Shown here: positions 1 through 64,000 of the stretch, piece after piece
Layout of the letters: the number at the start of each line of letters is the position of its first letter
Position numbering within the stretch: position 1 is the first letter of the stretch
Virus record (IMG/VR): IMGVR_UViG_3300023084_000009
Location: 1 to 64,000 of that record
Strand: one strand, 5' to 3'
Source: a virus
DNA length: 64,000 nucleotides
Notes under the pieces: generated by a model
Database searches by the model: none
What the model saw: only the letters and a program-made list of their open reading frames with translations
What the model was told of the DNA's origin: nothing
Position numbers and translations under genes: made by a program

Positions 1-34
1 CGATGGATCTGCTGCCTAGTCAACCCCTCACTGA

Positions 35-520
35 TCAGAGAAACTTATCTAAGGATGCTTCGCTGGGATCCGTGTTGGGTGTTGGTGGAGTGTAGTCCTT
101 CGGTTTTGGTATCTTACCTAGACCATGATCCTCTAAACCAACTTCCTCATCAAAAGAATAATCATACTCCAGAGCATCGGCACAAACATAGTGTGGATGA
201 GTTGTATCAACACCAAGATTGGCACACAATTCTTTATGATTATCCTCCATCATCTCTACCGCATATAACATATGATTCAGAATATGTTCTTCGGTATGAT
301 AATTCAGTAGTTTTTTCTTGAGAGCAATCAAAAAGTTTCCACATCCAGCAGAGTTGTCAATAAAAGTACTCTCTGGATCTTGTAGTAATTCAATATCAAT
401 ATCATCTACCATACTCTCAACAAGTTTCATCGGTGTGAATACTTCTTGAGTCTCTTTAATTCTTTCGTCAGATCTATCAATCGTAGATCCAACATTCATA
501 TTATGTTTATTCTTTGCCAT
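35..520 (-). CDS. N6-adenine DNA methyltransferase, SAM-binding (motif I) component
   Basis: Seen: a 161-residue protein with a SAM-binding loop (D-N-S-A-G-C-G-N-F-L) near residue 55, followed by an acidic motif-II-like strand (Y-A-V-E) and a C-A-D-A-L-E segment, as in gamma-type N6-adenine methyltransferases. The catalytic (N/D)PPY is absent here but is present in the gene transcribed just before it. The ATG at 520 follows AGAAAGAG and overlaps the upstream stop by 14 nt; an in-frame TTG at 532 is the alternative. The pair may form a two-subunit enzyme marking phage DNA. The C-terminus is acidic and proline-rich and ends at a TGA at 35-37. Substrate and target site are unknown. Confidence 0.75.
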   Translation of the reverse strand: MAKNKHNMNVGSTIDRSDERIKETQEVFTPMKLVESMVDDIDIELLQDPESTFIDNSAGCGNFLIALKKKLLNYHTEEHILNHMLYAVEMMEDNHKELCANLGVDTTHPHYVCADALEYDYSFDEEVGLEDHGLGKIPKPKDYTPPTPNTDPSEASLDKFL

Positions 521-1094
521 CTCTTTCTTCAATACATTTGATATAGGTTGAAATCAAATCATTCTTTCCAAAATGATATCGACCATTACACTGTGATGCT
601 GCTTCTCTAAACTTATCAGCAAATTCTACCATATTATCCACAACCTTAGGGTCTTTTACCCTAATGAAGTGGTGTCCTTTAGCATAGTGAGTAAAATCCT
701 TTGTTTTGACTCTACCACTGGGTCCACAACCATACTCACCAACAAATACATCTGCCTCATCTCTTCTTTCATAAGGAAGAAACTCAAAATCTGGATGTTC
801 CCTCATCATAGGAATCTCGCCAACTCCTGCTGCGAATCTCGATGTATTTTTGACTCTCCAATATTGTTTTACAGCACTAATACCACCAGGGAAAGTAGAA
901 GGATCGAGATCTTCATCAAGATCACAATGAAGATGTCCTACGATCTTATTCAGTGAAGAAGGTTTTCGTACTGAAGTAGGAAGAACAGCACGAATGTCAT
1001 CAGTGTGCTCTGATAACTTATTGAGAAACTTAATGGCGAGATTTCCACCCACCCCGTAAGGTGGATTGATAATTGCTAATGTAAATTTTTTCAT
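507..1094 (-). CDS. N6-adenine DNA methyltransferase, catalytic NPPY (motif IV) component
   Basis: Seen: about 195 residues. The N-terminus reads L-A-I-I-N-P-P-Y-G, the catalytic motif IV of N6-adenine methyltransferases, followed by a K-F-L-N-K-L helix and a V-L-P-T-S-V-R strand typical of the region after NPPY. No SAM-binding motif I is visible in this ORF; it lies in the downstream gene (35-520). ATG at 1094 overlaps the upstream 2OG-oxygenase stop (ATGA); a TTG at 1109 is less likely. Inference: the two proteins act together. Because motif IV is translated before motif I, their order is swapped relative to gamma-type single-chain enzymes. Confidence 0.75.
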   Translation of the reverse strand: MKKFTLAIINPPYGVGGNLAIKFLNKLSEHTDDIRAVLPTSVRKPSSLNKIVGHLHCDLDEDLDPSTFPGGISAVKQYWRVKNTSRFAAGVGEIPMMREHPDFEFLPYERRDEADVFVGEYGCGPSGRVKTKDFTHYAKGHHFIRVKDPKVVDNMVEFADKFREAASQCNGRYHFGKNDLISTYIKCIEERDGKE

Positions 1095-1630
1095 GATTGC
1101 CAATCCCAACCCTTAGAAATAAAGAATGTAAAGGTCATTCTACCATCTTTCATTGTATCACCAAAAAGATTTGTTGGGGCATGTATTGATGTACCAGGAT
1201 AACAAACTAATCTATTATAGACGTTTTCGACTTGTATTATTTTATTATTTTCACCATCTAAAATAGAAGTTCCTGTGCCCTTTGGTGGATTGGGGTACAA
1301 ATACAAGACTCCAGCATATTCTGTTTGATCAAAATGATATTTTTTATCCTCAAAATTTTTTAAAGTTTCTCTAGTCTTTGAGAGAGATATGTGAAAATGT
1401 GAAGTTATAGTGTAACCCTTAATACCAAAAAACTCATAGACTTCTTCTAAAATTTTATTACTACAAGAATCAATAAATTCATCATTTTCTAATTCTAACT
1501 CTAGAGTTCTATATCCTCTCCAACCAACATCGACAGAAAAATCTTCACTGTAATGGTATTTGGATTGCAGTCCTCTATCTCTAAGATGATCGATATCATC
1601 TAGAAAATTATCCTTTACTAAAAGCTTCAT
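1091..1630 (-). CDS. 2-oxoglutarate/Fe(II)-dependent oxygenase
   Basis: 179-residue protein with the double-stranded beta-helix signature of 2OG-Fe(II) oxygenases: H99-F-D101, a Y-A-G-V-L-Y-L-Y strand, distal H150 (S-I-H-A-P) and R164 (G-R-M-T-F-T-F) as a plausible 2OG carboxylate binder. Known: the family hydroxylates protein, nucleic-acid or small-molecule targets. The substrate cannot be told here. It lies between the zinc-ribbon gene (33 nt upstream) and the methyltransferase pair, which it overlaps by 4 nt, suggesting cotranscription. It is one of four 2OG oxygenases in the window and only distantly like the other three. Confidence 0.8.
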   Translation of the reverse strand: MKLLVKDNFLDDIDHLRDRGLQSKYHYSEDFSVDVGWRGYRTLELELENDEFIDSCSNKILEEVYEFFGIKGYTITSHFHISLSKTRETLKNFEDKKYHFDQTEYAGVLYLYPNPPKGTGTSILDGENNKIIQVENVYNRLVCYPGTSIHAPTNLFGDTMKDGRMTFTFFISKGWDWQS

Positions 1631-1663
1631 TATATTATTATCTTTAACCCTAACAAAGGTATT

Positions 1664-1945
1664 CTACTCATCTTCTTTACTGTTGTCAACCCCCCATTTC
1701 CCTATCGGACAAGACTCTGTATTCATTCTTGCTTTGATAGGAATGGAACATCCACACAATTTGCATCTTTTTTGAACTTTATCAACATGATCACAAGATT
1801 TACACAATCTTATGCGTGATTCATATTCTTTTGGTGTGACCATTAAACTTTTTTCTTCATCATCAATTAGATAAAAATCAATCATTCTTCCGAATGATGT
1901 CAATAAATTTCTTAGTTGTTCTTTGTAGGATGGATATTCTGACAT
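1664..1945 (-). CDS. Small zinc-ribbon protein (four-Cys family, long form)
   Basis: 93 residues. The C-terminal half has C-K-S-C, then C-K-L-C-G-C, then S-C-P-I-G-K-W, a likely zinc ribbon. The N-terminal half (about 45 residues) looks helical. A second copy of the same ribbon, with the same E-S-C-P..K-W ending, is encoded at 14392-14547. Both copies lie downstream of a Gly/Cys-rich adhesin gene (here 1974-3167, 28 nt away). Function unknown; a tail-fibre assembly or folding role is inferred only from that context. Confidence 0.7.
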   Translation of the reverse strand: MSEYPSYKEQLRNLLTSFGRMIDFYLIDDEEKSLMVTPKEYESRIRLCKSCDHVDKVQKRCKLCGCSIPIKARMNTESCPIGKWGVDNSKEDE

Positions 1946-1973
1946 AACGATTTTATAATAATTAATTTATATA

Positions 1974-3167
1974 TCAAATTGGGTTTGATGCTCCTTTAAC
2001 AGTTGTGCTATTAACTGTTCCCGTAACTGTATAATTTGATCCATAGATAGCAGCACCAGTGACACCACCATCTCCAGTATTGTTTGTATCACCACCAGGC
2101 TTACCCCATTCTCCACCACTTCCACCAGTTTCTCCAGTAATACCAGTTCCTGGTGTGCTTGTTGTTCCAGTATAACCACTACAAGATCCTGCTGTACCAC
2201 CAGCACCATCAGCACCCTTTAGTGAGATATCATTTCCATCTACATCATATGTTGGCATATTGTCATATCCTCTCCCTGTTCCACCATTACCTCCAGCGCC
2301 TCCTGGACCTCCAGCAACGGCGTAATTAACTTGTTGCCTGCACTCGGCAGGTGATTTATTTTTATGTCGACATCCATACCATAACCACCATCCCGCACAA
2401 TCACAATCAGTAGTATCATTACATCCACCATATCTGTCCCATCCAGATCCACAATCGCCACATTTATTACATCCACTTGGTACGGTATTATAACTATAAT
2501 TCCAACAAGTTCCGGTAGTGCCTTGACCACCCGTAGCTCCTTTTTCTCCACCTCCACCACCAGCATATATGTTAGCAGTGCTTCTTACATTCACTGTGAC
2601 ATTATTTGCCGTGGTTGGATTTACTAATAATGCAGATCCACCAGTACTACCACTAATTGTTGAGGCATCACCACCAGTTCCTCCCGCACCTTGAATTGAA
2701 CCAAAAACATCTATAGTAAAGTTGTAAGCCTCTGGTTCATCAAAAGTTGCTGCATATGCTGTATTATCTGTTGATCCTACCAGACCATCAACAAACAAAA
2801 TCTTATGAATATTTTTGGGAATATTTGAGTTCCATTCGAATGCTCCTAGATCCACTCCCGTATTGGTTCCAGTGAGAGTGTAATAGTAATATTTGATAGA
2901 ATTTCTAAACTGAGAAGTCTTCCAATTTAGTTCTGTATCTACAATTCCAGCGTTTTCATTCTCTGTGCAGTCTGGTACTATTGGATTGGTATCTATTACC
3001 GATGTATTTCTAATTAACTCTGATGCACTTATTGGTTTAAAATCATCAGGTTTTATCTCACTAACACTAGAACTGTCCTTCCTTTGTTGAGCACGAAAGT
3101 TAGAACGTAAAGAACTAAATTTTATTTCACCAGAAGAATAATATGGACCTGCCTTTGAGACCGTCAT
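1974..3167 (-). CDS. Gly/Cys-rich tail-fibre tip adhesin (gp38-like architecture)
   Basis: 397 residues. The first ~150 residues are a conventional mixed domain (attachment). From about 155 it becomes glycine-rich (G-A-G-G-T-G-G, Y-A-G-G-G-G-G-E), interrupted by a ~60-residue segment with about a dozen cysteines and several tryptophans, then more Gly-rich blocks. Known: T4-like gp38-type adhesins use stacked polyglycine motifs with variable loops as receptor-binding tips. Inference: this is a host-recognition tip, with the Cys cluster as a disulfide- or metal-stabilised insert. A similar protein is at 15066-16049. A late-promoter motif lies just upstream. Confidence 0.7.
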   Translation of the reverse strand: MTVSKAGPYYSSGEIKFSSLRSNFRAQQRKDSSSVSEIKPDDFKPISASELIRNTSVIDTNPIVPDCTENENAGIVDTELNWKTSQFRNSIKYYYYTLTGTNTGVDLGAFEWNSNIPKNIHKILFVDGLVGSTDNTAYAATFDEPEAYNFTIDVFGSIQGAGGTGGDASTISGSTGGSALLVNPTTANNVTVNVRSTANIYAGGGGGEKGATGGQGTTGTCWNYSYNTVPSGCNKCGDCGSGWDRYGGCNDTTDCDCAGWWLWYGCRHKNKSPAECRQQVNYAVAGGPGGAGGNGGTGRGYDNMPTYDVDGNDISLKGADGAGGTAGSCSGYTGTTSTPGTGITGETGGSGGEWGKPGGDTNNTGDGGVTGAAIYGSNYTVTGTVNSTTVKGASNPI

Positions 3168-3184
3168 TAATTTAGATTTTTTCT

Positions 3185-4648
3185 TTATTTATTAGAAATG
3201 ATCGATTCTAGAACCTTTTTATGTGATATTCTTCTAATTCTTCTCTTTTCATTTTCCAGATATTCATGTGTTGCCTTTGCCTGCATGTAAATTTCTTTAC
3301 CATCGATTTTTGCATCAAGAAACTCTTTGATAGACTCTTTATTAAACATTTCTAAACCGTTTGATACTTGTACAAAACTGTCTAATCCCCAGAAAGTTTT
3401 TTCTTTATAACAAGTTCTTGCATCAAGGAATTCTTCTCTGCATTTTTGTTCGAACGATTTTGTCCATTCAGTTTTATTTTCAGTCATATATCTCCAAAAC
3501 TCAGAATCTGTTCTATTGGTGCAATAATGGAGACAGATGAAATCAACAATATCTCTGTATAAAGTTCTATTACTCTTGTTTATAATTACTCTGTTATATG
3601 ATAAATTTTTTAATGTAGAATTTATTGTCATAAATTCTTGAATTTGTTGTATAATTATCTGAATGCCAGTTGCTTCTAGTGGTTCAATAAATCCGCTAGA
3701 CAATCCAACTGCCATACAATTACCAATATAGTAATTGTCATAGTATCCAGGTTTATACTTAATAACTCGATCTGTTTCTAGATTTACGTTAAAGTTTTTA
3801 AGTAACCACTCATTATATTTTTCTCTCGCTTCATCATCAGAAGTAAATTTTGAGGAGTACAAATATCCAGTTCCATATCTCTGACCTATTGGTATCTGCC
3901 ATATCCACCCATTTTCTGTTGCCTCACAGCAAGTATATGATGGAATATCTCTAAAATTATATGGAACTTGTTGTGGTATTGCTCTATCAATTGGTAAAGC
4001 ATCTGAGACATCTATCCACTCTGGATTTAGATGCTTGAAAAGAACAGTATTAAATCCAGATGCATCAACAAACAAATCTGCCTCTATTTTCTTTCCAGAT
4101 CTTAAGGTTAAACTTTTAATTTCTTTTCCATCACTATCAACCACTTCTACTACATCATCTATAAAATTGATAACATTTTGATATCCATTAATCATAAACT
4201 CAGAAAAAGCCTGAGTATCTACATGAAAGGCATATGCATAGTCATCAAATGGTTTGTTTGGAATATTTGTGGATGGATGATTATGAAGCATTCCACCATT
4301 GAATTTATTATTTGGTAATGAATAAATTGCACTAGTATTTGTATCTACATCAGAATTAACTTCAGCAAATCCATGAAAATAATCTTTCCCTGGTATCCAA
4401 TTTTTAAAATGAATACCAAGTTTTAACGTTGCTTTTCCGCCCAAATGTTTTAAAAATTCTTGAGTCGATATACCCATGTGAGCGAGAAGTAATCTGAAAA
4501 TAGGTGTTGTACTTTCTCCTACGGCAATATTTTTCTTACTAGCATCATATATGATTGAAATATCGACTAGATCTTTCCAATAATTTTTCATCATTGCAGC
4601 AGTTATCAATCCAGCAGTACCGGAACCAACGATTACAATTTTTTTCAT
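3185..4648 (-). CDS. Flavin-dependent tryptophan-halogenase family protein (full length)
   Basis: 487 residues, the usual length of the family. Seen: the FAD-binding G8-x-G-x-x-G13 loop, G44-E-S, K76 in T-L-K-L-G-I (aligned with the catalytic lysine of PrnA-type enzymes), the hallmark W248-x-W-x-I-P253, and F-I-E-P-L-E-A-T-G with the candidate catalytic glutamate. Known: the enzyme uses reduced FAD, O2 and halide to form a hypohalous-type species that halogenates aromatic substrates; marine cyanophage halogenases have been characterised. The substrate is unknown and no flavin reductase is seen in the window. It lies between an adhesin and a fibre gene, all in one direction, and so is probably late expressed. 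Confidence 0.9.
   Translation of the reverse strand: MKKIVIVGSGTAGLITAAMMKNYWKDLVDISIIYDASKKNIAVGESTTPIFRLLLAHMGISTQEFLKHLGGKATLKLGIHFKNWIPGKDYFHGFAEVNSDVDTNTSAIYSLPNNKFNGGMLHNHPSTNIPNKPFDDYAYAFHVDTQAFSEFMINGYQNVINFIDDVVEVVDSDGKEIKSLTLRSGKKIEADLFVDASGFNTVLFKHLNPEWIDVSDALPIDRAIPQQVPYNFRDIPSYTCCEATENGWIWQIPIGQRYGTGYLYSSKFTSDDEAREKYNEWLLKNFNVNLETDRVIKYKPGYYDNYYIGNCMAVGLSSGFIEPLEATGIQIIIQQIQEFMTINSTLKNLSYNRVIINKSNRTLYRDIVDFICLHYCTNRTDSEFWRYMTENKTEWTKSFEQKCREEFLDARTCYKEKTFWGLDSFVQVSNGLEMFNKESIKEFLDAKIDGKEIYMQAKATHEYLENEKRRIRRISHKKVLESIISNK
3186..3192 (-). promoter_or_regulatory. Late-type promoter motif (ATAAATA)
   Basis: ATAAATA on the minus strand 19 nt before the adhesin ATG at 3167, resembling the T4 late -10 element TATAAATA. 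It overlaps the stop region of the halogenase gene. Confidence 0.5.
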
Positions 4649-4673
4649 GTTTTAGTGTGAATTATATTACTAT

Positions 4674-6533
4674 TTAAACACCGTGGAAATCAGTCCAACC
4701 AACCCCAGTGTATCCTTGGAATCTGCCAACAGAAGTGTTGTAGATAATGGCACCTTCATACGGAGTCAAAGAAGTTTTTTGTGCATTATTAATTCTTGGT
4801 ATAATTATCATTGGTTGAGTCGCTGATACGCCTCTAGTATTAACTAGACTTAAATCAATAACTGCTCTTGGAGAATAAGTACCAAATCCAATTGATGAAC
4901 TATCATCTAAACTTAGATTTAAAGAAGAACCAAATAAACTTAATTTAGTATCATGAATTTGAATGTTTCCTGTATTATAATATTGATCATCACTATACAA
5001 TGAAGTTGTTCCAATACCAATCTGTTCAAACTCAGCAAATCCTCTAACTTCAAAACTATTTGTTGGATTGGTTGTACCTATTCCAACACCAGAGAAAGTC
5101 CCTGTGGCAATTGAACAATCCAAATAATTATTAATTTGAGCATTAGTTGTATTAACTTGGAAGAAAGTTCCTATACCAAGAGGAGAGTCAACATTAACTG
5201 ATTGGAAAGTATCTGGTAAATCTAATGTTCCAAAAATAGATCCACCAACATACAAATTTTGACCAATAAATGCGTTTTCGGTAACAGTTGAAGTTCCTAC
5301 AACATGTAAGGTCTCATCTGGATTTGGATTACCAATACCCAGTTTGCCATCATAAGTAAGAGACATTAAATCATTATTTGTTTGACCATAAAGCCATTCA
5401 AATCTTCCAGTATTAATACCAGCGGCACCACCATGAAGATACATGTTGATGTTTCCTGTATCCTTATTGATAATATCTAATGTTTTATCGGTGTTACCAA
5501 ATCTTAAAACACCGATACTATTGCCTACACCAGTTTGTTGTCCAATATTTAATTTAGATTCTCCAGTCTCAGAAACAATATCTAAAGAAGAACCAGATGA
5601 TTTTCTAATTTGAATTTCTGCAGATGGAAGTGCTGTTCCAATTCCAAGTCTTCCGCCTTCAAGTGATGCTAATGCTGTTCCACCAGTACCAACATGTAAA
5701 AGTTTTGCAATTGTTGTGATACCTGGTCCAGTAGCAGAAACTTCTAGACTATCAGTAACTATTTTTGTTGTTGTAACAATACCAACATTCAGATTTGGAG
5801 TTCCAGAAAGACCCTCTGCCGTTGATGCAGTACCAACCAAACCACCAAGGGCAGTGATTGGGTTAGTAACGGTTAAGGAATCAAATAATGCTGTTGAGAA
5901 CGTTACTATACCTGTTGGTTTATTGATATTAGAAGGAAGTCTATCATTATCCAGAGTTCCTGTAGCAATAGCATCAGCAGCATTTAATCCAGTTACACCA
6001 ATACCCCATCCATACATTTTGGTGATGGTTGCAATACCTGAAACAATTACATCACCAGATGAATTGATTCCAACACCGCGAGTGAAGTCTGCTACGTTGT
6101 TATTTCCACCAACTTGGAAAGTAAATCTTGGATCTACTGTACCTACTCCAACATTTCCAGCGGCGTATATACTTGTATATCCCAGTCCTGCATCAATATC
6201 TACCCATTGAGATGTAGGCATTCCCTGCAAATATCTTGCATCACCATAGTAAGTGACTATGCCACTTTTTGCGGTGATAATACCAGAGTAAAAAGAAGTA
6301 ATACCAACTTCTAATCCCCTCTGTACAGTCCCAAAACCAATGAAGGCATCTTGAACTGTGGCAAGTCCAACAACGTTCAGGCAGGTGCTAGTATCTGTAG
6401 TACCTCTTATGTCCAGGAAGGCAGTTGGAATTGAGGTTCCAATTCCAACCAGACCAGTTGAACTTACTACAAAATTATCTTCATCAACCTGAACCCCATT
6501 ACGAAAATTAAACGACTTCCTAAAATTTGCCAT
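4674..6533 (-). CDS. Virion fibre protein with GIGTT repeats
   Basis: 619 residues of repeating short beta modules of the form V-G-I-G-T..P-T-x-x-L-x-V-x-G, typical of trimeric fibre shafts in marine T4-like phages. The C-terminus (A-I-I-Y-N-T-S..G-R-F-Q-G-Y-T-G-V-G-W) matches the end domain seen near the N-termini of the Gly-rich adhesins at 49551-50555 and 57752-58693. No chaperone or cleavage domain is visible. Probably part of the tail-fibre or baseplate-fibre apparatus. ATG at 6533; a late motif is 18 nt upstream. Confidence 0.7.
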   Translation of the reverse strand: MANFRKSFNFRNGVQVDEDNFVVSSTGLVGIGTSIPTAFLDIRGTTDTSTCLNVVGLATVQDAFIGFGTVQRGLEVGITSFYSGIITAKSGIVTYYGDARYLQGMPTSQWVDIDAGLGYTSIYAAGNVGVGTVDPRFTFQVGGNNNVADFTRGVGINSSGDVIVSGIATITKMYGWGIGVTGLNAADAIATGTLDNDRLPSNINKPTGIVTFSTALFDSLTVTNPITALGGLVGTASTAEGLSGTPNLNVGIVTTTKIVTDSLEVSATGPGITTIAKLLHVGTGGTALASLEGGRLGIGTALPSAEIQIRKSSGSSLDIVSETGESKLNIGQQTGVGNSIGVLRFGNTDKTLDIINKDTGNINMYLHGGAAGINTGRFEWLYGQTNNDLMSLTYDGKLGIGNPNPDETLHVVGTSTVTENAFIGQNLYVGGSIFGTLDLPDTFQSVNVDSPLGIGTFFQVNTTNAQINNYLDCSIATGTFSGVGIGTTNPTNSFEVRGFAEFEQIGIGTTSLYSDDQYYNTGNIQIHDTKLSLFGSSLNLSLDDSSSIGFGTYSPRAVIDLSLVNTRGVSATQPMIIIPRINNAQKTSLTPYEGAIIYNTSVGRFQGYTGVGWTDFHGV

Positions 6534-6550
6534 CTTATATGGTTTTTAGT

Positions 6551-6557
6551 TATTTAT
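6551..6557 (-). promoter_or_regulatory. Late-type promoter motif (ATAAATA)
   Basis: ATAAATA 18 nt before the ATG at 6533, overlapping the stop codon of the preceding fibre gene. Confidence 0.5.
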
Positions 6558-9500
6558 TAGTGGTTACCCTCAAGCTTTTCTACCTTGGCAGATAGTTCTT
6601 TAATTGCTTCAACCAGAAGTGGTACAATCTTCTGATAATCGACTGCAAGATAACCATTATCTCTTTCAGTAACTGCTTCAGGAAGAACAGCAAGAACTTC
6701 TTGTGCAATCACACCAACATCATGTCCTTCTTTGTTTGATTTTTCATTCCAATCATATGTGTTACCACTGATTGAAAGAACCTTAGCAAGAGGATCATCG
6801 ATTGGAGTAATGTTATCCTTGAGTCTAGAGTCTGAACTATAGAATGCAGTGATATCATCAGTTACACTCAGAATACCAGTGATAACTGTGTTGCCAGAAA
6901 TACTAGTTGCAGCACTAACATGGACTGTTCCATCATTAGAAGTGATTGTAAGAATACCAACCGAAGTGTCAATAGTATTATCACCAAGAATTCCAATTCT
7001 TACATTATCAATGGTTGCTCCATTATTAGCATCTAAAGTATTTGTGAATGTTGAAAGACCAGTAACATTAATATTTCTTCCAATATTAACATCTTTTTCA
7101 ATTCCAACTCCACCATTAACAACCAGTGCTCCAGTATCTTTATCAAAGGATTCTGTTGTATTGGTAACTTCAATGTGACCCGTAACTTTTACGTTATCGT
7201 TTATATTGACATATTCATTAAATTTGGTTTCACCATTGAATGTAACAGGTCCATCAAACTGTGAAAGAACCGTGCCAGAATTGCCACCTTCAACTTTGAG
7301 TCTTTCTTTAATAACAACTTCATCAAATACTGCACTTAAGATACTTGATTCTTGACCAGTTGTTGTTGGGATTGGAGCATCAAATGTTCTTTCTTGACCA
7401 GTTGCAGAACTAACTCTCTTGTTACCAATGTAGAAGTCACCATCATTGTTCATTCCAGTATAAACAATGATTCCACCTGCTTTTTCTTGAGCTTGAGCAA
7501 GGAATATTTCTCTTTCGTTTAGAGATTTAACTTGAACTTGTGGTAAACCTGTTGAGTAGTTGCCAGGTCCGAATCCAAGATATTCAAATGTATGACCAGA
7601 TGCACGGGCAATAGCAGGTCTTCTAACTTCACTTGGAATTGGTTTAATCTTTTTGATTAAAGATTCTGCTTTGTGCTCACTAATAACAGTGCCCAGTTGT
7701 CCGCGTAGGACGCTAATTTCATTAGTGAGAGAACCACTCAGAGTGCTGCTGGTGATTTTCATGATCTCTTCACCAACTTGAATAAATGATCCAAGTGGGA
7801 ATCTTGCAACAGTTCCAATACCAGAATTTGGCAGAGAAACTTGAAGAGTGGAAGAACCTGTAGTAATATCTCCTAGCAGAGTGAGATGATCATTACCATA
7901 GAGAGTGATGCTTCTAGTTCCAAGGTTTTCATTGGTTGAATCGGAGATAGCATCGTTAGCAGAAATACCATGTCTTAAGACATGTGTTGGAGTTCCAACT
8001 GTTGCTGATGTATGAATAGTAAAGGTGCTTACACCAACTCTCTCTTTAACTAAGTAATCCCCTAGATTATTTGAGTTGGCATCTACAAATCTAAATCTGT
8101 TTCCAGCAAACAATCCATGAGCAGTAGAGCATGTGACCGTTGATATACCAGTTACAGAATCATATGCTGTTATTGCGGAAATATTAATGGAAGGTCCAAG
8201 AGGCAATACATAAGATCCTTGAATAATTACAGGATCACCGCCAGTATGTGCTACTGCAATCTGATTCTTGGCAGGAACAGAAGTGATTCTATAATGTCCA
8301 TCAGATGTTGTTCCAATACCAGTTATTTGAATAACATCACCAACATTTGTAGAAATTCCACTTGTTGCTACTGTAATATTGGCACTTGCAGATCCACCAA
8401 TAGTGTTGCTATCAAAGTATAGTGTATCACCATTATCATATCCAGAACCAGAATTAATTATTCTTACGTCTTCTACTTGTTGAGATCCATTAACTATAAC
8501 CTTTGCAGTTGCTCCATTCCATGTGGAAAGAGTGACTTCATTGTAAAGTTTTACATTATAATAAGTTCCAGTGCTATGACCACTACCACCATTAAGTGTT
8601 TGATATGTTGAAATTCCGGAGAATCCATGCTCCCTATCAAAGGTGATGGTAGAAATGCCTGATGAAGTCGTGACCCCAGTAATTGTTAGACCTTTGTGGA
8701 AAGATTTTAATGTAAGATCTACACTTTCTCTAGTAATACTTCTCTTGAGATCATTAGTGATAACTTCTCCAACTGGTGATCTCTTAGCATAAGAAACCGC
8801 AGACTGTGGGGAATCATTTTCATTATCCTTATCTAACTGTGGATAAAGATCCTCAATTTGTTGGCTGTACTGATATGATGTAAATTCTGTTTGTGGTGAG
8901 TTGTTAGCGTTAGTAACATATAGATGATATACACCATCTTGTACTTGATAAATGTAAGGAGTGATAGTTTCTTTTCTGTAAATATACAGATTTTTCTTAA
9001 GATCATTCCTTTCAAATCTTGGTAATGCTGTTGATCTTACATGAGTATTGTTGTCAAATGTTCCCAGATCATGAACATCTCCAAATACATCTGTTGTTTC
9101 ATATGTGAATGTATTTGCATTTGGAATGGTTGTAACTTCAAATGTTCCATTAAATCCAACATTATCTGAACCAGTTGAATTAGTGCTACTAGTTACATTC
9201 TTAATAATGACACGATCGCCAATATCAAGACCGTGTGGTAGATCCGCAATTACAGTTACTTGTGTTGAGAAAACTGTACAAGTAGAAATAAATCTTGAGT
9301 TTCTATTATAATCAAAATCTTCAGAAGTGATTGATGTTAGACTAAAGTCAGAATTACTTCTTGCTCCAGTTGTGGATGTTTCTTGAATAATAAATCCTTC
9401 TCCAGGATCTTTTGCGTTAGGAACATCCTGAGGAATTACATATCTAACTTTGAAGATTTTTTCATCCAAACTTCTTGGATCTTCTGTTCTTAAAATGTAA

Positions 9501-11824
9501 GAATCGTTAGATCTTACACCAATTCCTGCAACTCCCTGGGATTCTAGAACTCTATAAACTTCATTATTCAGGTCAGAAATGACAAACCAGTTGGAATATA
9601 CACTGTCCCATTGCATTGGGTGACCAATATCACCAGGATTTTTATCAGATACTCTACTTTCTATACGAAGTTCTGTTCCACCATAGATTGTAATTGCTAG
9701 ACCATTGTCCGCATTAGCTTTTGTTGATGCAACTTTTATAGTAGATGTGCTACTTCTGATTGCATAGTAAATTGTATTTGGTTTTATATTTTCTGGAAGA
9801 TCTCCAGAATCACTGAGAACACGAATTGTTTCTCCAGTTCTAATATTGTGAGCACCAATGGTTAATATATTGGAAGGAGTTCCAGATGGACCACTTGTTA
9901 CCTTATATGTTTTTTCTGAAGTTACTGATGCATATGCGACAGTAGAACCAGATCCAACAATAACATCGGACATTCTGATTGGTGCTACACTGGTTCCAGA
10001 ACCAGCAATAACATGCAATTTATCATCTAGTCTCGCACCAATTCTATAACCTTGTGTAATATTTGGTGGAGCGATATCAACGTTATCATATCCAAAGAGA
10101 TATAAATGACTTGAAATGCCAATGTGGGTTGTTAGACCCACATCAAAGGAGACCCAATCGATCTGTTCTTGGGGAGCAGTGATTGCTCTTGGAGTGATTA
10201 CGTTTGTAATGTAACCATGAGTGTCTTTATTGAATGCTGCTTTTCTAAATCCTTCGGCATGTAGAGAATGCTGTCCAAAGTTGGAGTTGGAGTTAGTAAT
10301 AGAAGCGTCTCCACCAGTTCTAATATCAAAGTGGAAAGTAAATCCAATTGCGAACACAGAAACGATCTGTACGAATGCATCATTCGACATCTTAATGTGA
10401 CTGGTTTCCCAACCACTTCTGTAACTGGCGTCGGAATCTAAGTGATAAACTGTATTTGGATCCGTTGATGAAGATTCTGAAGCAAGAAGATCACCAGTTC
10501 TCTTTACAATAGGGATAGAATCATATCCTCTTGATGACTTGTTGTATTTTACAAAAGCTCTATCATCTTTTTGTAGAGAAATTGCCGTGAATTGTGCGAC
10601 AACCATAGAACGGAAACCAGATGCTTTCCTTCCATCAGCGTGCATACCCTGCATACCGAAGACAGAACGCATTGAAACGTTGAAGATATATGGAGAAGCA
10701 CCTGAAACTGTATCAGTCTCGATAGTAACAGTTGCCGATGAAACTCCAGGAGATGCAGGTAAAGTTGGTCTAATATAGCTGAGAGCGTATGTGAATTGAG
10801 TTGAACTCAATACAGCCTGAACTTTTCCTGAAATATTATAGTCTTCAACATCAACTCCTTTAATTTTAATAGGAGTATCTGCTGTCAAACCATGTTCTGT
10901 TGCGGTTGTAACTGTGATAACCGTGTTTGGGGTAGATCCATCACCAGAAATAACTGAAGAAATTTCGATAGGATCAGCTGCAAAAGCACCAACAATCTCC
11001 CATTCTGGTCTTTGTGGATAAAAACCTAGATTATCATCTGGATATTTCTGATCGACATCTCTACCAGATGCTAAGTTAAAAGCATTTGATAGTTTGCTAT
11101 AGTACATCTGGAGATCAGTTAGATCATATCCAGAAGGAACATTTACACCATCGGCATACTCAAAGCATGTGACTTTATGGTGAGAGAATGTTGGTTTTGA
11201 TTGATTGTTAGAAGAGAAGTCTGATGGATCTGTATAGACTTTGCCATCTTCTTTACCATCAAAGATTGAGAATTGCCAGAAATAACATGCACCAGTTACT
11301 CTGAAAATTGCTGTTGATTCTACATCATTATCAGTTGGGTTTGGAACATACTTAGGTCTAATCTTGGTCTTTCTTAGGTCAAGACCAACTAGAGATGTGC
11401 CTCTAGGTACAATAACACCACCATTAATACTATTAAACTTATAGAGAATATTATCACTCTGAGTTAAGTCAAATACAGACTCTAGAGTTAAAGAAAGAAC
11501 ATCTTGAGCTGCTGTTGATGATCCTGCTGGGGATATTGCTTTAGCACCACTATCATCTTTAATTGCAAAACCTGGTCTATTATCAACGATGTGCTCTCCT
11601 GGCATGAGAAGAACAGTTGTCTTCTCTACGATATCATTATTACTACCTTTCAAATAAGAGAATCTTGCAGACTCAATCAGTGCTCTTTGAATTGTTTTGA
11701 AAGGTTTTGTCAGTGAATTACCTTCATTTGTGATATCATCACTGGAGTTAATATCGTTAGGATTAACGTAAAGTATTCTCCCTTCGGTACTCTTAATAAA
11801 GTTCTCTAGCTTATTGAGAGGCAT
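6557..11824 (-). CDS. Giant virion fibre/structural protein with C-terminal S74 chaperone domain
   Basis: 1755 residues, the longest gene here. The N-terminus (R-I-L-Y-V-N-P-N-D, then K-P-F-K-T-I-Q-R-A-L) resembles a pectin-lyase-like beta-helix. The middle is long beta-rich repeats including V-T-G-I-S-T-V and A-H-G-L modules. The last ~95 residues form an intramolecular chaperone of the peptidase S74 type: S-D-S-R-L-K-D-N-I, then G-V-I-A-Q-E-V, ending in a coiled coil. Known: S74 domains trimerise and fold the fibre, then cut themselves off using a Ser-Lys dyad in S-D-x-R-L-K; both residues are present. Likely a large baseplate-proximal or tail fibre. Confidence 0.8.
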   Translation of the reverse strand: MPLNKLENFIKSTEGRILYVNPNDINSSDDITNEGNSLTKPFKTIQRALIESARFSYLKGSNNDIVEKTTVLLMPGEHIVDNRPGFAIKDDSGAKAISPAGSSTAAQDVLSLTLESVFDLTQSDNILYKFNSINGGVIVPRGTSLVGLDLRKTKIRPKYVPNPTDNDVESTAIFRVTGACYFWQFSIFDGKEDGKVYTDPSDFSSNNQSKPTFSHHKVTCFEYADGVNVPSGYDLTDLQMYYSKLSNAFNLASGRDVDQKYPDDNLGFYPQRPEWEIVGAFAADPIEISSVISGDGSTPNTVITVTTATEHGLTADTPIKIKGVDVEDYNISGKVQAVLSSTQFTYALSYIRPTLPASPGVSSATVTIETDTVSGASPYIFNVSMRSVFGMQGMHADGRKASGFRSMVVAQFTAISLQKDDRAFVKYNKSSRGYDSIPIVKRTGDLLASESSSTDPNTVYHLDSDASYRSGWETSHIKMSNDAFVQIVSVFAIGFTFHFDIRTGGDASITNSNSNFGQHSLHAEGFRKAAFNKDTHGYITNVITPRAITAPQEQIDWVSFDVGLTTHIGISSHLYLFGYDNVDIAPPNITQGYRIGARLDDKLHVIAGSGTSVAPIRMSDVIVGSGSTVAYASVTSEKTYKVTSGPSGTPSNILTIGAHNIRTGETIRVLSDSGDLPENIKPNTIYYAIRSSTSTIKVASTKANADNGLAITIYGGTELRIESRVSDKNPGDIGHPMQWDSVYSNWFVISDLNNEVYRVLESQGVAGIGVRSNDSYILRTEDPRSLDEKIFKVRYVIPQDVPNAKDPGEGFIIQETSTTGARSNSDFSLTSITSEDFDYNRNSRFISTCTVFSTQVTVIADLPHGLDIGDRVIIKNVTSSTNSTGSDNVGFNGTFEVTTIPNANTFTYETTDVFGDVHDLGTFDNNTHVRSTALPRFERNDLKKNLYIYRKETITPYIYQVQDGVYHLYVTNANNSPQTEFTSYQYSQQIEDLYPQLDKDNENDSPQSAVSYAKRSPVGEVITNDLKRSITRESVDLTLKSFHKGLTITGVTTSSGISTITFDREHGFSGISTYQTLNGGSGHSTGTYYNVKLYNEVTLSTWNGATAKVIVNGSQQVEDVRIINSGSGYDNGDTLYFDSNTIGGSASANITVATSGISTNVGDVIQITGIGTTSDGHYRITSVPAKNQIAVAHTGGDPVIIQGSYVLPLGPSINISAITAYDSVTGISTVTCSTAHGLFAGNRFRFVDANSNNLGDYLVKERVGVSTFTIHTSATVGTPTHVLRHGISANDAISDSTNENLGTRSITLYGNDHLTLLGDITTGSSTLQVSLPNSGIGTVARFPLGSFIQVGEEIMKITSSTLSGSLTNEISVLRGQLGTVISEHKAESLIKKIKPIPSEVRRPAIARASGHTFEYLGFGPGNYSTGLPQVQVKSLNEREIFLAQAQEKAGGIIVYTGMNNDGDFYIGNKRVSSATGQERTFDAPIPTTTGQESSILSAVFDEVVIKERLKVEGGNSGTVLSQFDGPVTFNGETKFNEYVNINDNVKVTGHIEVTNTTESFDKDTGALVVNGGVGIEKDVNIGRNINVTGLSTFTNTLDANNGATIDNVRIGILGDNTIDTSVGILTITSNDGTVHVSAATSISGNTVITGILSVTDDITAFYSSDSRLKDNITPIDDPLAKVLSISGNTYDWNEKSNKEGHDVGVIAQEVLAVLPEAVTERDNGYLAVDYQKIVPLLVEAIKELSAKVEKLEGNH

Positions 11825-11856
11825 CGGATTATAATCGCCAAAATATTTCTATGTTT

Positions 11857-11863
11857 TATTTAT
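11857..11863 (-). promoter_or_regulatory. Late-type promoter motif (ATAAATA)
   Basis: ATAAATA (in GATAAATAAAA) about 33 nt before the ATG of the giant structural gene at 11824. Confidence 0.45.
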
Positions 11864-12180
11864 CAACCCATTAAATCCTCTTCATCGTGCTGTACGATAT
11901 CTTCTGGGTCTTCTGGCATGTCCTCTGGATTTTCTAAATCCACTGGAAATAAACAAGGATGCACTTCCTCATCTATCAAGTAGAAAGAACTTCGATATAA
12001 ATCCTCTGGTTCAAATGATGTATTTTTATCTGCCTCTTTACACAAATCTTGGTCATACAAATGACCATCAGGTAACTCATCAAAAGTGAATGGCAATTGA
12101 TTGATGAAATACATCTTTACTATGATGCTGGCATTATTATACCAACAATATGCTGTATCGATTTTATAAGACATATTCAT
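11863..12180 (-). CDS. Hypothetical acidic protein
   Basis: 105 residues, not recognised. It has aromatic N-terminal stretches (Y-C-W-Y-N-N) and a strongly acidic C-terminus (N-P-E-D-M-P-E-D-P-E-D). No transmembrane segment or nucleotide-binding motif is seen. ATG at 12180 or an in-frame ATG at 12174. It follows the tRNA cluster and precedes the giant fibre gene in transcription order; a late motif lies 11 nt upstream. Confidence 0.6.
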   Translation of the reverse strand: MNMSYKIDTAYCWYNNASIIVKMYFINQLPFTFDELPDGHLYDQDLCKEADKNTSFEPEDLYRSSFYLIDEEVHPCLFPVDLENPEDMPEDPEDIVQHDEEDLMG

Positions 12181-12190
12181 AGTTTTGTCT

Positions 12191-12197
12191 TATTTAT
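12191..12197 (-). promoter_or_regulatory. Late-type promoter motif (ATAAATA)
   Basis: ATAAATA between the tRNA-Leu 3' end and the ATG at 12180. Confidence 0.4.
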
Positions 12198-12202
12198 TTT
12201 TA

Positions 12203-12287
12203 TAGGACGAGAGGGACTTGAACCCTCACGAGCGTAATGCTCAACAGATTTTAAGTCTGGTGTGTCTACCAATTCCACCACCGTCCC
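12203..12287 (-). tRNA. tRNA-Leu (TAA)
   Basis: 85-nt cloverleaf on the minus strand. The acceptor stem GGGACGG pairs with TCGTCCT (two G-U), the discriminator is A, anticodon TAA lies in the loop ACTTAAAA, and a GAGC/GCTC long variable arm as expected for Leu precedes GAGGG-TTCAAGT-CCCTC. CCA is not encoded. It reads UUA, which suits an AT-rich phage. Confidence 0.93.
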
Positions 12288-12290
12288 AGG

Positions 12291-12363
12291 TGCTCCTTGC
12301 GTGGATCGAACACGCCTCAGGCGAATTATGAGTTCGCTGCATTCACCAGATTGCTAAAGGAGC
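12291..12363 (-). tRNA. tRNA-Met (CAT), elongator type or Ile2
   Basis: 73-nt cloverleaf: acceptor GCTCCTT/AAGGAGC, discriminator A, anticodon stem GCGAA/TTCGC with loop CTCATAA (CAT), T arm GCGTG-TTCGATC-CACGC. The anticodon stem lacks the three G-C pairs of initiator tRNA, so it is an elongator Met or a lysidine-type Ile tRNA; sequence alone cannot decide. Confidence 0.9.
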
Positions 12364-12387
12364 ATTCGCTATTCGCAAATAGCGAAT
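12364..12387. repeat. Perfect 24-nt hairpin between two tRNAs (copy 1)
   Basis: Inverted repeat with 10-bp arms ATTCGCTATT and AATAGCGAAT around the loop CGCA. It exactly fills the gap between tRNA-Ile (3' end 12387) and tRNA-Met (5' end 12363). An identical 24-nt copy is at 44938-44961. A tRNA-processing spacer or a mobile palindrome are possible roles. Confidence 0.9.
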
Positions 12388-12458
12388 AGGAGTACTGGGA
12401 GTTGAACCCAGACTACCCCGTTATAAGCAGGGCGCTCTAACCATTAAGCTATACTCCC
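12387..12458 (-). tRNA. tRNA-Ile (TAT)
   Basis: 72-nt cloverleaf: acceptor GGGAGTA pairing with TACTCCT (terminal G-U), discriminator A, anticodon loop CTTATAA giving TAT, T arm CTGGG-TTCAACT-CCCAG. It reads AUA, a codon rare in many hosts and commoner in AT-rich phage genes. Confidence 0.92.
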
Positions 12459-12467
12459 GCAGATGAA

Positions 12468-12641
12468 CTACGATGCTTCGTTATTGTTCTCCATGTATAT
12501 TCGATACAGTTCATCATCTGCTGGTATCATAACTGCTGCTGTTCCATCTTCCCTAACGATGCCTATTCGCTCTCCTTTTTCCACACGTTCTAGGAGAGCA
12601 TCAAAGTTGTCTTCCCACTCTTTCAAAGTAAAAACTTCCAT
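12468..12641 (-). CDS. Phd/YefM-like antitoxin-fold protein (orphan)
   Basis: 57-residue protein starting M-E-V-F-T-L-K-E-W-E-D-N-F. It has the Phd/YefM N-terminal pattern: ENF-like D-N-F-D-A-L-L-E-R-V-E-K-G-E, then I-G-I-V-R-E-D-G, then A-A-V-M-I-P-A-D-D. Known: Phd proteins bind operator DNA as dimers and neutralise a toxin through a C-terminal tail. Here the tail is short (about 15 residues) and no toxin gene is adjacent: 10 nt downstream is tRNA-Ile and upstream is an unrelated hypothetical. Inference: a DNA-binding regulator or an antitoxin against a host toxin. A late motif lies 9 nt upstream. Confidence 0.7.
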   Translation of the reverse strand: MEVFTLKEWEDNFDALLERVEKGERIGIVREDGTAAVMIPADDELYRIYMENNNEAS

Positions 12642-12649
12642 AGTTGATT

Positions 12650-12656
12650 TATTTAT
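12650..12656 (-). promoter_or_regulatory. Late-type promoter motif (ATAAATA)
   Basis: ATAAATA (GATAAATAAATC) 9 nt before the ATG of the Phd-like gene, overlapping the upstream stop codon. The spacing is short for a T4-type late promoter, so support is modest. Confidence 0.35.
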
Positions 12657-12895
12657 CAGTACTCCTCACCTTGAATTGCCAGATCAGCATACTCAATTTG
12701 ATCCTCATCAAGATTAGCAGTAACGACCTCAAGAACGTTCATAAACTCTTGAACAGTTTCACACTCTACCATCTTTTCATTTCCCTCATCACTCAGGAGA
12801 AGGAAGGAGCGAGTGCAAACGTCGATCACGATGCCTTGAACGCATTCGGTGTTGCTCATGGGTGTTCCGTTGATTACCCACATATTATAGGGCAT
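12656..12895 (-). CDS. Hypothetical protein
   Basis: 79 residues, not recognised. A beta-rich first half (W-V-I-N-G-T, G-I-V-I-D-V, F-L-L-L-S-D-E-G) is followed by an acidic helical tail. ATG at 12895; internal ATGs at residues 5 and 13 are possible. It lies 38 nt after the tail-collar gene and 14 nt before the Phd-like gene. Function unknown. Confidence 0.55.
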   Translation of the reverse strand: MPYNMWVINGTPMSNTECVQGIVIDVCTRSFLLLSDEGNEKMVECETVQEFMNVLEVVTANLDEDQIEYADLAIQGEEY

Positions 12896-12933
12896 CCGCG
12901 ATGGGGTGTCAACTGTGCCGATTATGGAACTGG

Positions 12934-14346
12934 TCAGGTCTTCATAATGAAAGCAAGAGCATAATATGGAGGTCTATTTTCGTGATAATCACTACCACCC
13001 TGAGAAGCAGTTGTGTTGTTGGAGTGGTTGACAGCATCACCAGATCCATTACCTGCTTGGTCTTGACCACCACCAGGAGAGTTTGCTCTTGAATATGTGT
13101 GGTTGTGAGATGGCATCTCAGCAATCGTCAATTGATGAGCAACACTACCACCAGTATTTCCTGGTGCATAGTTACCACTAATGGTACCGGTATCGGCATT
13201 AAATGTTACACCACTAGAACCATCACTATAAGCACCAACAATAAACTTATCTCTTAAGTCTGGAGTACTATTAGTACCATCACAAAGGACCCAACCTGAT
13301 GGAATTGCTGCAATCGTTCCAGACCACATAATAATTCCACCAGAAGGTACAGATGATCCAGCACCACCAGTTATTCCTTGAGTTCCTTGAGTTCCTGTCC
13401 CAGTTATTCCTTGAGTTCCATCAGTTCCCTGAGTTCCATCAGTTCCCTGAGCACCTGTTATTCCTTGAGCACCCTGAGTTCCGTCTCCACCATCAGTTCC
13501 CTGAGTTCCAGTTGTTCCCTGAGTTCCAGTTGTTCCCTGAGTTCCATTAGTACCTTGTGTTCCATTAGTGCCTTGTGTTCCTTGTGTCCCCTGAGCACCT
13601 TGTGCTCCCTGTATGCCCTGAATACCTTGAGTACCTTGAGTACCCTCATCACCAGAAATTCCTTGAATACCCTGAGTTCCTTGTGTCCCCTGAGCACCTT
13701 GTGCCCCCTGAGCACCTTGTGCTCCCTGGGCACCTTGAATACCTTGTATTCCTTGAGTCCCTTGAGTGCCCTGTACTCCTTGAGTCCCCTGTACTCCTTG
13801 AATTCCTTGGACACCTTGAAGAGCTGCTGTTGATATTTTCTCCCATTTAACGCCACTAGCATCTCCGATTAGAACGGATGTTGCAGCACCAACATTACCA
13901 TAAAAGTCTGTTAGAGTACTTTCTAACTCTAGGTTATTATTGAATGTGGCGACACCAACCACATCAAGACCACCACCAGTAACTCTTAGACCAGATCTTG
14001 CTGTGGCAATACCGATTGAATCAACATTAACTACGTTTTCATAGGTAAGATCACCAAGAACAAATAAATCTCCCACAACTGTGGCGATACCACTAGCGTA
14101 AATATTTCTTGTAGTTAAATCGTCCCCTAAAGTAGCACCCCCTCCAGCACTGAGATTTGGCGCATGAAGAGTTCCCGAAACGAAAAGATCGTTTTCGAAT
14201 GTACCAATTCCAGTGAAAAAGGATTGTTGAGAAACAGAAAGATTACCTGTTATATCTACAGTCGTGCCAATACCTACTTTCTGCCCGCCAGTGGTAGTGT
14301 AATTTAATTTTTTAGCAACTTGAGCTAGTTCAAGTGGTATTGCCAT
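12934..14346 (-). CDS. Collagen-like tail fibre with C-terminal tail-collar domain
   Basis: 470 residues in three parts. The N-terminal ~170 are beta-modules shared with other fibres here (D-S-I-G-I-A-T-A-R-S-G-L-R-V-T-G-G-G-L). Then about 150 residues are collagen-like G-x-Q triplets. The C-terminus is a phage tail-collar domain: G-G-I-I-M-W-S-G, P-S-G-W-V-L-C-D-G-T, D-L-R-D-K-F-I-V-G-A, E-M-P-S-H-N-H-T and R-P-P-Y-Y-A-L-A-F-I-M-K. Known: collar domains with H-x-H motifs occur in T4 gp12-type short tail fibres that bind metal. Inference: a short or side tail fibre. Confidence 0.85.
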   Translation of the reverse strand: MAIPLELAQVAKKLNYTTTGGQKVGIGTTVDITGNLSVSQQSFFTGIGTFENDLFVSGTLHAPNLSAGGGATLGDDLTTRNIYASGIATVVGDLFVLGDLTYENVVNVDSIGIATARSGLRVTGGGLDVVGVATFNNNLELESTLTDFYGNVGAATSVLIGDASGVKWEKISTAALQGVQGIQGVQGTQGVQGTQGTQGIQGIQGAQGAQGAQGAQGAQGTQGTQGIQGISGDEGTQGTQGIQGIQGAQGAQGTQGTQGTNGTQGTNGTQGTTGTQGTTGTQGTDGGDGTQGAQGITGAQGTDGTQGTDGTQGITGTGTQGTQGITGGAGSSVPSGGIIMWSGTIAAIPSGWVLCDGTNSTPDLRDKFIVGAYSDGSSGVTFNADTGTISGNYAPGNTGGSVAHQLTIAEMPSHNHTYSRANSPGGGQDQAGNGSGDAVNHSNNTTASQGGSDYHENRPPYYALAFIMKT

Positions 14347-14376
14347 CTACTAAATTACTTCATTTCCATTATTGAT

Positions 14377-14383
14377 TATTTAT
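14377..14383 (-). promoter_or_regulatory. Late-type promoter motif (ATAAATA)
   Basis: ATAAATA (GATAAATAATC) about 31 nt before the tail-collar gene ATG at 14346. Confidence 0.45.
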
Positions 14384-14391
14384 CACAAGGA

Positions 14392-14547
14392 CTACCACTT
14401 CTTAACGGGGCAAGATTCCCATCCAATTCTCACTTTGAGTGGCATGAAACAACCACATTTTTTACATTGTTTAGTTGGTTTGAAGAAATGCTCACATTGT
14501 AGGCATAGTTTCATTCTATCAATTGCTTGTCTATTTTCTTCAACCAT
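14392..14547 (-). CDS. Small zinc-ribbon protein (four-Cys family, short form)
   Basis: 51 residues. Motif: L-C-L-Q-C, Q-C-K-K-C-G-C, E-S-C-P-V-K-K-W, closely matching the C-terminal half of the 93-residue protein at 1664-1945. The start overlaps the stop of the upstream gene (ATGGTTGA, 8 nt), indicating translational coupling. Like its paralogue it sits downstream of a Gly/Cys-rich adhesin (15066-16049, one gene between). Function unknown; a role in tail assembly is inferred only from context. Confidence 0.75.
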   Translation of the reverse strand: MVEENRQAIDRMKLCLQCEHFFKPTKQCKKCGCFMPLKVRIGWESCPVKKW

Positions 14548-15037
14548 CCCCACTCAACTCCGCTTCTGCCTGTGCAAGAATATCATCATTTGGATCATAT
14601 GTGTATGATATATTAGAAAGTATATCATCAATATTCAAACTATGCTCAGTAATATACTGTGAAACATTTCCCATCACAGCATCTTTTAACCTACTATCTC
14701 CATTTACTGCATAGTATTCTGCGAGAAGCATAATATCTCCACTAAGATATCTTCCCGTAGGAACTGAAGGCATTAGAGGACTAAAAGTAGTTGTAGTAAT
14801 ACCTACAGTAGTTGTTGCCTCTTCTTCCTTCCTAACAGATGTTCTTTGCTGTCCAACACTAATATCTGGATTTATAATACTATCGGATGAAACCAGAAAA
14901 TCTGGATCATAATGAGAAACTGCATCATCAATATCTTCTAATGATGCATTTGGTGGAATTGGTACTTTTGCCTTTGAATTATTCTCAAACTCAACGGTAA
15001 TTTGTCCTGCGGAAATTTCTAAAATTGTATAGTTCAT
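14540..15037 (-). CDS. Hypothetical tail-associated protein
   Basis: 165 residues, not recognised. The N-terminal ~40 look beta-rich (Y-T-I-L-E-I-S-A-G-Q-I-T-V-E-F), then there is a charged linker and a helical C-terminal half (L-L-A-E-Y-Y-A-V-N-G-D, D-A-V-M-G-N-V-S-Q-Y). It lies between the Gly/Cys-rich adhesin and the small zinc ribbon, so a fibre-assembly or accessory role is possible but unproven. ATG at 15037; a late motif is 21 nt upstream. Confidence 0.6.
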   Translation of the reverse strand: MNYTILEISAGQITVEFENNSKAKVPIPPNASLEDIDDAVSHYDPDFLVSSDSIINPDISVGQQRTSVRKEEEATTTVGITTTTFSPLMPSVPTGRYLSGDIMLLAEYYAVNGDSRLKDAVMGNVSQYITEHSLNIDDILSNISYTYDPNDDILAQAEAELSGDG

Positions 15038-15058
15038 TATAAATTAGTGCTTGTGTTG

Positions 15059-15065
15059 TATTTAT
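15059..15065 (-). promoter_or_regulatory. Late-type promoter motif (ATAAATA)
   Basis: ATAAATA (TTAAATAAATACAA) 21 nt before the ATG at 15037. Confidence 0.45.
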
Positions 15066-16049
15066 TTAAAATTCACCAGGCATCTGTGGAATTGGTGGTT
15101 CTGAATCGAGTACCGTTCGTCCTCCAAGAGTTCCTTGATTGATAAAATGAACAATACTGGAGAATTGATACTGAGGTCTCCTCTCATACAAATAACATCC
15201 AGCAAGACCACCTGCAGATCCTGCTGAACCATTAGTATAGTTTCCGTTAAATCCAGTATCTCCAGTATCTCCAGTATTACCATATGTACCACCAGTTCCA
15301 CCATCTCCACCGTCACCAGCATTAGTTCCACCAGCACTACCAGAATATCCTCCACCTGGGGTTGCGCCCGTATCAGATCCTGCACCATAACCACCATAAC
15401 CACCATCTCCACCATCATAGTAGGTATATGCAGTAGATGGACAAAGCCATCTATTTCCACCTTCGGCACAACCGGAACCACTCACATATCCACCACTACA
15501 AGGAGCAGTATCTGAACAAGATTTTCCACAACAAACAGGACATGTACAAAGAGGATATGCATAATAAACTGTAGAAGTCGTATATCCCTGCCCACCAGTT
15601 CCACCAAGTCCTCCTGCTCCACCTCCGCCATAGATGGAACCTTGGTTGTCAATAAAAATTCCATTGCCCCTTGTATTAGGATTACCCCCATCAACATAAA
15701 TGGCAGTTCCACCTTCACCTTGGATTTTGTTATAGTTAAGACCAACATCGGGAGAACTTGCAGCTCTACCACCGCCACCTAATATTGTTCCTTTATTTAA
15801 AATATAGATTGTTCCTCTGTATCCAGGAACATATAAAGCAAACACATAATTTGCATGATACTGAACATTTCCCCACGTATGAACACCAGCACCAACTGTT
15901 ACACCACTATCAATGACTATTGTCTTTTGGTTATCACCATATAAAATGTCATTTGAAAATAAATTAGCAACATTTACATTAGTTGTATTACCAGTAATAT
16001 GTGCGGTAAAGTTTGATGTTAGTGTAAATGGTATTGATCCTAATGACAT
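15066..16049 (-). CDS. Gly/Cys-rich tail-fibre tip adhesin
   Basis: 327 residues. An N-terminal beta-helix-like region (repeated short strands ending in G-x-I-x-G-G-G-G) runs into polyglycine blocks (G-G-G-G-A-G-G-L-G-G-T-G-G). These are interrupted by a Cys cluster (C-T-C-P-V-C-C-G-K-S-C, P-C-S-G-G, G-C-A-E, L-C-P), then more Gly-rich repeats. The last ~50 residues are non-repetitive. Architecture parallels 1974-3167. Inference: a receptor-binding tip; the Cys cluster may be a disulfide knot. Downstream genes encode a 165-aa protein and a zinc ribbon. Confidence 0.65.
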   Translation of the reverse strand: MSLGSIPFTLTSNFTAHITGNTTNVNVANLFSNDILYGDNQKTIVIDSGVTVGAGVHTWGNVQYHANYVFALYVPGYRGTIYILNKGTILGGGGRAASSPDVGLNYNKIQGEGGTAIYVDGGNPNTRGNGIFIDNQGSIYGGGGAGGLGGTGGQGYTTSTVYYAYPLCTCPVCCGKSCSDTAPCSGGYVSGSGCAEGGNRWLCPSTAYTYYDGGDGGYGGYGAGSDTGATPGGGYSGSAGGTNAGDGGDGGTGGTYGNTGDTGDTGFNGNYTNGSAGSAGGLAGCYLYERRPQYQFSSIVHFINQGTLGGRTVLDSEPPIPQMPGEF

Positions 16050-16051
16050 TT

Positions 16052-16447
16052 TTAATAAACACCAGTACCAGTAATTAGAAATTCGTTAGATGCTATGCAT
16101 AAAATGGTTGCAATCCCTCTTTGTGCTAGTGTTCTACTTCCTATAGATGATGTGCCAGGAAGTCTTAATGTAATTCCAGATCCTGATGTAATAGCAAGAG
16201 GAGAACTAGTATCGTTATATATGAGAATACTTTCACCAGCAGAAAAAATATTTTGAGGTATAGTTACATTAGCACTCATTTTCACAATGGTTCCTGCATC
16301 AGAAGCTGTAAGCGTATAAGCAGATCCCTGTGAAGAAATTGATAGAGTTGCTCCTACTCCACCAGAAAGTCCTTGAATTCCTTGAACTCCCTGAAGACCT
16401 CCACCAACTTCTACCCAAGCACCATCTCTTCTAAGTTTAATGCCCAC
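16052..16447 (-). CDS. Short fibre protein with collagen-like patch
   Basis: 131 residues. A short N-terminal anchor (R-R-D-G-A-W-V-E-V) is followed by three G-x-Q collagen-like triplets and then a ~95-residue beta-rich domain (Y-T-L-T-A-S-D-A-G, V-T-I-P-Q-N, F-L-I-T-G-T-G-V-Y) of a kind common at phage fibre tips. Located between a chaperone gene and an adhesin gene. Probably a distal fibre subunit; the exact role is unknown. Confidence 0.6.
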   Translation of the reverse strand: MGIKLRRDGAWVEVGGGLQGVQGIQGLSGGVGATLSISSQGSAYTLTASDAGTIVKMSANVTIPQNIFSAGESILIYNDTSSPLAITSGSGITLRLPGTSSIGSRTLAQRGIATILCIASNEFLITGTGVY

Positions 16448-16461
16448 AACTACTTACCTCC

Positions 16462-16818
16462 TTATGGTTTCGTTGGCCAAATAACACCACTAATACCAAG
16501 TCTTGTAGTATTATCTAGTACGGGTGTTGAGTTATCTGGAAGGTCTCTAAGTGCCCGACGATATGCTAACTGCTCATCAGTTGGTGTTCTATCAGGAAGA
16601 ACCCACCAGTCAGTTTCAGCAATGAGACGATCTCTTTCTTGACGTAGACGTCTCATTGGTTCTGCTGCTTTGAGTTCTTCTATTTTTGCATCTACTTGTG
16701 CTTTTGTTGGTTTTGGAATGTCTGATGATAACCATTGAATAGAATTATAATCCTCACAATTAGTCATTCCCCAATTAGCATCTGGTGCAAGTTCTAATAT
16801 TGCCTTAGTAATATCCAT
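16462..16818 (-). CDS. Phage tail-fibre assembly chaperone (APC-like)
   Basis: 118 residues with the phage tail-assembly-chaperone pattern: R-R-L-R-Q-E-R-D-R-L-I-A-E-T-D-W-W, then a loop, then Y-R-R-A-L-R-D-L-P-D. The N-terminal ~45 residues are a separate small domain (I-Q-W-L-S-S-D). Known: such proteins help fold or attach distal fibre parts and often follow the fibre gene they serve. Here it directly follows two jelly-roll-like fibre genes (1-nt overlap at 16818). A paralogue is at 17863-18246. Confidence 0.75.
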   Translation of the reverse strand: MDITKAILELAPDANWGMTNCEDYNSIQWLSSDIPKPTKAQVDAKIEELKAAEPMRRLRQERDRLIAETDWWVLPDRTPTDEQLAYRRALRDLPDNSTPVLDNTTRLGISGVIWPTKP

Positions 16819-17354
16819 TATCCTGAAACCTCCATTGCCATGATACTTGAAGATGGTTTGCCATCATATTCTCCAGCCAACTCTTGATTTGCCTGAGATG
16901 TATTGAGATAGACAACATTTGTGCTATATGATGCCATTTGTATTTTATATGTTACAGAAGATGTTGTTGCTGGGGAATCTAAGAATACAATTTGTGCAGG
17001 AACATTATGATATATTCCATAACTACTTGGGGGGTGAGTATTTACAACTCTAGTTACACGGGGGCGAGTTCCATCTGCATCACCAAGATAGATATCTGTC
17101 GAATTTCGAACTAATCTTAATTTAGAATCGTAAGCAGTAGAAGCACCAATATTCATATCGGCAATGATAAGTATTTTGTTGGATGAAGATTGGGGAGTAA
17201 TTGTGACCGATAAACCACTATCTCCGAATGTAGATCCTGTCACAGAAGAACTATCACTTTTTATTGTTTGAACACACTGAATAATACCACCACCACTGGC
17301 ACCAACAGGCAGTCCGTCTCTTGGATAAATTTTATTCGTTCTTAATTCTGACAT
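16818..17354 (-). CDS. Distal fibre protein, jelly-roll-like family (copy A)
   Basis: 178 residues, paralogous to the next gene: both start S-E-L-R-x-x-x-I-x-P, have G-G-G-I-I-Q-x-V-Q, S-S-x-K-I-L, V-F/M-F-L-D-S-P-x-T-T-S, and end M-E-V-S-G. The pattern is beta-rich, like small C-terminal head domains of phage fibres. Stop and start codons overlap with both neighbours, so it is tightly coupled. Inference: alternative or sequential fibre-tip subunits. Confidence 0.65.
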   Translation of the reverse strand: MSELRTNKIYPRDGLPVGASGGGIIQCVQTIKSDSSSVTGSTFGDSGLSVTITPQSSSNKILIIADMNIGASTAYDSKLRLVRNSTDIYLGDADGTRPRVTRVVNTHPPSSYGIYHNVPAQIVFLDSPATTSSVTYKIQMASYSTNVVYLNTSQANQELAGEYDGKPSSSIMAMEVSG

Positions 17355-17833
17355 TATCCTGAGACCTCCATGAGTATCAAAGAAGAATTTCCACCATTTT
17401 CAGAAATTCTTACTCTAGTTCCAGAAGCCAAATAAAATTGAAGTTTGTATTGGACAGCAGAAGTTGTTGAAGGACTATCTAAAAACATCATTGATACTGG
17501 AACAACGCTATATACACCAGTTGTCCCATAATCGTAACTTCTGTGACGGGTACTGCATATTGTATTACCACCCCTATCAATTCTATAATGTGCGTGAAGA
17601 TCTTGTACATTGTCACCAATAGTAGATAAAAAATGACAAGAGACTAATATTTTACTACTGGAAAATTTTGGAGTTATTGATGCAGTAAGTGTGGTATCGG
17701 TCCAAGTCGTAGCAGTAGTTAATTCATCTTGGAATGTTATTTGACTTTGGACAACCTGTATAATACCACCACCGCCACCAGTGGGAACACCAGTCGTTGG
17801 AATAATTCTATCTACTCTTAATTCAGAAGTCAT
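17354..17833 (-). CDS. Distal fibre protein, jelly-roll-like family (copy B)
   Basis: 159 residues, paralogue of copy A (shared N-terminal S-E-L-R-V-D-R-I-I-P, the F-L-D-S-P-S-T-T-S core and the M-E-V-S-G end). Sequence between the conserved strands has diverged strongly, as expected for a receptor-exposed head. The gene begins a small cassette (fibre B, fibre A, chaperone). Confidence 0.65.
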   Translation of the reverse strand: MTSELRVDRIIPTTGVPTGGGGGIIQVVQSQITFQDELTTATTWTDTTLTASITPKFSSSKILVSCHFLSTIGDNVQDLHAHYRIDRGGNTICSTRHRSYDYGTTGVYSVVPVSMMFLDSPSTTSAVQYKLQFYLASGTRVRISENGGNSSLILMEVSG

Positions 17834-17859
17834 TTATCAAACAGGTTCAGTATAAATTT

Positions 17860-17866
17860 TATTTAT
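17860..17866 (-). promoter_or_regulatory. Late-type promoter motif (ATAAATA)
   Basis: ATAAATA (CAATAAATAAAAT) 27 nt before the ATG at 17833, overlapping the upstream stop. Confidence 0.45.
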
Positions 17867-18246
17867 TGTGGTTCTTGGGGCCATTGTACATCTTTAACAA
17901 ATGGTCCATCTAAAGTAGGATTAGCAGTGCTTGGAAGATCTCTTAGTGCTTGTCTATAGGTTGCCCACTCTGCTTTTGTAGAGTCTGATAAGGGACTATC
18001 AGGACCTTGAGTCCAATCACAATTTTGAAGAAGTCTGTTCCTATGCGCTTTTAATCTATTCATAGGTTCAGCATTTCTCAATTCTACTAATTTAGCATTG
18101 ACTTCTTCTTTAGTTGGAGGATTGGGAATTAGTGTTTCATCCCATACAATATTTTCATAAATGTCTTCACCTTTTATGAAAAAAGATCCTGAAATATTTC
18201 CAGTCAAAGCATGAACTGCTTGTCCTATAGTAACATCAGGTAACAT
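17863..18246 (-). CDS. Phage tail-fibre assembly chaperone (APC-like), second copy
   Basis: 127 residues. Same chaperone signature as 16462-16818: R-L-K-A-H-R-N-R-L-L-Q-N-C-D-W-T-Q, then W-A-T-Y-R-Q-A-L-R-D-L-P. The N-terminal domain is different. An RBS-like AGGAG precedes the ATG. It directly follows the 156-aa fibre gene, so each chaperone probably serves the fibre protein encoded just before it. Confidence 0.75.
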   Translation of the reverse strand: MLPDVTIGQAVHALTGNISGSFFIKGEDIYENIVWDETLIPNPPTKEEVNAKLVELRNAEPMNRLKAHRNRLLQNCDWTQGPDSPLSDSTKAEWATYRQALRDLPSTANPTLDGPFVKDVQWPQEPQ

Positions 18247-18258
18247 ATTTTTCTCCTA

Positions 18259-18729
18259 CTAATCTTGAGTGTATATTCCAGTATGGTATACTCTATATGT
18301 ATTGTTAGTGCTACTATTATAAGCACTAATTCCGCTTATTTGTAGACTTTGAGTTCCATTTGGATCCCAAGGAATAATCAAGGGAGTGCAGTCGTAATTA
18401 TAATACCAATCATAGTGTGCTTGCATATCATACATTCCCTGGTTAAGGTTTTTTCCTGTTTGATGATACCACCCTGCCAAATATCCATGGTTGGTACTAC
18501 CATTATGCTGATAAAAGACTAATATCGATATTGCTTTGACGTTGCTTCCAGTTGCTCCACTAATATTTCCTAAAGTCTGAGAGGTGTTATTGTATGAAGT
18601 ATGCCAAGTTATATCAGTAGCAACCAAAGTAGTCTGTCCCCTTGGAAAAGTAATTTGACTAAACTCGCCACTACCACCAATTCTTTCAATAGTGCTTGTT
18701 TGAATGTTACTTACATTTAAAGTTCCCAT
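18259..18729 (-). CDS. Distal fibre head protein
   Basis: 156 residues. The N-terminus (G-T-L-N-V-S-N-I-Q-T-S-T-I) is like a short fibre-attachment segment. The remainder is a beta-rich, aromatic, Trp/Tyr-rich domain (W-Y-H-Q-T-G, Y-D-W-Y-Y-N-Y-D) ending Y-H-T-G-I-Y-T. Strong RBS GGAGGT precedes the ATG. Likely a receptor-facing head with its chaperone encoded next. No enzymatic motif is seen. Confidence 0.6.
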   Translation of the reverse strand: MGTLNVSNIQTSTIERIGGSGEFSQITFPRGQTTLVATDITWHTSYNNTSQTLGNISGATGSNVKAISILVFYQHNGSTNHGYLAGWYHQTGKNLNQGMYDMQAHYDWYYNYDCTPLIIPWDPNGTQSLQISGISAYNSSTNNTYRVYHTGIYTQD

Positions 18730-18738
18730 ATTACCTCC

Positions 18739-21700
18739 TTATACGATTACCCAGGTTCCATGAATTGTCATTGTGGATGCAAGAGAAACTGGTCCTGCAT
18801 TGAATGCATTAACACTTGTTGTTATATAGTATCCGTTACTGTTATTTAATGTATTTTCGAATGCCAAGAATCCATCACCAATATACAAACCAACAAACGA
18901 ATTTGCTATACCTACAAGATCACCTCTAGTTACATCATTAGTTTGTATTCCAACATTTCCAGTAAAGACAGTTGTTGTTCCACCACCAACTCCTCCACCT
19001 CCACCAGTGAGAGTTAGATCAAACCACAAGTCTCCATCACAAACATCAGATGTTGGTTCTACATCTGAGATATACTTCTTGCCATAAGCATTACTTGTTG
19101 TTTGAATACCAATATTATTAGATCCGTCCAGTGCTATTGGATTTGTGCATGAGTAATCATACTGAATGATTCCAGATACAGATCCAGAAACACCTGCAGT
19201 TCCTTGAGCACCTTCTGCACCTTGAGCACCTTGGACTCCTTGAGCACCTTGTGCTCCTTGAATTCCTTGACCCTGAATACCTTGGGCACCTTGAGTTCCT
19301 TGAGGACCAGCATCGCTAATGTTTATAGTTCCTGCCATGCCAGCATGGTATTCACAAACATAATACAAAGTACTTGGAGCATTTCCAGGAACTGTGAATG
19401 TTATGGTTCCTGTAGCTCTGTTTCCATCAACAGTTATGCCAGTCGTGTATTGATTAAGAGAATTATATGCGCCAGAACTAGTTTGAATTCGGAATGGGTG
19501 TCCCGAAGCATTCATATCAAAAATATAAGTAAATCCTCTTATTAATTCGAGTGTTGGATCATTTGCTCCGTCAATAACATAATCACTAGATCCATTATTG
19601 GTTACAGTAAATGTTCTGGCACCAGTTGTTCCAGTCGTTCCCTGAGTACCTTGTGCTCCTTGTATCCCCTGAATACCTTGAGTACCTTGACCGCCACCTC
19701 CACCTTGAATACCAGAAATACCTTGAATGCCTTGTATTCCTTGAATACCCTGAGCACCTTCACCAGTTGTACCTTGAGTACCCTGAGCACCATCAGTGCC
19801 TTGAGTACCTATAGATCCTTCATCACCAGAAATACCTTGTATTCCTTGTGTTCCTTGAACACCCTGACGACCTTGTATCCCCTGAATACCTTGAATACCT
19901 TGAGCACCGGTAGTACCTTGAGCACCGGTAGTTCCTTGAGTTCCAGTACCTACGGTTCCCTGAGTTCCAGCATCACCTGTTCTTGAGAAGGTAATGACAA
20001 TATCATCATTATTACTGAAAGAACCTAAACCAGAAAGATAATTACATGGGAACTTAAAGTATCCAGATGCTTCCGTATAAGAACCATCTATTTCAAAAGC
20101 AACAAACTCTGATTGTGGATCAGAAACTAGAGCGACTTTAAAATAACCCTTAATCGACGAATTAGATCCACCAATACTTCTTAGAAAGTCTTGTACATCC
20201 GTTCCAGGAGCATCTCGGTCATCAATATACATGTACGTTGCAACCGATAAAGTTGCACTATTAAACCTTAACTTTCCTTGACCAGGATCAGAATCTGACG
20301 TTATCGTATCAAAATTATAGTCTAGAGAAGCACCTCCAAAGACGCCGTCTCTACCCTGAGTTCCTTGAGAACCTTGTATAGCTTGTGGTCCTTGAAGACC
20401 CTGAGTTCCTTGGGCACCTTGAACTCCAAAGACTCCTTGTGTTCCATCAACGCCCTGTGTTCCAGTCCCACCTTGAATACCCTGTATTCCTTGGATACCT
20501 TGAATGCCCTGAGTACCATCAGATCCTTGAATACCGATTTCTCCTTGAATTCCCTGAGTACCCTGAGCACCTTGAGATCCATCAATACCTTGAGATCCAA
20601 TTGCACCTTGAGCACCTAACTCACCCTGAGCACCTGTAGTTCCTTGTGCTCCTTGAATACCCTGAATGCCTTGAATACCCTGAGTACCAAAAGCACCTTG
20701 AATACCTTGGATACCCTGAACACCAGGATTTCCCTGAATGCCTTGAGCACCAGATGCACCAACATCACCAGTTCTTGCAAAAGTAATAATAACGTCTTCA
20801 CTGTTACTAAATGAATTTGCGCCAGAAACTTTAGTACATGGAACTTTGAAATATCCAGTTGCTTCAACTATGGAACCATCAATAGTGAATATTGCAAAGT
20901 CCTCAGCATTTAATTTATTTGATACTCTGAAGTGACCCTTAATTGTAGATGTAGAATCATCAATAGTTCTTAAAAACTGTTGAATATCCGTTCCATTATC
21001 ATCTTGGTCATCAATGAATAATTGTGATGCTGAAGATAATGATGCATTATTAAACTTTAAATTTCCCTGTCCAGGATCATCATCTGTAACACTTGTGGAG
21101 AAAGTATAATCAAAAGTAGCTCCTCCAAAGTTACCCTCTATGCCCTGGATACCTTGAATACCCTGTGTTCCTTGAGTTCCCTGTTCTCCTTGAATACCCT
21201 GAATACCTTGAGAACCAAGACTACCAACATCACCTTGAGACCCTTGAATACCCTGTATTCCTTGAATACCCTGAAGACCAGCACCAGTGATACCTTGAAT
21301 ACCTTGAGTGCCATCAAGACCTTGGGTTCCAGTTTCACCTTGTATTCCCTGAACACCTTGATCTCCTTGGGATCCCTGAAGACCTAAGTCACCTTGAATA
21401 CCCTGAATACCTTGGGTTCCTTGAATACCTTGAATACCTTGGGTTCCTTGACGACCTTGAGTTCCTTGTGTCCCCTGAACCCCCTGAATACCTTGAATAC
21501 CTTGAATACCCTGAGCACCAGCATTCTTGTATGTAATTACATCAACAATTTCACCTGCATCTAGTGCTTCGGTTAGAGTTAATGTATCACCACCAGACAA
21601 TGTATATTCATTTGGAGTTAAATGAACACCATTCAAATACACATCTACGTTAGTTGTTAGATCATATGATATTGTGAATGATGTCTGACCTTGAGTTGCA

Positions 21701-22326
21701 ACAAAGTTATAAACAAATCTATTAAATCCAAGAACGTCTGTACTGATTGCCCAACTAACACCGATACCAGTAGATGATAGAACAGATCCAGCGGTTCCGA
21801 CATTTCCCCAATAATCGGTTATGGTGCTTGTCAGTTTTAATCCACCTTCAACATGAAGGGTTGCTTCCGGATTAGTTGTCCCGACTCCAACCGCCTTTGT
21901 TACTGGATTGAATACGAGAAGAGAATCTGCAGAAAAATCGTTTGCATCATTAAAGAGTATCTGTCCAGGAGCACCAGGAGCAAATACTGTTACTGTTGAT
22001 ATGTCTCCACTTGCTGATGCAGATACTGCTGCTCCTACAAAATTTAATTTCGATACACTATTCGCTGTTCCAACAAGTATCCCCTCATCAAAAACACTAA
22101 TACCACTAACTAGTGTTGCTGGTGGAAGTTCTTGCCAATATCTATCACTATCTTCACCATTTTCAATAGTTACGAGATTATAATATCTTGGAGAGAGTGG
22201 AATATTCTTTTCTCCAGGATATCCCAAATGAGGTTCTGCTTCACTTAGAGACAAATACTGATATCTGTCGGTTGAAATTGCCGACTGGGGAACTCTTTTT
22301 GCTCTATTACTAAGATATTTTGCCAT
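18739..22326 (-). CDS. Large collagen-like fibre with duplicated domain and a cupredoxin-like insert
   Basis: 1195 residues. The order is: N-terminal attachment and beta modules (to ~270), collagen-like G-I-Q/G-T-Q triplets, globular domain 1 of ~125 residues (D-P-G-Q-G-N-L-K-F), more collagen, a paralogous domain 2 (D-P-G-Q-G-K-L-R-F), more collagen, a cupredoxin-like domain at about 902-1006, collagen, then a C-terminal ~100-residue head. The cupredoxin-like part has H943 (G-H-P-F), C991, H994 and M997 (C-E-Y-H-A-G-M), a complete type-1 copper ligand set. No S74 or collar domain. Inference: a long flexible fibre with metal-binding or stabilising beads. Confidence 0.8.
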   Translation of the reverse strand: MAKYLSNRAKRVPQSAISTDRYQYLSLSEAEPHLGYPGEKNIPLSPRYYNLVTIENGEDSDRYWQELPPATLVSGISVFDEGILVGTANSVSKLNFVGAAVSASASGDISTVTVFAPGAPGQILFNDANDFSADSLLVFNPVTKAVGVGTTNPEATLHVEGGLKLTSTITDYWGNVGTAGSVLSSTGIGVSWAISTDVLGFNRFVYNFVATQGQTSFTISYDLTTNVDVYLNGVHLTPNEYTLSGGDTLTLTEALDAGEIVDVITYKNAGAQGIQGIQGIQGVQGTQGTQGRQGTQGIQGIQGTQGIQGIQGDLGLQGSQGDQGVQGIQGETGTQGLDGTQGIQGITGAGLQGIQGIQGIQGSQGDVGSLGSQGIQGIQGEQGTQGTQGIQGIQGIEGNFGGATFDYTFSTSVTDDDPGQGNLKFNNASLSSASQLFIDDQDDNGTDIQQFLRTIDDSTSTIKGHFRVSNKLNAEDFAIFTIDGSIVEATGYFKVPCTKVSGANSFSNSEDVIITFARTGDVGASGAQGIQGNPGVQGIQGIQGAFGTQGIQGIQGIQGAQGTTGAQGELGAQGAIGSQGIDGSQGAQGTQGIQGEIGIQGSDGTQGIQGIQGIQGIQGGTGTQGVDGTQGVFGVQGAQGTQGLQGPQAIQGSQGTQGRDGVFGGASLDYNFDTITSDSDPGQGKLRFNSATLSVATYMYIDDRDAPGTDVQDFLRSIGGSNSSIKGYFKVALVSDPQSEFVAFEIDGSYTEASGYFKFPCNYLSGLGSFSNNDDIVITFSRTGDAGTQGTVGTGTQGTTGAQGTTGAQGIQGIQGIQGRQGVQGTQGIQGISGDEGSIGTQGTDGAQGTQGTTGEGAQGIQGIQGIQGISGIQGGGGGQGTQGIQGIQGAQGTQGTTGTTGARTFTVTNNGSSDYVIDGANDPTLELIRGFTYIFDMNASGHPFRIQTSSGAYNSLNQYTTGITVDGNRATGTITFTVPGNAPSTLYYVCEYHAGMAGTINISDAGPQGTQGAQGIQGQGIQGAQGAQGVQGAQGAEGAQGTAGVSGSVSGIIQYDYSCTNPIALDGSNNIGIQTTSNAYGKKYISDVEPTSDVCDGDLWFDLTLTGGGGGVGGGTTTVFTGNVGIQTNDVTRGDLVGIANSFVGLYIGDGFLAFENTLNNSNGYYITTSVNAFNAGPVSLASTMTIHGTWVIV

Positions 22327-22994
22327 TATACCGTAGAGTTCTCTAGAATACTACAAATGAATTCCATTTGAAGTGGAGCAACTTGTCCCCCACTTACATA
22401 AGTGTGTGCAATTCCAGCAACAACACCAGCATCAGTTACAAAAGTTTTAGATGTTCCTACAGATCCTTCAATACTTGTGATTGTAAATGACTGTTGAGGT
22501 GCAGGGAAAATAGTTGTGTTTATTCCACTATTGGCTGGACACGTAAATCCTAACCCACTCATTGTTACTTGATCACCAACATCAAAATTATGTGCTACTG
22601 AAGTAACTACAGTCGTGATTCCAGTGTTATTATCATATACACAACTGGTAACTCCAACTGTTCCAGATTGGTTTCCTTCAATGATAATAGAGTCGGATAT
22701 AAGTGCTGTTCTTTCTAAGACTAATCTACCATCAATCATAATTAAAGAATCATTAGGAGGTACTTCCCCACCTTTAATGATTCTGATATTTCTTGTATTG
22801 CCTGATGTCTTTGTTGCTACACTTCTTCTTCTATGAGTAAAGGTTACTGATGGGTATGTGCCTATCCCAACATTGGCAACCTGTGCATATAGAAGAATAG
22901 CAGAAACACCTACGGGAGTAGTATAAACTGTTTGTTCCCCCGGAGCAACTGGAACAGCAATAGTAATAAATTTGTTTAGTGGTGCTACTGCCAT
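22326..22994 (-). CDS. Virion structural protein, beta-rich
   Basis: 222 residues. An N-terminal domain (F-I-T-I-A-V-P-V-A-P-G-E-Q-T-V-Y) is followed by a module (T-G-I-T-T-V-V-T-S-V-A-H-N-F-D-V-G-D-Q-V) also found in the giant structural protein at 6557-11824. Its stop overlaps the next fibre ATG by 1 nt. Probably a small connector or baseplate-fibre protein; no specific T4 equivalent is recognised. Confidence 0.6.
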   Translation of the reverse strand: MAVAPLNKFITIAVPVAPGEQTVYTTPVGVSAILLYAQVANVGIGTYPSVTFTHRRRSVATKTSGNTRNIRIIKGGEVPPNDSLIMIDGRLVLERTALISDSIIIEGNQSGTVGVTSCVYDNNTGITTVVTSVAHNFDVGDQVTMSGLGFTCPANSGINTTIFPAPQQSFTITSIEGSVGTSKTFVTDAGVVAGIAHTYVSGGQVAPLQMEFICSILENSTV

Positions 22995-22995
22995 A

Positions 22996-25950
22996 TTATC
23001 TCAAAGCAAGTATTAACGGTGTGACTTCTGCTTGAATTGCTCTACTAAAATCTCTTCCTCGGATTGTGGATGTTGTTTGATCAACTTGAATTCCTGCGCC
23101 AATGTCAAAATTACCTTTTTGGTCGGTGCTAGTGAATGGAATTTGTGCTCCATCTCTAGCAACAATTTCATTCTCTTTTATAGGAACAGCACCTTGGAAG
23201 GGTGTTGAGGTATTTATATCTATACCCGTACCAATATATTCGAATGAATGGCTGCTGGTCAGAATTCTACTGATTCTTCTTATTTCAACTGCATCATTCT
23301 CAAACAATTCAAAAGGAATAAATTCATTGAATGTTACTGTTGTAATTCCAGTTACTGTTGGATCAGTTGCTTCAGATACAGTAAAGTATGATGGAGTCAT
23401 TACAGCAGTTGCAAGACCAGTGTTACCCTCAATATCAACAACAATGTTTTGTGTTGGTAGATAGCATCTACCTGTGCTAACAACATCGACAGCAGTAATT
23501 GTACCAGCAGCACTTACTGTTGCACTACCTTGAGCGATGATACCTTGTGGTCCTTTTGGAGTTAAAGTTCCATCAAAGTCTCTAATAATTACATTCGGTG
23601 GAGATGTTTCACTGAATCCAGATCCACCATCGATAATTTCTATCCTATCTAATTCCTTCAAAGGTGCAGTGATAACTCCACTGCCGACTGCATCTGGATA
23701 ATTGTCCAGGTTAATTTTGAACCATAGTGATTGACCATCATATGGTTTTCTTGCCACTGAGGCATAATCAACTACATTTTTGAATGTAATAGTATCCAGT
23801 TCTGCGGTTGTATCTGCATTTACTGCACCAGTAAATTCAGTCGATCCCAATCCAACAGCAACTAGACCAAAGTTACCGAATGATGAGTTTGAGTTTGTAA
23901 GATCACACTGTCCTCCACTAGAAGCAAAAATACCAATATCGCAGTTAATTGTGAATATTGAAACCAACTGTGCATATCCATTATTTGTGATCGAAACACC
24001 AATACCACCTTGATTGTACTGTGTGAATGAATCACAAACCATAGATTTCAAATTAGCACCAATTGTTGCTGCTACAGCATCATCACCATTAATTCTCATA
24101 CCAATACTTCCTGTCATGAAGTTGGTACAGTTTCGAATATATGGAGATCTCCATCTACCAGTTTCACCCTCTGTAGCTGGTCCAGGATCGGTAAATCCAC
24201 TAACAGCACTAGTAGGTCCTGATGGTGGAGGGAATGCCACTGCAGCACCACCAGTGTTAGCGACACTAACTCCAGCATCATTTGGTTGTCCGTCAGGATT
24301 CTTACATGCGAAGTTAAGATTCTCTATTAAGCATCCTCTTCTAACATGGAATATATCTTGTTCTAAATTCTGAGGTCTAATGGTGACCAATCTCAAATCT
24401 TGTCCTACAACAGAAACATCACTTCTTAGACCTATAGGATTATTCTCATCATATACTCCAGATCTTATGAAGATTGTATCTCCAGGTTGTGCAATAGATG
24501 CAGCAGCACCAACAGTTCTCTTTGCATCACCTTCCAAATAACCAGTATTTGCATCATTACCATCTACAGTAACCCAAATAGCATTTTCAGTTTCAACACC
24601 AGGTGGTCTCCAAGATACTCCACTACCAACAGAAGAAAGACGATAATCTGTTTTACCTGCTGCCACACTTCCATTGACATCAATCAAGGTTGAGTCTAAT
24701 TCAAGTGATCCTATAAGTTTTGTACTTCCACCAACATTGAGGTTTTCTTCAATACCAACACCACCCTCAACAACTAGTGATCCAGTGTCCTTATCTGAAG
24801 ATGAAGTTGTTGAATTTAGAACAACATCACCATCAACATCAAGAGTATTGTTTAGAGTCGTTGCTCCATCAACATCGAGAGTATTGTTTAGAGTCGTTGC
24901 TCCATCAACATCGAGAGTATTGTTTAGAGTCGTTGCAGAACTTACATCCAGAGTTGAATTTAATATTGTTTCATTATTGACAAAGAGAGTTGAATTCAAT
25001 GTGGTTGCTGCACCAACACTTAACTCAGCCGTGAGTGTTGTATCTCCACTAACATCAAGTGTTGATTGAAGTTCTGTTGTTCCATCAACGTATAAAGTTG
25101 AGTTTAATGTAGTTGGACTATCAACATCTAGTGTCCCTGTAAGATCTGTGGCACCACTAACATCTAGGTTTCCATTTAAATTTGTATTTCCAATTACATC
25201 TAGAGCATTTGTAGGTGTATCATTATTAATACCTACATTTGAATTTCTAAAAATATTACCATTTTCTGTGGTTCCCCAATAATCATATGCAAGAACATCT
25301 GCAATGTTTGGGTTTAAAGGACTTTGGAATGCTTGAACAGTATCTGTACTTGTTCCTGCTGTATTAACTCCTGCAATAAAGTTCAGTCCTCTATAGGAAG
25401 ATGGACCAACCAAGACTCCATCATTATAGACAAAGATACCTTCAGTGAATGCAGGTTCAAATTCTGTCCATTTAATACCTTGAGCATCTTTTGTTAGGAA
25501 TGCACCAACTGGTCCAGGACTATTTGTAGCATCATAAATATTACTCTTAATTTTAACACTACCATCAACATCTAATTTTTGTTCTGGTTGTGTGCTTCCA
25601 ATTCCAACCTTTCCACTAACAGTGACGTTACCAACAACATCTAGTTCTTGTGTTGGAGTCTGAGATCCTACTCCAACCTTTCCTTCGTCGGATGCTCTTA
25701 AAACTGTTCCACCAACACCGACATCCAGTCTCTTTCTGACTGTAAGAATACCAACTTCACCCAACTCCAAATTTACATCTGAAGTAAAAGTTGCTATTCC
25801 AGAAAATAAAGAGTTACCATTTACCTTTAGATCACCAACTTCTAGTGGTCCAGATGTTGTAAAATCATAATTTAGTTTTCCGTAAATCGTCAGATTTTCT
25901 ACAAAATCATCACCAGAACCGAAAGTATATTTGTTTGGAGCTAATCCCAT
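22996..25950 (-). CDS. Tail-fibre/structural protein with right-handed beta-helix
   Basis: 984 residues. The N-terminal ~430 are repetitive short modules (T-L-D-V-D-G-A-T-T-L), including three perfect 36-bp tandem DNA repeats. Then comes a pectin-lyase-like beta-helix (W-V-T-V-D-G-N-D-A-N-T-G, D-T-I-F-I-R-S-G-V-Y-D-E), then beta-domains ending D-F-S-R-A-I-Q-A-E-V. No polysaccharide-lyase catalytic residues can be assigned. Likely a baseplate-attached fibre; the gene follows the hub genes. Confidence 0.7.
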   Translation of the reverse strand: MGLAPNKYTFGSGDDFVENLTIYGKLNYDFTTSGPLEVGDLKVNGNSLFSGIATFTSDVNLELGEVGILTVRKRLDVGVGGTVLRASDEGKVGVGSQTPTQELDVVGNVTVSGKVGIGSTQPEQKLDVDGSVKIKSNIYDATNSPGPVGAFLTKDAQGIKWTEFEPAFTEGIFVYNDGVLVGPSSYRGLNFIAGVNTAGTSTDTVQAFQSPLNPNIADVLAYDYWGTTENGNIFRNSNVGINNDTPTNALDVIGNTNLNGNLDVSGATDLTGTLDVDSPTTLNSTLYVDGTTELQSTLDVSGDTTLTAELSVGAATTLNSTLFVNNETILNSTLDVSSATTLNNTLDVDGATTLNNTLDVDGATTLNNTLDVDGDVVLNSTTSSSDKDTGSLVVEGGVGIEENLNVGGSTKLIGSLELDSTLIDVNGSVAAGKTDYRLSSVGSGVSWRPPGVETENAIWVTVDGNDANTGYLEGDAKRTVGAAASIAQPGDTIFIRSGVYDENNPIGLRSDVSVVGQDLRLVTIRPQNLEQDIFHVRRGCLIENLNFACKNPDGQPNDAGVSVANTGGAAVAFPPPSGPTSAVSGFTDPGPATEGETGRWRSPYIRNCTNFMTGSIGMRINGDDAVAATIGANLKSMVCDSFTQYNQGGIGVSITNNGYAQLVSIFTINCDIGIFASSGGQCDLTNSNSSFGNFGLVAVGLGSTEFTGAVNADTTAELDTITFKNVVDYASVARKPYDGQSLWFKINLDNYPDAVGSGVITAPLKELDRIEIIDGGSGFSETSPPNVIIRDFDGTLTPKGPQGIIAQGSATVSAAGTITAVDVVSTGRCYLPTQNIVVDIEGNTGLATAVMTPSYFTVSEATDPTVTGITTVTFNEFIPFELFENDAVEIRRISRILTSSHSFEYIGTGIDINTSTPFQGAVPIKENEIVARDGAQIPFTSTDQKGNFDIGAGIQVDQTTSTIRGRDFSRAIQAEVTPLILALR
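24831..24936 (-). repeat. Three tandem 36-bp coding repeats
   Basis: Period of exactly 36 bp at 24831, 24867 and 24903, nearly identical, each encoding the 12-residue unit L-N-N-T-L-D-V-D-G-A-T-T of the fibre shaft. Copy number is likely to vary by slippage or recombination. Confidence 0.9.
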
Positions 25951-25960
25951 TTGTTTTCTC

Positions 25961-26512
25961 CTATCCCGCTAAACTTAAAACGGTTTTTAAAATATCGAAC
26001 GGTTTTGAGAATATTGAAGCATTTCCTAATGCTAAAATGTTTGTATTCTGCATCAGAAGAGCTGATAGTTTTCCTTCTTTAACATATGGCATTGGAACAT
26101 CATCTGCTAGCATTCTTATATTTTTTGTAGCACCCTCTTCCTGATATCCAAGTCTAATATTTCTTCCCTGAATTACAACTTCCTCTTCACCCTCGATAAC
26201 AATTTGAGTTGCCTTAAACGTTATAATTCCATCTTCGGCAGTGAATTCAATACCTCCTTTATGAGCAGTAAAAAGACAAGCAACATCCTCTGATTTAATT
26301 TTATCTCCACATTCAAACTGAAACTTACTGTCAGTATTAAATCTAGCAATACCACTACCTTCATGAAAACTTTGGTTATATCTCAAACCATCAGCATTGA
26401 CAGAAACTAACTGATATGCCGTTTTTCCAGCAAATCCTACAACTGTACTTCCAGTTTCAACATATAGTTTTGGACCGAAAGACTCTAGATATCTTGGTTT
26501 ATTATCGCTCAT
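25961..26512 (-). CDS. Hub-associated beta-helical spike-like protein
   Basis: 183 residues from the ATG at 26512 (4-nt overlap with the upstream stop; an in-frame TTG lies 9 nt further upstream). The middle has regularly spaced hydrophobic beta strands (I-I-T-F-K-A-T-Q-I-V-I-E-G, E-V-V-I-Q-G-R-N-I-R-L) like the triple-stranded beta-helix of gp5/VgrG needles. The C-terminus is helical. Inference: it may supply the needle part missing from the gp5-like OB protein at 28471-29289. Confidence 0.55.
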   Translation of the reverse strand: MSDNKPRYLESFGPKLYVETGSTVVGFAGKTAYQLVSVNADGLRYNQSFHEGSGIARFNTDSKFQFECGDKIKSEDVACLFTAHKGGIEFTAEDGIITFKATQIVIEGEEEVVIQGRNIRLGYQEEGATKNIRMLADDVPMPYVKEGKLSALLMQNTNILALGNASIFSKPFDILKTVLSLAG

Positions 26513-28443
26513 GTTACACAATCAATAGAAGTAACTATTTCTGTTTGTGGTGGTTGTACAGTAGTCATAATTGGTCTCAATACAGCACCATATCCAGTCT
26601 CCGTTCTAATATTTAGTTTTGGTAGGTCAGTATAACGAATTGGTTTCTTAATTCTAACCGCAGTAATTCTTCCACCAGAAACATCCATCTCCAAATCATC
26701 ATTCTCTAAATCATCCCCATCATCATAATTATCACCAGGATCTTCAACAATAACATCTCTAATGTAAGCATCTTCTTCATCACCTGCTGGATAGTTTTCA
26801 CCTTCGGTCATAATGATCACTGATGTTATTTGACCATATGTTGGTGAATTTACATTAGTATCAATCACTGTCTTGCCATAGCAACCATAGCCTTGATCAC
26901 AATTGTCATCAAAGGAAACAAATGGGGCATCCTTATAATCAGTTCCAGGATCAGTAAGTTCTACACCAATAATACTTGCGGTTCTCTTAATGTCTCCACC
27001 AATATTATCAGTATCAAATTCTCTCATAAACTTACCAAGAATAACCTTTCCTGCTCCACCAACACCATCGCCACCAAAGAAGGTCACCTTTGGTGCTCCA
27101 CAAGCAAATACATTTCCGGTATTACAATTTGATCCACCAATTCCTTCATCTGTTCCTGCTCCAGATCCAAAAATATCCCATTGACCATATTCATTTTCAA
27201 AGTCATTAATACCTCTTCCAACAGTCTCTGACAAGGAGAAATTATTAATTATATCAAGTGCATCTTCTTGTTCTTTTTCTCCTTTGTCTTTCTTTACACC
27301 CCTATCAATAATGTATTTTCTACTTGGTGGACACTTCTCTTTCTCACCACACTTAAGGAAACTTAGAACTTTTCTAATTGTTTTAACAGCACCAACTAAG
27401 AAATCTTTTACCTTAAAAATCGTACCAAGAATGTTACTAATTGGAGCAAGCATTGGAGTTATGGCAGAGTCAATAAAATTAATAATCTTCGTTGTTAAAG
27501 CACCAATAAACTGCTGAACGGCACAGGTGGGGACGTTAAGAACATTTCTAACCATTCCCATAATAAGATCTTCAATTACACTTGTGAGTGCCTGTGTAAC
27601 TTTTGATGCTAAACAAGCAAGAGCCTTATTGAGTAACTTAACTGGATCTAATAAGTCTTCTTCTATACCAACAATTTTTAGTAGTGCCTTCTCAGGAGCA
27701 GCGATCGTATTGAATATTTGTTGTGTTAATGCTGCCAGTCCACCACTTATCCATTTGTTTATTGCTTTTGATAACTTACCAATCATTGTCCCAACAAAAG
27801 TGCTAGCTGCCCTACCAATCTGTCCAACAACTGTCTTAAGTTCTTGTGGGAAATTTAAAATCTTTGAACCAAGTTTTGTAATTTTATTGAAGAAATTTTC
27901 AAGATGTGCTTCTACTTTGGCGAAGAAGTTATCCTTACAGGGGTCTGCGAGGAGAATTGTTTTCCCTGTTGTGTCTGAAAGTGCTGGGCAAGTTGTTTCC
28001 TTTCCACTCTTAGCATTTTTTTGTCTTTGTTTTTCTCTTAGAGATTTTAGTAATTGTTCTGGACTTTGTTTGTTGAATGGAATTTGAACAGTAGAATTGA
28101 GTTCAGCACAAAGATCTGGGTAACTGGCACAGATAATTTTTTTAACCTCTGGATCCAATACTCCAAGTTCCTCCATCTCTTTGGCATAATCTATAAACTC
28201 TTGAGATGGTGTTTCTTGTACTGTTGGTCCAGTTTGTTCTGGTTCTGGTTCTGTTGCTTCTAATTGTGCTAGTGTTTTTCCTTCTGTTTCTGCCAGTTGA
28301 TTTAAAAAGGAGTCTGTTAATGTTCGTACATTAGATCCACCTCTGTCTCTTTCTTCAAATTTTCCATTAGGAAGTTGAATATACCAAACACCACCCTCTC
28401 TTACATATACCCTACCACTATATTCTAGGAAAACATCTTCCAT
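26509..28443 (-). CDS. Virion structural protein of the hub/tape region
   Basis: 644 residues. Begins with a small domain (Y-V-R-E-G-G-V-W-Y-I-Q-L-P-N-G), then a Glu/Pro-rich linker, a helical middle (residues ~180-360) with several hydrophobic and amphipathic stretches like a tape-measure protein, and a C-terminal beta-rich region with repeated D-P-G-x-x-Y motifs (D-P-G-T-D-Y-K-D-A-P, D-P-G-D-N-Y-D-D-G). Strong RBS GAGGAGG and a late motif lie upstream. The exact equivalent in T4 is not recognised. Confidence 0.6.
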   Translation of the reverse strand: MEDVFLEYSGRVYVREGGVWYIQLPNGKFEERDRGGSNVRTLTDSFLNQLAETEGKTLAQLEATEPEPEQTGPTVQETPSQEFIDYAKEMEELGVLDPEVKKIICASYPDLCAELNSTVQIPFNKQSPEQLLKSLREKQRQKNAKSGKETTCPALSDTTGKTILLADPCKDNFFAKVEAHLENFFNKITKLGSKILNFPQELKTVVGQIGRAASTFVGTMIGKLSKAINKWISGGLAALTQQIFNTIAAPEKALLKIVGIEEDLLDPVKLLNKALACLASKVTQALTSVIEDLIMGMVRNVLNVPTCAVQQFIGALTTKIINFIDSAITPMLAPISNILGTIFKVKDFLVGAVKTIRKVLSFLKCGEKEKCPPSRKYIIDRGVKKDKGEKEQEDALDIINNFSLSETVGRGINDFENEYGQWDIFGSGAGTDEGIGGSNCNTGNVFACGAPKVTFFGGDGVGGAGKVILGKFMREFDTDNIGGDIKRTASIIGVELTDPGTDYKDAPFVSFDDNCDQGYGCYGKTVIDTNVNSPTYGQITSVIIMTEGENYPAGDEEDAYIRDVIVEDPGDNYDDGDDLENDDLEMDVSGGRITAVRIKKPIRYTDLPKLNIRTETGYGAVLRPIMTTVQPPQTEIVTSIDCVT

Positions 28444-28467
28444 TTTTTCTCTACCTCCTCGTGCTGA

Positions 28468-28474
28468 TATTTAT
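28468..28474 (-). promoter_or_regulatory. Late-type promoter motif (ATAAATA)
   Basis: ATAAATA (GAATAAATATC) 25 nt before the ATG at 28443, followed by the strong RBS GAGGAGG. Confidence 0.5.
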
Positions 28475-29289
28475 TCTTCAAAAAGACTTGTAATTACCCC
28501 ACCGCCAGGATATTGTTGACCAAGACTACTATCCGCACGATACGGTCTAAATTGAAGATTTTTTAACCTCATAGCTTTTGATAATTCCTCTGATGGTGGC
28601 TCGCTCAGGCGAGGTCGTCCAATGGATTCTCCAGAATTAATTTTATTCAATACATCAGTGGAATTTGTAATTTGTTTGGCAACAGCCTTACTTTGTGGTT
28701 TAGACACAGTATCAACACCTTGTCCGGGAGTAATGCCAGTTTGCTTTTCAATTAAATCAACTGTCGCTTTTTTTCTTTCTTCATCTTTCTTACCACCATC
28801 ACCTTTTGGTGGTTGTTTTTTTGTTAATACTCCAGATACAACATTGTCCTGTTGATTATATTCTTGCTGTCCCAGTCCTCCAGGTTTTACATCTTGATCA
28901 TATCCACTCTTAACTTCAAATCTTCCAGATCCATACTTAACTCCAGAAGTTCTTCCCAGAACATTGGTTATCATTGGAATTTGTCTTTTATCACCATCCA
29001 AAAATCTACCAAGAACAACATCACCTGGAGATATTTTTGGTGTTCTTAGTCTTCCTCCAGCACCAGAACCATCACAAGTTCCGAGAGCACATATGGCATA
29101 TGTAATTTCTTCGTCTTTGATTGATTGATCAACTGGATGATGACCCATTATAGCAACTCTATATCTGTATCCCCATCCAGCAAGACCTGATAATTGATCT
29201 TTTTGTGAATCTCCAGATAGAACAATGCCAAGGAACTCATTAGTTCCAGCACCGTAAAAATTTAGACTAGAAGATGAAAAAGCGTCCAT
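28471..29289 (-). CDS. Baseplate hub subunit, gp5-like OB-fold protein lacking lysozyme
   Basis: 272 residues. The N-terminal ~120 match the gp5 OB-fold: F-L-G-I-V-L-S-G, Y-R-Y-R-V-A-I-M-G-H-H-P, P-K-I-S-P-G-D-V-V-L-G-R-F-L-D-G, Q-I-P-M-I-T-N-V-L-G-R. The rest is a Lys/Glu/Gln-rich linker and a short C-terminal segment. T4 gp5 (575 aa) also carries lysozyme and a needle; neither is present here. It overlaps the gp27-like gene by 1 nt, as expected for a gp5-gp27 pair. Confidence 0.75.
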   Translation of the reverse strand: MDAFSSSSLNFYGAGTNEFLGIVLSGDSQKDQLSGLAGWGYRYRVAIMGHHPVDQSIKDEEITYAICALGTCDGSGAGGRLRTPKISPGDVVLGRFLDGDKRQIPMITNVLGRTSGVKYGSGRFEVKSGYDQDVKPGGLGQQEYNQQDNVVSGVLTKKQPPKGDGGKKDEERKKATVDLIEKQTGITPGQGVDTVSKPQSKAVAKQITNSTDVLNKINSGESIGRPRLSEPPSEELSKAMRLKNLQFRPYRADSSLGQQYPGGGVITSLFEE

Positions 29290-30614
29290 TAGCTATTTTT
29301 AGTAAAATGTAATCCGTATGAATCTCTAATTAAAACAATAGATGTAACTGATTTGTTTGGTTCAAAGTGATGGCAAAGACTTTTTATTATATATTCTCCA
29401 CTCTGACGTTCATCTACACCTTGTTCTTTGTTCGTTGATGTACTCTCCACATTCATTTTAATTTTTCTTCCTGCTTCAAGATCCAAATTACAAGGAACAG
29501 AAATAGAATGAGATTGGGAGAACATTACATTATATCTTGTTGTTCCGGCGGCATAGTATAGTTCTGGACTATTATTAATTCCCAAATTTGCCTCATCAGC
29601 ACCAACATCTAGAATGGCAGTTTGAACTCTGTGATATCTCTTTCCAGCATTGAAGTCTGATGCTAATATTCCAGGAAACTTTGGTTTCTTAGCAATAGAA
29701 GAAAACTTTGGATCATTAACTACAGAAATATCAATCTCTTTAAACTGTAGGTTTGATGGATTAAAGAAAATATTTTTAGTAGCATATACACCAGATCTGA
29801 TTTGTGACAACAAACTTTGGTCTTTCGTTGTTGTAAGAGACGATACTTTAAAATTATTACTGGAGTTTTTTAATTCAACAGAAGATTGTACGGCACCATT
29901 GTAATTATATTCATTTCCATATCTCTGCTGTTTTAGCAACTTATCAGCAGAAACATAATGAAACTTCGACTTAGTTTCATAGATGAAATATCCAGGATTT
30001 GATACGCTAGAAGGAACCGTTGCCTTTGCCAACATAAACAAAATATCAAATGGTCTCTTATTCATACCAGTAAATGAATATGAATTTGCCGAAGGATCTA
30101 GGTCAATTTTGTTTTTGTCAATAGTAAGAACTTCTGTGAGAATTTTTTGAACAGAGTCTGTAATTTTCCCTTTGTAGTGTTTTGTGATTCTTGTAGTTTC
30201 ATTCAACCACCCAATGCGAGAAATAAATTTAAGAATTATTGTTTCACTTGTAGAACTTTTATCAAGAATACTCACATCTGTAACATAAAGTCTCTTAAAT
30301 GGGTCGGTTGAAAAGTCTAGAAGATTAGTCTCATTACCAACACCCGCCCTAATCTTTGCTGTAATTACACATCCAGCACTAAGTGGTAAGAAGTTATAAA
30401 GAGATCCACTTCTCTGTTGATTATCTTCTGTGGATTTGGCAGCATCAATCGTGCTTACAATAACAACATTTCCAGTAATGTAAGGCGAGAGGATAGTTTC
30501 ATAATAGTCGAATCTTGTAACTCTAAACTTACCACTATAAGCATCCACAGCATTAGAACCATCCTGTGAGATTATCTTGAATTCTTCGTATTTAAAGTCT
30601 TGTGCTTCTAACAT
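29289..30614 (-). CDS. Baseplate central hub protein, gp27-like
   Basis: 441 residues; T4 gp27 is 391. The sequence carries tail-hub features (F-R-V-T-R-F-D-Y-Y-E-T-I-L-S-P-Y-I-T-G near the N-terminus; S-G-E-Y-I-I-K-S-L-C-H-H-F near the C-terminus, then a final V-L-I-R-D-S-Y-G strand). Known: gp27 forms the trimeric ring linking tail tube and gp5 spike. Position next to the OB-fold protein and the M23-type protein supports this. Confidence 0.75.
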   Translation of the reverse strand: MLEAQDFKYEEFKIISQDGSNAVDAYSGKFRVTRFDYYETILSPYITGNVVIVSTIDAAKSTEDNQQRSGSLYNFLPLSAGCVITAKIRAGVGNETNLLDFSTDPFKRLYVTDVSILDKSSTSETIILKFISRIGWLNETTRITKHYKGKITDSVQKILTEVLTIDKNKIDLDPSANSYSFTGMNKRPFDILFMLAKATVPSSVSNPGYFIYETKSKFHYVSADKLLKQQRYGNEYNYNGAVQSSVELKNSSNNFKVSSLTTTKDQSLLSQIRSGVYATKNIFFNPSNLQFKEIDISVVNDPKFSSIAKKPKFPGILASDFNAGKRYHRVQTAILDVGADEANLGINNSPELYYAAGTTRYNVMFSQSHSISVPCNLDLEAGRKIKMNVESTSTNKEQGVDERQSGEYIIKSLCHHFEPNKSVTSIVLIRDSYGLHFTKNS

Positions 30615-32212
30615 TATGGTATATTGTTAAGTGAGAATGCTGATCTTGGTTTTGTAATGTCAAATAAAACAGGAACCTGAGTTGGTGATGCGTTACCAGA
30701 ACTGATAGGAGTAGATGGTGCTTGTGTCACAATAGGTAATAATAAAAGTTTAGTTTGTGAGTCATCTACTGAGGTATCTATACTAAGTGGTTTCTTTTCA
30801 AGTCCTTTAAGTATGGCAAGTGTTTTCTTAGCTTCTCTTTCTTGTTTTTTCCTCTCTGCTATTTTTTCTTGCTGTCTCTTTAGTAAAGAAGTTTCATCAT
30901 CTGGACCAGAATTTAAATGGTTCAATGTATATTGAACACCATTGGATTCGATAATAACTCTATTGCCATATCCATCACCACGATTTGGAATAAATTGAAC
31001 ATACTTCAGTCCACCTTGTAGTGTTATCTTTTGATCTGGATCTCCAGCATAATCTTCTCCTCGGTGCATACTACCCCATCTCATCCCAATACCAGAGGTA
31101 AATCTCAATCTTTGTGTCATTGGAATGCCACTTACAAGAATATTATTCTTAACAGAGTCTGGTATAGACGCTCCTGGATTTGTGTAATTCTCAATATGAA
31201 TATGAGATCCACCAGGTCCTGCTGGCACCGTTTTTCCAGTGTATCCAACAGATCCAATTACTTCATCCGATCTTACAGCAACTGGTGTTAGATCCGATGC
31301 TGGTCTTGTTTTTGGACCTTCTCCTGGGGTTTCATTTGGTCTTTCGTTACCATCTCCACCAAATTTTTTAATAGTTTTTAGAGTTTTGACAATATCTTCA
31401 AACTTACTCATATTCTTATCATATAAATCAGTAGTTTCCTTGTTCTGTTCGGAAGTCTTAGAGAAAAGTTTTACTGGATTTGTTTTTTCATTACCAATTG
31501 TTGTTCTCTTTGGTTGTTGATTTGCCTGAGACTGTTTATTAACTGCTCCACCTTTGTTTCTCTTTTGTATTTTTGGAATACTACCTTCTGATGAACTTTG
31601 TGGTGGAGATATCTGTGGAGATGCTTGTGGAGTTTGTTGTGGGAACATATTCCCTGGTGCCATTGGAGCAAAAGGTATCTCTGGAATAACGATACCATCA
31701 GCATCAATCTCACCATCTAATCCACGTAGTTCTTTTTCTGATTGTTGTATATTTTTCTTAGCATCGTCTGGTTTGAAAAGAGAAGATATACTGTTATAGA
31801 CTGATCCTATTCCACTTGCTATTACTCCAAGTGCCTTAACAGTTCCAACAACAAATGGTCCAACAGTTTTTATAAAAGAGGATACTTTTTCAATAATTAT
31901 AGGTAACTTATCAACCAGAAATCCAAGAACAAGATAACCAAAGAAGTTTATAATACGATCTTTGATGCTCATCACCATTCCACCAACACCCGATAGAATT
32001 TTTTTACCAAATCCCATTCCTGGTTTAATTTTTGTTTCTGCCTTTTGCTCTGCCTCTGCTCTTCTTCTGTCCTGAACTTCCTTACTAATTAATGCTGTTT
32101 TTTTAGAGTCAATTCTTCTAACTTGAGTATTAGATTTGATAAGAAAACTTTTAATGTTAGTGACATTAAGTTTTAAATTTTCTATTTGAGTTGTGGTGTT
32201 TAGTTCTTCCAT
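30614..32212 (-). CDS. Tail hub/tape protein with M23-type peptidase motifs in permuted order
   Basis: 532 residues. The N-terminal ~170 are helical with a hydrophobic stretch (F-F-G-Y-L-V-L-G-F-L-V), then a Pro/Gln-rich linker. The peptidase-like region holds G-S-V-G-Y-T-G then H337-I-H339, and after that H383-R-G-E-D387, G-Y-G-N-R-V-I-I and H432-L. These are LytM/M23 metal motifs, but in canonical enzymes HxxxD comes before HxH. Known: M23 enzymes cut peptidoglycan cross-links during phage entry. Inference: tail-associated lysin replacing the gp5 lysozyme. The C-terminus has a basic coiled coil. Confidence 0.7.
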   Translation of the reverse strand: MEELNTTTQIENLKLNVTNIKSFLIKSNTQVRRIDSKKTALISKEVQDRRRAEAEQKAETKIKPGMGFGKKILSGVGGMVMSIKDRIINFFGYLVLGFLVDKLPIIIEKVSSFIKTVGPFVVGTVKALGVIASGIGSVYNSISSLFKPDDAKKNIQQSEKELRGLDGEIDADGIVIPEIPFAPMAPGNMFPQQTPQASPQISPPQSSSEGSIPKIQKRNKGGAVNKQSQANQQPKRTTIGNEKTNPVKLFSKTSEQNKETTDLYDKNMSKFEDIVKTLKTIKKFGGDGNERPNETPGEGPKTRPASDLTPVAVRSDEVIGSVGYTGKTVPAGPGGSHIHIENYTNPGASIPDSVKNNILVSGIPMTQRLRFTSGIGMRWGSMHRGEDYAGDPDQKITLQGGLKYVQFIPNRGDGYGNRVIIESNGVQYTLNHLNSGPDDETSLLKRQQEKIAERKKQEREAKKTLAILKGLEKKPLSIDTSVDDSQTKLLLLPIVTQAPSTPISSGNASPTQVPVLFDITKPRSAFSLNNIP

Positions 32213-32215
32213 TTA

Positions 32216-34111
32216 TCAACTCCCATATATTCCAAGTTCCATCATCGCATAAGCAACGTAGAAGTTTGATGGGTCTTCAGCATCAACCATTGGCATTGAA
32301 CTACCTCTAGATGGTGGAGTTGCCATAGTTCCAGAAGGTGTCATAGTTTGATTTCCGCCACCCATGTTCATTGGTGGAAGAACCGCCAATGATGATCCCG
32401 ATGAAGGTCTTCTCAGATCTTTGGTTGCTCTTCTTGGTTGCTTCAAATTAACACTAATTTGTCCAACAACTCCAGCAGAATTCATTTCAATTCCAGATTG
32501 AGCAGAACCCATTAGGTTGCCAACTTTTAGTTTCGGCATTGAGCGAAGATCACCACCACCATATATTCTTTGATATAAAGCAGGATCAGACTCTTTCAAT
32601 TTCATCTTTTTAACAAAATCATCATAATCTTTCAAAGTGGTTTCAAACTTTTCATTTGCTGCTTTGAATATTTCATTATTTTCTTCTTGCTTCTTAAGGG
32701 CACCAATCATCATAGTATAAAGTTGTCCACCATTATAAATGACATCATCAATGAATGGTCCAAATTTTTTGCTTTCATCTCTTGGAACAACCTTTTCTCC
32801 AGGAGTTGCCAAAAGTGGGACAATATCTCTATTCACATTTGGTCCAGGAACTGTTCCACCTCTATTCATTTCTAAACCAGAATTTTCTTGTTCTTCACCA
32901 CCACCACCAGTCAACATGTCATAAACAGTACCACCAAGTAAGTCACCAACAAGACTACCAAGTAATGTACCAACTCCAGGAATAGGTATAAATGATCCTA
33001 ACGCGCCACCTAACATGGCTCCAATAGACTTTGCTGCTGCTCTTCCAATAGGTTCTCCTAAAGCTAATGAAACAGCAAAATCAATTAGTGCTCCAAAAAA
33101 AGGTATTCTCTTAAGTAATGGTCTTAATAGTTTTCCAAGACCTTTGGCACCAGGACCCATGCCCATAGATTTCATCATTCCTGATCCAAGTCTTTTTAAA
33201 CCTACATCAGCACGCTGGAGTCCTTTTGCTAATGGATTTTTTGATCTTGTTACAACATCTAAATCTATTTTTTTCCGTGCGCCACCACCATCAAATTGAG
33301 CAGGTCCTGTTCTTCCACCAGTTCCAGTATAAAAAGATCTAGTTTCTCTACCTATTGTTACACCCCTTCTTCCACCCGAGGCATTTCGAAATAATCCACC
33401 ACCAGTTCCGCCAGTTCCGCCAGTTCCACCAAAACCACGCCCAGTCGCAAATCTAGAAATACCACGGAGAAGACGGTAAAGACGTGTAATCTTTCTAACA
33501 ACTCTAAGAACAAGAACACCACCAATAACCATCAAAATGGTATTGGCATGTTTTGATAGGAAATCAAAAAATCCTTGTATCTTTTCTATACTACCTGGTT
33601 TGCTTAACCACTTCAGTCCCTGGTTGATTAAAAATCCACCAACCAGTGCTCCAAAGAACTGAAGTATTCTGTCGAATATATTCTTTGTTGGAGCAATAAT
33701 TTTATCTACAGTTTTACCAATCTTTGATCCAAGTTTATTGACAGTCTCTGCGCCTTCTTCTGCCTTACCTCTTTTTCTCTTATCGGTGGCACTTCTTATT
33801 TTCTTTACTTCATCTTCTTCTTTTGCTATTCTATAAGCAAAATCCAAAGAAAGTTGTTTTTGAATTTCTACAAGAATATTATTAGTCTCTACTAAAGTCT
33901 GTTCTATAGGAGCAGACTCTTTCTTTAAGTATTTTGGATCTACATAACTAGCGCGAGCACCAATCTGCATTCCCTTTGGAATTTTGATTGTAGTCGATTT
34001 ACCTACCAGTGGTGACTCGCCACGAAATATTGAGGAAGAAACCGTTGTTTTTCCTAACTTAGGTTTTGCCTTTAGTGATGGTGCGGTAAATGCCTGACTA
34101 CTAAATGCCAC
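32216..34111 (-). CDS. Tape-measure-like tail protein (gp29-like position)
   Basis: 631 residues from a GTG start (G-T-G-G-C-A overlapping the previous stop by 11 nt; no ATG nearby). Helical, with basic and hydrophobic segments (L-Q-F-F-G-A-L-V-G-G-F-L-I-N-Q-G, M-V-I-G-G-V-L-V-L-R-V-V) and a Gly-rich hinge (G-G-T-G-G-T-G-G-T-G-G). A second hydrophobic Gly/Ala region (A-M-L-G-G-A-L-G-S-F-I-P) lies near residue 370. Known: T4 gp29 is 590 residues. Assignment rests on size, composition and position in the hub cluster. Confidence 0.6.
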   Translation of the reverse strand: MAFSSQAFTAPSLKAKPKLGKTTVSSSIFRGESPLVGKSTTIKIPKGMQIGARASYVDPKYLKKESAPIEQTLVETNNILVEIQKQLSLDFAYRIAKEEDEVKKIRSATDKRKRGKAEEGAETVNKLGSKIGKTVDKIIAPTKNIFDRILQFFGALVGGFLINQGLKWLSKPGSIEKIQGFFDFLSKHANTILMVIGGVLVLRVVRKITRLYRLLRGISRFATGRGFGGTGGTGGTGGGLFRNASGGRRGVTIGRETRSFYTGTGGRTGPAQFDGGGARKKIDLDVVTRSKNPLAKGLQRADVGLKRLGSGMMKSMGMGPGAKGLGKLLRPLLKRIPFFGALIDFAVSLALGEPIGRAAAKSIGAMLGGALGSFIPIPGVGTLLGSLVGDLLGGTVYDMLTGGGGEEQENSGLEMNRGGTVPGPNVNRDIVPLLATPGEKVVPRDESKKFGPFIDDVIYNGGQLYTMMIGALKKQEENNEIFKAANEKFETTLKDYDDFVKKMKLKESDPALYQRIYGGGDLRSMPKLKVGNLMGSAQSGIEMNSAGVVGQISVNLKQPRRATKDLRRPSSGSSLAVLPPMNMGGGNQTMTPSGTMATPPSRGSSMPMVDAEDPSNFYVAYAMMELGIYGS

Positions 34112-34277
34112 TCTGCTGCTGTTTTAGATTTTCTTCTTCAATGTACTGTTGGAGAAGAGTAACATAAATTTCTCTCTCCCACGGTATCATATTTTCAATC
34201 TCCGTCAAACTATATTTATGGTGCTGAATGAGAGCAAAATTTGTTCTATAGTAGTTTTCCAGGCTTTCATGCGCCAT
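34101..34277 (-). CDS. Small hub-assembly protein (gp51-like)
   Basis: 58 residues, M-A-H-E-S-L-E-N-Y-Y... through I-E-N-M-I-P-W-E-R-E-I-Y-V-T-L-L-Q-Q-Y-I-E-E-E-N. The helical P-W-E-R-E-I-Y pattern is typical of small proteins encoded right after the gp26-type hub gene in T4-like phages, comparable with gp51, the hub assembly catalyst. Starts 2 nt after the gp26 stop and overlaps the GTG start of the tape-measure-like gene by 11 nt. Confidence 0.65.
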   Translation of the reverse strand: MAHESLENYYRTNFALIQHHKYSLTEIENMIPWEREIYVTLLQQYIEEENLKQQQSGI

Positions 34278-34279
34278 CG

Positions 34280-35002
34280 CTAGCTGAAAAAACTTGCTAA
34301 CCCTTCTAGAACCACTTCACTTTCAACACCTGTCTCTGGATTTTTAACTTTAACAGTATGTGTAAGTTTTGGCATCGTATTGAAGAACTCTTCAATATCC
34401 TTGAACTGTTTGGTGTTCATCTGTTCGATAAAATCTCTCAGTTCTTTCTTAGTACAGTCAGAAGCACTCCAAGACTCATCTTCTGTGAATACTTGACCAA
34501 TACAAGCAACAATAACTTCAAGTGATTTGTCAACATCACTTCCAGTCTCATTATACTCGAAGTTGTTCTCAACGAACTGTGCAAGAGAAGGATATTTCAT
34601 TTGGATTGAAAGATTATCATCCAATTTAACAACATTTGAATGTTTTGGATCCTTTTCAACTTTAATGGCATCCAAATCAATTTCAACTTTTACTTTAGTT
34701 ACATTATCATCTGGGCAGGTAATATTAACTTCTACTGTTTCACCAACAGAACGAGCACGAATATTCAGGAAGAGATACTCGATATCAAATGTTGAAAGAT
34801 CATCAACTTTTACACCGCGTGTGCTAATACAATCAGTGATAACTGTTTTAATAGCACTTGAGATTTGTTTCATATTCTCAGACTCAAGTGCCATGATGAG
34901 AATTTTTTCTTCTCTTACAAGAAAGGGACGATACTTAATTTTCTTTCCAGTAGAAGGCAATTCCAACTCATATGTTGGCGTAGAGATCTTTGGTAATGGC
35001 AT
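34280..35002 (-). CDS. 26: Baseplate hub subunit gp26 family
   Basis: 240 residues; T4 gp26 is 208. N-terminus L-P-S-T-G-K-K-I-K-Y-R-P-F-L-V-R-E-E-K-I-L and the following A-L-E-S-x-D/E-N pattern are typical of the T4 baseplate gp26 family. The central I-T-C-P-D-D segment and C-terminal L-F-x-A/S helices also fit. Known: gp26 is needed for hub assembly. First gene of the hub operon, with a late promoter 29 nt upstream. Confidence 0.8.
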   Translation of the reverse strand: MPLPKISTPTYELELPSTGKKIKYRPFLVREEKILIMALESENMKQISSAIKTVITDCISTRGVKVDDLSTFDIEYLFLNIRARSVGETVEVNITCPDDNVTKVKVEIDLDAIKVEKDPKHSNVVKLDDNLSIQMKYPSLAQFVENNFEYNETGSDVDKSLEVIVACIGQVFTEDESWSASDCTKKELRDFIEQMNTKQFKDIEEFFNTMPKLTHTVKVKNPETGVESEVVLEGLASFFS

Positions 35003-35030
35003 AATAACCTATGATATTGTCAGTTGAAAT

Positions 35031-35037
35031 TATTTAT
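35031..35037 (-). promoter_or_regulatory. Late-type promoter motif (ATAAATA)
   Basis: ATAAATA (TAATAAATAATTT) 29 nt before the gp26 ATG; probably drives the hub operon. Confidence 0.5.
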
Positions 35038-35045
35038 TACTATTT

Positions 35046-35930
35046 TTAAAGTCCCCTTGGACCAGTTACACTTTCTCTCAATTTTCTGTCTCTGGCAGCA
35101 TTTATTTTTTGGGTAGATTGGATTGTTCCTCCTTTATAAGCATCAAACCATTCTTGATCAGTTAAAAGTCCCTTGAATGGTCTCTCTACTGGTTCATTTG
35201 TTACTGGATTAATAGGCACATCTTGTGCTGGTGATGGTTCTGGTTGGACAGGAGTTTCTCCTTGTGTATTTGAAGATCCTACTCCCCTTCCTTGAAGGAT
35301 AAGATACCTATCATAGGCAAAAGAAACTGTTACCTTTAAAGTATCTGCTGGACCATAAGAAACAGGAATAGCAGACATTGATTTGGGAAAAGCATTAAAA
35401 AATTGATAAGTCAACATTGGAGATCCAGTTTTAGTAGTGTCTCTTTCAAACTTAGTAATATCAAACCCAGATTGACACTTATAACCTCCCTCTCCTTCTG
35501 GATAGTTAAATCTTCTATAGTATCGAGAATCAGTTTGCCCAAATCTTTGTATATTATTACCAGAAATATAATCCATCCATCCTTCAAAAACTTTAATCAT
35601 TTGATAATTTTTATCGACATAAAAAGTGAAATCACTGTCTATGTAAAGTCTTGTATGGGCGAATTGTTGATTTACTCCATGAAAATTATCTTTTACTTCT
35701 GCTGTAGCAAATGAACTTGCTGGAAGTGTCGCATCAGCACACATTAAACCAGCCTGTTCTCTAATCCAATTAGATGGAACACCATACGTTTTACTAATAT
35801 ATTTTTTTACGACCTCAGGAATACCTCCAATATTAACTTGATAATAATTGGTAAGAGATGGTTTAGCAATGTCCTTGGATTTAAGGACACTCATCTTAGG
35901 TTCTTGGACTACTGTCTTTGGCGATGCCAT
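35046..35930 (-). CDS. 54: Baseplate tail-tube initiator protein, gp54-like
   Basis: 294 residues; T4 gp54 is 320. Tube-protein-like core: Y-Q-V-N-I-G-G near 30, A-T-L-P-A-S-S-F-A, Y-R-R-F-N-Y-P-E-G, then F-P-K-S-M-S-A-I-P-V-S-Y and L-K-V-T-V-S-F-A-Y-D-R-Y, the layout of gp19/gp48/gp54 tube-fold proteins. The C-terminal ~90 residues are Pro-rich then charged. It is the divergent neighbour of gp4; gp48 is three genes away on the other strand. gp54 rather than gp19 is chosen from length and baseplate context. Confidence 0.65.
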   Translation of the reverse strand: MASPKTVVQEPKMSVLKSKDIAKPSLTNYYQVNIGGIPEVVKKYISKTYGVPSNWIREQAGLMCADATLPASSFATAEVKDNFHGVNQQFAHTRLYIDSDFTFYVDKNYQMIKVFEGWMDYISGNNIQRFGQTDSRYYRRFNYPEGEGGYKCQSGFDITKFERDTTKTGSPMLTYQFFNAFPKSMSAIPVSYGPADTLKVTVSFAYDRYLILQGRGVGSSNTQGETPVQPEPSPAQDVPINPVTNEPVERPFKGLLTDQEWFDAYKGGTIQSTQKINAARDRKLRESVTGPRGL

Positions 35931-35937
35931 CTAAATA
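35931..35937 (+). promoter_or_regulatory. Late promoter motif (CTAAATA) for gp4 operon
   Basis: CTAAATA reading rightward, 33 nt before the gp4 ATG. It starts at the base next to the ATG of the leftward gp54-like gene and is mirrored by a copy at 35964-35970. Confidence 0.6.
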
Positions 35938-35963
35938 TCTCTAATGGAGCCTACATTATTAAG

Positions 35964-35970
35964 TATTTAG
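35964..35970 (-). promoter_or_regulatory. Late promoter motif (CTAAATA) for gp54-like gene
   Basis: CTAAATA reading leftward, adjoining the gp4 ATG on the other strand and 33 nt before the gp54-like ATG. The two motifs form exact mirror ends of the 40-bp intergenic region. Confidence 0.6.
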
Positions 35971-36408
35971 ATGTCATATAAGGGAAAATTTCAACCATCA
36001 TACCCACAGAAATACAAAGGTGACCCAACAAACATAATCTATCGTTCTCTTTGGGAGCGAAAGTTTATGGTCTACTGTGATAAAAACCAAAACATTCTAG
36101 AGTGGGGTAGTGAAGAAATTGCCCTTCCATATCGTTCTCCCATTGATAATAGAATTCACAGATACTTTCCTGACTTCTATATTAAGGTGCGAGAAACGAA
36201 TGGTCAGATCAAGAAAATGATCATCGAGATCAAACCAAAGAAGCAAACAGTTGAACCAAAAGTTCAAAAGAAGAAAACAAAAGGATATATTTACGAAGTC
36301 TACGAGTATGCCAAGAACCAGGCAAAGTGGAAAGCAGCACGAGAATTCTGTAAAGATAGATTATGGGAGTTCAAAATCATCACAGAAGACGAACTAGGTA
36401 TTAAGTAA
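35971..36408 (+). CDS. 4: Head completion protein gp4 (gp50/gp4 family)
   Basis: 145 residues; T4 gp4 is 150. Diagnostic segments: Y-R-S-L-W-E-R-K-F-M-V-Y-C-D, I-L-E-W-G-S-E-E-I-A-L-P-Y, H-R-Y-F-P-D-F-Y-I-K and I-I-E-I-K-P-K, a TnsA/endonuclease-like E...D...E-x-K arrangement. Known: gp4 (50) completes packaged heads before tail joining. First gene of the only late plus-strand operon; it ends 1 nt into the next gene. Confidence 0.88.
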   Translation: MSYKGKFQPSYPQKYKGDPTNIIYRSLWERKFMVYCDKNQNILEWGSEEIALPYRSPIDNRIHRYFPDFYIKVRETNGQIKKMIIEIKPKKQTVEPKVQKKKTKGYIYEVYEYAKNQAKWKAAREFCKDRLWEFKIITEDELGIK

Positions 36409-36809
36409 TGCCGAGAAAAACTCTTAAACAGAGAAAAGAAAAATATCCAACAGAGAACGAAGTTAATCGAATTCGTTCCGTAATGGATAATATTATTGGT
36501 ATGGAAGATCCTGATGACGTGATGATGGAACTTATGAGCACCATACCCGAAAGTGGCAGAGCACCAAGTGCTGGAAAGTATTATGCCTTTGTTTATAATC
36601 CCAAGACTCCTAATATACTGTATGATCAAAATCCCCTAGTTGCCGTCACTGATGTATTCGAATGGGGATTTCGTGGTCTTAACTATCACTGGGGTCAAGT
36701 GCGCCAATACACTTGGAATGAAATCCCAGGACAGTTGTATGAAATCTATCCCGAAGAACTTGCCGATGCCAGAGAACTGCCTTTTATGAAACAGCGTCTA
36801 AATAGTTAG
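36408..36809 (+). CDS. Conserved hypothetical phage protein
   Basis: 133 residues, family not named with confidence. An N-terminal basic stretch (R-K-T-L-K-Q-R-K-E-K-Y-P), then P-S-A-G-K-Y-Y-A-F-V-Y-N-P-K-T and D-V-F-E-W-G-F-R-G-L-N-Y-H-W, ending in an acidic helix. This could be a compact SH3-like, DNA-binding or morphogenesis protein. It shares the TAATG junction with gp4 and precedes gp48, so it is probably late and structural or morphogenetic. Confidence 0.6.
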   Translation: MPRKTLKQRKEKYPTENEVNRIRSVMDNIIGMEDPDDVMMELMSTIPESGRAPSAGKYYAFVYNPKTPNILYDQNPLVAVTDVFEWGFRGLNYHWGQVRQYTWNEIPGQLYEIYPEELADARELPFMKQRLNS

Positions 36810-36822
36810 AAAAGTAGCCAAG

Positions 36823-37779
36823 ATGGCAGCAGCACCAGCATTTAACTATAGATACCCTAAAAGTACTATTGATAATTCTCAAGACTTTATTCAGTTTAAC
36901 ATATTTAAGTATGTTAGAGGGCAAAGGGGGATTAATATTAGAGTTGGGGATCCTGATTCAAGAGTAAATGTACCAAATCCAGATGGTTCTAGACCAGAAG
37001 ATCCCCAAACAAAATATACAAAATTTATAGATAAAGAAATATCAAAAAATACTTTGATTGGTGGAGCAGTAAAAGGAGATTCTCAAGGAAGCATAATTTT
37101 ACCAATTCCATCACAATTATCAGACACAAATGCTGCTAATTTTGGTGAAAGTTCACTAAATTCTTTTTATGCAGCAGCAATATCAGAAACACTAAACATA
37201 ACTGGTTCAAATACACCTGGTCAATTTGTAGAGAATCTTGGTAAGTCAGTGGTATCTGCTGCAGATATAGCAAAGGATCCATCAGTACAAAGTATAATAA
37301 AACTTTTTACAGCACAACAAGCAGTTAGTGCTCTTGGTGCTAATATTTCTTTTGAGCAGTTATTTGGACGAGCAACTGGTTCCATTATAAATCCAAATAT
37401 GGAACTGCTATTTAATGGTCCAACACTAAGGCAATTTAAGTTTCAATTTAAATTCACTCCAAGAAGTCAACCTGAAGCAAAGGAAGTAAAAAATATTATA
37501 AAAAGTTTCAAAAAGCATATGGCACCAAGTGGAAGAGATACCAACTTTTTAAAGACTCCGGATGTTTTTGAATTGTCTTATCGGGGAAAATCATCTGAGT
37601 ATTTAAACAGATTTAAACTCTGTGCTCTCACAAATATGAGTGTCAACTACACTGGTGAAGGAAATTATGCCACTTATAGTGATGGTGCTCCAGTTTCTAC
37701 GATTATGGATTTGGCATTCCAAGAACTATCACCAGTTTATCAAGAAGACTACAATGGAGTAGGAGGAGTAGGTTACTAA
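36823..37779 (+). CDS. 48: Baseplate tail-tube cap gp48
   Basis: 318 residues; T4 gp48 is 364. N-terminal Y-R-Y-P, Gly/Ala-rich middle, then a tube-fold C-terminal part: M-E-L-L-F-N-G-P-T-L-R-Q-F-K-F-Q-F-K-F-T-P-R-S, F-L-x-x-P-D-V-F-E-L and T-N-M-S-V-N-Y-T-G. Known: gp48 caps the baseplate and starts tail-tube polymerisation with gp54. One nt separates it from gp53. Confidence 0.8.
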   Translation: MAAAPAFNYRYPKSTIDNSQDFIQFNIFKYVRGQRGINIRVGDPDSRVNVPNPDGSRPEDPQTKYTKFIDKEISKNTLIGGAVKGDSQGSIILPIPSQLSDTNAANFGESSLNSFYAAAISETLNITGSNTPGQFVENLGKSVVSAADIAKDPSVQSIIKLFTAQQAVSALGANISFEQLFGRATGSIINPNMELLFNGPTLRQFKFQFKFTPRSQPEAKEVKNIIKSFKKHMAPSGRDTNFLKTPDVFELSYRGKSSEYLNRFKLCALTNMSVNYTGEGNYATYSDGAPVSTIMDLAFQELSPVYQEDYNGVGGVGY

Positions 37780-37780
37780 A

Positions 37781-38428
37781 ATGGGATACTTTAGAGAACT
37801 TCCAAATCTATTATATCCTTCTTATCTTTCTGATAAGAATTCATCTCTCAATTACATTGAGGTCAAGAACCTCTTCCGTAGAGTCAAACTAAGAGACGAT
37901 CTTCAAAATGTTTTAACTCTTTTCAATAAGTATGAAGTTCCAGAAGGATCAAGACCAGAACTTATTGCTGAAGAAGTTTATGGAGATCCAGAACTTGATT
38001 GGGTGGTTTTAATTACAGCAGGAATTATTAACGTTCGAGATGATTGGCCTCTTTCAGATCGAGATCTCTATAATTATGCCTACGAGAAATATGGAACCGA
38101 TTTGAACGCAACCCGCTTTTATGAAACTACAGAAGTTAAAGACTCTAATGGTCGTTTAATTCTTCCCAAAGGAAAAGTAGTTGACGGCACTTTTACAATT
38201 CCAAATCCTGCTGATCCAACGGCAACTCTAAATCCTGTTACTGGCATTAGCAACTACGAATATGAAGTTCGCAAGAACAATAAAAAGAGAAGTATCTATC
38301 TATTAAAACCAAGATACTTACAACAGTTCTTGAATGATATGAGAGACATCTTTACATATCAAAAATCTTCTCAGTATATTAACGAAAAATACATTCAAAC
38401 TGAGAATTTAAACATCACTCTTCCATAA
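37781..38428 (+). CDS. 53: Baseplate wedge subunit gp53
   Basis: 215 residues; T4 gp53 is 196. Seen: L-Y-P-S-Y-L-S-D, V-K-N-L-F-R-R-V-K-L-R-D-D-L, A-E-E-V-Y-G-D-P-E-L-D-W-V-V-L-I-T-A-G-I-I-N-V-R-D-D-W-P, the LysM-like gp53 core. Known: gp53 joins wedges to the hub. Last gene of the plus operon, converging with and overlapping the Mom-like gene by 21 bp. Confidence 0.88.
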   Translation: MGYFRELPNLLYPSYLSDKNSSLNYIEVKNLFRRVKLRDDLQNVLTLFNKYEVPEGSRPELIAEEVYGDPELDWVVLITAGIINVRDDWPLSDRDLYNYAYEKYGTDLNATRFYETTEVKDSNGRLILPKGKVVDGTFTIPNPADPTATLNPVTGISNYEYEVRKNNKKRSIYLLKPRYLQQFLNDMRDIFTYQKSSQYINEKYIQTENLNITLP

Positions 38429-39007
38429 GAGTTCTAGTTTCTTATCAAACATCATAACATATCGGTGCTTGCGGGAGCGTTCTTTCCATTCTCCCTCAGC
38501 ACCTTTTACTTTGCCACGAGAGTGCTTAGTTCCGTCTGAATAGTAGAAATCTTTTTTTGGTTCTGTAAGACCACAATACTTAAAGTTACAAGCGCGATAG
38601 ATTGTGCCAATATGAAAATCGTTATCAGCGTAAGAGATGATTGCTTTAACTTTAGTATCCTTTCGTAACTGTTTAATCGCTCTTGAAACAAACCAAGAAG
38701 TGATATTATATTCTGATTGTTGGGTTTCAGGGTGTATGCAAAGTCGTGAAAGTTCAAATAGTCCCTCTTGCTCATCTCTCCTTAAACCAAATGCTCCTTG
38801 TGCTATTTCTGGGACAGGGAGTCCAGTAAAAATACAGACTCCCTTAATACCACCAATATTCAGTGGACTGAAATCATTGCTCTCATATAAACCGTAGTTG
38901 TATCCAGATTTAAAAGACTTAGAAAAGTCCTTAAGATAATGAAACCGCAGAAGTAACTCTGCGGCTTCGGATTTACTTACTCGATCGATATGGTAATTAG
39001 ATTTCAC
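38408..39007 (-). CDS. Mom-like DNA adenine modification protein (GNAT-type)
   Basis: 199 residues from a GTG start that overlaps the upstream stop (GTGA). Features shared with phage Mu Mom and its cyanophage relatives: L-L-x-x-F-H-Y-L-K, G-x-P-V-P-E-I-A-Q-G-A-F-G, F-E-L-S-R-L-C-I, S-Y-A-D-N-D-F-H-I-G-T-I-Y-R-A-C-N-F and a basic tail. Known: Mom adds a glycinamide-type (acetamido) group to adenine, protecting against restriction. Last gene of the replication operon, consistent with modification of newly made DNA. Confidence 0.8.
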   Translation of the reverse strand: MKSNYHIDRVSKSEAAELLLRFHYLKDFSKSFKSGYNYGLYESNDFSPLNIGGIKGVCIFTGLPVPEIAQGAFGLRRDEQEGLFELSRLCIHPETQQSEYNITSWFVSRAIKQLRKDTKVKAIISYADNDFHIGTIYRACNFKYCGLTEPKKDFYYSDGTKHSRGKVKGAEGEWKERSRKHRYVMMFDKKLELLWKSDV

Positions 39008-39072
39008 TTGAACAGTAAGTTAAAATATGCTGCCACAACTAAAAGTGTAAGACAGATTTGGTTGTATTTCAT
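39004..39072 (-). CDS. Membrane micro-protein (22 aa)
   Basis: 22 residues: a short polar start M-K-Y-N-Q then the hydrophobic run I-C-L-T-L-L-V-V-A-A-Y-F-N-L-L-F-K, a single membrane segment. It overlaps the preceding stop (ATGA) and the next GTG start (GTGA), so it is coupled on both sides, the main reason to call it real. Function unknown. Confidence 0.5.
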   Translation of the reverse strand: MKYNQICLTLLVVAAYFNLLFK

Positions 39073-39188
39073 CGACCGAATTTACGATCCATACGAAGTT
39101 TAATATAATACATGCCGATGATCCAGAGGGAGAAGAGAAACCCTTCTCCGTAACTTAGATTCATCCAGGCATCTAGTGCCTCGCCCAT
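39069..39188 (-). CDS. Small membrane protein (39 aa)
   Basis: 39 residues with one likely transmembrane helix (G-F-L-F-S-L-W-I-I-G-M-Y-Y-I) followed by a basic tail (K-L-R-M-D-R-K-F-G-R), predicting an inside-positive topology. Its ATG overlaps the gp32 stop (TGATG) and its stop overlaps the next micro-protein (ATGA). Probably expressed from the gp32 promoter. Function unknown. Confidence 0.6.
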   Translation of the reverse strand: MGEALDAWMNLSYGEGFLFSLWIIGMYYIKLRMDRKFGR

Positions 39189-40117
39189 CACTCTTCTGCC
39201 AGTCGTGCGAAGTAGGACATTGCGTCATCATCATCTTCATCAGAGGATGAGGAGACAGTGCGAGTGGGTTGAAGAGTATTCAGTTCATCGCGGAGATCTT
39301 CGGTAAGATCACGAGAAGAACCACGGGTGTTCTCTTCCTCATCAAACTCTTCAGGATCCTGATAACGAGGAGTGCCCTTGTTACCCAGCACATAGTCCAG
39401 ACGCTTCTTCAGATCATCATAGGACTTGAACTGATCGGCAGCAACGAGTTCGGCAAGAGAATACTCTTTCTTCCAGATTGCTTCCATAGCGTCATCATCG
39501 TCCAGAAGTGCATCAGGACGGGCAAACTCAGAAGAGTCATAGTTGCGGTAACCAGCAACGTTCTTTGCCTTCAGTTTGAAGTTAGCACCCTGCCAGAAAT
39601 CGAACGGATCGATTGCTTCCTCATCTTCAAACTCAGGTTGCATAGCAGCAGTGAGTTTGTCGAAGATCTTCTTACCGAACTTGAACAGGAACACACGACC
39701 TTCATTGGAAGGATTAGCAGGATCCTTGACCACATAGATGTTTGCCATGTAAGTCAGTTTGCGCTTCTGCTTGCGTGCTGCTTCCTTACCAGCATCGGTG
39801 CCGTTGTTCCACAGCATCGTGTTGTACTCGGACACAGGATCCTTCTGACCAAGAGTAGTCAGAGAGTTCTCAATATACCAACCACCAGGACCTTGGAAGG
39901 CGTGACTGTAGAGTTTCACGAAAGGAAGGTCCTCACCATCAGGAGCGGGAAGGAAACGGATAACGGCATAACCGTTGCCGCTCTTATCACATTCCAGTTT
40001 CCAGAGACGCTCATCGCTGCTGGAACCACCATTGTTATTCATTTTTTCGACTTCCTTGACCAGTTTCGCGGTCAGGTTGCCAAGCTTAGATTGCTTTTTA
40101 AGGTCGGAAAACGACAT
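39188..40117 (-). CDS. 32: Single-stranded DNA-binding protein gp32
   Basis: 309 residues; T4 gp32 is 301. N-terminal basic L-K-K-Q-S-K-L-G-N-L-T-A-K-L (LAST-like cooperativity region), OB-fold core with Y-A-V-I-R-F-L-P-A-P, and a very acidic Ser-rich C-terminus (S-S-S-S-D-E-D-D-D-D-A). The zinc-finger cysteines of T4 gp32 are not obvious. Known: coats ssDNA and recruits gp59 and the replisome. It has its own sigma70-like promoter. Confidence 0.9.
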   Translation of the reverse strand: MSFSDLKKQSKLGNLTAKLVKEVEKMNNNGGSSSDERLWKLECDKSGNGYAVIRFLPAPDGEDLPFVKLYSHAFQGPGGWYIENSLTTLGQKDPVSEYNTMLWNNGTDAGKEAARKQKRKLTYMANIYVVKDPANPSNEGRVFLFKFGKKIFDKLTAAMQPEFEDEEAIDPFDFWQGANFKLKAKNVAGYRNYDSSEFARPDALLDDDDAMEAIWKKEYSLAELVAADQFKSYDDLKKRLDYVLGNKGTPRYQDPEEFDEEENTRGSSRDLTEDLRDELNTLQPTRTVSSSSDEDDDDAMSYFARLAEE

Positions 40118-40161
40118 TTGGATTACCTCGGATTAATTGGATTCGGGGGATTTACTCGGAT

Positions 40162-40190
40162 AGTATAGCAAGGATGCCCTCAGTCGTCAA
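40162..40190 (-). promoter_or_regulatory. Sigma70-like promoter upstream of gp32
   Basis: TTGACG (40185-40190), 17-bp spacer, TATACT (40162-40167) on the minus strand. It overlaps the 3' end of the DUF1825 gene and gives a leader of about 35-40 nt before the gp32 ATG. Confidence 0.7.
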
Positions 40191-40512
40191 GATATTGCTT
40201 GAGGGATTCGATTGTTTGACTCATACTATTGAATAAAACAGACATATCGGTTTCTGCGGGAAATCCCATCAAAGAAACCGACTTGCGTAGGTTCTCTTTC
40301 ATCTCAACCGCTTGTGGATCGTCTGAAAGAGATACTCTAGTATACATCACTCTTTGCTTTTCTAGCAAGGTTTGGAGTTTCTCAATGTGTTCTAATTTGG
40401 TTTCATTAGACATTGAACCAAAACTCAATATACTCCCATAAATTTGCTCTTGAAGTTTATTGATCTCTTTTAGTTCGTCTTGAATAATATCAGACTCAAA
40501 GAATTCACTCAT
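40180..40512 (-). CDS. DUF1825-family protein
   Basis: 110 residues matching the cyanobacterial DUF1825 pattern: F-F-E-S-D-I-I-Q-D-E near the start, L-L-E-K-Q-R-V-M-Y-T-R, L-S-D-D-P-Q-A-V-E-M and a C-terminal M-S-x-T-I-E-S-L-K helix. All-helical. Known: conserved in cyanobacteria and cyanophages with no firm function. Encoded between gp59 and gp32; starts within the end of the 57-aa coiled-coil gene (8-nt overlap). Good evidence for a cyanobacterial host. Confidence 0.75.
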   Translation of the reverse strand: MSEFFESDIIQDELKEINKLQEQIYGSILSFGSMSNETKLEHIEKLQTLLEKQRVMYTRVSLSDDPQAVEMKENLRKSVSLMGFPAETDMSVLFNSMSQTIESLKQYLDD

Positions 40513-40678
40513 TTTCGGTTGCTACCAACTGCTCCTCTTTAGAAGCTTCGATTTGCTCCAGAACTTCAATTGCACCATTAAGACGCATAACAGTATTTCT
40601 GATAGTTTCAAACTGGTCAATTGCAGCTTGACGCTGCTCTTTCAATTGTGCAAGAACTGCATTATTTTCAAGTGCCAT
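40505..40678 (-). CDS. Small coiled-coil protein
   Basis: 57 residues, M-A-L-E-N-N-A-V-L-A-Q-L-K-E-Q-R-Q-A..., entirely helical with heptad-like leucine/isoleucine spacing (I-R-N-T-V-M-R-L-N-G-A-I-E-V-L-E-Q-I). The ATG overlaps the gp59 stop by 11 nt and its stop overlaps the DUF1825 ATG by 8 nt. Function unknown; position suggests a replication accessory. Confidence 0.6.
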   Translation of the reverse strand: MALENNAVLAQLKEQRQAAIDQFETIRNTVMRLNGAIEVLEQIEASKEEQLVATENE

Positions 40679-41270
40679 AAGAAATAATCTCCTTCAAAAT
40701 TTTTTTGTAATTAAACACGTCAATATTTATGAACGGACTATACTTTTTGATTTTCAAACTTACGGTTTCCCACACTGGATCATCCAACTTTTTATCAAAG
40801 TTTTTTGAGAAATGGAATATTTTGTCGTAAATTACGAAGGTTTCTAGAGATATACTCCCGCTTAGAAACTTTTTGAGTATCAGGGGGTGTCCCTTGGTAC
40901 ATTTGAACAAACTCTCTAACTCGTTCTCCGATAACAATTCGTTGCTTTGCTCTTTGAACAAGTACGTCAAACTCTGTTGGCGTCTCCTCCACTCGGAGTA
41001 ATTTCTTTCGCCAGAATTGATAATTTCGCCAATCCATAGGTTTTGCGGGTTGTCGGTGGCAGTGAAATTAGATACTAAAAAATCTACGACTTCTTTATCA
41101 GAATACTTACGCGAGGTCTTTTCAAACCAGTACTTATCCTTTCGTTTATTGAAAGAAGTCATACTGGCACGAGTCCTCGCACCGTATTTGAAGAAATCGT
41201 ATTTTGGATTTGTGAAGTGATTCTTTAGTGACAAATAATGTTGATAAGTTTCAAAGGGAGTCACGGTCAT
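40668..41270 (-). CDS. 59: Helicase loader gp59
   Basis: 200 residues from the ATG at 41270, which overlaps the gp33 stop (ATGA); T4 gp59 is 217. Start reads M-T-V-T-P-F-E-T-Y-Q-H-Y-L-S-L-K-N-H-F, with K-Y-D-F-F-K-Y-G and R-K-D-K-Y-W-F-E, typical of the family. Known: loads gp41 helicase onto gp32-coated DNA. The longer reading from 41327 would run into gp33 and lacks family support. Confidence 0.85.
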   Translation of the reverse strand: MTVTPFETYQHYLSLKNHFTNPKYDFFKYGARTRASMTSFNKRKDKYWFEKTSRKYSDKEVVDFLVSNFTATDNPQNLWIGEIINSGERNYSEWRRRQQSLTYLFKEQSNELLSENELESLFKCTKGHPLILKKFLSGSISLETFVIYDKIFHFSKNFDKKLDDPVWETVSLKIKKYSPFINIDVFNYKKILKEIISYGT

Positions 41271-41527
41271 AGAGGAAGTTTTGCTCTCGATGTTCTCTTC
41301 ATAAAGTTGAGGCGTGTTGCATCCCACTTCAATCTCTCTTTAAGAGGTTTTGAAACGAGTTTCGTGATAGATTCTACCTCAAGATTATTGATTTCGCAAT
41401 AGTGGCAAATAGCATCAATGTAGTTGAAGTTTTCTTCTGCTACAATTTTTTCTATTTCCAGAGCAAATTTAGAAGGAGTCAAAAACTTACTTTCTATTGC
41501 TTGTTCTAGTTCTTTATTGGGTTCCAT
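41267..41527 (-). CDS. 33: Late-transcription accessory protein gp33
   Basis: 86 residues from the ATG at 41527, whose ATGGAACCCAATAA overlaps the exonuclease stop by 14 nt. Key segments: F-A-L-E-I-E-K-I-V-A-E-E-N-F-N-Y-I-D-A-I-C-H-Y-C-E and L-V-S-K-P-L-K-E-R-L, as in T4 gp33 (112 aa). Known: gp33 bridges host RNA polymerase and sliding clamp at late promoters, so it is the probable activator of the ATAAATA promoters here. Confidence 0.75.
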   Translation of the reverse strand: MEPNKELEQAIESKFLTPSKFALEIEKIVAEENFNYIDAICHYCEINNLEVESITKLVSKPLKERLKWDATRLNFMKRTSRAKLPL

Positions 41528-42194
41528 AGAGTTCCAGTTTATCTCTAACAAACTTTCTAATATATTGTGTGAGAAGTTTGATGTACTTTGATTTGTCTCG
41601 TTCTTCATAGACGACGCATTCTCCATTTTCACATGCCATGATAATTACAAGTTTTTTGACTGATATGCCAGTCAGTTCGTACAGCATACAACCATATGCC
41701 ATGCACTGTACAAAATAGTGTTCGATCCACTCTCGTGGTTTGGGTTTTTTAGAAGTCTTAAAATCGATTATTGCTAACTCGCCGTCATATTCAGCGATAC
41801 AGTCAACCGTGCCTGCAATGCCCAGTTGCTTACTATATAGGGAACCTTCTAAGGCGTAAATATTATTTATACGTTTTAGGTCTGTTTTTGAGATTTTGAA
41901 TAAGAAATCTGACATTGGTTGAACCTTTGGTAGTTCCTCATTTTTGAGGTGATGTTCTACCAAGGTGTGCATATCTGTACCACGACTTGTTGCTTTCTTC
42001 GTGATACGATCCGCTTCTTCATCACCAACTTTTTTGCGCCAGTTGATAAAGATCTCCTTATTAAAATGACTGGTCACCGATGTAATCGAGACCAGTCGGA
42101 GAAGTTCTTCATCATCTGGAACTTTATAGTACCTTACTCCATCAATAGTCTCCCTCTCAAGTTGAGGGAGATCAATATCAACATGATTGAACAT
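41514..42194 (-). CDS. PD-(D/E)XK exonuclease
   Basis: 226 residues. Nuclease core: G-T-D-M-H-T-L-V-E-H-H near 72-82, G-I-A-G-T-V-D131-C-I-A-E-Y, then I-I-D144-F-K146-T-S-K-K, followed by Q-C-M-A-Y-G-C-M-L-Y. This is the RecB/MGME1-type arrangement, probably a DNA exonuclease for recombination or host-DNA degradation. It starts in the PhoH stop (TAATG). Confidence 0.82.
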   Translation of the reverse strand: MFNHVDIDLPQLERETIDGVRYYKVPDDEELLRLVSITSVTSHFNKEIFINWRKKVGDEEADRITKKATSRGTDMHTLVEHHLKNEELPKVQPMSDFLFKISKTDLKRINNIYALEGSLYSKQLGIAGTVDCIAEYDGELAIIDFKTSKKPKPREWIEHYFVQCMAYGCMLYELTGISVKKLVIIMACENGECVVYEERDKSKYIKLLTQYIRKFVRDKLELYGTQ

Positions 42195-42952
42195 TAAAAA
42201 CCTGCTTCCATTTTAGCAATAATGTATTCTTTAACGAGACCAGAACGTACAATGTCATCTACACCAAATTCAATTAAATCGAAGGATGGCATTTTACGCA
42301 AGATATTCATAAAATCATGAATACCATTACGCTCGTTTGACTTCTGCAAATCAGACTGAACAGCATCACCACAGAAGCAAATTTTGGTATTTTCACCAAC
42401 ACGAGTAATTATACTATCCAATTCGTGAAAATTCAAGTTTTGGTATTCATCAACGATAACAATAGCATTGTCAAGTGTAGTTCCACGAAGGAACGAAGTA
42501 GACCAGAACTTGATAGTTTCTTGTGATTTGAGATTGCCGTAGAGCATTTCAAAGTCAGCATCACTAGGCATCTGGAACATGTACTTCACCATATTCTTAT
42601 ATGGGATTTGGTAGATGTCTGCCTTATCTTCATGGGATCCAGGGAGAAAACCGATCTCTCTGGTTGCTACAAGCGATCGTACAAGGTAAATACGCTCATA
42701 AGGTGTGGTCTCATCCAATACATCTTGAAGTGCGTTGTAGAGCGTAATAAAGGTCTTACCAGTACCAGCACAACCATAAGCAACAATGTGCTTACCATCT
42801 TTATATGACTCAAACAGAGTTTTTTGGTTTTCTGTAAGTGGTTCAATATCTACCAAATAGTCACTATTAAGAGGTTTTTTCCTCTTCATCTGCTTTGCCG
42901 TGAGTCCAACCCCGATGGGTTGCTCTGCAGATGATCTTTTTCTTCTTGCCAT
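42194..42952 (-). CDS. phoH: PhoH-like ATPase
   Basis: 252 residues. Walker A G60-C-A-G-T-G-K-T67, Walker B A-I-V-I-V-D-E-Y-Q-N and downstream I-C-F-C-G-D-A-V-Q-S-D, as in PhoH. A basic N-terminal tail (R-R-K-R-S-S) precedes. Known: very common in marine cyanophages; linked to phosphate starvation in hosts, but its phage role is not settled. It is embedded in the ThyX-gp32 operon. Confidence 0.92.
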   Translation of the reverse strand: MARRKRSSAEQPIGVGLTAKQMKRKKPLNSDYLVDIEPLTENQKTLFESYKDGKHIVAYGCAGTGKTFITLYNALQDVLDETTPYERIYLVRSLVATREIGFLPGSHEDKADIYQIPYKNMVKYMFQMPSDADFEMLYGNLKSQETIKFWSTSFLRGTTLDNAIVIVDEYQNLNFHELDSIITRVGENTKICFCGDAVQSDLQKSNERNGIHDFMNILRKMPSFDLIEFGVDDIVRSGLVKEYIIAKMEAGF

Positions 42953-43200
42953 TAGATTTTCTTTACTCTAGAACGAGGTGCTTTTGCTGCTTTACCTAGG
43001 ACATCATTCCAACCAGGATTCTTGGCGATGAGTTTATCTCGCCACTCTCCAACTTCCCCAGGTTGTGGACAAGTAGATGGATCTGACCAATCCCGTTGCC
43101 AATCGGGATTGTCTTTACACCACTGAGACCAGTCGTGAACACTCATGCTCACTTCTTTCTGCTCTCCAGTTTCTTTGTGAATAACAGGATAAGTCGCCAT
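42952..43200 (-). CDS. Small conserved protein (FmdB-like N-terminal pattern, no Cys pairs)
   Basis: 82 residues. Y-P-V-I-H-K-E-T-G-E-Q-K-E-V-S-M-S-V-H-D-W resembles phage FmdB-type small proteins, but only one cysteine is present, so no zinc ribbon forms. The rest is Trp- and Asp-rich then basic. Stop overlaps the PhoH ATG (TAATG). Function unknown. Confidence 0.6.
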   Translation of the reverse strand: MATYPVIHKETGEQKEVSMSVHDWSQWCKDNPDWQRDWSDPSTCPQPGEVGEWRDKLIAKNPGWNDVLGKAAKAPRSRVKKI

Positions 43201-43221
43201 AGTTACAAATTCAAGATGATT

Positions 43222-43228
43222 TATTTAG
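43222..43228 (-). promoter_or_regulatory. Late-type promoter motif (CTAAATA)
   Basis: CTAAATA across the ThyX stop codon, 22 nt before the ATG at 43200. Could allow late expression of PhoH and downstream genes, or be chance in AT-rich DNA. Confidence 0.35.
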
Positions 43229-43860
43229 ACCCACTCCAGTGCTTCTGCCACTGTGGGAAACTGCTCTGAAAAGATTTTCTTACATGCTTCTGCGATATCC
43301 ATGTGCTCTTTCTGGGTTCCATTAGCAGAACGCAGTTGAATGTAATGAATCCAAGAACGACAGGAACCAGACATATAGAGTCGGGTAGGAGTTGCCAGAG
43401 GAAGCACAAAGCGAGCACACTCTTTGGCAATACCCTCATCAAGCATCGTTTGATACAATGCCATCGCGTCCCTGAAGTGATCCTGCATCAACATTTCATA
43501 CTTCTGCTTGACGAAAGGATCAATGTCGTCAATAGAATTCTGACGATTCTTGGTATCTTGACGACGAAGTTCTGGGAGCGGGATCGTCTCCGAGAGTAGG
43601 GAAGAATCAGCATAGCGTTGCGAAAATTCTTGATATGTGAAAGAACGGTGCCGCAAAATTTGAGCTGCCAGACCACGAGTAGTCTCAATCTCAAGCGTCA
43701 TGAACGACTGTTCAAAGACACTCCAGTGGTTGTGCTTAATACAATAACCCAACAACTTAGCATAATTGGGATTTTCCTGATTATTAGGATTGCTCACACG
43801 AGCAACATATGCCATTGTTTGCTCCGCATCAGGAGTCACACTAACCAGTTTTACACTCAT
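43225..43860 (-). CDS. thyX: Flavin-dependent thymidylate synthase ThyX
   Basis: 211 residues. The ThyX motif R70-H-R72-x7-S80 followed by Q-R82 is intact; H-N-H-W-S-V-F-E precedes it, and R-S-W-I-H-Y-I-Q-L-R-S follows. Known: makes dTMP from dUMP using FAD, NADPH and methylene-THF; common in cyanophages. Starts with an ATGA overlap after the 54-aa coiled coil. Confidence 0.93.
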   Translation of the reverse strand: MSVKLVSVTPDAEQTMAYVARVSNPNNQENPNYAKLLGYCIKHNHWSVFEQSFMTLEIETTRGLAAQILRHRSFTYQEFSQRYADSSLLSETIPLPELRRQDTKNRQNSIDDIDPFVKQKYEMLMQDHFRDAMALYQTMLDEGIAKECARFVLPLATPTRLYMSGSCRSWIHYIQLRSANGTQKEHMDIAEACKKIFSEQFPTVAEALEWV

Positions 43861-44021
43861 TTACCAAATCCTTTCGATGTTTTCTTTTCTATTTCTGCGA
43901 GTTGCTCTTTCAACTCACGAAGTTGTGCCTTCATCTCTATGATCTTTTCTTCTGTATAGAGATGATCTTGCTTGATTAGGCGCTCAAGCAACTTGATAAG
44001 TTTTTTAGATCTACTAACCAT
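43857..44021 (-). CDS. Small coiled-coil protein
   Basis: 54 residues, M-V-S-R-S-K-K-L-I-K-L-L-E-R-L-I..., highly charged with leucine heptads (L-R-E-L-K-E-Q-L-A-E-I-E-K-K). The ATG overlaps the upstream stop (TAATG) and the stop overlaps the ThyX ATG (ATGA). Function unknown. Confidence 0.6.
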   Translation of the reverse strand: MVSRSKKLIKLLERLIKQDHLYTEEKIIEMKAQLRELKEQLAEIEKKTSKGFGK

Positions 44022-44191
44022 TAGTCTGGGTATCCATCGTCGTCATCAAAGATTTCATCATAGTCGTGAAGTCCTCCTTTTACATCCTCATAGTTCAAAT
44101 AACTCTGAGTATCAGAATAAACTTCTGCTTTAAGAGAATCTACAAGAAGTTCAAGATTACGGACGATGAGTTTAAGTTTTTCTTTGTCCAT
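44021..44191 (-). CDS. Small acidic hypothetical protein
   Basis: 56 residues from the ATG at 44191. A helical start M-D-K-E-K-L-K-L-I-V-R-N-L-E-L-L-V-D-S-L-K is followed by a very acidic end (D-E-I-F-D-D-D-D-G-Y). First gene after the terminator/promoter pair, so probably the leader gene of the replication operon. A longer in-frame reading would start upstream of the -10 box and is rejected. Confidence 0.65.
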   Translation of the reverse strand: MDKEKLKLIVRNLELLVDSLKAEVYSDTQSYLNYEDVKGGLHDYDEIFDDDDGYPD

Positions 44192-44212
44192 GAGATACGG
44201 TTCTCTCAAGCA

Positions 44213-44241
44213 ATTATACACAAAAAAAGAGGGTTCGTCAA
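44213..44241 (-). promoter_or_regulatory. Sigma70-like promoter of the replication operon
   Basis: TTGACG (44236-44241), 17-bp spacer, TATAAT (44213-44218). The -35 box sits in the loop of the upstream terminator hairpin. Leader to the ATG at 44191 is about 15 nt. Confidence 0.8.
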
Positions 44242-44249
44242 GAACCCTC
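44222..44249 (-). terminator. Rho-independent terminator of the micro-operon
   Basis: 8-bp stem GAGGGTTC/GAACCCTC with loop TTGAC (44229-44249) followed by seven T on the minus strand (44222-44228). It ends transcription of the four small genes upstream. Confidence 0.88.
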
Positions 44250-44393
44250 AGATCTTAATAAGTTTTCAAACCATTCTCGCAGATGGATTCGGTAACATGA
44301 CCAATAGTTACATCCCCGATATTTGAGTTGATAACATGATGGTGGTCTGTTATCTCTATCCATATCATCGTAATGATACCGATAGTCTTCCAT
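44238..44393 (-). CDS. Small conserved-type protein (51 aa)
   Basis: 51 residues, M-E-D-Y-R-Y-H-Y-D-D-M-D-R-D..., with S-C-Y-Q-L-K-Y-R-G-C-N-Y-W-S-C-Y-R. Three cysteines and many aromatics suggest a small metal- or nucleic-acid-binding protein. Strong RBS (GAGGAAGTAAA-ATG). Its TGA stop lies in the loop of the terminator hairpin. Last gene of the micro-operon. Confidence 0.7.
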   Translation of the reverse strand: MEDYRYHYDDMDRDNRPPSCYQLKYRGCNYWSCYRIHLREWFENLLRSEGS

Positions 44394-44394
44394 T

Positions 44395-44490
44395 TTACTT
44401 CCTCGTTAGAAGAAGTACTTCTCCGTATAACAAGCAAATAAAAGCAACGCTAAAAAGGGTTCCGAACCCAGCTACTTGAAGTGCTTGCAT
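44395..44490 (-). CDS. Single-span membrane micro-protein (31 aa)
   Basis: 31 residues: M-Q-A-L-Q-V-A-G-F-G then the hydrophobic T-L-F-S-V-A-F-I-C-L-L-Y-G and a basic end L-T-R-K. One transmembrane helix. Four nt after the DUF4278 stop and 1 nt before the next ATG. Function unknown; an early membrane effector is possible. Confidence 0.6.
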   Translation of the reverse strand: MQALQVAGFGTLFSVAFICLLYGEVLLLTRK

Positions 44491-44494
44491 GGTT

Positions 44495-44659
44495 TTACTT
44501 ATTGTAAGTGTGACCGCGATAGCAGAATGTTCCGTGAATTTCGTCAACACCTTGCTGACACTCATACTTAACACCACGATAGGATGTCATAGCAATTTGT
44601 GCGTCGTGCAGTGCTGATGCTTTCTGGATTTGCTTTTTGATCAGAGTGAGTGTGTTCAT
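44495..44659 (-). CDS. DUF4278-like small protein
   Basis: 54 residues from the ATG at 44659, after AGGTACGACAA. The C-terminal part has two Y-R-G motifs (S-Y-R-G-V-K-Y and C-Y-R-G-H-T-Y), the pattern of DUF4278, a family found in cyanobacteria and their phages. The N-terminal ~20 residues are helical. Part of the early micro-operon. Function not established. Confidence 0.65.
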   Translation of the reverse strand: MNTLTLIKKQIQKASALHDAQIAMTSYRGVKYECQQGVDEIHGTFCYRGHTYNK

Positions 44660-44705
44660 TTGTCGTACCTGAAATACTAGGGTGAGTTTTAAGTCTCCCG
44701 TTCCT

Positions 44706-44900
44706 TCAGTCGTTTGCGTCCTGTGCTTCAAAACACTTAGGGTCTGTATGTTCCATCCAATGGATGTAGATATCAGCCTTTTCAAAAGGAGTGAAGAGAG
44801 TTGTCTCATCTAATCCTTGCTTCAACCATTTCAAATCTTCACAGCGAAGATAATTCTCCACTGGGACATGACTAAAAAAGATGAGTGCTAATGATAACAT
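44706..44900 (-). CDS. Small conserved-type protein with hydrophobic N-terminus
   Basis: 64 residues. M-L-S-L-A-L-I-F-F-S-H-V-P-V may be a signal anchor; then Y-L-R-C-E-D-L-K-W and a helical end E-K-A-D-I-Y-I-H-W-M-E-H-T-D-P-K-C-F. First gene of the micro-operon, with GGAG about 10 nt before the ATG. Function unknown. Confidence 0.65.
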   Translation of the reverse strand: MLSLALIFFSHVPVENYLRCEDLKWLKQGLDETTLFTPFEKADIYIHWMEHTDPKCFEAQDAND

Positions 44901-44937
44901 AGGATGAACGCTCCGTTCCGCGACTTACTTGCGTCCT

Positions 44938-44961
44938 ATTCGCTATTCGCAAATAGCGAAT
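44938..44961. repeat. Perfect 24-nt hairpin in operon leader (copy 2)
   Basis: Identical to 12364-12387 (10-bp arms ATTCGCTATT/AATAGCGAAT, loop CGCA). Flanking CCT/GGG lengthens the stem here. It lies about 10 nt downstream of the predicted transcription start and is followed by a second copy of CGTTCATCC just before the ATG at 44900. Confidence 0.9.
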
Positions 44962-44978
44962 GGGATGAACGTAAGGGT

Positions 44979-45007
44979 ATTATACCCCTAATGTGAGTAT
45001 TTATCAA
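44979..45007 (-). promoter_or_regulatory. Sigma70-like promoter of the early micro-operon
   Basis: TTGATA (45002-45007), 17-bp spacer, TATAAT (44979-44984) on the minus strand. The -10 box is inside the palindrome GGGTATTATACCC (as read on the plus strand), a possible operator. Confidence 0.75.
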
Positions 45008-45064
45008 GTAAGTTCTGTAAAATACGATACAAAACCTTACAGAGCAAAAATTTTGCCGGGAATT

Positions 45065-45083
45065 TTTCCCTCGCTCAGGGAAA
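45065..45083 (-). terminator. Hairpin after the 120-aa gene (weak terminator candidate)
   Basis: 7-bp stem TTTCCCT/AGGGAAA with loop GAGCG directly after the stop of the gene at 45084-45443. No clean T-run follows and an alternative GGGAA/TTCCC pairing competes, so termination is uncertain. Confidence 0.3.
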
Positions 45084-45443
45084 TCACTTCCTCTTTTTGG
45101 TTTTGGGTGCTTGATATCCCCAGGTCTTTGGGTTGTGCCTACCCTCTCCGTACTTTATACCTTTAAGTCCTTCACGAAACTTATCCCAGTACATATCAAA
45201 CACATTTACTGCCTTTTGACTTCTGGTCAAGTCAAAACATGTAATACCATCAACTTCATAGGTTACAATCCTTGCATCATTGGGGACGTCCTTGGTACAC
45301 ACCTGTTCCCAAGTTCCATTTTCAACTAGGATTTCACATCCATATTTCTTTCTAGAGTTTTCCTTTTCTGTAGGTGTCCAGTTATACATAAGGTCTTCCT
45401 TTACAGGTGCCTCTTCAGACACCCTTGCCGTGTTTCTTGCCAT
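45084..45443 (-). CDS. Hypothetical protein
   Basis: 119 residues from the ATG at 45443 (GGAGTG precedes). Seen: N-W-T-P-T-E-K-E-N-S-R-K-K-Y-G-C-E-I-L-V-E-N-G-T-W, D-A-R-I-V-T-Y-E-V-D-G-I-T-C-F-D-L, W-D-K-F-R-E-G-L-K and a basic end. Not recognised beyond being typical of cyanophage early/middle regions. Confidence 0.65.
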   Translation of the reverse strand: MARNTARVSEEAPVKEDLMYNWTPTEKENSRKKYGCEILVENGTWEQVCTKDVPNDARIVTYEVDGITCFDLTRSQKAVNVFDMYWDKFREGLKGIKYGEGRHNPKTWGYQAPKTKKRK

Positions 45444-45470
45444 TATAAACACTCCAATTGGTATTATATA

Positions 45471-46094
45471 TTACGAACGATTACCCCATTGAATATCAGG
45501 GAAAGCTTCCGCAACAATTTCTTTTGTAATTTTGTACTTTTCTCCTAGTCTCTTGTCCTTAGTAAGGATAAGGATCTCTGCTTCAAGCGGATGAAGACCT
45601 TGGAGAATATTAATAAACATAGTCTCTCTACGAAGAGAACTCAACCCATCGTTACCACCTTTAACAAAGTTGTAAAAACGCTTGAACTCTTTACGAATAG
45701 AAGACTTTCCTTGATCTTGTGATCCAAGAGAGTTAGAACCCAACTCATTCATCTTGGAAACAGCATCACTAACTTTCTCTGATAGAGTGCCACTGAAAGA
45801 ATTCTGCTCATCAGTTCCAGCATATGGAACATCACCAGGAGGGAGAAGACTAACTACACTCTCATCAAAGTTCCAGATCAATACAACCTTAGTGGCAGGA
45901 TCATTAAACTTACGCAATGCCTCAACCTTCCTTGCTTTTGTCCTTTCTGAAGAAACTACATTCAGAATTTCATATACGAAAGGATTAGTAGGAAGGTCGG
46001 GGATTGGTTTTTGTGCTGCCTTTGGTTTGGTTGCTTTAGCAGCAGGTTTTGCCTTACTCGTCGATGTCTTCTTCGTCGTTTGTCTCGTAGTCAT
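45471..46094 (-). CDS. Conserved cyanophage protein (DUF6433-like)
   Basis: 207 residues from the ATG at 46094; an in-frame TTG lies 12 nt earlier. A Lys/Ala/Pro-rich N-terminal tail (about 30 residues) is followed by F-V-Y-E-I-L-N-V-V-S-S-E-R-T-K-A-R-K-V, V-V-L-I-W-N-F-D-E-S-V, and a helical C-terminus (L-H-P-L-E-A-E-I-L-I-L-T-K-D). The pattern resembles a T4-like family of unknown function. It overlaps the membrane-protein gene upstream by 41 nt. Confidence 0.65.
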   Translation of the reverse strand: MTTRQTTKKTSTSKAKPAAKATKPKAAQKPIPDLPTNPFVYEILNVVSSERTKARKVEALRKFNDPATKVVLIWNFDESVVSLLPPGDVPYAGTDEQNSFSGTLSEKVSDAVSKMNELGSNSLGSQDQGKSSIRKEFKRFYNFVKGGNDGLSSLRRETMFINILQGLHPLEAEILILTKDKRLGEKYKITKEIVAEAFPDIQWGNRS

Positions 46095-46287
46095 GATAGT
46101 TTTCAAAGTTAAATGCGATCACCTCATCTGGTATCAGGTTACCCTGACTGTCAAACATTTCGGGGTGAGGTCTTGGTACTTCCCGATAGTTCATCATGTA
46201 TTCTCTTGCCACCCAACCTGCCATTACTCCCACTACAAGAAACAATACGGTTAGAAATGAACCGAATACTAAACTAACTGCTAACAT
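46054..46287 (-). CDS. Small membrane protein with acidic tail
   Basis: 77 residues. An N-terminal transmembrane helix (V-F-G-S-F-L-T-V-L-F-L-V-V-G-V-M-A-G-W-V) then A-R-E-Y-M-M-N-Y, H-P-E-M-F-D-S-Q-G-N-L-I-P-D-E and an acidic tail. A recurring cyanophage type of membrane protein; function unknown. Confidence 0.7.
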   Translation of the reverse strand: MLAVSLVFGSFLTVLFLVVGVMAGWVAREYMMNYREVPRPHPEMFDSQGNLIPDEVIAFNFENYHDYETNDEEDIDE

Positions 46288-46525
46288 TTCTTTTACCTCG
46301 GGAAACTACTTTTCTCTTCCTTGTTTTTAAGGAGAATTCGAAATAGATGGTAACTTCCCTGTTCAGAAAGCAAACCATCTTCTCAAAAATTACATGTAAT
46401 GGTTGAGTTTGCTTTCTTTTACCTCCATGAAGAATAAGTTCAACCCCGCGATTAACACGGATCTTGCTTTTATTTATGTTGTTATCAGACGATTCGTTGC
46501 TCTTTGAGGAATTTGATTGTGTCAA
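46274..46525 (-). CDS. Possible small basic protein (start uncertain)
   Basis: An open frame of up to 83 codons whose C-terminal 60 look coding (V-E-L-I-L-H-G-G-K-R-K, V-T-I-Y-F-E-F-S-L-K-T-R-K-R-K). No ATG or GTG is available before codon 50; the TTG at 46525 lies in the glutaredoxin gene. The stop overlaps the next ATG by 14 nt, as in many real junctions here. Real gene, fragment or chance remains open. Confidence 0.3.
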   Translation of the reverse strand: MTQSNSSKSNESSDNNINKSKIRVNRGVELILHGGKRKQTQPLHVIFEKMVCFLNREVTIYFEFSLKTRKRKVVSRGKRNVSS

Positions 46526-46721
46526 CTGATCCTCCTAGTTTCTTTTCGTCACAAATTACCTGAGGAAAAGTAGATCCTTCTCCAAATTCAGAATAGAACT
46601 CTTCCTTAGTAAAGTCCCTATCAAGAGTATAAACCACAAAGGTGCTTCCCGTCAACTCAAGAACTTGTTTTACCTTTGAGCAATAGGGACAATCTGGTTT
46701 GGAATAAACAGAAAAATTCAT
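46485..46721 (-). CDS. grx: Glutaredoxin
   Basis: 78 residues from the ATG at 46721: N-F-S-V-Y-S-K-P-D then the active site C11-P-Y-C14, with T-F-P-Q-V-I-C (cis-Pro loop) and K-L-G-G-S-V-D-T-I-K. Known: dithiol glutaredoxin, probably donating electrons to phage ribonucleotide reductase. The start at 46739 would leave almost no leader behind the promoter at 46750-46778, so 46721 is preferred. Confidence 0.85.
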   Translation of the reverse strand: MNFSVYSKPDCPYCSKVKQVLELTGSTFVVYTLDRDFTKEEFYSEFGEGSTFPQVICDEKKLGGSVDTIKFLKEQRIV

Positions 46722-46749
46722 AAATTGATTTCGAAACATTTTTTGATAG

Positions 46750-46778
46750 ATTATATATGGTAAATGATATAGTGTCAA
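46750..46778 (-). promoter_or_regulatory. Consensus sigma70 promoter for glutaredoxin
   Basis: TTGACA (46773-46778), 17-bp spacer, TATAAT (46750-46755): both hexamers match the consensus fully. Confidence 0.85.
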
Positions 46779-46780
46779 TA

Positions 46781-46946
46781 TTATTCTACATTATCAAATG
46801 TTGGAAGAAGATCATTCACATTTTGTTGAATCAGAACATCATTCGAAAAATCATACGTGCAGATTCTTCTCTTACGAACCAAATCTACATCATCATATGC
46901 TACAACAATATAGTGTTCATATGTGCCAACTAGTCAGATATGCCAT
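46781..46946 (-). pseudogene. Probable frameshifted small gene
   Basis: From the ATG at 46946 the frame stops after 9 codons (M-A-Y-L-T-S-W-H-I). The frame shifted by one base stays open for 50 codons to a TAA at 46781 and reads like a protein (Y-E-H-Y-I-V-V-A-Y-D-D-V-D-L-V-R-K-R) but has no start codon. The span is 166 nt, one base over 55 codons. A single-base insertion, sequencing error or programmed shift would explain it. Confidence 0.4.
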
Positions 46947-46968
46947 AATTGATTACAATTTTCAGATA

Positions 46969-47340
46969 TTATATAAGTTTTGGTTCTGGTCCTTCAGGTT
47001 TAGGATTATTTTCTTTGACTGCGTCGATAGCAGCAATCCAAGCACCATTAGATAAATTACCAGACTTTATATCGTGGTAAAGCATATCCAACTGGTCTTT
47101 AACATGTGGATACTCTTTCTCACGAGTTCTCTCATAGAGATAGTAGTTATAAATTTCTACTTCTCTTACAATTTCGGCTTCAACTTCTTCCCAAGTGGGT
47201 GGTTCTCTACCTTCATCATCTTCCCACCCAACAAAGGTGGTATTTGATAAGTCCCAACGGGCACCTGGACGAAGTGTATTGATAGCGGTATCTACACCAG
47301 GAACTGGGTACTCGATACCCTTAAACTTTCTGTAAGCCAT
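46969..47340 (-). CDS. Tail-fibre assembly-like protein
   Basis: 123 residues. M-A-Y-R-K-F-K-G-I-E-Y-P-V-P-G, W-E-E-V-E-A-E-I, then Y-P-H-V-K-D-Q-L-D-M-L-Y-H-D-I-K-S-G and W-I-A-A-I-D-A-V-K. The E/D-Q-L-D-M-L-Y-H-D motif is common in small XkdW-like phage tail-assembly proteins. A late-type motif lies 27 nt upstream. A role in fibre assembly is inferred. Confidence 0.6.
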   Translation of the reverse strand: MAYRKFKGIEYPVPGVDTAINTLRPGARWDLSNTTFVGWEDDEGREPPTWEEVEAEIVREVEIYNYYLYERTREKEYPHVKDQLDMLYHDIKSGNLSNGAWIAAIDAVKENNPKPEGPEPKLI

Positions 47341-47366
47341 ATAATCAAATAAGTGATATACGATGT

Positions 47367-47373
47367 TATTTAG
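47367..47373 (-). promoter_or_regulatory. Late-type promoter motif (CTAAATA), leftward
   Basis: CTAAATA 27 nt before the ATG at 47340, back to back with the rightward motif at 47381. Confidence 0.5.
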
Positions 47374-47380
47374 ATCGTAA

Positions 47381-47387
47381 ATAAATA
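47381..47387 (+). promoter_or_regulatory. Late-type promoter motif (ATAAATA), rightward
   Basis: ATAAATA (GTAAATAAATACC) 21 nt before the TTG start of the second halogenase. Confidence 0.5.
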
Positions 47388-47407
47388 CCGTAGTTATATC
47401 AAATACT

Positions 47408-48577
47408 TTGAAAATAGTAATTGTTGGTGCGGGTAATGCTGGGTGTCTTACGGCATTACATTATGCTTGGCATACAAGAAAAGATGAATCTATAGAAATA
47501 GAATTAAGATATAATCCAAACATTCCCACAGAAAAAGTAGGACAGGCAACAGTACAAGAACCACCGAAACTTCTATGGGCAGCAACAGGATTTGATTGGT
47601 ACAGCAATCCAATTCATGCAACGTTTAAAACTGGAATACTGTATGAGAATTGGGGAAAGAAGCATGAAAACTGGTTCCACCCATTCTCTGCGGACCAAAT
47701 GGCAATGCACTATTGTCCAAAAGAGATGCAAGATTATGTGCTAGGTTGTGGTCTATTCAAAGTCGTAGAAGATGATGTAAAAGATATATCAAACATTGAT
47801 GCTGATTACATCTTTGATTGTAGGGGAAAACCAGAAGATTACGCCGAGTATGATCTTCTTAATCACCCAATCAATTCATGTATTCTCGCAAAACCAAATT
47901 GGGACACTGAGAAAGTTTCTTGGAGTCGACATGTGGCAACTCCAGATGGATGGACATTTGTAATTCCAACGGTTAAGGAGTCACCATCAAATCCATACTG
48001 CGTTGGATATTCTTATAATGACAAGATAACTTCAAAAGAAGAAGCAGAAAAGAATATGTTGGATTTGTTTGATGTAGAGATAACCAAGCATGTATCCTTT
48101 AAGAATTACATCGCTAAAAATCCAGTTATAGATGAAAGAATTATCTTGAATGGAAATAAATTCTTCTTCTTTGAACCACTAGAGTCAACATCAGTTCAAA
48201 GTTATCTTGTATGGGCTAGAAAAGTTTATGATGTAATCATTGATAAGAAAACTACCTGGCAGAAAGCAACAGAAGATATGATGAATTACTTAGATGAAAC
48301 CAGAAACTTTATTCTCTGGCACTATCACTTTGGTTCAAAGTATGATACTCCTTTCTGGGACTATGCCAAGACAATAACATTCAAAGATAAAAAGTTTGGT
48401 GCAATCTTAGAGTACATAAAGACAACAAACCACCATGACATTCTACCAGAAAGTTATGGTGGTTCGACCTATGATAGTTCAAAGTATTCTCAGTGTTATC
48501 TATGGAGTCTTAAGAACTGGTATGATGGTATGACTATGCGTCAGGATCATCCTCATCAGGTGGCTCTGTTAAAATGA
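47408..48577 (+). CDS. Flavin-dependent halogenase-like protein, short divergent form
   Basis: 389 residues, about 100 fewer than the first halogenase, on the opposite strand to nearly everything nearby. Seen: G8-x-G-x-x-G FAD loop, K74 in T-F-K-T-G-I (catalytic lysine position), W182-T-F-V-I-P187 in place of the usual W-x-W-x-I-P, F-F-E-P-L-E-S-T-S, and G-Q-A where G-E-A/S is normal. No ATG exists near the N-terminus; TTG at 47408 gives the expected M-K-I-V-I-V-G start. Substrate unknown; activity is plausible but less certain. Confidence 0.75.
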   Translation: MKIVIVGAGNAGCLTALHYAWHTRKDESIEIELRYNPNIPTEKVGQATVQEPPKLLWAATGFDWYSNPIHATFKTGILYENWGKKHENWFHPFSADQMAMHYCPKEMQDYVLGCGLFKVVEDDVKDISNIDADYIFDCRGKPEDYAEYDLLNHPINSCILAKPNWDTEKVSWSRHVATPDGWTFVIPTVKESPSNPYCVGYSYNDKITSKEEAEKNMLDLFDVEITKHVSFKNYIAKNPVIDERIILNGNKFFFFEPLESTSVQSYLVWARKVYDVIIDKKTTWQKATEDMMNYLDETRNFILWHYHFGSKYDTPFWDYAKTITFKDKKFGAILEYIKTTNHHDILPESYGGSTYDSSKYSQCYLWSLKNWYDGMTMRQDHPHQVALLK

Positions 48578-49010
48578 ATTCAGCATACTCCTCTGCGGTT
48601 TTCCAAAGGATCCAAGTCTGTGTTGCTTCGTCCCAATCATATTGCCCACCATCAGTTGGATATGGTAGTGGTGGTTCCCAATCACAGGTATCCTCATTCA
48701 AAGTCCATGTATCAAAAGGTTTTGGTGGAATGAAAGCATCTCTATCTGGATCATAGGTCCCACCAATTACAGCATAATTTTTTCTTAAAGGTTGTTTTGC
48801 CGTACTTGGTTCTAAATCTTGATTAAGATATACACCTTGTCTGGTATTATAAGATGTTTGAACCCAAGTCAAATGTCCAGTATTGTTTATCAATCTTTGG
48901 ATCGCGTTCTCTTCACTACGATTTCCTTCTCCATCTTCAAAAAAAGACTCATCAACAACGACAATATTTTTAACGACGTTGTTTAATCCTATTTGAGCAA
49001 AGTGTGCCAT
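48534..49010 (-). CDS. Tail-fibre-associated protein (MAHFAQ family)
   Basis: 158 residues. N-terminus M-A-H-F-A-Q-I-G-L-N-N-V-V-K-N-I-V-V-V, W-V-Q-T-S-Y-N, G-G-T-Y-D-P-D-R-D-A-F-I-P-P-K-P-F-D-T-W, then C-D-W-E-P-P-L-P-Y-P and W-D-E-A-T-Q-T-W. This pattern is common next to fibre genes in marine phages and may be a fibre subunit or chaperone. It converges with the halogenase gene with a 44-bp overlap. A relative is at 57175-57747. Confidence 0.65.
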   Translation of the reverse strand: MAHFAQIGLNNVVKNIVVVDESFFEDGEGNRSEENAIQRLINNTGHLTWVQTSYNTRQGVYLNQDLEPSTAKQPLRKNYAVIGGTYDPDRDAFIPPKPFDTWTLNEDTCDWEPPLPYPTDGGQYDWDEATQTWILWKTAEEYAEFILTEPPDEDDPDA

Positions 49011-49014
49011 GTGA

Positions 49015-49551
49015 TTATGAAAATTTGTTTTTTACATATTCAGTAGAAATATAAAGATTTCCACTTACTATTATTCTTTCTTTATTTATTTTATGTTGGG
49101 GCACTCTATGTTCAAGTAGAGATGGAAATATTAGAATATCCCCTTCTTTTGGGTGAAATTCAAACTCATTGAACACTAGTGGTGCAGATCCCTCTGGACA
49201 ACGAACATAATATACAAAGGAATATGTTGCTGGAAAATGATGATGCGTTAAAGCATATTCATTTTCTCTGTAGATTAAACCCCATATATTACCAACCTCC
49301 CAGGAACCACGCCATAGTTCATTAAAGTTTCCATGATCATTTAAGCACGCAATAATATAGTCCATCAGTTTTTTAAATGATGGTGTTCTCATATTAAAAG
49401 AAGTCATGTAACATCTACATGAAGTGTTCTTGTTTTGAACATCTCCACTACTTCTTATATCTTTTTCTAGTTCATCATTCAATTTCTCAAAGTAGGGATA
49501 TTTAAACTCATATATCCCTACTTTTTGATTTACTTCAATTAAGTGCTCCAT
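49015..49551 (-). CDS. 2OG-Fe(II) oxygenase (2OG-FeII_Oxy_5-like)
   Basis: 178 residues from the ATG at 49551 (TGATG overlap with the adhesin stop). Seen: Y-A-L-T-H103-H-H-F-P-A-T-Y-S-F-V-Y-Y-V, P-L-V-F, G-D-I-L-I-F-P-S-L-L-E-H148-R-V, and R159-I-I-V-S-G-N, as in the family with an H-x-H/N motif before the S-x-V-Y-Y strand. Substrate unknown. It follows a Gly-rich adhesin gene, so modification of a structural protein is one option. Confidence 0.75.
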   Translation of the reverse strand: MEHLIEVNQKVGIYEFKYPYFEKLNDELEKDIRSSGDVQNKNTSCRCYMTSFNMRTPSFKKLMDYIIACLNDHGNFNELWRGSWEVGNIWGLIYRENEYALTHHHFPATYSFVYYVRCPEGSAPLVFNEFEFHPKEGDILIFPSLLEHRVPQHKINKERIIVSGNLYISTEYVKNKFS

Positions 49552-50555
49552 CAACCGGAAAGATATCTAACAATAACAATTCCAGATCCACCATTACCAC
49601 CACCTGAGTTTGGTCCTACGGTTCCACCGCCGCCACCACCTCTATTTGCTAGACCACTTCTTGGGGATTTACCTGGTCTTCTACCTCCACCATATCCAAT
49701 TCCATTAGTCGGAACTTCTGGATCTGGTCTACCATTTCCTGGTTCTCCACCACCAGCATAACCAACAGAAGATCCAGAAATACTATAAGTTAATCCTCGA
49801 CCAGAAGTGGAAGCATTCCATCCAACGGTTCCAGTTGGTCCTCCTTGTCCGGCACCACCACCACCGCCACCACCATATCCAGGTGCTCTCCATCCAGGAT
49901 GTCCCCATCCAGAACCAGGAGAATTAGAACCATCGGTTCCTCCAGTGGAAGAGTTGGTTGAACCGCCGTTTTGTGGTCCAGGGTCAGCCCATCCACCACC
50001 ACCACCTGAACCGCCACTCTGACCGCCGCCAGCAGATGGTCCTTGCATACCAATTCCACCACCACCGCCGCCAGGGGAGGTAATAGGACCGAATGTAGTG
50101 GTCCCTCCACCACCACCATTTGCTGAACCAGCACCACCAATGCTTACTGCATAACTTCCAACAGATACTGCAAAACTATTTGAATAATATAATCTTCCAG
50201 CACCACCTGCTCCTCCACCACCTAGTGTTCCGGGAGGAGCAGATCTATGCCCAGCACCGCCGCCACCAAGAACTAAAACTTCAACAGATCCAGCACCTGC
50301 GGAAGTAACCTGAAATGTATCTGGACCAGAAGTAAATGTATGAATTTTATATCCACCAGAAGTTGTTACTGTTCCACCAGATGCTTGTAGTGTTCCTTGG
50401 TCACCAATTGCCTGCCAAGCTGATCCAGTATAGATTTCAACATTTCCACTGGTCGTATTATAAACAACCATTCCAGTGGTAGCACTTAAGGAATTTCTCT
50501 GTGAAGTAGTTACAGAACTAATTTCAATATTATTTGAATTTAATCTGGTTGCCAT
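49551..50555 (-). CDS. Glycine-rich adhesin with polyglycine blocks
   Basis: 334 residues. N-terminal fibre module (G-M-V-V-Y-N-T-T-S-G-N-V-E-I-Y-T-G-S-A-W), a ~40-residue domain ending V-E-V-L-V-L-G-G-G-G-A-G, then about 220 residues dominated by G-G-G-G runs and short variable loops, closing with G-I-V-I-V-R-Y-L. Known: such polyglycine-sandwich tips bind receptors in T4-like phages. Related to 57752-58693 and 60364-61584. Confidence 0.75.
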   Translation of the reverse strand: MATRLNSNNIEISSVTTSQRNSLSATTGMVVYNTTSGNVEIYTGSAWQAIGDQGTLQASGGTVTTSGGYKIHTFTSGPDTFQVTSAGAGSVEVLVLGGGGAGHRSAPPGTLGGGGAGGAGRLYYSNSFAVSVGSYAVSIGGAGSANGGGGGTTTFGPITSPGGGGGGIGMQGPSAGGGQSGGSGGGGGWADPGPQNGGSTNSSTGGTDGSNSPGSGWGHPGWRAPGYGGGGGGGAGQGGPTGTVGWNASTSGRGLTYSISGSSVGYAGGGEPGNGRPDPEVPTNGIGYGGGRRPGKSPRSGLANRGGGGGGTVGPNSGGGNGGSGIVIVRYLSG

Positions 50556-50556
50556 A

Positions 50557-53313
50557 TCAATTATTACCTTTAAGATTATTTATTTCTTCTTTAAGTAAAT
50601 AAATTTCAGATCTAAGTTCTTTAATTGCTTCAACTAAAAGAGCAACAAAGTTTTGATACGCAACTGACTTTGGATCATCACCAAATACAAGTTCAGGAAT
50701 AATATTTTCAACCTCTTGTGCAATAAATCCAAGAGAATGTTGTCCATTTTCTTTATAATCAAACTCAACACCCCTTAATTTACAAACTTTTTCAAGAGCA
50801 TCTGCAATAGTTGTAATGTTAATTTTGAGTTTAATATCAGAATTGGATGTTACTGATCCAGCACAAGTTAAGTTTGTTCCATCAAAAGTTAGATTACTAG
50901 AAGTAGTTGCTACGTTAGATCCATTTTTGTAAAGAACTTGGTTTGCTGATCCAGCAACTGGTCCAGGTATGCCTTGAATACCCTGAACACCTTGAGTACC
51001 ATAAGTGCCTTGAGTACCAGTGATTCCCTGAGTTCCATTAGTACCTTGAGCACCTGTAATTCCTTGAATACCCTGAGTTCCTTGAGTACCCTGAGTTCCT
51101 TGAGTACCCTGAGTTCCTTGAGTACCCTGAGTTCCTTGAGTACCCTGAGTTCCATTAGTACCCTGAGTTCCATTAGTACCCTGAGTTCCTTGAGTACCCT
51201 GAGTTCCTTGAGTACCCTGAGTTCCATTAGTACCCTGAGTTCCTTGAGTACCTTGAATACCTTGGATGCCCTGAGTACCTGTAATTCCTTGAATACCCTG
51301 AGTTCCTTGAATACCTTGAGTGCCTTGAACACCCTGAAGAGCAGCATTGGAAATAGTTGCCTTCTTTAAGTCTCCAACATCAGCATCATAAAGAAGAATA
51401 TAATCGCTACCAGATGGTTGTCCAGAAGTTAGTTCAGCGCGATTACTAATAACTCCAGCACCAACAGTAGTCAGAGAAGAATTGGTAACTCCTGCTCCAA
51501 GAGTGGTCGCTGAAAGAACATCAGCACTGTTAATCTTATAAGTTCCACCAGTATATACATCTATTCCTCCAGAAACAACATCTACTCCAGATTGGAATGT
51601 AGATACACCAACTACATTTAGACCACCATCTGTGATTCTAAGACCAGAACGAGCGGTAGAAATATAAACCGCATCAACGTTAGTAACGTCTTCATAAACT
51701 AATGTACCAAGAACGGTAAGATCTCCACTAACTTCTGCATTACCAGTAATACTTACACCACCAGAAGTGGTCTCAAATTTCTTATCACCGAAAGCATAGT
51801 ATAACTCTACACCTGCATTATCAATAAACTTTGCTATAGGTTGATTTCCACCAGTTCTAATTTCGGTAGAATTACTTTTTATCCATAAAGCACTACTAGC
51901 GCCAGTTTCCTGAATATAACTTGTACTCCCATCACTAAAGATTTCTAAATCTACACCATCACCAAATCTCAGTTTATCATTATCACCAAGATTTACATTA
52001 CCTTGGAATGTGGCGATACCAGCAACTTCTAATTGATTAAATGATGCTGTTGTGGTATGAATTGTTACTCCAGATCCAACACTAATTGTATTAGTATCTC
52101 CATTAAGAGTAACCGAAGATGAACCAACAGTAAGAACACCAACGATACGAGCATCACCAGCAATACTTAGATCATTACCAACAAAAAGATTATCTTGTGT
52201 GGTAACAATGCCAACGAATGTAGAAACACCAGAGACATTCAGTTGATCAGTATCTGTTGTTCCTGTTACATCAATACCAGTAGACTTGGTAGCAAACTTC
52301 TGAATGCCATAATGGGAAAGAATAACCTCACCAGTAAGACCATTTGCATGGATGTATCCAGTCGTGCCTGAACCTGAACCATTGTCGGCAGAAATATAGA
52401 TACCCTTGTCAGCAGCGGCATTTCTAATTATTAAGTGATCAGTAGTGTTGATAATGTAACTGCTAGTATTATGATAAATCTGTAAGTCTTGACCAGCACC
52501 AAATATTATCTTATCATCATCACCAAGATCTACATTACCTTGGAATGTAGAGACACCAGAAACATTCAGTTGGTCAGTCTGGATCGTTCCAGTTACGTCA
52601 ATACCATAGTTTTGCGTTTTAAGTTTTTCGTTCTCGTCTTGATAAAGTGAAATGTATTTACCAACCTGCTCACCATCATCAAATACAGAACTTGGCCACG
52701 TTTTTAAATATCTGGTTCCACCATTGTCTGCAATGTCGATATAATCACTACCACTACTTCCAGATCTTATCGACAAAGGAGTCCCACTTTGCGCCTGAAT
52801 GTAATTTCTGCCTGGAGAACCAGATTGGTGCCGAATGTATAAATCATAGCTAGCACCAAAATAAAGTGAATCATTATCACCAAAATATGCATCACCTTGG
52901 AATGTAGAAACTCCTACTACATCTAATCCACCACCAGTGATTCTTAGACCAGATCTTGCCGTAGCGATACCAACAGAATCAACATTAACTACGTCCTCAT
53001 AAGTAAGAGTTCCACCAACCGTTACATCACCACTGAATGATGCACTAGTAGCAGTAAGAACACCAGATATTCTTACATTATCCAGTTCTGTATGCCCATC
53101 TACATCTAGATCACCAGAAGCACTTAAATTTCTTGTAGTAATATCTTCTCCAACTGATCCTCCACCTTCAACATTAAGTGTTGATGCATGGAGAGTACCT
53201 CCAACATAAAGATCGTTTTGGAACGTACCAACTCCAACAAATGTGGATATTCCAGCGTCTACGATATTTCTACTATCATCAACAATAGTAGAATTAGAAA
53301 TCTTAATTGCCAT
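50557..53313 (-). CDS. Collagen-like fibre with S74-type chaperone domain
   Basis: 918 residues. Repeated beta modules (three D-K/S-L-x-F-G units and two D-S-V/A-x-I-A/S-T-A-R-S-G-L-R-I-T units), a collagen-like stretch of G-T-Q/G-I-Q triplets at about 660-800, then a C-terminal S74-like domain: S-D-I-K-L-K-I-N-I, G-F-I-A-Q-E-V-E-N-I-I-P-E-L-V, and a coiled-coil tail. The Ser and Lys of the proposed dyad are kept although Arg is replaced by Lys. Confidence 0.8.
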   Translation of the reverse strand: MAIKISNSTIVDDSRNIVDAGISTFVGVGTFQNDLYVGGTLHASTLNVEGGGSVGEDITTRNLSASGDLDVDGHTELDNVRISGVLTATSASFSGDVTVGGTLTYEDVVNVDSVGIATARSGLRITGGGLDVVGVSTFQGDAYFGDNDSLYFGASYDLYIRHQSGSPGRNYIQAQSGTPLSIRSGSSGSDYIDIADNGGTRYLKTWPSSVFDDGEQVGKYISLYQDENEKLKTQNYGIDVTGTIQTDQLNVSGVSTFQGNVDLGDDDKIIFGAGQDLQIYHNTSSYIINTTDHLIIRNAAADKGIYISADNGSGSGTTGYIHANGLTGEVILSHYGIQKFATKSTGIDVTGTTDTDQLNVSGVSTFVGIVTTQDNLFVGNDLSIAGDARIVGVLTVGSSSVTLNGDTNTISVGSGVTIHTTTASFNQLEVAGIATFQGNVNLGDNDKLRFGDGVDLEIFSDGSTSYIQETGASSALWIKSNSTEIRTGGNQPIAKFIDNAGVELYYAFGDKKFETTSGGVSITGNAEVSGDLTVLGTLVYEDVTNVDAVYISTARSGLRITDGGLNVVGVSTFQSGVDVVSGGIDVYTGGTYKINSADVLSATTLGAGVTNSSLTTVGAGVISNRAELTSGQPSGSDYILLYDADVGDLKKATISNAALQGVQGTQGIQGTQGIQGITGTQGIQGIQGTQGTQGTNGTQGTQGTQGTQGTQGTNGTQGTNGTQGTQGTQGTQGTQGTQGTQGTQGTQGIQGITGAQGTNGTQGITGTQGTYGTQGVQGIQGIPGPVAGSANQVLYKNGSNVATTSSNLTFDGTNLTCAGSVTSNSDIKLKINITTIADALEKVCKLRGVEFDYKENGQHSLGFIAQEVENIIPELVFGDDPKSVAYQNFVALLVEAIKELRSEIYLLKEEINNLKGNN
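50577..50583 (-). promoter_or_regulatory. Late-type promoter motif (ATAAATA)
   Basis: ATAAATA (GAAATAAATAATC) 22 nt before the ATG at 50555, inside the 3' end of the upstream fibre gene. Confidence 0.4.
51070..51250 (-). repeat. 18-bp tandem repeats encoding collagen-like triplets
   Basis: Array of the 18-bp unit GAGTTCCTTGAGTACCCT (plus strand), with some units changed to GAGTTCCATTAGTACCCT. It encodes G-T-Q-G-T-Q or G-T-N-G-T-Q. Near-identity suggests recent slippage expansion. Confidence 0.85.
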
Positions 53314-53346
53314 CTACCGTCCTCGTTTGCACTAGGTAGTTTTTAG

Positions 53347-53353
53347 TATTTAG
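53347..53353 (-). promoter_or_regulatory. Late-type promoter motif (CTAAATA)
   Basis: CTAAATA (CCTAAATACTAAAA) about 34 nt before the ATG at 53313. Confidence 0.5.
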
Positions 53354-53357
53354 GAAA

Positions 53358-56300
53358 TCACTCCAGTGCAGATATTCTTTGTTCGAGTTCTTCTATCTTT
53401 TGTTGTTGTTCTTTTACAACTTCAATCAAAAGACCCACTAAACCATTGTAATTTACACCCTTCTTAGTATCACCATAAACCAATCGTGGCATCACTGCTT
53501 CAACTTCCTGTGCTATGATACCAGCAGAAGGTAATCCACCTTGGGATTCTATCCAATCAAAGGTAACTCCACGAATCTGAGAAACTTTTCCGATTGGATC
53601 ATCAATTACTGCAATATTTTCTTTGAATCTTTCATCTGAAGTGGTATTGAAGTCTGCTGCTTGTACTGTTCCTTGAGCAAAAATAGTTCCAACAAAAGTA
53701 GAAACTCCAGTAACATTTACCTGGTTAGTAAATGTAGTTCCAACAACTGTTACTCCATACCCTGTGGTTTCAAGTTTCTTAGAACCATTATAGAAGAGTC
53801 TTACAGTTCTTCCAGATCCATCATTAAGTGCTTCAACCCAATTCTCATTTGATTGTGATGGGTTTTGAAGTTTTAAATCTTGACCACGGAGAAGTAGTGT
53901 TCCTGTAGAACTATCTTCATGAAGAATGAGGTTATCAGTGTCAGAATATAACCACCCATCATTATCATTTCCAAAATAAATTCTATTGTTATCACCAAAG
54001 TATGCGTTATCATTAAAGGTTGAAACTCCAGTTACCTCAAATCCACCACCAGTAATTCTTAATCCAGATCTGGCAGTGGCAATACCAATAGAGTCTTGAT
54101 TGGTAACGTTCTCATAAGTAAGGTCGCCAAGAACTGTTACGTTTCCACTGAACTCAGCACTAGTGGCAGTGAGAATACCAGAGATATTAACATTATCAAG
54201 TTCAGCATGTCCAGTGATGTCAACACCACCTACTGTGGTTTCAAATTTCTTGGAGTTGTTGTAGTAGAGTGATACCTCAGCATTTTGATTTGCCTCTATT
54301 GCCAGTTCATTAGAGTTTGATCTTATATGAACACTACTTCCATCTAAGTATAGTCTTCCTGTTCCAATCTCTCTAATAAAACTATGACCTCCACCATGGT
54401 AAATCTGTAAATCATCACCATCACCAAAATACAATCTATCATCATCACCAAGATATACATTATCTTGGAATGTAGAAATACCAGAAACAGTAAGATTTCC
54501 TCCATTAACATCTAAACTTCCATTGATAATTGTCTTATTAGATGCTGCAGGATCAATGTTAATGTTACCAGTAGTTGAAGAGAATGTATTAGCAGCAAGT
54601 TGAAGGTTACCAACAGTTAAACTTGTTGGAGTAATGAGAGTTTGATTCGAAACTCCATCAGTAACAACCAGGTTTCCAACATTCTCTAGGTCGTAAGATG
54701 TAGAGGCAAAACTTACTTGCCCAGTTTCTTGATTGATATAAAGAGAATCGCCAACTCTAAAGTCTCCAGATTGATCAATACTTACAAAAGAAACTTGACC
54801 ACTGTTAAGTTCAACTACTTCATTAGACTGTACTACAAGTGTTGCGTCATTGGTAAAATCTTTACCTGTTCCAACATGATTAAAGTTAGTAGCAAATAGT
54901 CTTAACTGAACACCAACCCCATCTGCAACAACACCTTGAGATCCATATTCAACGGCACAACCGACTGAACGCATCTCAGCACCAAACATAGTATAGTCGG
55001 CAAGAGTAATAGCACTAGCAATACCAGTTTGAGTTACGCCATCAGATTGGAAGAACCTAACATCCTGTGTGGTTCCAATACCAACCGATGTAAATGTACC
55101 ATATCCTTTACCACTAATTCTAGCGTAATCAGTATTATAATTAGTGATCGTACCAACAGCAACTACTGAACCACCAGAGTCATAAAGTTTAACAACATCA
55201 TTAACTGATGGTGTTACTCCAGGAGTTCTAAACTTAAGTCTTGTTTCAGCAGTACCTGCAATACCAACCGTACCACCAAGACCAACAATTGCCTGAGAAG
55301 CAAAGTAGTGGAAGCAGTTTAGGTATTCTGCACGAGCACCATTTGTTAGGATGATACCTTTGTTGTTTGGTGTAAAGAATGTTACTTCATTGAAAAGCAT
55401 TCCTGCTTCTAATGAATTACTTGCTACCTTAGATCCATCAACTAACGCACCTCTACCTGCCAGGTATGTTGTTGGTGGATTATCAGGAGTATCATATCCA
55501 TATGGATCACTTGTAGTTACTGTAGATCCAGTATTAAGAACAGTTACTCTCTGGATATAAGGACTTCTAGTCGTGATTGCGATACCAGTTGCATATGCGA
55601 AAGCATATCCTGTATCGGTAGAAGAATTATAGAAAGAATCTTTAATAGTAAAGTCTTCTAATGTAGAGATATCATTTAGTTCAAATACATTATTAGTCTT
55701 TGTAGCATCTGAAGGTTTAATTGTTGTTGCTCTTAAACCAGCACCCTTAACAGTTACTCCTCTAGGAACTGTAAGAGGGCAAGTTTCCTCATAAGTACCA
55801 GCAGAAATGTTGATTATGTCACCATTCGTAACAACACTCAGTGCCTGTGCAATGGTGAGATATGGTTCATTAATATTATCACCAGAATTCGAGTCGCTAC
55901 CAGTTGTAGCAACATAGTAAGTCTTTCCAAGTGCATTAAGATCACCATCAAATCTGGTTGCCGTTGCGACGCCAGATACATTCAATGCATCAAGTTCAGT
56001 GTGTCCATCAACATCTAGTTCAAATGCAGTAACAATACCACTAATATTAACGTTATCAAGTTCAGTATGCCCATCAACATCAATTGTATCAACACCATTG
56101 TTAAAAGTAGCAACTCCAACTACATCCAATCCACCACCAGTGACTCTGAGACCAGAACGAGCGGTGGCAATACCAACAGAATCTACATTGGTTACGTCCT
56201 CATACTTAAGGACACCACCAACAGTTACATCACCACTAAATGATGCTGTGGTTCCTGAAATCTGACTAGCAAAGGTAGAAATACCATTTGTATATAAGTT

Positions 56301-57113
56301 TCTAGTTACAATATCATCACCAATCGAAGCTCCTCCACCACCAGATCCAGCAGTAAGAGATCCAGCAATAAAAAGATCACTTTGGAAAGTTCCAACTCCA
56401 GCAACTGTAAAACCGCCATCAAAATATGAAGATGTTTGAGTAATTGTTACTCCAGATCCAATATGAACACTGTTATTATCTCCATCAATAACTACAGAAG
56501 AAGATCCAACAGTCAATATGCCAGTAATCCTAGCATCACCATGTACATCTAATGCATAAATTGAACTTGCTGTTGTTGTTGAAACACCAAGATTTGCCGT
56601 AGTGCTAATACCATTAACACCTGATACCCAATATCTACTACCCTGAACCCCTTGAATACCTTGAATGCCTTGAGTACCCTGAACCCCTTGAACACCCTGA
56701 ACGCCGGTGGTTCCTTGAGGTCCAGCAGATTCAAAGGTAACTACATCTACAATATCTCCAGCAACTAATGCAGAATTTAGAATTAAAGTATTACCAGCAG
56801 AAGTTGTGTATTCTGTCGTGGTTAAGTGGACGCCATTAACAAAGACATCCATAGAACCAATCAGTGCATAATTTACACTGAAGTTGGTTTGTCCTTCTGT
56901 TGCTACAAATCTATATTCATCCCTATCAAAGTTAGAACCTTGAATACCTTGAATACCCTGAACACCTTGAACTCCTTGTGTTCCTTGAGTACCTTGAGGT
57001 CCTAGTTGGCCAAGTCTTTTCCAGGATGACCCATTCCACTGCCATCTATTGCCATTGGCAACGTAAATGTCATTTATAGATGGACTTAACGGAAAATCTA
57101 GTGCTGCTGCCAT
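53358..57113 (-). CDS. Large fibre with beta-helix and S74-type chaperone domain
   Basis: 1251 residues. N-terminal W-Q-W-N-G-S-S-W-K-R-L anchor, short collagen patches, repeated A-R-S-G-L-R-V/I-T-G-G-G modules, a pectin-lyase-like beta-helix (Y-Y-V-A-T-T-G-S-D-S-N-S-G, I-I-N-I-S-A-G-T-Y-E-E) around residues 400-560, more modules, and a C-terminal S74 domain (S-D-E-R-F-K-E-N-I, G-I-I-A-Q-E-V-E-A-V-M-P, coiled coil). Probably a long tail fibre. Confidence 0.82.
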   Translation of the reverse strand: MAAALDFPLSPSINDIYVANGNRWQWNGSSWKRLGQLGPQGTQGTQGVQGVQGIQGIQGSNFDRDEYRFVATEGQTNFSVNYALIGSMDVFVNGVHLTTTEYTTSAGNTLILNSALVAGDIVDVVTFESAGPQGTTGVQGVQGVQGTQGIQGIQGVQGSRYWVSGVNGISTTANLGVSTTTASSIYALDVHGDARITGILTVGSSSVVIDGDNNSVHIGSGVTITQTSSYFDGGFTVAGVGTFQSDLFIAGSLTAGSGGGGASIGDDIVTRNLYTNGISTFASQISGTTASFSGDVTVGGVLKYEDVTNVDSVGIATARSGLRVTGGGLDVVGVATFNNGVDTIDVDGHTELDNVNISGIVTAFELDVDGHTELDALNVSGVATATRFDGDLNALGKTYYVATTGSDSNSGDNINEPYLTIAQALSVVTNGDIINISAGTYEETCPLTVPRGVTVKGAGLRATTIKPSDATKTNNVFELNDISTLEDFTIKDSFYNSSTDTGYAFAYATGIAITTRSPYIQRVTVLNTGSTVTTSDPYGYDTPDNPPTTYLAGRGALVDGSKVASNSLEAGMLFNEVTFFTPNNKGIILTNGARAEYLNCFHYFASQAIVGLGGTVGIAGTAETRLKFRTPGVTPSVNDVVKLYDSGGSVVAVGTITNYNTDYARISGKGYGTFTSVGIGTTQDVRFFQSDGVTQTGIASAITLADYTMFGAEMRSVGCAVEYGSQGVVADGVGVQLRLFATNFNHVGTGKDFTNDATLVVQSNEVVELNSGQVSFVSIDQSGDFRVGDSLYINQETGQVSFASTSYDLENVGNLVVTDGVSNQTLITPTSLTVGNLQLAANTFSSTTGNINIDPAASNKTIINGSLDVNGGNLTVSGISTFQDNVYLGDDDRLYFGDGDDLQIYHGGGHSFIREIGTGRLYLDGSSVHIRSNSNELAIEANQNAEVSLYYNNSKKFETTVGGVDITGHAELDNVNISGILTATSAEFSGNVTVLGDLTYENVTNQDSIGIATARSGLRITGGGFEVTGVSTFNDNAYFGDNNRIYFGNDNDGWLYSDTDNLILHEDSSTGTLLLRGQDLKLQNPSQSNENWVEALNDGSGRTVRLFYNGSKKLETTGYGVTVVGTTFTNQVNVTGVSTFVGTIFAQGTVQAADFNTTSDERFKENIAVIDDPIGKVSQIRGVTFDWIESQGGLPSAGIIAQEVEAVMPRLVYGDTKKGVNYNGLVGLLIEVVKEQQQKIEELEQRISALE

Positions 57114-57126
57114 CAGGGATTATCTC

Positions 57127-57133
57127 TATTTAT
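57127..57133 (-). promoter_or_regulatory. Late-type promoter motif (ATAAATA), proximal
   Basis: ATAAATA (GTAAATAAATAG) 14 nt before the ATG at 57113; one of two motifs in this intergenic region. Confidence 0.35.
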
Positions 57134-57158
57134 TTACGATGTGATATTCTATTTTAGT

Positions 57159-57165
57159 TATTTAT
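57159..57165 (-). promoter_or_regulatory. Late-type promoter motif (ATAAATA), distal
   Basis: ATAAATA (ACATAAATAACTAAAA) 46 nt before the ATG at 57113; preceded by TTGAC but without a matching -10 box. Confidence 0.45.
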
Positions 57166-57174
57166 GTCAACGAA

Positions 57175-57747
57175 TTACATGCCTAATAATTCTCTAAGAT
57201 CATTAACAGACAAACCAAGTTTATCCAACTTTCTTTGCGCTTCTGTCTTATAAACCCACCCTTGAGTATTATCAGATTGGTAAAGTTCTTCATCCCATTC
57301 GAAGACTACTCCAGTGGTTTGTACACTACTATCCGTTAGATAATTTCTGAAGTTACTAGGATATGGAATTGGGGGAATCCAATCATGAGAATTTCTATCG
57401 TAAGTCCATGAAGTATACGGTTGTGGTGGAAAAAACTTATTATTTTCTCTATCATAAGTGTATCCTGTTACAGCTGTTCTTTCTCTTTCAGATTTCATCT
57501 CTTCGGTTAGATCGGGATAAGTATTATCATATCTGAAAGTTCCATCGAGATTTAAATTTAAATATGATTTAACAGTTTCTGAAGCTGAAATTACCCACTC
57601 ACCACCATATTTTCTTACACACTCACTTAAACCATAATCCAAATCAATTTCATTTGTTTCTGGATTTGTGACATCATTATCATCAAGATGTATAACTCTT
57701 TCAACTATATTATTTTCATTTATTGAGGCAAAATAATGGTTTGACAT
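57175..57747 (-). CDS. Tail-fibre-associated protein (relative of 48534-49010)
   Basis: 190 residues. M-S-N-H-Y-F-A-S-I-N-E-N-N-I-V-E-R-V-I, G-Y-T-Y-D-R-E-N-N-K-F-F-P-P-Q-P-Y-T-S-W, D-W-I-P-P-I-P-Y-P, F-E-W-D-E, the same order as the gene at 48534, with a longer C-terminal helix. It immediately follows a Gly-rich adhesin gene, supporting a fibre-tip partner or chaperone role. Confidence 0.65.
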   Translation of the reverse strand: MSNHYFASINENNIVERVIHLDDNDVTNPETNEIDLDYGLSECVRKYGGEWVISASETVKSYLNLNLDGTFRYDNTYPDLTEEMKSERERTAVTGYTYDRENNKFFPPQPYTSWTYDRNSHDWIPPIPYPSNFRNYLTDSSVQTTGVVFEWDEELYQSDNTQGWVYKTEAQRKLDKLGLSVNDLRELLGM

Positions 57748-57751
57748 TTTC

Positions 57752-58693
57752 TTACGCTTGATAACCTTCTACTTTAATTATAACAATTCCTGGGCATCCA
57801 GCGCCACCAGAAGCACCTCCAGTAGTGCTTCCACCACATTCAGAACCACCGCCGCCACCGCCGCCACCGCCGCTAAATCCAGTTCCACCGCCGCCGCCAC
57901 GAGCACCATTACCACTATACTCACAAAGACCAGCAGCCTGATTTCCATCGGTTCCATTTCCTGGAGTTGGAACAGCAGGTGCTAAAGAAGTTGGTAAAGC
58001 ACTACTTCTTGTTATAACTAAACCACCGCCGCCACCGCCGCCACCGTTTCCAGCAAACGAAGATCCACCGTTTTGACCACCAGGTCCACCATTTCCATTA
58101 GAAAAAGTATAGTCTGAAAAGAAAGGAGACCAAGGACTAATAGTATATGAAGCATTGGTGCCAGCAGGACCTGCGTAAGCACCACCACTTCCTGGAGTAC
58201 TCGGTCCACCAGAATATGGTCCGCCACCAGGAGAAGAACCACCTGGAAATAAAGAACCAGGAGCAGATGGAAGAGTGATTGGAACAGAAGATCCCAAAGT
58301 CGCTATTGTATTGTTCAATTTATATACTAGTGTTCCACTAGCACCACCTCCACCAGAACCACCACCAGAGTCACTACCACCATTACCTGGTGATCCACTA
58401 CCACCCGATCCACCTGGAGTTAAGTGTATAACATCAACTCTGGCATCGGGAGCAAAAGAAATATCTGCTGTTAAATTCGCTGTTCCAGGAGAAGTAAATA
58501 CAAAATATTGTGTCTCCCTATTCATATTTTTAACTGAAAGCCAACCACCTTCTCCAGAATAAGATTCTATGGAAGAAGTGGTTGAGTTAAAAATAACAGT
58601 ACCTATAGCAGTTCCAACACCAGCATTTCTACCAGCACTATCAGTAGAAGCAATACCAAGGTAACTTTGTGATAGATCTCTATTTCTGGACAT
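57752..58693 (-). CDS. Glycine-rich adhesin with polyglycine blocks
   Basis: 313 residues. N-terminal fibre module (V-I-F-N-S-T-T-S-S-I-E-S-Y), a domain ending V-D-V-I-H-L-T-P-G-G-S-G-G, then Gly-rich repeats (S-G-G-G-S-G-G-G-G-A, F-S-G-G-G-G-G-G-G-G-S-E) and closing G-C-P-G-I-V-I-I-K-V-E-G. Same design as 49551-50555 with different loops, suggesting alternative tips. Confidence 0.75.
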   Translation of the reverse strand: MSRNRDLSQSYLGIASTDSAGRNAGVGTAIGTVIFNSTTSSIESYSGEGGWLSVKNMNRETQYFVFTSPGTANLTADISFAPDARVDVIHLTPGGSGGSGSPGNGGSDSGGGSGGGGASGTLVYKLNNTIATLGSSVPITLPSAPGSLFPGGSSPGGGPYSGGPSTPGSGGAYAGPAGTNASYTISPWSPFFSDYTFSNGNGGPGGQNGGSSFAGNGGGGGGGGLVITRSSALPTSLAPAVPTPGNGTDGNQAAGLCEYSGNGARGGGGGTGFSGGGGGGGGGSECGGSTTGGASGGAGCPGIVIIKVEGYQA

Positions 58694-58709
58694 TACAGAA
58701 CTTTTTAGT

Positions 58710-58716
58710 TATTTAT
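58710..58716 (-). promoter_or_regulatory. Late-type promoter motif (ATAAATA)
   Basis: ATAAATA (GATAAATAACTAAAA) 17 nt before the ATG at 58693, over the stop of the upstream oxygenase gene. Confidence 0.45.
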
Positions 58717-59426
58717 CTAACGTCATTCGCATACTGAACAAAAGGTCCTTGAGAATTAACGTAGTGAAGAAAGATCTGATGATGGTATGTATCATCTTCT
58801 TTTCTCCTAATCGTTCTCCAAAGATTCTTGACCTTGCTATGCCTACTTTCTAGTGGATCTCTCCAGTGCTCACGCTCGCAACCCTTATAAACAGCAGCAT
58901 CACCATTCTTCATTACAACACATGACTCACTACCATCAGGTCTTTCAAACCAAATAGGCCAAGGTTTATCTGAGTTTGTACTAATTTGAAGAGTTACACT
59001 AATTTCACATGCTGGACGATCACTATGCCGACTTAACTCTTGACCAAGATAATAAAAGCGATCATAGAAATAAGTGGGAAGTAAATCAATGCCTAAGCAT
59101 TTTTCTATTTCTTTACGAACAATGTAATGTAACTGCTTGTACATTGGTACATTATATCTGGCAAGAGATCCATTTACTTGCATCTCTTCTGGTTCAAAAA
59201 TAACCTTATCCTTACGGACATAGTTCATTTGACCAGATAGTCTTTTGCCAGTTTCATCCAGTGGAGGAGAACAATACAGGTTTTCAGGATCTAAGATAAG
59301 TCCAGGAAGAAAAAGATAACCATTCTCTTCAAAGGACTTATTCTTTGTCATGTCTGTGGTTGTTGGAAGGCAAGTACGACTATACCCCTCAGCATAAGAA
59401 CCACCAGTCGATACATACTCTTTCAT
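58713..59426 (-). CDS. 2OG-Fe(II) oxygenase (cyanophage type)
   Basis: 237 residues from the ATG at 59426 (TGATG overlap with the preceding gene). Seen: F-E-E-N-G-Y-L-F-L-P-G-L-I, Y-D-R-F-Y-Y-L-G-Q-E-L, H134-S-D136-R-P-A-C-E-I-S-V-T-L-Q-I, G-D-A-A-V-Y-K-G and E-H187-W-R-D-P-L. A conserved His/Tyr-rich end H-H-Q-I-F-L-H-Y-V follows. Cotranscribed with the P4H-type gene upstream from an early-type promoter, so it is probably not a virion-maturation enzyme. Substrate unknown. Confidence 0.85.
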   Translation of the reverse strand: MKEYVSTGGSYAEGYSRTCLPTTTDMTKNKSFEENGYLFLPGLILDPENLYCSPPLDETGKRLSGQMNYVRKDKVIFEPEEMQVNGSLARYNVPMYKQLHYIVRKEIEKCLGIDLLPTYFYDRFYYLGQELSRHSDRPACEISVTLQISTNSDKPWPIWFERPDGSESCVVMKNGDAAVYKGCEREHWRDPLESRHSKVKNLWRTIRRKEDDTYHHQIFLHYVNSQGPFVQYANDVR

Positions 59427-60043
59427 CACTTCCACCTCGGACCAACTACCCATCCAACAATACTCTTACGCAAACCAGAACGTACTTTACGAACTCTATG
59501 GGGAGTACGTGAATCAAATACCATCAAAGTTCCTCTTTGCTTTGGTGCAAAATAGGTCTTACCACTATTGTCTAAGAACTGAACTTCACCACCAGTATAT
59601 TCAGAAGGATCAGAAAGTTGTAGTGCAAAAGAAAGTTTCCTTATGTATTCACCATTTAAAGTTACTTGATCCTCGGCAAGATTGTTACCAGAACCAGCAA
59701 CGATTTGTGGTTTATAACAAGTGTCTATACCAGCATCAATGTGCCACTTATAGAATTGTCCTTCTCCATACTGTGTGTATTGAATATTTCCACCATCAAT
59801 CTCTGTCAGATCATAGCAAAAATTCTCACGATTTACCTTGTCAATGTAGTACCACAACCAACCACCAATCCAGTGAGAGGTTGGAACCCATACATTTTTG
59901 CTATTACGAATGACTTTATCTACTTCTGCACCCATGATTTGAGAATCTTGTGCCTGTTCATCAAATCTTTTAAGGTCTTTTTCGATAATTTCTACAATGT
60001 CAGTTGGCATCTCAGTCATGTGCCAACATGTTAAATACGCCAT
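59426..60043 (-). CDS. Prolyl-4-hydroxylase-like (PKHD-type) 2OG-Fe(II) oxygenase
   Basis: 205 residues. Q-Y-G-E-G-Q-F-Y-K-W-H101-I-D103, R-K-L-S-F-A-L-Q-L-S, Y-T-G-G-E-V-Q-F, G-T-L-M-V-F-D-S-R-T-P-H182-R-V and R192-K-S-I-V-G-W form a complete P4Hc active site (Fe ligands H101, D103, H182; R192 for 2OG). Known: this group hydroxylates proline or other residues in diverse proteins. First gene of a two-gene unit with a consensus sigma70 promoter. Confidence 0.88.
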   Translation of the reverse strand: MAYLTCWHMTEMPTDIVEIIEKDLKRFDEQAQDSQIMGAEVDKVIRNSKNVWVPTSHWIGGWLWYYIDKVNRENFCYDLTEIDGGNIQYTQYGEGQFYKWHIDAGIDTCYKPQIVAGSGNNLAEDQVTLNGEYIRKLSFALQLSDPSEYTGGEVQFLDNSGKTYFAPKQRGTLMVFDSRTPHRVRKVRSGLRKSIVGWVVGPRWK

Positions 60044-60067
60044 ACTTGAATAATATCCTTCAGGTTG

Positions 60068-60096
60068 ATTATATAGTAAAGTATCAAAGATGTCAA
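60068..60096 (-). promoter_or_regulatory. Consensus sigma70 promoter for the oxygenase pair
   Basis: TTGACA (60091-60096), 17-bp spacer, TATAAT (60068-60073). Full consensus, about 25 nt before the ATG at 60043, inside an otherwise late fibre region. Confidence 0.85.
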
Positions 60097-60100
60097 TAAT

Positions 60101-60346
60101 TTATTCTTCAGATGATTCCTGTAAGAGAGCAATGAGTGCTAGTTTTTGCTCACGAGTTAGGGATTCGAAAGGATCTGATTCTTCAACTGGTTCTACTACT
60201 GTTGGATGATCGTTTTCAATTGGATGACAACACTCATCATCACACACAGCAGTACATCCTTCTGGTGGAGACCATACAGAAGTGTCTCCGTCCCATACAA
60301 CGCGATTAATACACTTGCCTTCTGAATTTAAGATTGCGTAGATCAT
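60101..60346 (-). CDS. Small tail-associated hypothetical protein
   Basis: 81 residues. M-I-Y-A-I-L-N-S-E-G-K-C-I-N-R-V-V-W-D-G-D-T-S-V-W-S-P-P-E-G resembles the N-terminal domain of small fibre-associated proteins. Then come four cysteines (C-T-A-V-C-D-D-E-C-C-H) and a helical end (L-T-R-E-Q-K-L-A-L-I-A-L-L-Q). Strong AAGGAGGT RBS. It follows a Gly-rich fibre gene; function unknown. Confidence 0.6.
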   Translation of the reverse strand: MIYAILNSEGKCINRVVWDGDTSVWSPPEGCTAVCDDECCHPIENDHPTVVEPVEESDPFESLTREQKLALIALLQESSEE

Positions 60347-60363
60347 TTTTTTACCTCCTTATT

Positions 60364-61584
60364 TTACCATGCCCAAACACGGATTCGACCGTCGCCGCCG
60401 TTTCCGCCAGCGCCAGAATCGCCTTGACCGTCAAACGATGCGCCACCACCGGCGCCACCACCACCTATCGCTGCATTACCACCAGCACCAGCATCTCCAG
60501 TTTTATTCGGAGCACCGCCGCCAGCACCACTAAGTCCACCGGCAGAAATGCTTCCACCCGATTCACCATCAGTCGATCCAGCATTATTGGTGAATGGAGC
60601 ATCAGAAGGATTCCAACCTCCAGGAGTTGCTAGATAACTAGTAGTGTTATATGCAGCACCGCCACCACCGCCAGCGCCGCACCAGCCTTGAAAACCACCG
60701 GCTGAAGCGTAAATCTGTGGATAATTATTGGTGCGGGACCCGCCGGGTCCTAGATATCTGAAGTTATTGTAAGCTGAATATTGTCCCCAGGCAACTGGGA
60801 CTGTGTTGTTGTAAGGATTAGTCCCAACACTGTCATCGTCACCACCTTTACCTTTTGTTCCAAAACCACTAGTAAGGTGAGATCCAAATGATGATGTGCC
60901 ACCATCTGTACCATCATTACCATTTGTACTATCCGCTGTAACAGAAGCTCCACCGGTTCCGCCAGCGGCAATAGTAATTGACTCTGTTGATCCTAGAGAA
61001 CTAGCAGCAAAAATTTTCTTAGTTATAGGACTTCCCCAACCACCTGATCCACCATTGGTTCTAGTATTGGAAGCACCTTTTCTTCCACTACCGCCGCCGC
61101 CCCCGCCGCCGATAACTTCGACTTCAACCCAGGTTACACCAGCAGGTTTTGTCCAAGTTCCGTTAGATGTAAATTCTTGGAAATCAAGTGAAGAACCACC
61201 ACCAGACCCAGTAATACCTTGGGTGCCTTGTGTTCCAGATCCAGTAGTACCTTGAATTCCTTGAACTCCCTGGGAACCAACAACTCCCTGAGTACCTGTG
61301 GTTCCTTGTCTTCCTTCAGTACCTTGAATCCCGTATCCCTGAACACCCTGAGTTCCTGTGTTTCCTTGAATGCCCTGAGTTCCTTGAGCACCATCGGAAG
61401 GTCCTTGAAGACCCTGCACTCCTTGAATCCCTTGGACACCAGATGAAGGTCCTTGTGTTCCTTGAGTACCTTGAGTGCCTAGATTCGATCTAACCCAAGA
61501 CGATCCGTTCCATTGCCAGGTAGTACTATTCGCACTATAAGTTTGATTTAAACTTGGATTATCTGGAAAATTAAGTGCAGGCAT
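60364..61584 (-). CDS. Collagen-like plus glycine-rich adhesin
   Basis: 406 residues. N-terminal anchor W-Q-W-N-G-S-S-W-V-R, about 95 residues of collagen-like triplets with a few G-P-S, a domain beginning F-Q-E-F-T-S-N-G-T-W-T-K-P and ending V-E-V-E-V-I-G-G-G-G-G-G, then ~230 residues of Gly-rich repeats closing G-R-I-R-V-W-A-W. It combines collagen stalk and polyglycine tip in one chain. Late motif upstream. Confidence 0.75.
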   Translation of the reverse strand: MPALNFPDNPSLNQTYSANSTTWQWNGSSWVRSNLGTQGTQGTQGPSSGVQGIQGVQGLQGPSDGAQGTQGIQGNTGTQGVQGYGIQGTEGRQGTTGTQGVVGSQGVQGIQGTTGSGTQGTQGITGSGGGSSLDFQEFTSNGTWTKPAGVTWVEVEVIGGGGGGGSGRKGASNTRTNGGSGGWGSPITKKIFAASSLGSTESITIAAGGTGGASVTADSTNGNDGTDGGTSSFGSHLTSGFGTKGKGGDDDSVGTNPYNNTVPVAWGQYSAYNNFRYLGPGGSRTNNYPQIYASAGGFQGWCGAGGGGGAAYNTTSYLATPGGWNPSDAPFTNNAGSTDGESGGSISAGGLSGAGGGAPNKTGDAGAGGNAAIGGGGAGGGASFDGQGDSGAGGNGGDGRIRVWAW

Positions 61585-61602
61585 TATTCAACTTTTTAGA
61601 AA

Positions 61603-61609
61603 TATTTAT
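61603..61609 (-). promoter_or_regulatory. Late-type promoter motif (ATAAATA)
   Basis: ATAAATA (TAATAAATATTTC) 19 nt before the ATG at 61584, touching the upstream stop codon. Confidence 0.45.
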
Positions 61610-63879
61610 TAGAGAGCAACTGCATATGCAATTGCTATGGCTTCAGAAACTCCACCACCACCGCCACCTGCTCCAGAAGGACCTTGAACACCCTGAGCAC
61701 CTTGAGCACCACCAGTGTCACCCTGAATACCTAAAATACCTTGAGCACCCTGAACGCCAGCGCCCGTAATACCTTGAACACCCTGAGTACCATATGTACC
61801 CTGAAGACCTGTTATACCCTGTGTTCCTTGAGTACCAGCACCTGTAGTACCTTGAGCACCTTGAGCACCATCAATACCTTGAATTCCCTGAGTGCTGCCG
61901 CCACCACCACCAGAGAATATCGAACCATTTTGATAAAGGTCCCCAGTGAAATATATGTCTCCAGCAACAGTTACACCAGTACCAATAGTTTCAAGTTTCT
62001 TAGTATCCTTGTGATAAAGTTCGGCACTTCCAGATCCAGTGAACACTGCCGTTCTTCCACTGCTACCAAGATAAGTACCAGATACGCCACCACTTGAGAT
62101 AACTACATCACCAGAGGTTCCACCAGAATCATTAGACTGCAGATGCAAATCATTACTAGCATTAGCAGATACCTTGAGTGCTGATGATTGTGGAGTTAAT
62201 CTCCCTTTTAGAGAACCACTAAATTTGACATCTAAAGCACTATTAGTGGTAGATCTATCAATAATAACTCTATCACTAAATGTAGAAAGACCAGTTGCAG
62301 TTACACCACCAGTAATACTTACACCAGCACCAGTTGTTCTGATTCTACGAGTATTATCATAATAAAGAATACACGATCCATCATCAATATACTGTGCTTT
62401 TATTTCCGTTCCTGCTTGATTATTGAATATAATCTGATTTGCCTTAATAACTAAAGACCCGCTGGCATCTTCTTCCGAGAAGACAGTGTGACCACCTTGG
62501 GCTGCTGGCAATTTATAAATTTGCATTCGATCGCCAGCACTAGATCCAATGTTCAAAACATTGTTATTATTTCCATCTAGTGTTCTAACAACAATATTAT
62601 TACCATTGGTATCTAAATCACCACCGAGTTTTGGTGTAGTATCTTCAAAAATACTAGAGATTCCAGATCCACCACCGCCACCACCACTTGAAACATTAGA
62701 ACTGGTGAAGACCGCATTACCCATATAATCATGGGCTGAGCACTGATAATGTAGAACTGCTGGTGTGGTATCTGTGATTGTTATCTCAGTATATGCACCA
62801 GAACTTCCTGCAGTTCCTGCTGTTGTTACGTTAGTTGTGTATTGAGTGGTCTTGTCTGCAGTGGTATAAAAACGTAGAGGGTGAGTACTATTAGAAGAAT
62901 GACTTTGATCAAATCTATAAGTTCTACCAGGCTGAAGATATAAGAAAGGAGATTCAAAACCAGTCTCTACATTCCTTCTTAAATAATAAGCACTAGAAGA
63001 TCCTTGGCCACTATATCTGTGATTACCACTCTTAGATTGTACAGATACATTAAAAATTACAGTACCACTGTTATGTTTTGCTGCAATAAATTCTGAATAT
63101 GATAGTTGAGAAGCTGATGCTATGCCAGTTACATTAATTCCATCAAATGTAGTTTCTAATTTTATCGATGATGAAGTGGGGTCTCCATGATAAAGTGTAA
63201 CTCCATTATCATTATCAATAACTAATCTCTGTTCATAAAGTCCTACACCTTGTCCAGGAGTAGCTCCCCGCCCAAAGGTAAACGTACCGCCTCTACCATA
63301 TAATTCCCAGTCACTATTTCCACCGGTTTGATATACATGTGCGGTTCGACCAACGCCTAGAATTTTACCATGAACAAGAGAATCCGGAATTAAAAATGAA
63401 AGTCCATTACCAAATGTAGAAACACCAGAGACATTTAATTGCTCAAAATTACCATCTAGAGCATAAGCAGTCCTCCACTTATTACTGCTAGTACCAAAAT
63501 CTACTTGCTTATTTACTTGTGGAGATAAAACTCCTTGGTCTGATAGACTAATTAATGCTGTGGAAGTTCCGTTATATTTTCTTGCAATATTTAATGCAAC
63601 TGACGATCCAGAAGTATTCGGAACTGTAAAAAGAAATCCGTTTGTAGCAGGACCAGAAACGTCTCTGGTTAGTTCAATTGCAGGACCAACTGATCTAAAA
63701 AATGTAGTGACACCAGAAACATTTAATCCAACAACACTCGCATCACCCTTAACATCGAGTTTTGCTATTGGATTTGTCGTACCTATACCAATATTTTTAC
63801 TGGCAGACGTGGCAATTATACTTGCACCGACACCAACGTCTAAACCATCTTTTACTATAAAATTCTTATAATCGGCCAA
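61609..63879 (-). CDS. Fibre protein with cupredoxin-like domain and collagen-like end
   Basis: 756 residues. Beta modules ([13 protein letters not shown]), a cupredoxin-like domain at about residues 265-395 with H333 (T-H-P-L-R-F), C380, H383 and M386 (C-S-A-H-D-Y-M), then more modules, a collagen-like stretch (~90 residues) and a short hydrophobic end ([10 protein letters not shown]). The His-Cys-His-Met set matches the one in 18739-22326, spacing differing by one residue. No chaperone domain. Confidence 0.75.
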
Positions 63880-63921
63880 GGTACTGTTCCCCCATATATT
63901 CTGGGTTTTTATACTTTCAAG

Positions 63922-63928
63922 TATTTAG
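63922..63928 (-). promoter_or_regulatory. Late-type promoter motif (CTAAATA)
   Basis: CTAAATA (AACTAAATACTTGAAAG) 43 nt before the ATG at 63879, directly after the stop of the partial gene at the window edge. Confidence 0.5.
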
Positions 63929-64000
63929 TTAATAATTATATGTGTAAGTTCCTAGCACTCTAACAACATAACTGTCAGAATTTCCAACCCCAGTATTATT
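63929..64000 (-). CDS. 3' end of an upstream gene cut by the window edge
   Basis: 23 codons open from the window edge, ending V-V-R-V-L-G-T-Y-T-Y-N-Y and TAA at 63929-63931. The beta-rich ending and location suggest another structural protein. Identity cannot be judged from the fragment. Confidence 0.5.
   Translation of the reverse strand, partial: NNTGVGNSDSYVVRVLGTYTYNY

Follow-up and report, generated by a model that had tools for sequence, protein, structure and literature searches.

The question raised by this locus was whether a short domain inserted between the collagen-like stretches of a viral tail fibre is a genuine copper protein module, and what such a module might do in a phage particle. 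The window, i.e., the whole 64-kb stretch of DNA that was analysed, is a portion of a 94-kb uncultured virus record. The gp32 gene of this phage placed it near P-SSM2 and S-SKS1, and by this placement the source phage is among the T4-like cyanophage-type viruses.

The fibre gene and its inserted domain

The open reading frame at 18739-22326 of the minus strand, on which all features of this gene lie, starts with ATG and encodes a protein of 1195 amino acids. The protein was matched by the Pfam Collagen family (E 5.6e-55, 7 stretches) and by tail-fibre families of PHROG, and the gene was surrounded by tail and baseplate genes. Both the Gly-x-y repeats and the tail gene cluster that mark a phage collagen-like tail fibre were thus present. 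The collagen-like repeats were located at residues 270-403 (21118-21519) and 520-666 (20329-20769), each with one interruption, at residues 795-904 (19615-19944; 795-857 and 860-904), and at residues 1007-1050 (19177-19308; 1007-1021 and 1024-1050). The last two stretches lie directly N-terminal and directly C-terminal of the domain under study, respectively. Another type of insert, of ~120 residues, was observed twice in the same fibre, each time between collagen stretches: residues 401-519 (20770-21126) begin with GGATFDYTF, and residues 664-783 (19978-20337) begin with GGASLDYNF. Additionally, the window phage encodes two tryptophan halogenases (PHROG 2928), at 3185-4648 (minus) and 47408-48577 (plus).

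The domain itself comprises residues 903-1006 (~104 amino acids, 19309-19620). The predicted copper ligands are H943 (19498-19500), C991 (19354-19356), H994 (19345-19347) and the axial M997 (19336-19338). An earlier note had described H943 and a C991-x2-H994-x2-M997 motif within a cupredoxin-like domain lying between collagen stretches and containing the strands ITFTVP and STLYYV. The translated reading frame confirmed these residue positions exactly, both strand sequences were found in the domain, and Gly-x-y repeats abutted residues 903-1006 at both ends. His, Cys and Met residues are scarce in the 1195-residue fibre. The order of the residues was that of a type-1 copper site (H...C-x2-4-H-x2-4-M, with an axial Met or Gln). 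The domain was not a soluble periplasmic or lumenal electron carrier, being embedded between the collagen repeats of the fibre.

The structure prediction and the comparison with plastocyanin that the earlier note had suggested pointed to the same fold. A family alignment (A1) of 35 rows was built from relatives gathered from IMG/VR, and AlphaFold2 supplied with this alignment modeled residues 903-1006 with a pLDDT of 97.6, a pTM of 0.89 and nine strands. In the model, H41 was placed right before a strand, C89 ended a strand and M95 stood right before the last strand, a placement that is cupredoxin-like. A Foldseek search of the model against the PDB returned cupredoxins or cupredoxin-domain proteins in 50 of 50 cases among the matches listed. 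The top matches were AcoP (5.7e-6) and rusticyanin (1.3e-5), and copper nitrite reductases, multicopper oxidases and plastocyanins were also recorded.

The A1 profile, when compared with PDB sequences, matched copper proteins throughout, among the matches listed, including amicyanin (1.4e-5), plastocyanin (1.8e-5) and rusticyanin (8e-5). The Cys, His and Met residues were in register with the copper ligands of the solved proteins. The first His was shifted by one column in the alignment to amicyanin, whereas a sub-family profile (A3) brought it into line with a ligand His of plastocyanin (1b3i). The strand topology of the model and the alignment to solved copper sites speak, indirectly, against the four residues being far apart, the outcome that the earlier note had named as a refutation. 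Single relatives matched the NCBIfam rusticyanin model TIGR03095 in five cases (best 4.6e-7) and a plastocyanin model (4.1e-5), and 9 of the 35 relatives matched Pfam PF00127, Copper-bind (best 2.8e-6). The window copy on its own matched no blue-copper family in Pfam, including PF00127 at its cut-off, or in NCBIfam, and gave weak matches only against PDB sequences (azurin, E 0.4). The homology to blue-copper proteins was therefore carried by the family profile and not by the window sequence on its own. The cupredoxin superfamily is recognized by a Greek-key beta-sandwich of about seven to eight strands and by sequence homology, with which the nine-strand model and the profile matches agree. 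Based on the modeled fold and the profile matches, the domain is almost certainly a cupredoxin.

Two further observations were made during these searches. Weak matches to Pfam PF25489, a plant-named family (At5g54830-like domain), were obtained for 10 of the 35 relatives (best E 0.001), which suggests that this family may also be cupredoxin-like. The BFVD fold matches included predicted 'beta-sandwich proteins' of Pithovirus-like and Marseillevirus-like giant viruses (A0A481Z6J5, A0A481YVH3 and others) with E-values of about 1e-9 to 1e-6.

The same phage carries a second cupredoxin-bearing tail protein of 756 residues (61609-63879, minus strand), which has collagen-like repeats near its C-terminus and matched the tail fibre family phrog_30742 (2.9e-58). 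Its predicted domain (62692-62991, minus strand; profile E 5.7e-23) has the putative ligands H333, C380, H383 and M386. The two copies were 35% identical and had the four ligand residues in common. A single-sequence structure prediction of the second copy was poor (pLDDT 56) and was set aside.

Ligand conservation and occurrence among phages

The four ligand columns ranked with the most conserved columns of the alignment. Seven columns of A1 were invariant (G29, H41, P42, Y87, C89, H92 and M95), four of them being the ligands. The patterns of the first scan for relatives had covered the ligands, so the scan was repeated with the ligand-free patterns GFTYIFD and VPxxAPxxL only. The His-Cys-His-Met set was found in 54 of 55 distinct domains recovered in this way, the remaining one being truncated. 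A second group, found with the other copy of the phage, contained 172 domains with His-Cys-His-Met and 2 with His-Cys-His-Gln among 174 complete domains. Among 60 representatives of below 70% identity (median 36%), the first His, the Cys and the second His were each kept in 60 and the Met in 58. All these counts refer to distinct sequences and not to independent evolutionary events. It was concluded that the hundreds of relatives in marine phage tails nearly all keep the four residues predicted to hold copper.

The axial Met was replaced in complete domains by Gln only. Gln is the natural alternative to the axial Met in stellacyanins. Relatives with such a stellacyanin-like C-x2-H-x2-Q loop were L076 (frame +0, aa 1077-1200) and L086 (frame +1, aa 1516-1631). 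The loop spacing also varied (C-x2-H-x3-M and C-x4-H-x2-M), with all ligands kept. In one group of paralogues, carried by large phage proteins, the C..H..M loop was missing and the first His was mostly lost, while the remaining domain sequence was still recognisable; the ligand residues thus seem dispensable for the fold. The weak scores of the single window sequence were the sole point in favour of the motif having arisen by chance in a low-complexity fibre. This explanation was refuted by the predicted fold and the conservation results and its probability is close to nil. The cupredoxin reading of the earlier note was thus borne out by the modeled fold, by the profile homology, in which Cys, His and Met line up with known copper ligands, and by the near-invariant ligands.

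A tblastn search located relatives in 373 phage records. Almost all of these came from phages of marine Synechococcus and Prochlorococcus, and the rest from one phage of Actinomycetia and a few of Methylophilales or Pelagibacter. In the Kyanoviridae, the domain was typically the C-terminal part of a gp9/gp10-like baseplate protein, and it was found in tail proteins of podoviruses as well. The contexts varied widely, from a fibre insert to a gp9 C-terminus and a protease-like protein. Collagen repeats flanked the domain on both sides in 64 of 166 distinct viral domains, so the architecture of the window fibre is recurrent. As judged from these sequences, the cupredoxin domain is a common part of marine phage tail proteins and no one-off. 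It was absent from the cyanophages S-PM2 and S-CREM2, which were also examined; therefore, it is not essential for the T4-like type of cyanophage tail.

Some gene neighbourhoods were recorded alongside. In the Actinomycetia phage DSL-LC01, collagen genes, a gene of a cupredoxin-domain protein and a tryptophan halogenase gene stood side by side. Genes of PiuC and 2OG-Fe(II) oxygenase adjoined tail fibre genes in P-SSM2 (21535-29837) and S-PM2 (159000-196280), and such neighbours could hint at hydroxylation of fibre residues.

Cellular relatives were observed too. The domain was present in 8 of 198 sampled genomes of the order Flavobacteriales, where some matches are probably phage sequence in the assemblies. 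In Flavobacteriales and in the myxobacterium Paraliomyxa it was found, with intact ligands, at the C-terminus of predicted surface lipoproteins. A tree of 62 rows placed the cellular copies near the phage domains and left the order of phage and bacterial origin unsettled. A reading as the auxiliary metabolic gene petE (plastocyanin) was set aside, as the domain is an insert of a fibre and no free gene.

Proposed role of the domain in the virion

A cupredoxin-bearing long-tail-fibre protein of cyanophage S-SCSM1 carries the record note 'virion protein', and the virion proteome of S-SCSM1 has been determined (PMC9602691). The virion proteome of S-CREM2 has also been measured (PMC10665884), and for those genes that were compared, the same note in the S-CREM2 record agreed with the entries of the published table. 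Taken together, these data make it likely that the domain protein of S-SCSM1 is in virions. The S-CREM2 proteome was ruled out as a direct proof of the domain in virions, this phage being without it.

Since nearly all relatives keep the four ligands, the virions of these phages probably carry a metal site, which would most likely be a copper site. Considered part by part, the domain very likely binds a metal in the virion, and the metal is probably for the most part copper held in a type-1 site. It was proposed, as a likely overall reading, that the domain with its intact type-1 set (His, Cys, His, Met) serves as a building block of the tail fibre, with a predicted copper site that, less certainly, would be filled after lysis and would make the domain rigid. 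Phage assembly takes place inside the host cell, whose cytoplasm contains very little free copper. The site would for this reason probably be empty in the copper-poor host cell, and copper would enter it upon lysis or in seawater. Cupredoxins are stabilised by copper binding, and a metal lock acting after lysis was proposed on this ground. The filled site would lock the small beta-sandwich into a stiff, outward-facing knob flanked by flexible collagen triple helices; a trimeric fibre, as other collagen-like fibres are, would have three such sites. Any redox chemistry would be secondary, and the main role is, on balance, expected to be structural or adhesive and not electron transfer. A metal lock hardening an exposed knob would be the simplest role that suits a fibre insert, a baseplate C-terminus and a podovirus fibre alike.

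Other roles were weighed against this proposal. The copper could be a redox-active switch or sensor, a change in its redox state at the host surface, in light or by reactive oxygen altering the fibre or triggering adsorption. The full type-1 set with an axial Met, for which Gln is the sole substitute, is the pattern that redox cupredoxins keep, and several marine cyanomyoviruses adsorb in a light-dependent manner (PMC2984593). However, no electron-transfer partner was evident, the contexts of the domain differ widely, and the domain can be no general requirement, since it is absent from the well-studied marine cyanomyovirus S-PM2. A redox switch is quite improbable. The same absence weakened the domain as the cause of light-dependent adsorption, S-PM2 not being necessarily light-dependent itself. 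It was also considered that the copper-loaded domain is bound by metal uptake systems of the host outer membrane or mimics a cupredoxin lipoprotein of the host surface and so binds the partner of that lipoprotein. Such bait has a precedent in the iron of phage tail fibres, for which the same use has been proposed (PMC11705849). In its favour, too, the domain's relatives in Flavobacteriales and a myxobacterium belong to surface lipoproteins. An adhesin of this kind is nevertheless improbable, as the domain occurs beyond fibres, on gp9/gp10-like baseplate proteins, and is shared by phages of cyanobacteria and one recorded phage of Actinomycetia, hosts with very different envelopes.

Finally, the four residues could hold another metal (Zn, Fe or Ni) or none, the scaffold being a structural module. 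Apo-cupredoxins readily take up Zn, and the paralogue group that lacks the site has been retained in large phage proteins. Such a role is unlikely in view of the strict Met with Gln as its sole substitute, which is hard to square with Zn or with a purely structural function.

The copper lock favoured here might have consequences on a larger scale. It is conceivable, if somewhat doubtful, that a large share of marine T4-like phages carry many type-1 copper sites on their baseplates and fibres, loaded after lysis and tuning adhesion or stability. If this were true, phage particles would form an oceanic copper-binding pool, infectivity would be linked to dissolved copper, and the finding would bear on the speciation of copper in seawater. 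Since the cultured phages that carry the domain include Syn9, P-SSM2 and P-SSM4, the question of copper in virions can be tested at once.

Comparison with known systems

No literature coupling a cupredoxin with a bacteriophage virion or tail fibre was found, and a search on cyanophages and cupredoxins returned a paper on Borgs and nothing on virions. Family databases label the domain-bearing proteins merely as tail proteins. The cupredoxin fold is old, and its use in virions as a metal module with a conserved site appears to be new.

Amicyanin, plastocyanin and pseudoazurin (PF00127, TIGR02657, TIGR02656) share with the phage domain the cupredoxin fold and the order H...C-x-x-H-x2-4-M. The C-x2-H-x2-M spacing is the loop length known for amicyanin; it is identical in the window domain, consistent with the alignment of the A1 profile. 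Amicyanin and plastocyanin are free periplasmic or lumenal electron carriers, whereas the window domain lies inside a phage fibre. In the phage domain the first His is followed by Pro, in both of these proteins by Asn, so the second-shell bonding must differ. The best fold matches, rusticyanin (TIGR03095) and AcoP of Acidithiobacillus, are proteins of about 150 amino acids that belong to a respiratory chain, while the phage domain has about 104 and is not respiratory. The surface lipoproteins of Flavobacteriales and Paraliomyxa carry a member of the phage domain's family (profile E as low as 1e-37) and have the same four ligands, but they are cellular lipoproteins with other N-terminal parts, and no collagen repeats were seen beside their domain.

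Within phages, the closest counterparts were the gp9/gp10-like baseplate wedge proteins of Kyanoviridae (PHROG 677), in which positions 308-410 of the 412-position profile, its C-terminal end, corresponded to the cupredoxin domain. The ligands were intact in proteins of this type from Syn9, P-SSM4, Syn33, S-SSM5, S-RIM2, ACG-2014a and ACG-2014d. These proteins are baseplate connectors annotated without copper, whereas the window protein is a collagen-like fibre. Under the present reading, the annotation of the PHROG 677 C-terminus, and that of further tail domains now called hypothetical, would be revised.

Metal sites of phage tails are known for iron, in fibres with HxH motifs, and a self-contained blue-copper fold with a strictly conserved ligand set was not found described for any virion in the literature searched. 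The T4 gp37-type fibres and the alterophage R22Y have metal sites within tail fibres (PMC11705849), as is predicted for the window fibre. Their HxH sites, however, are short His motifs that bind iron, whereas the predicted site of the window fibre is formed by a self-contained fold with a mixed His-Cys-His-Met set.
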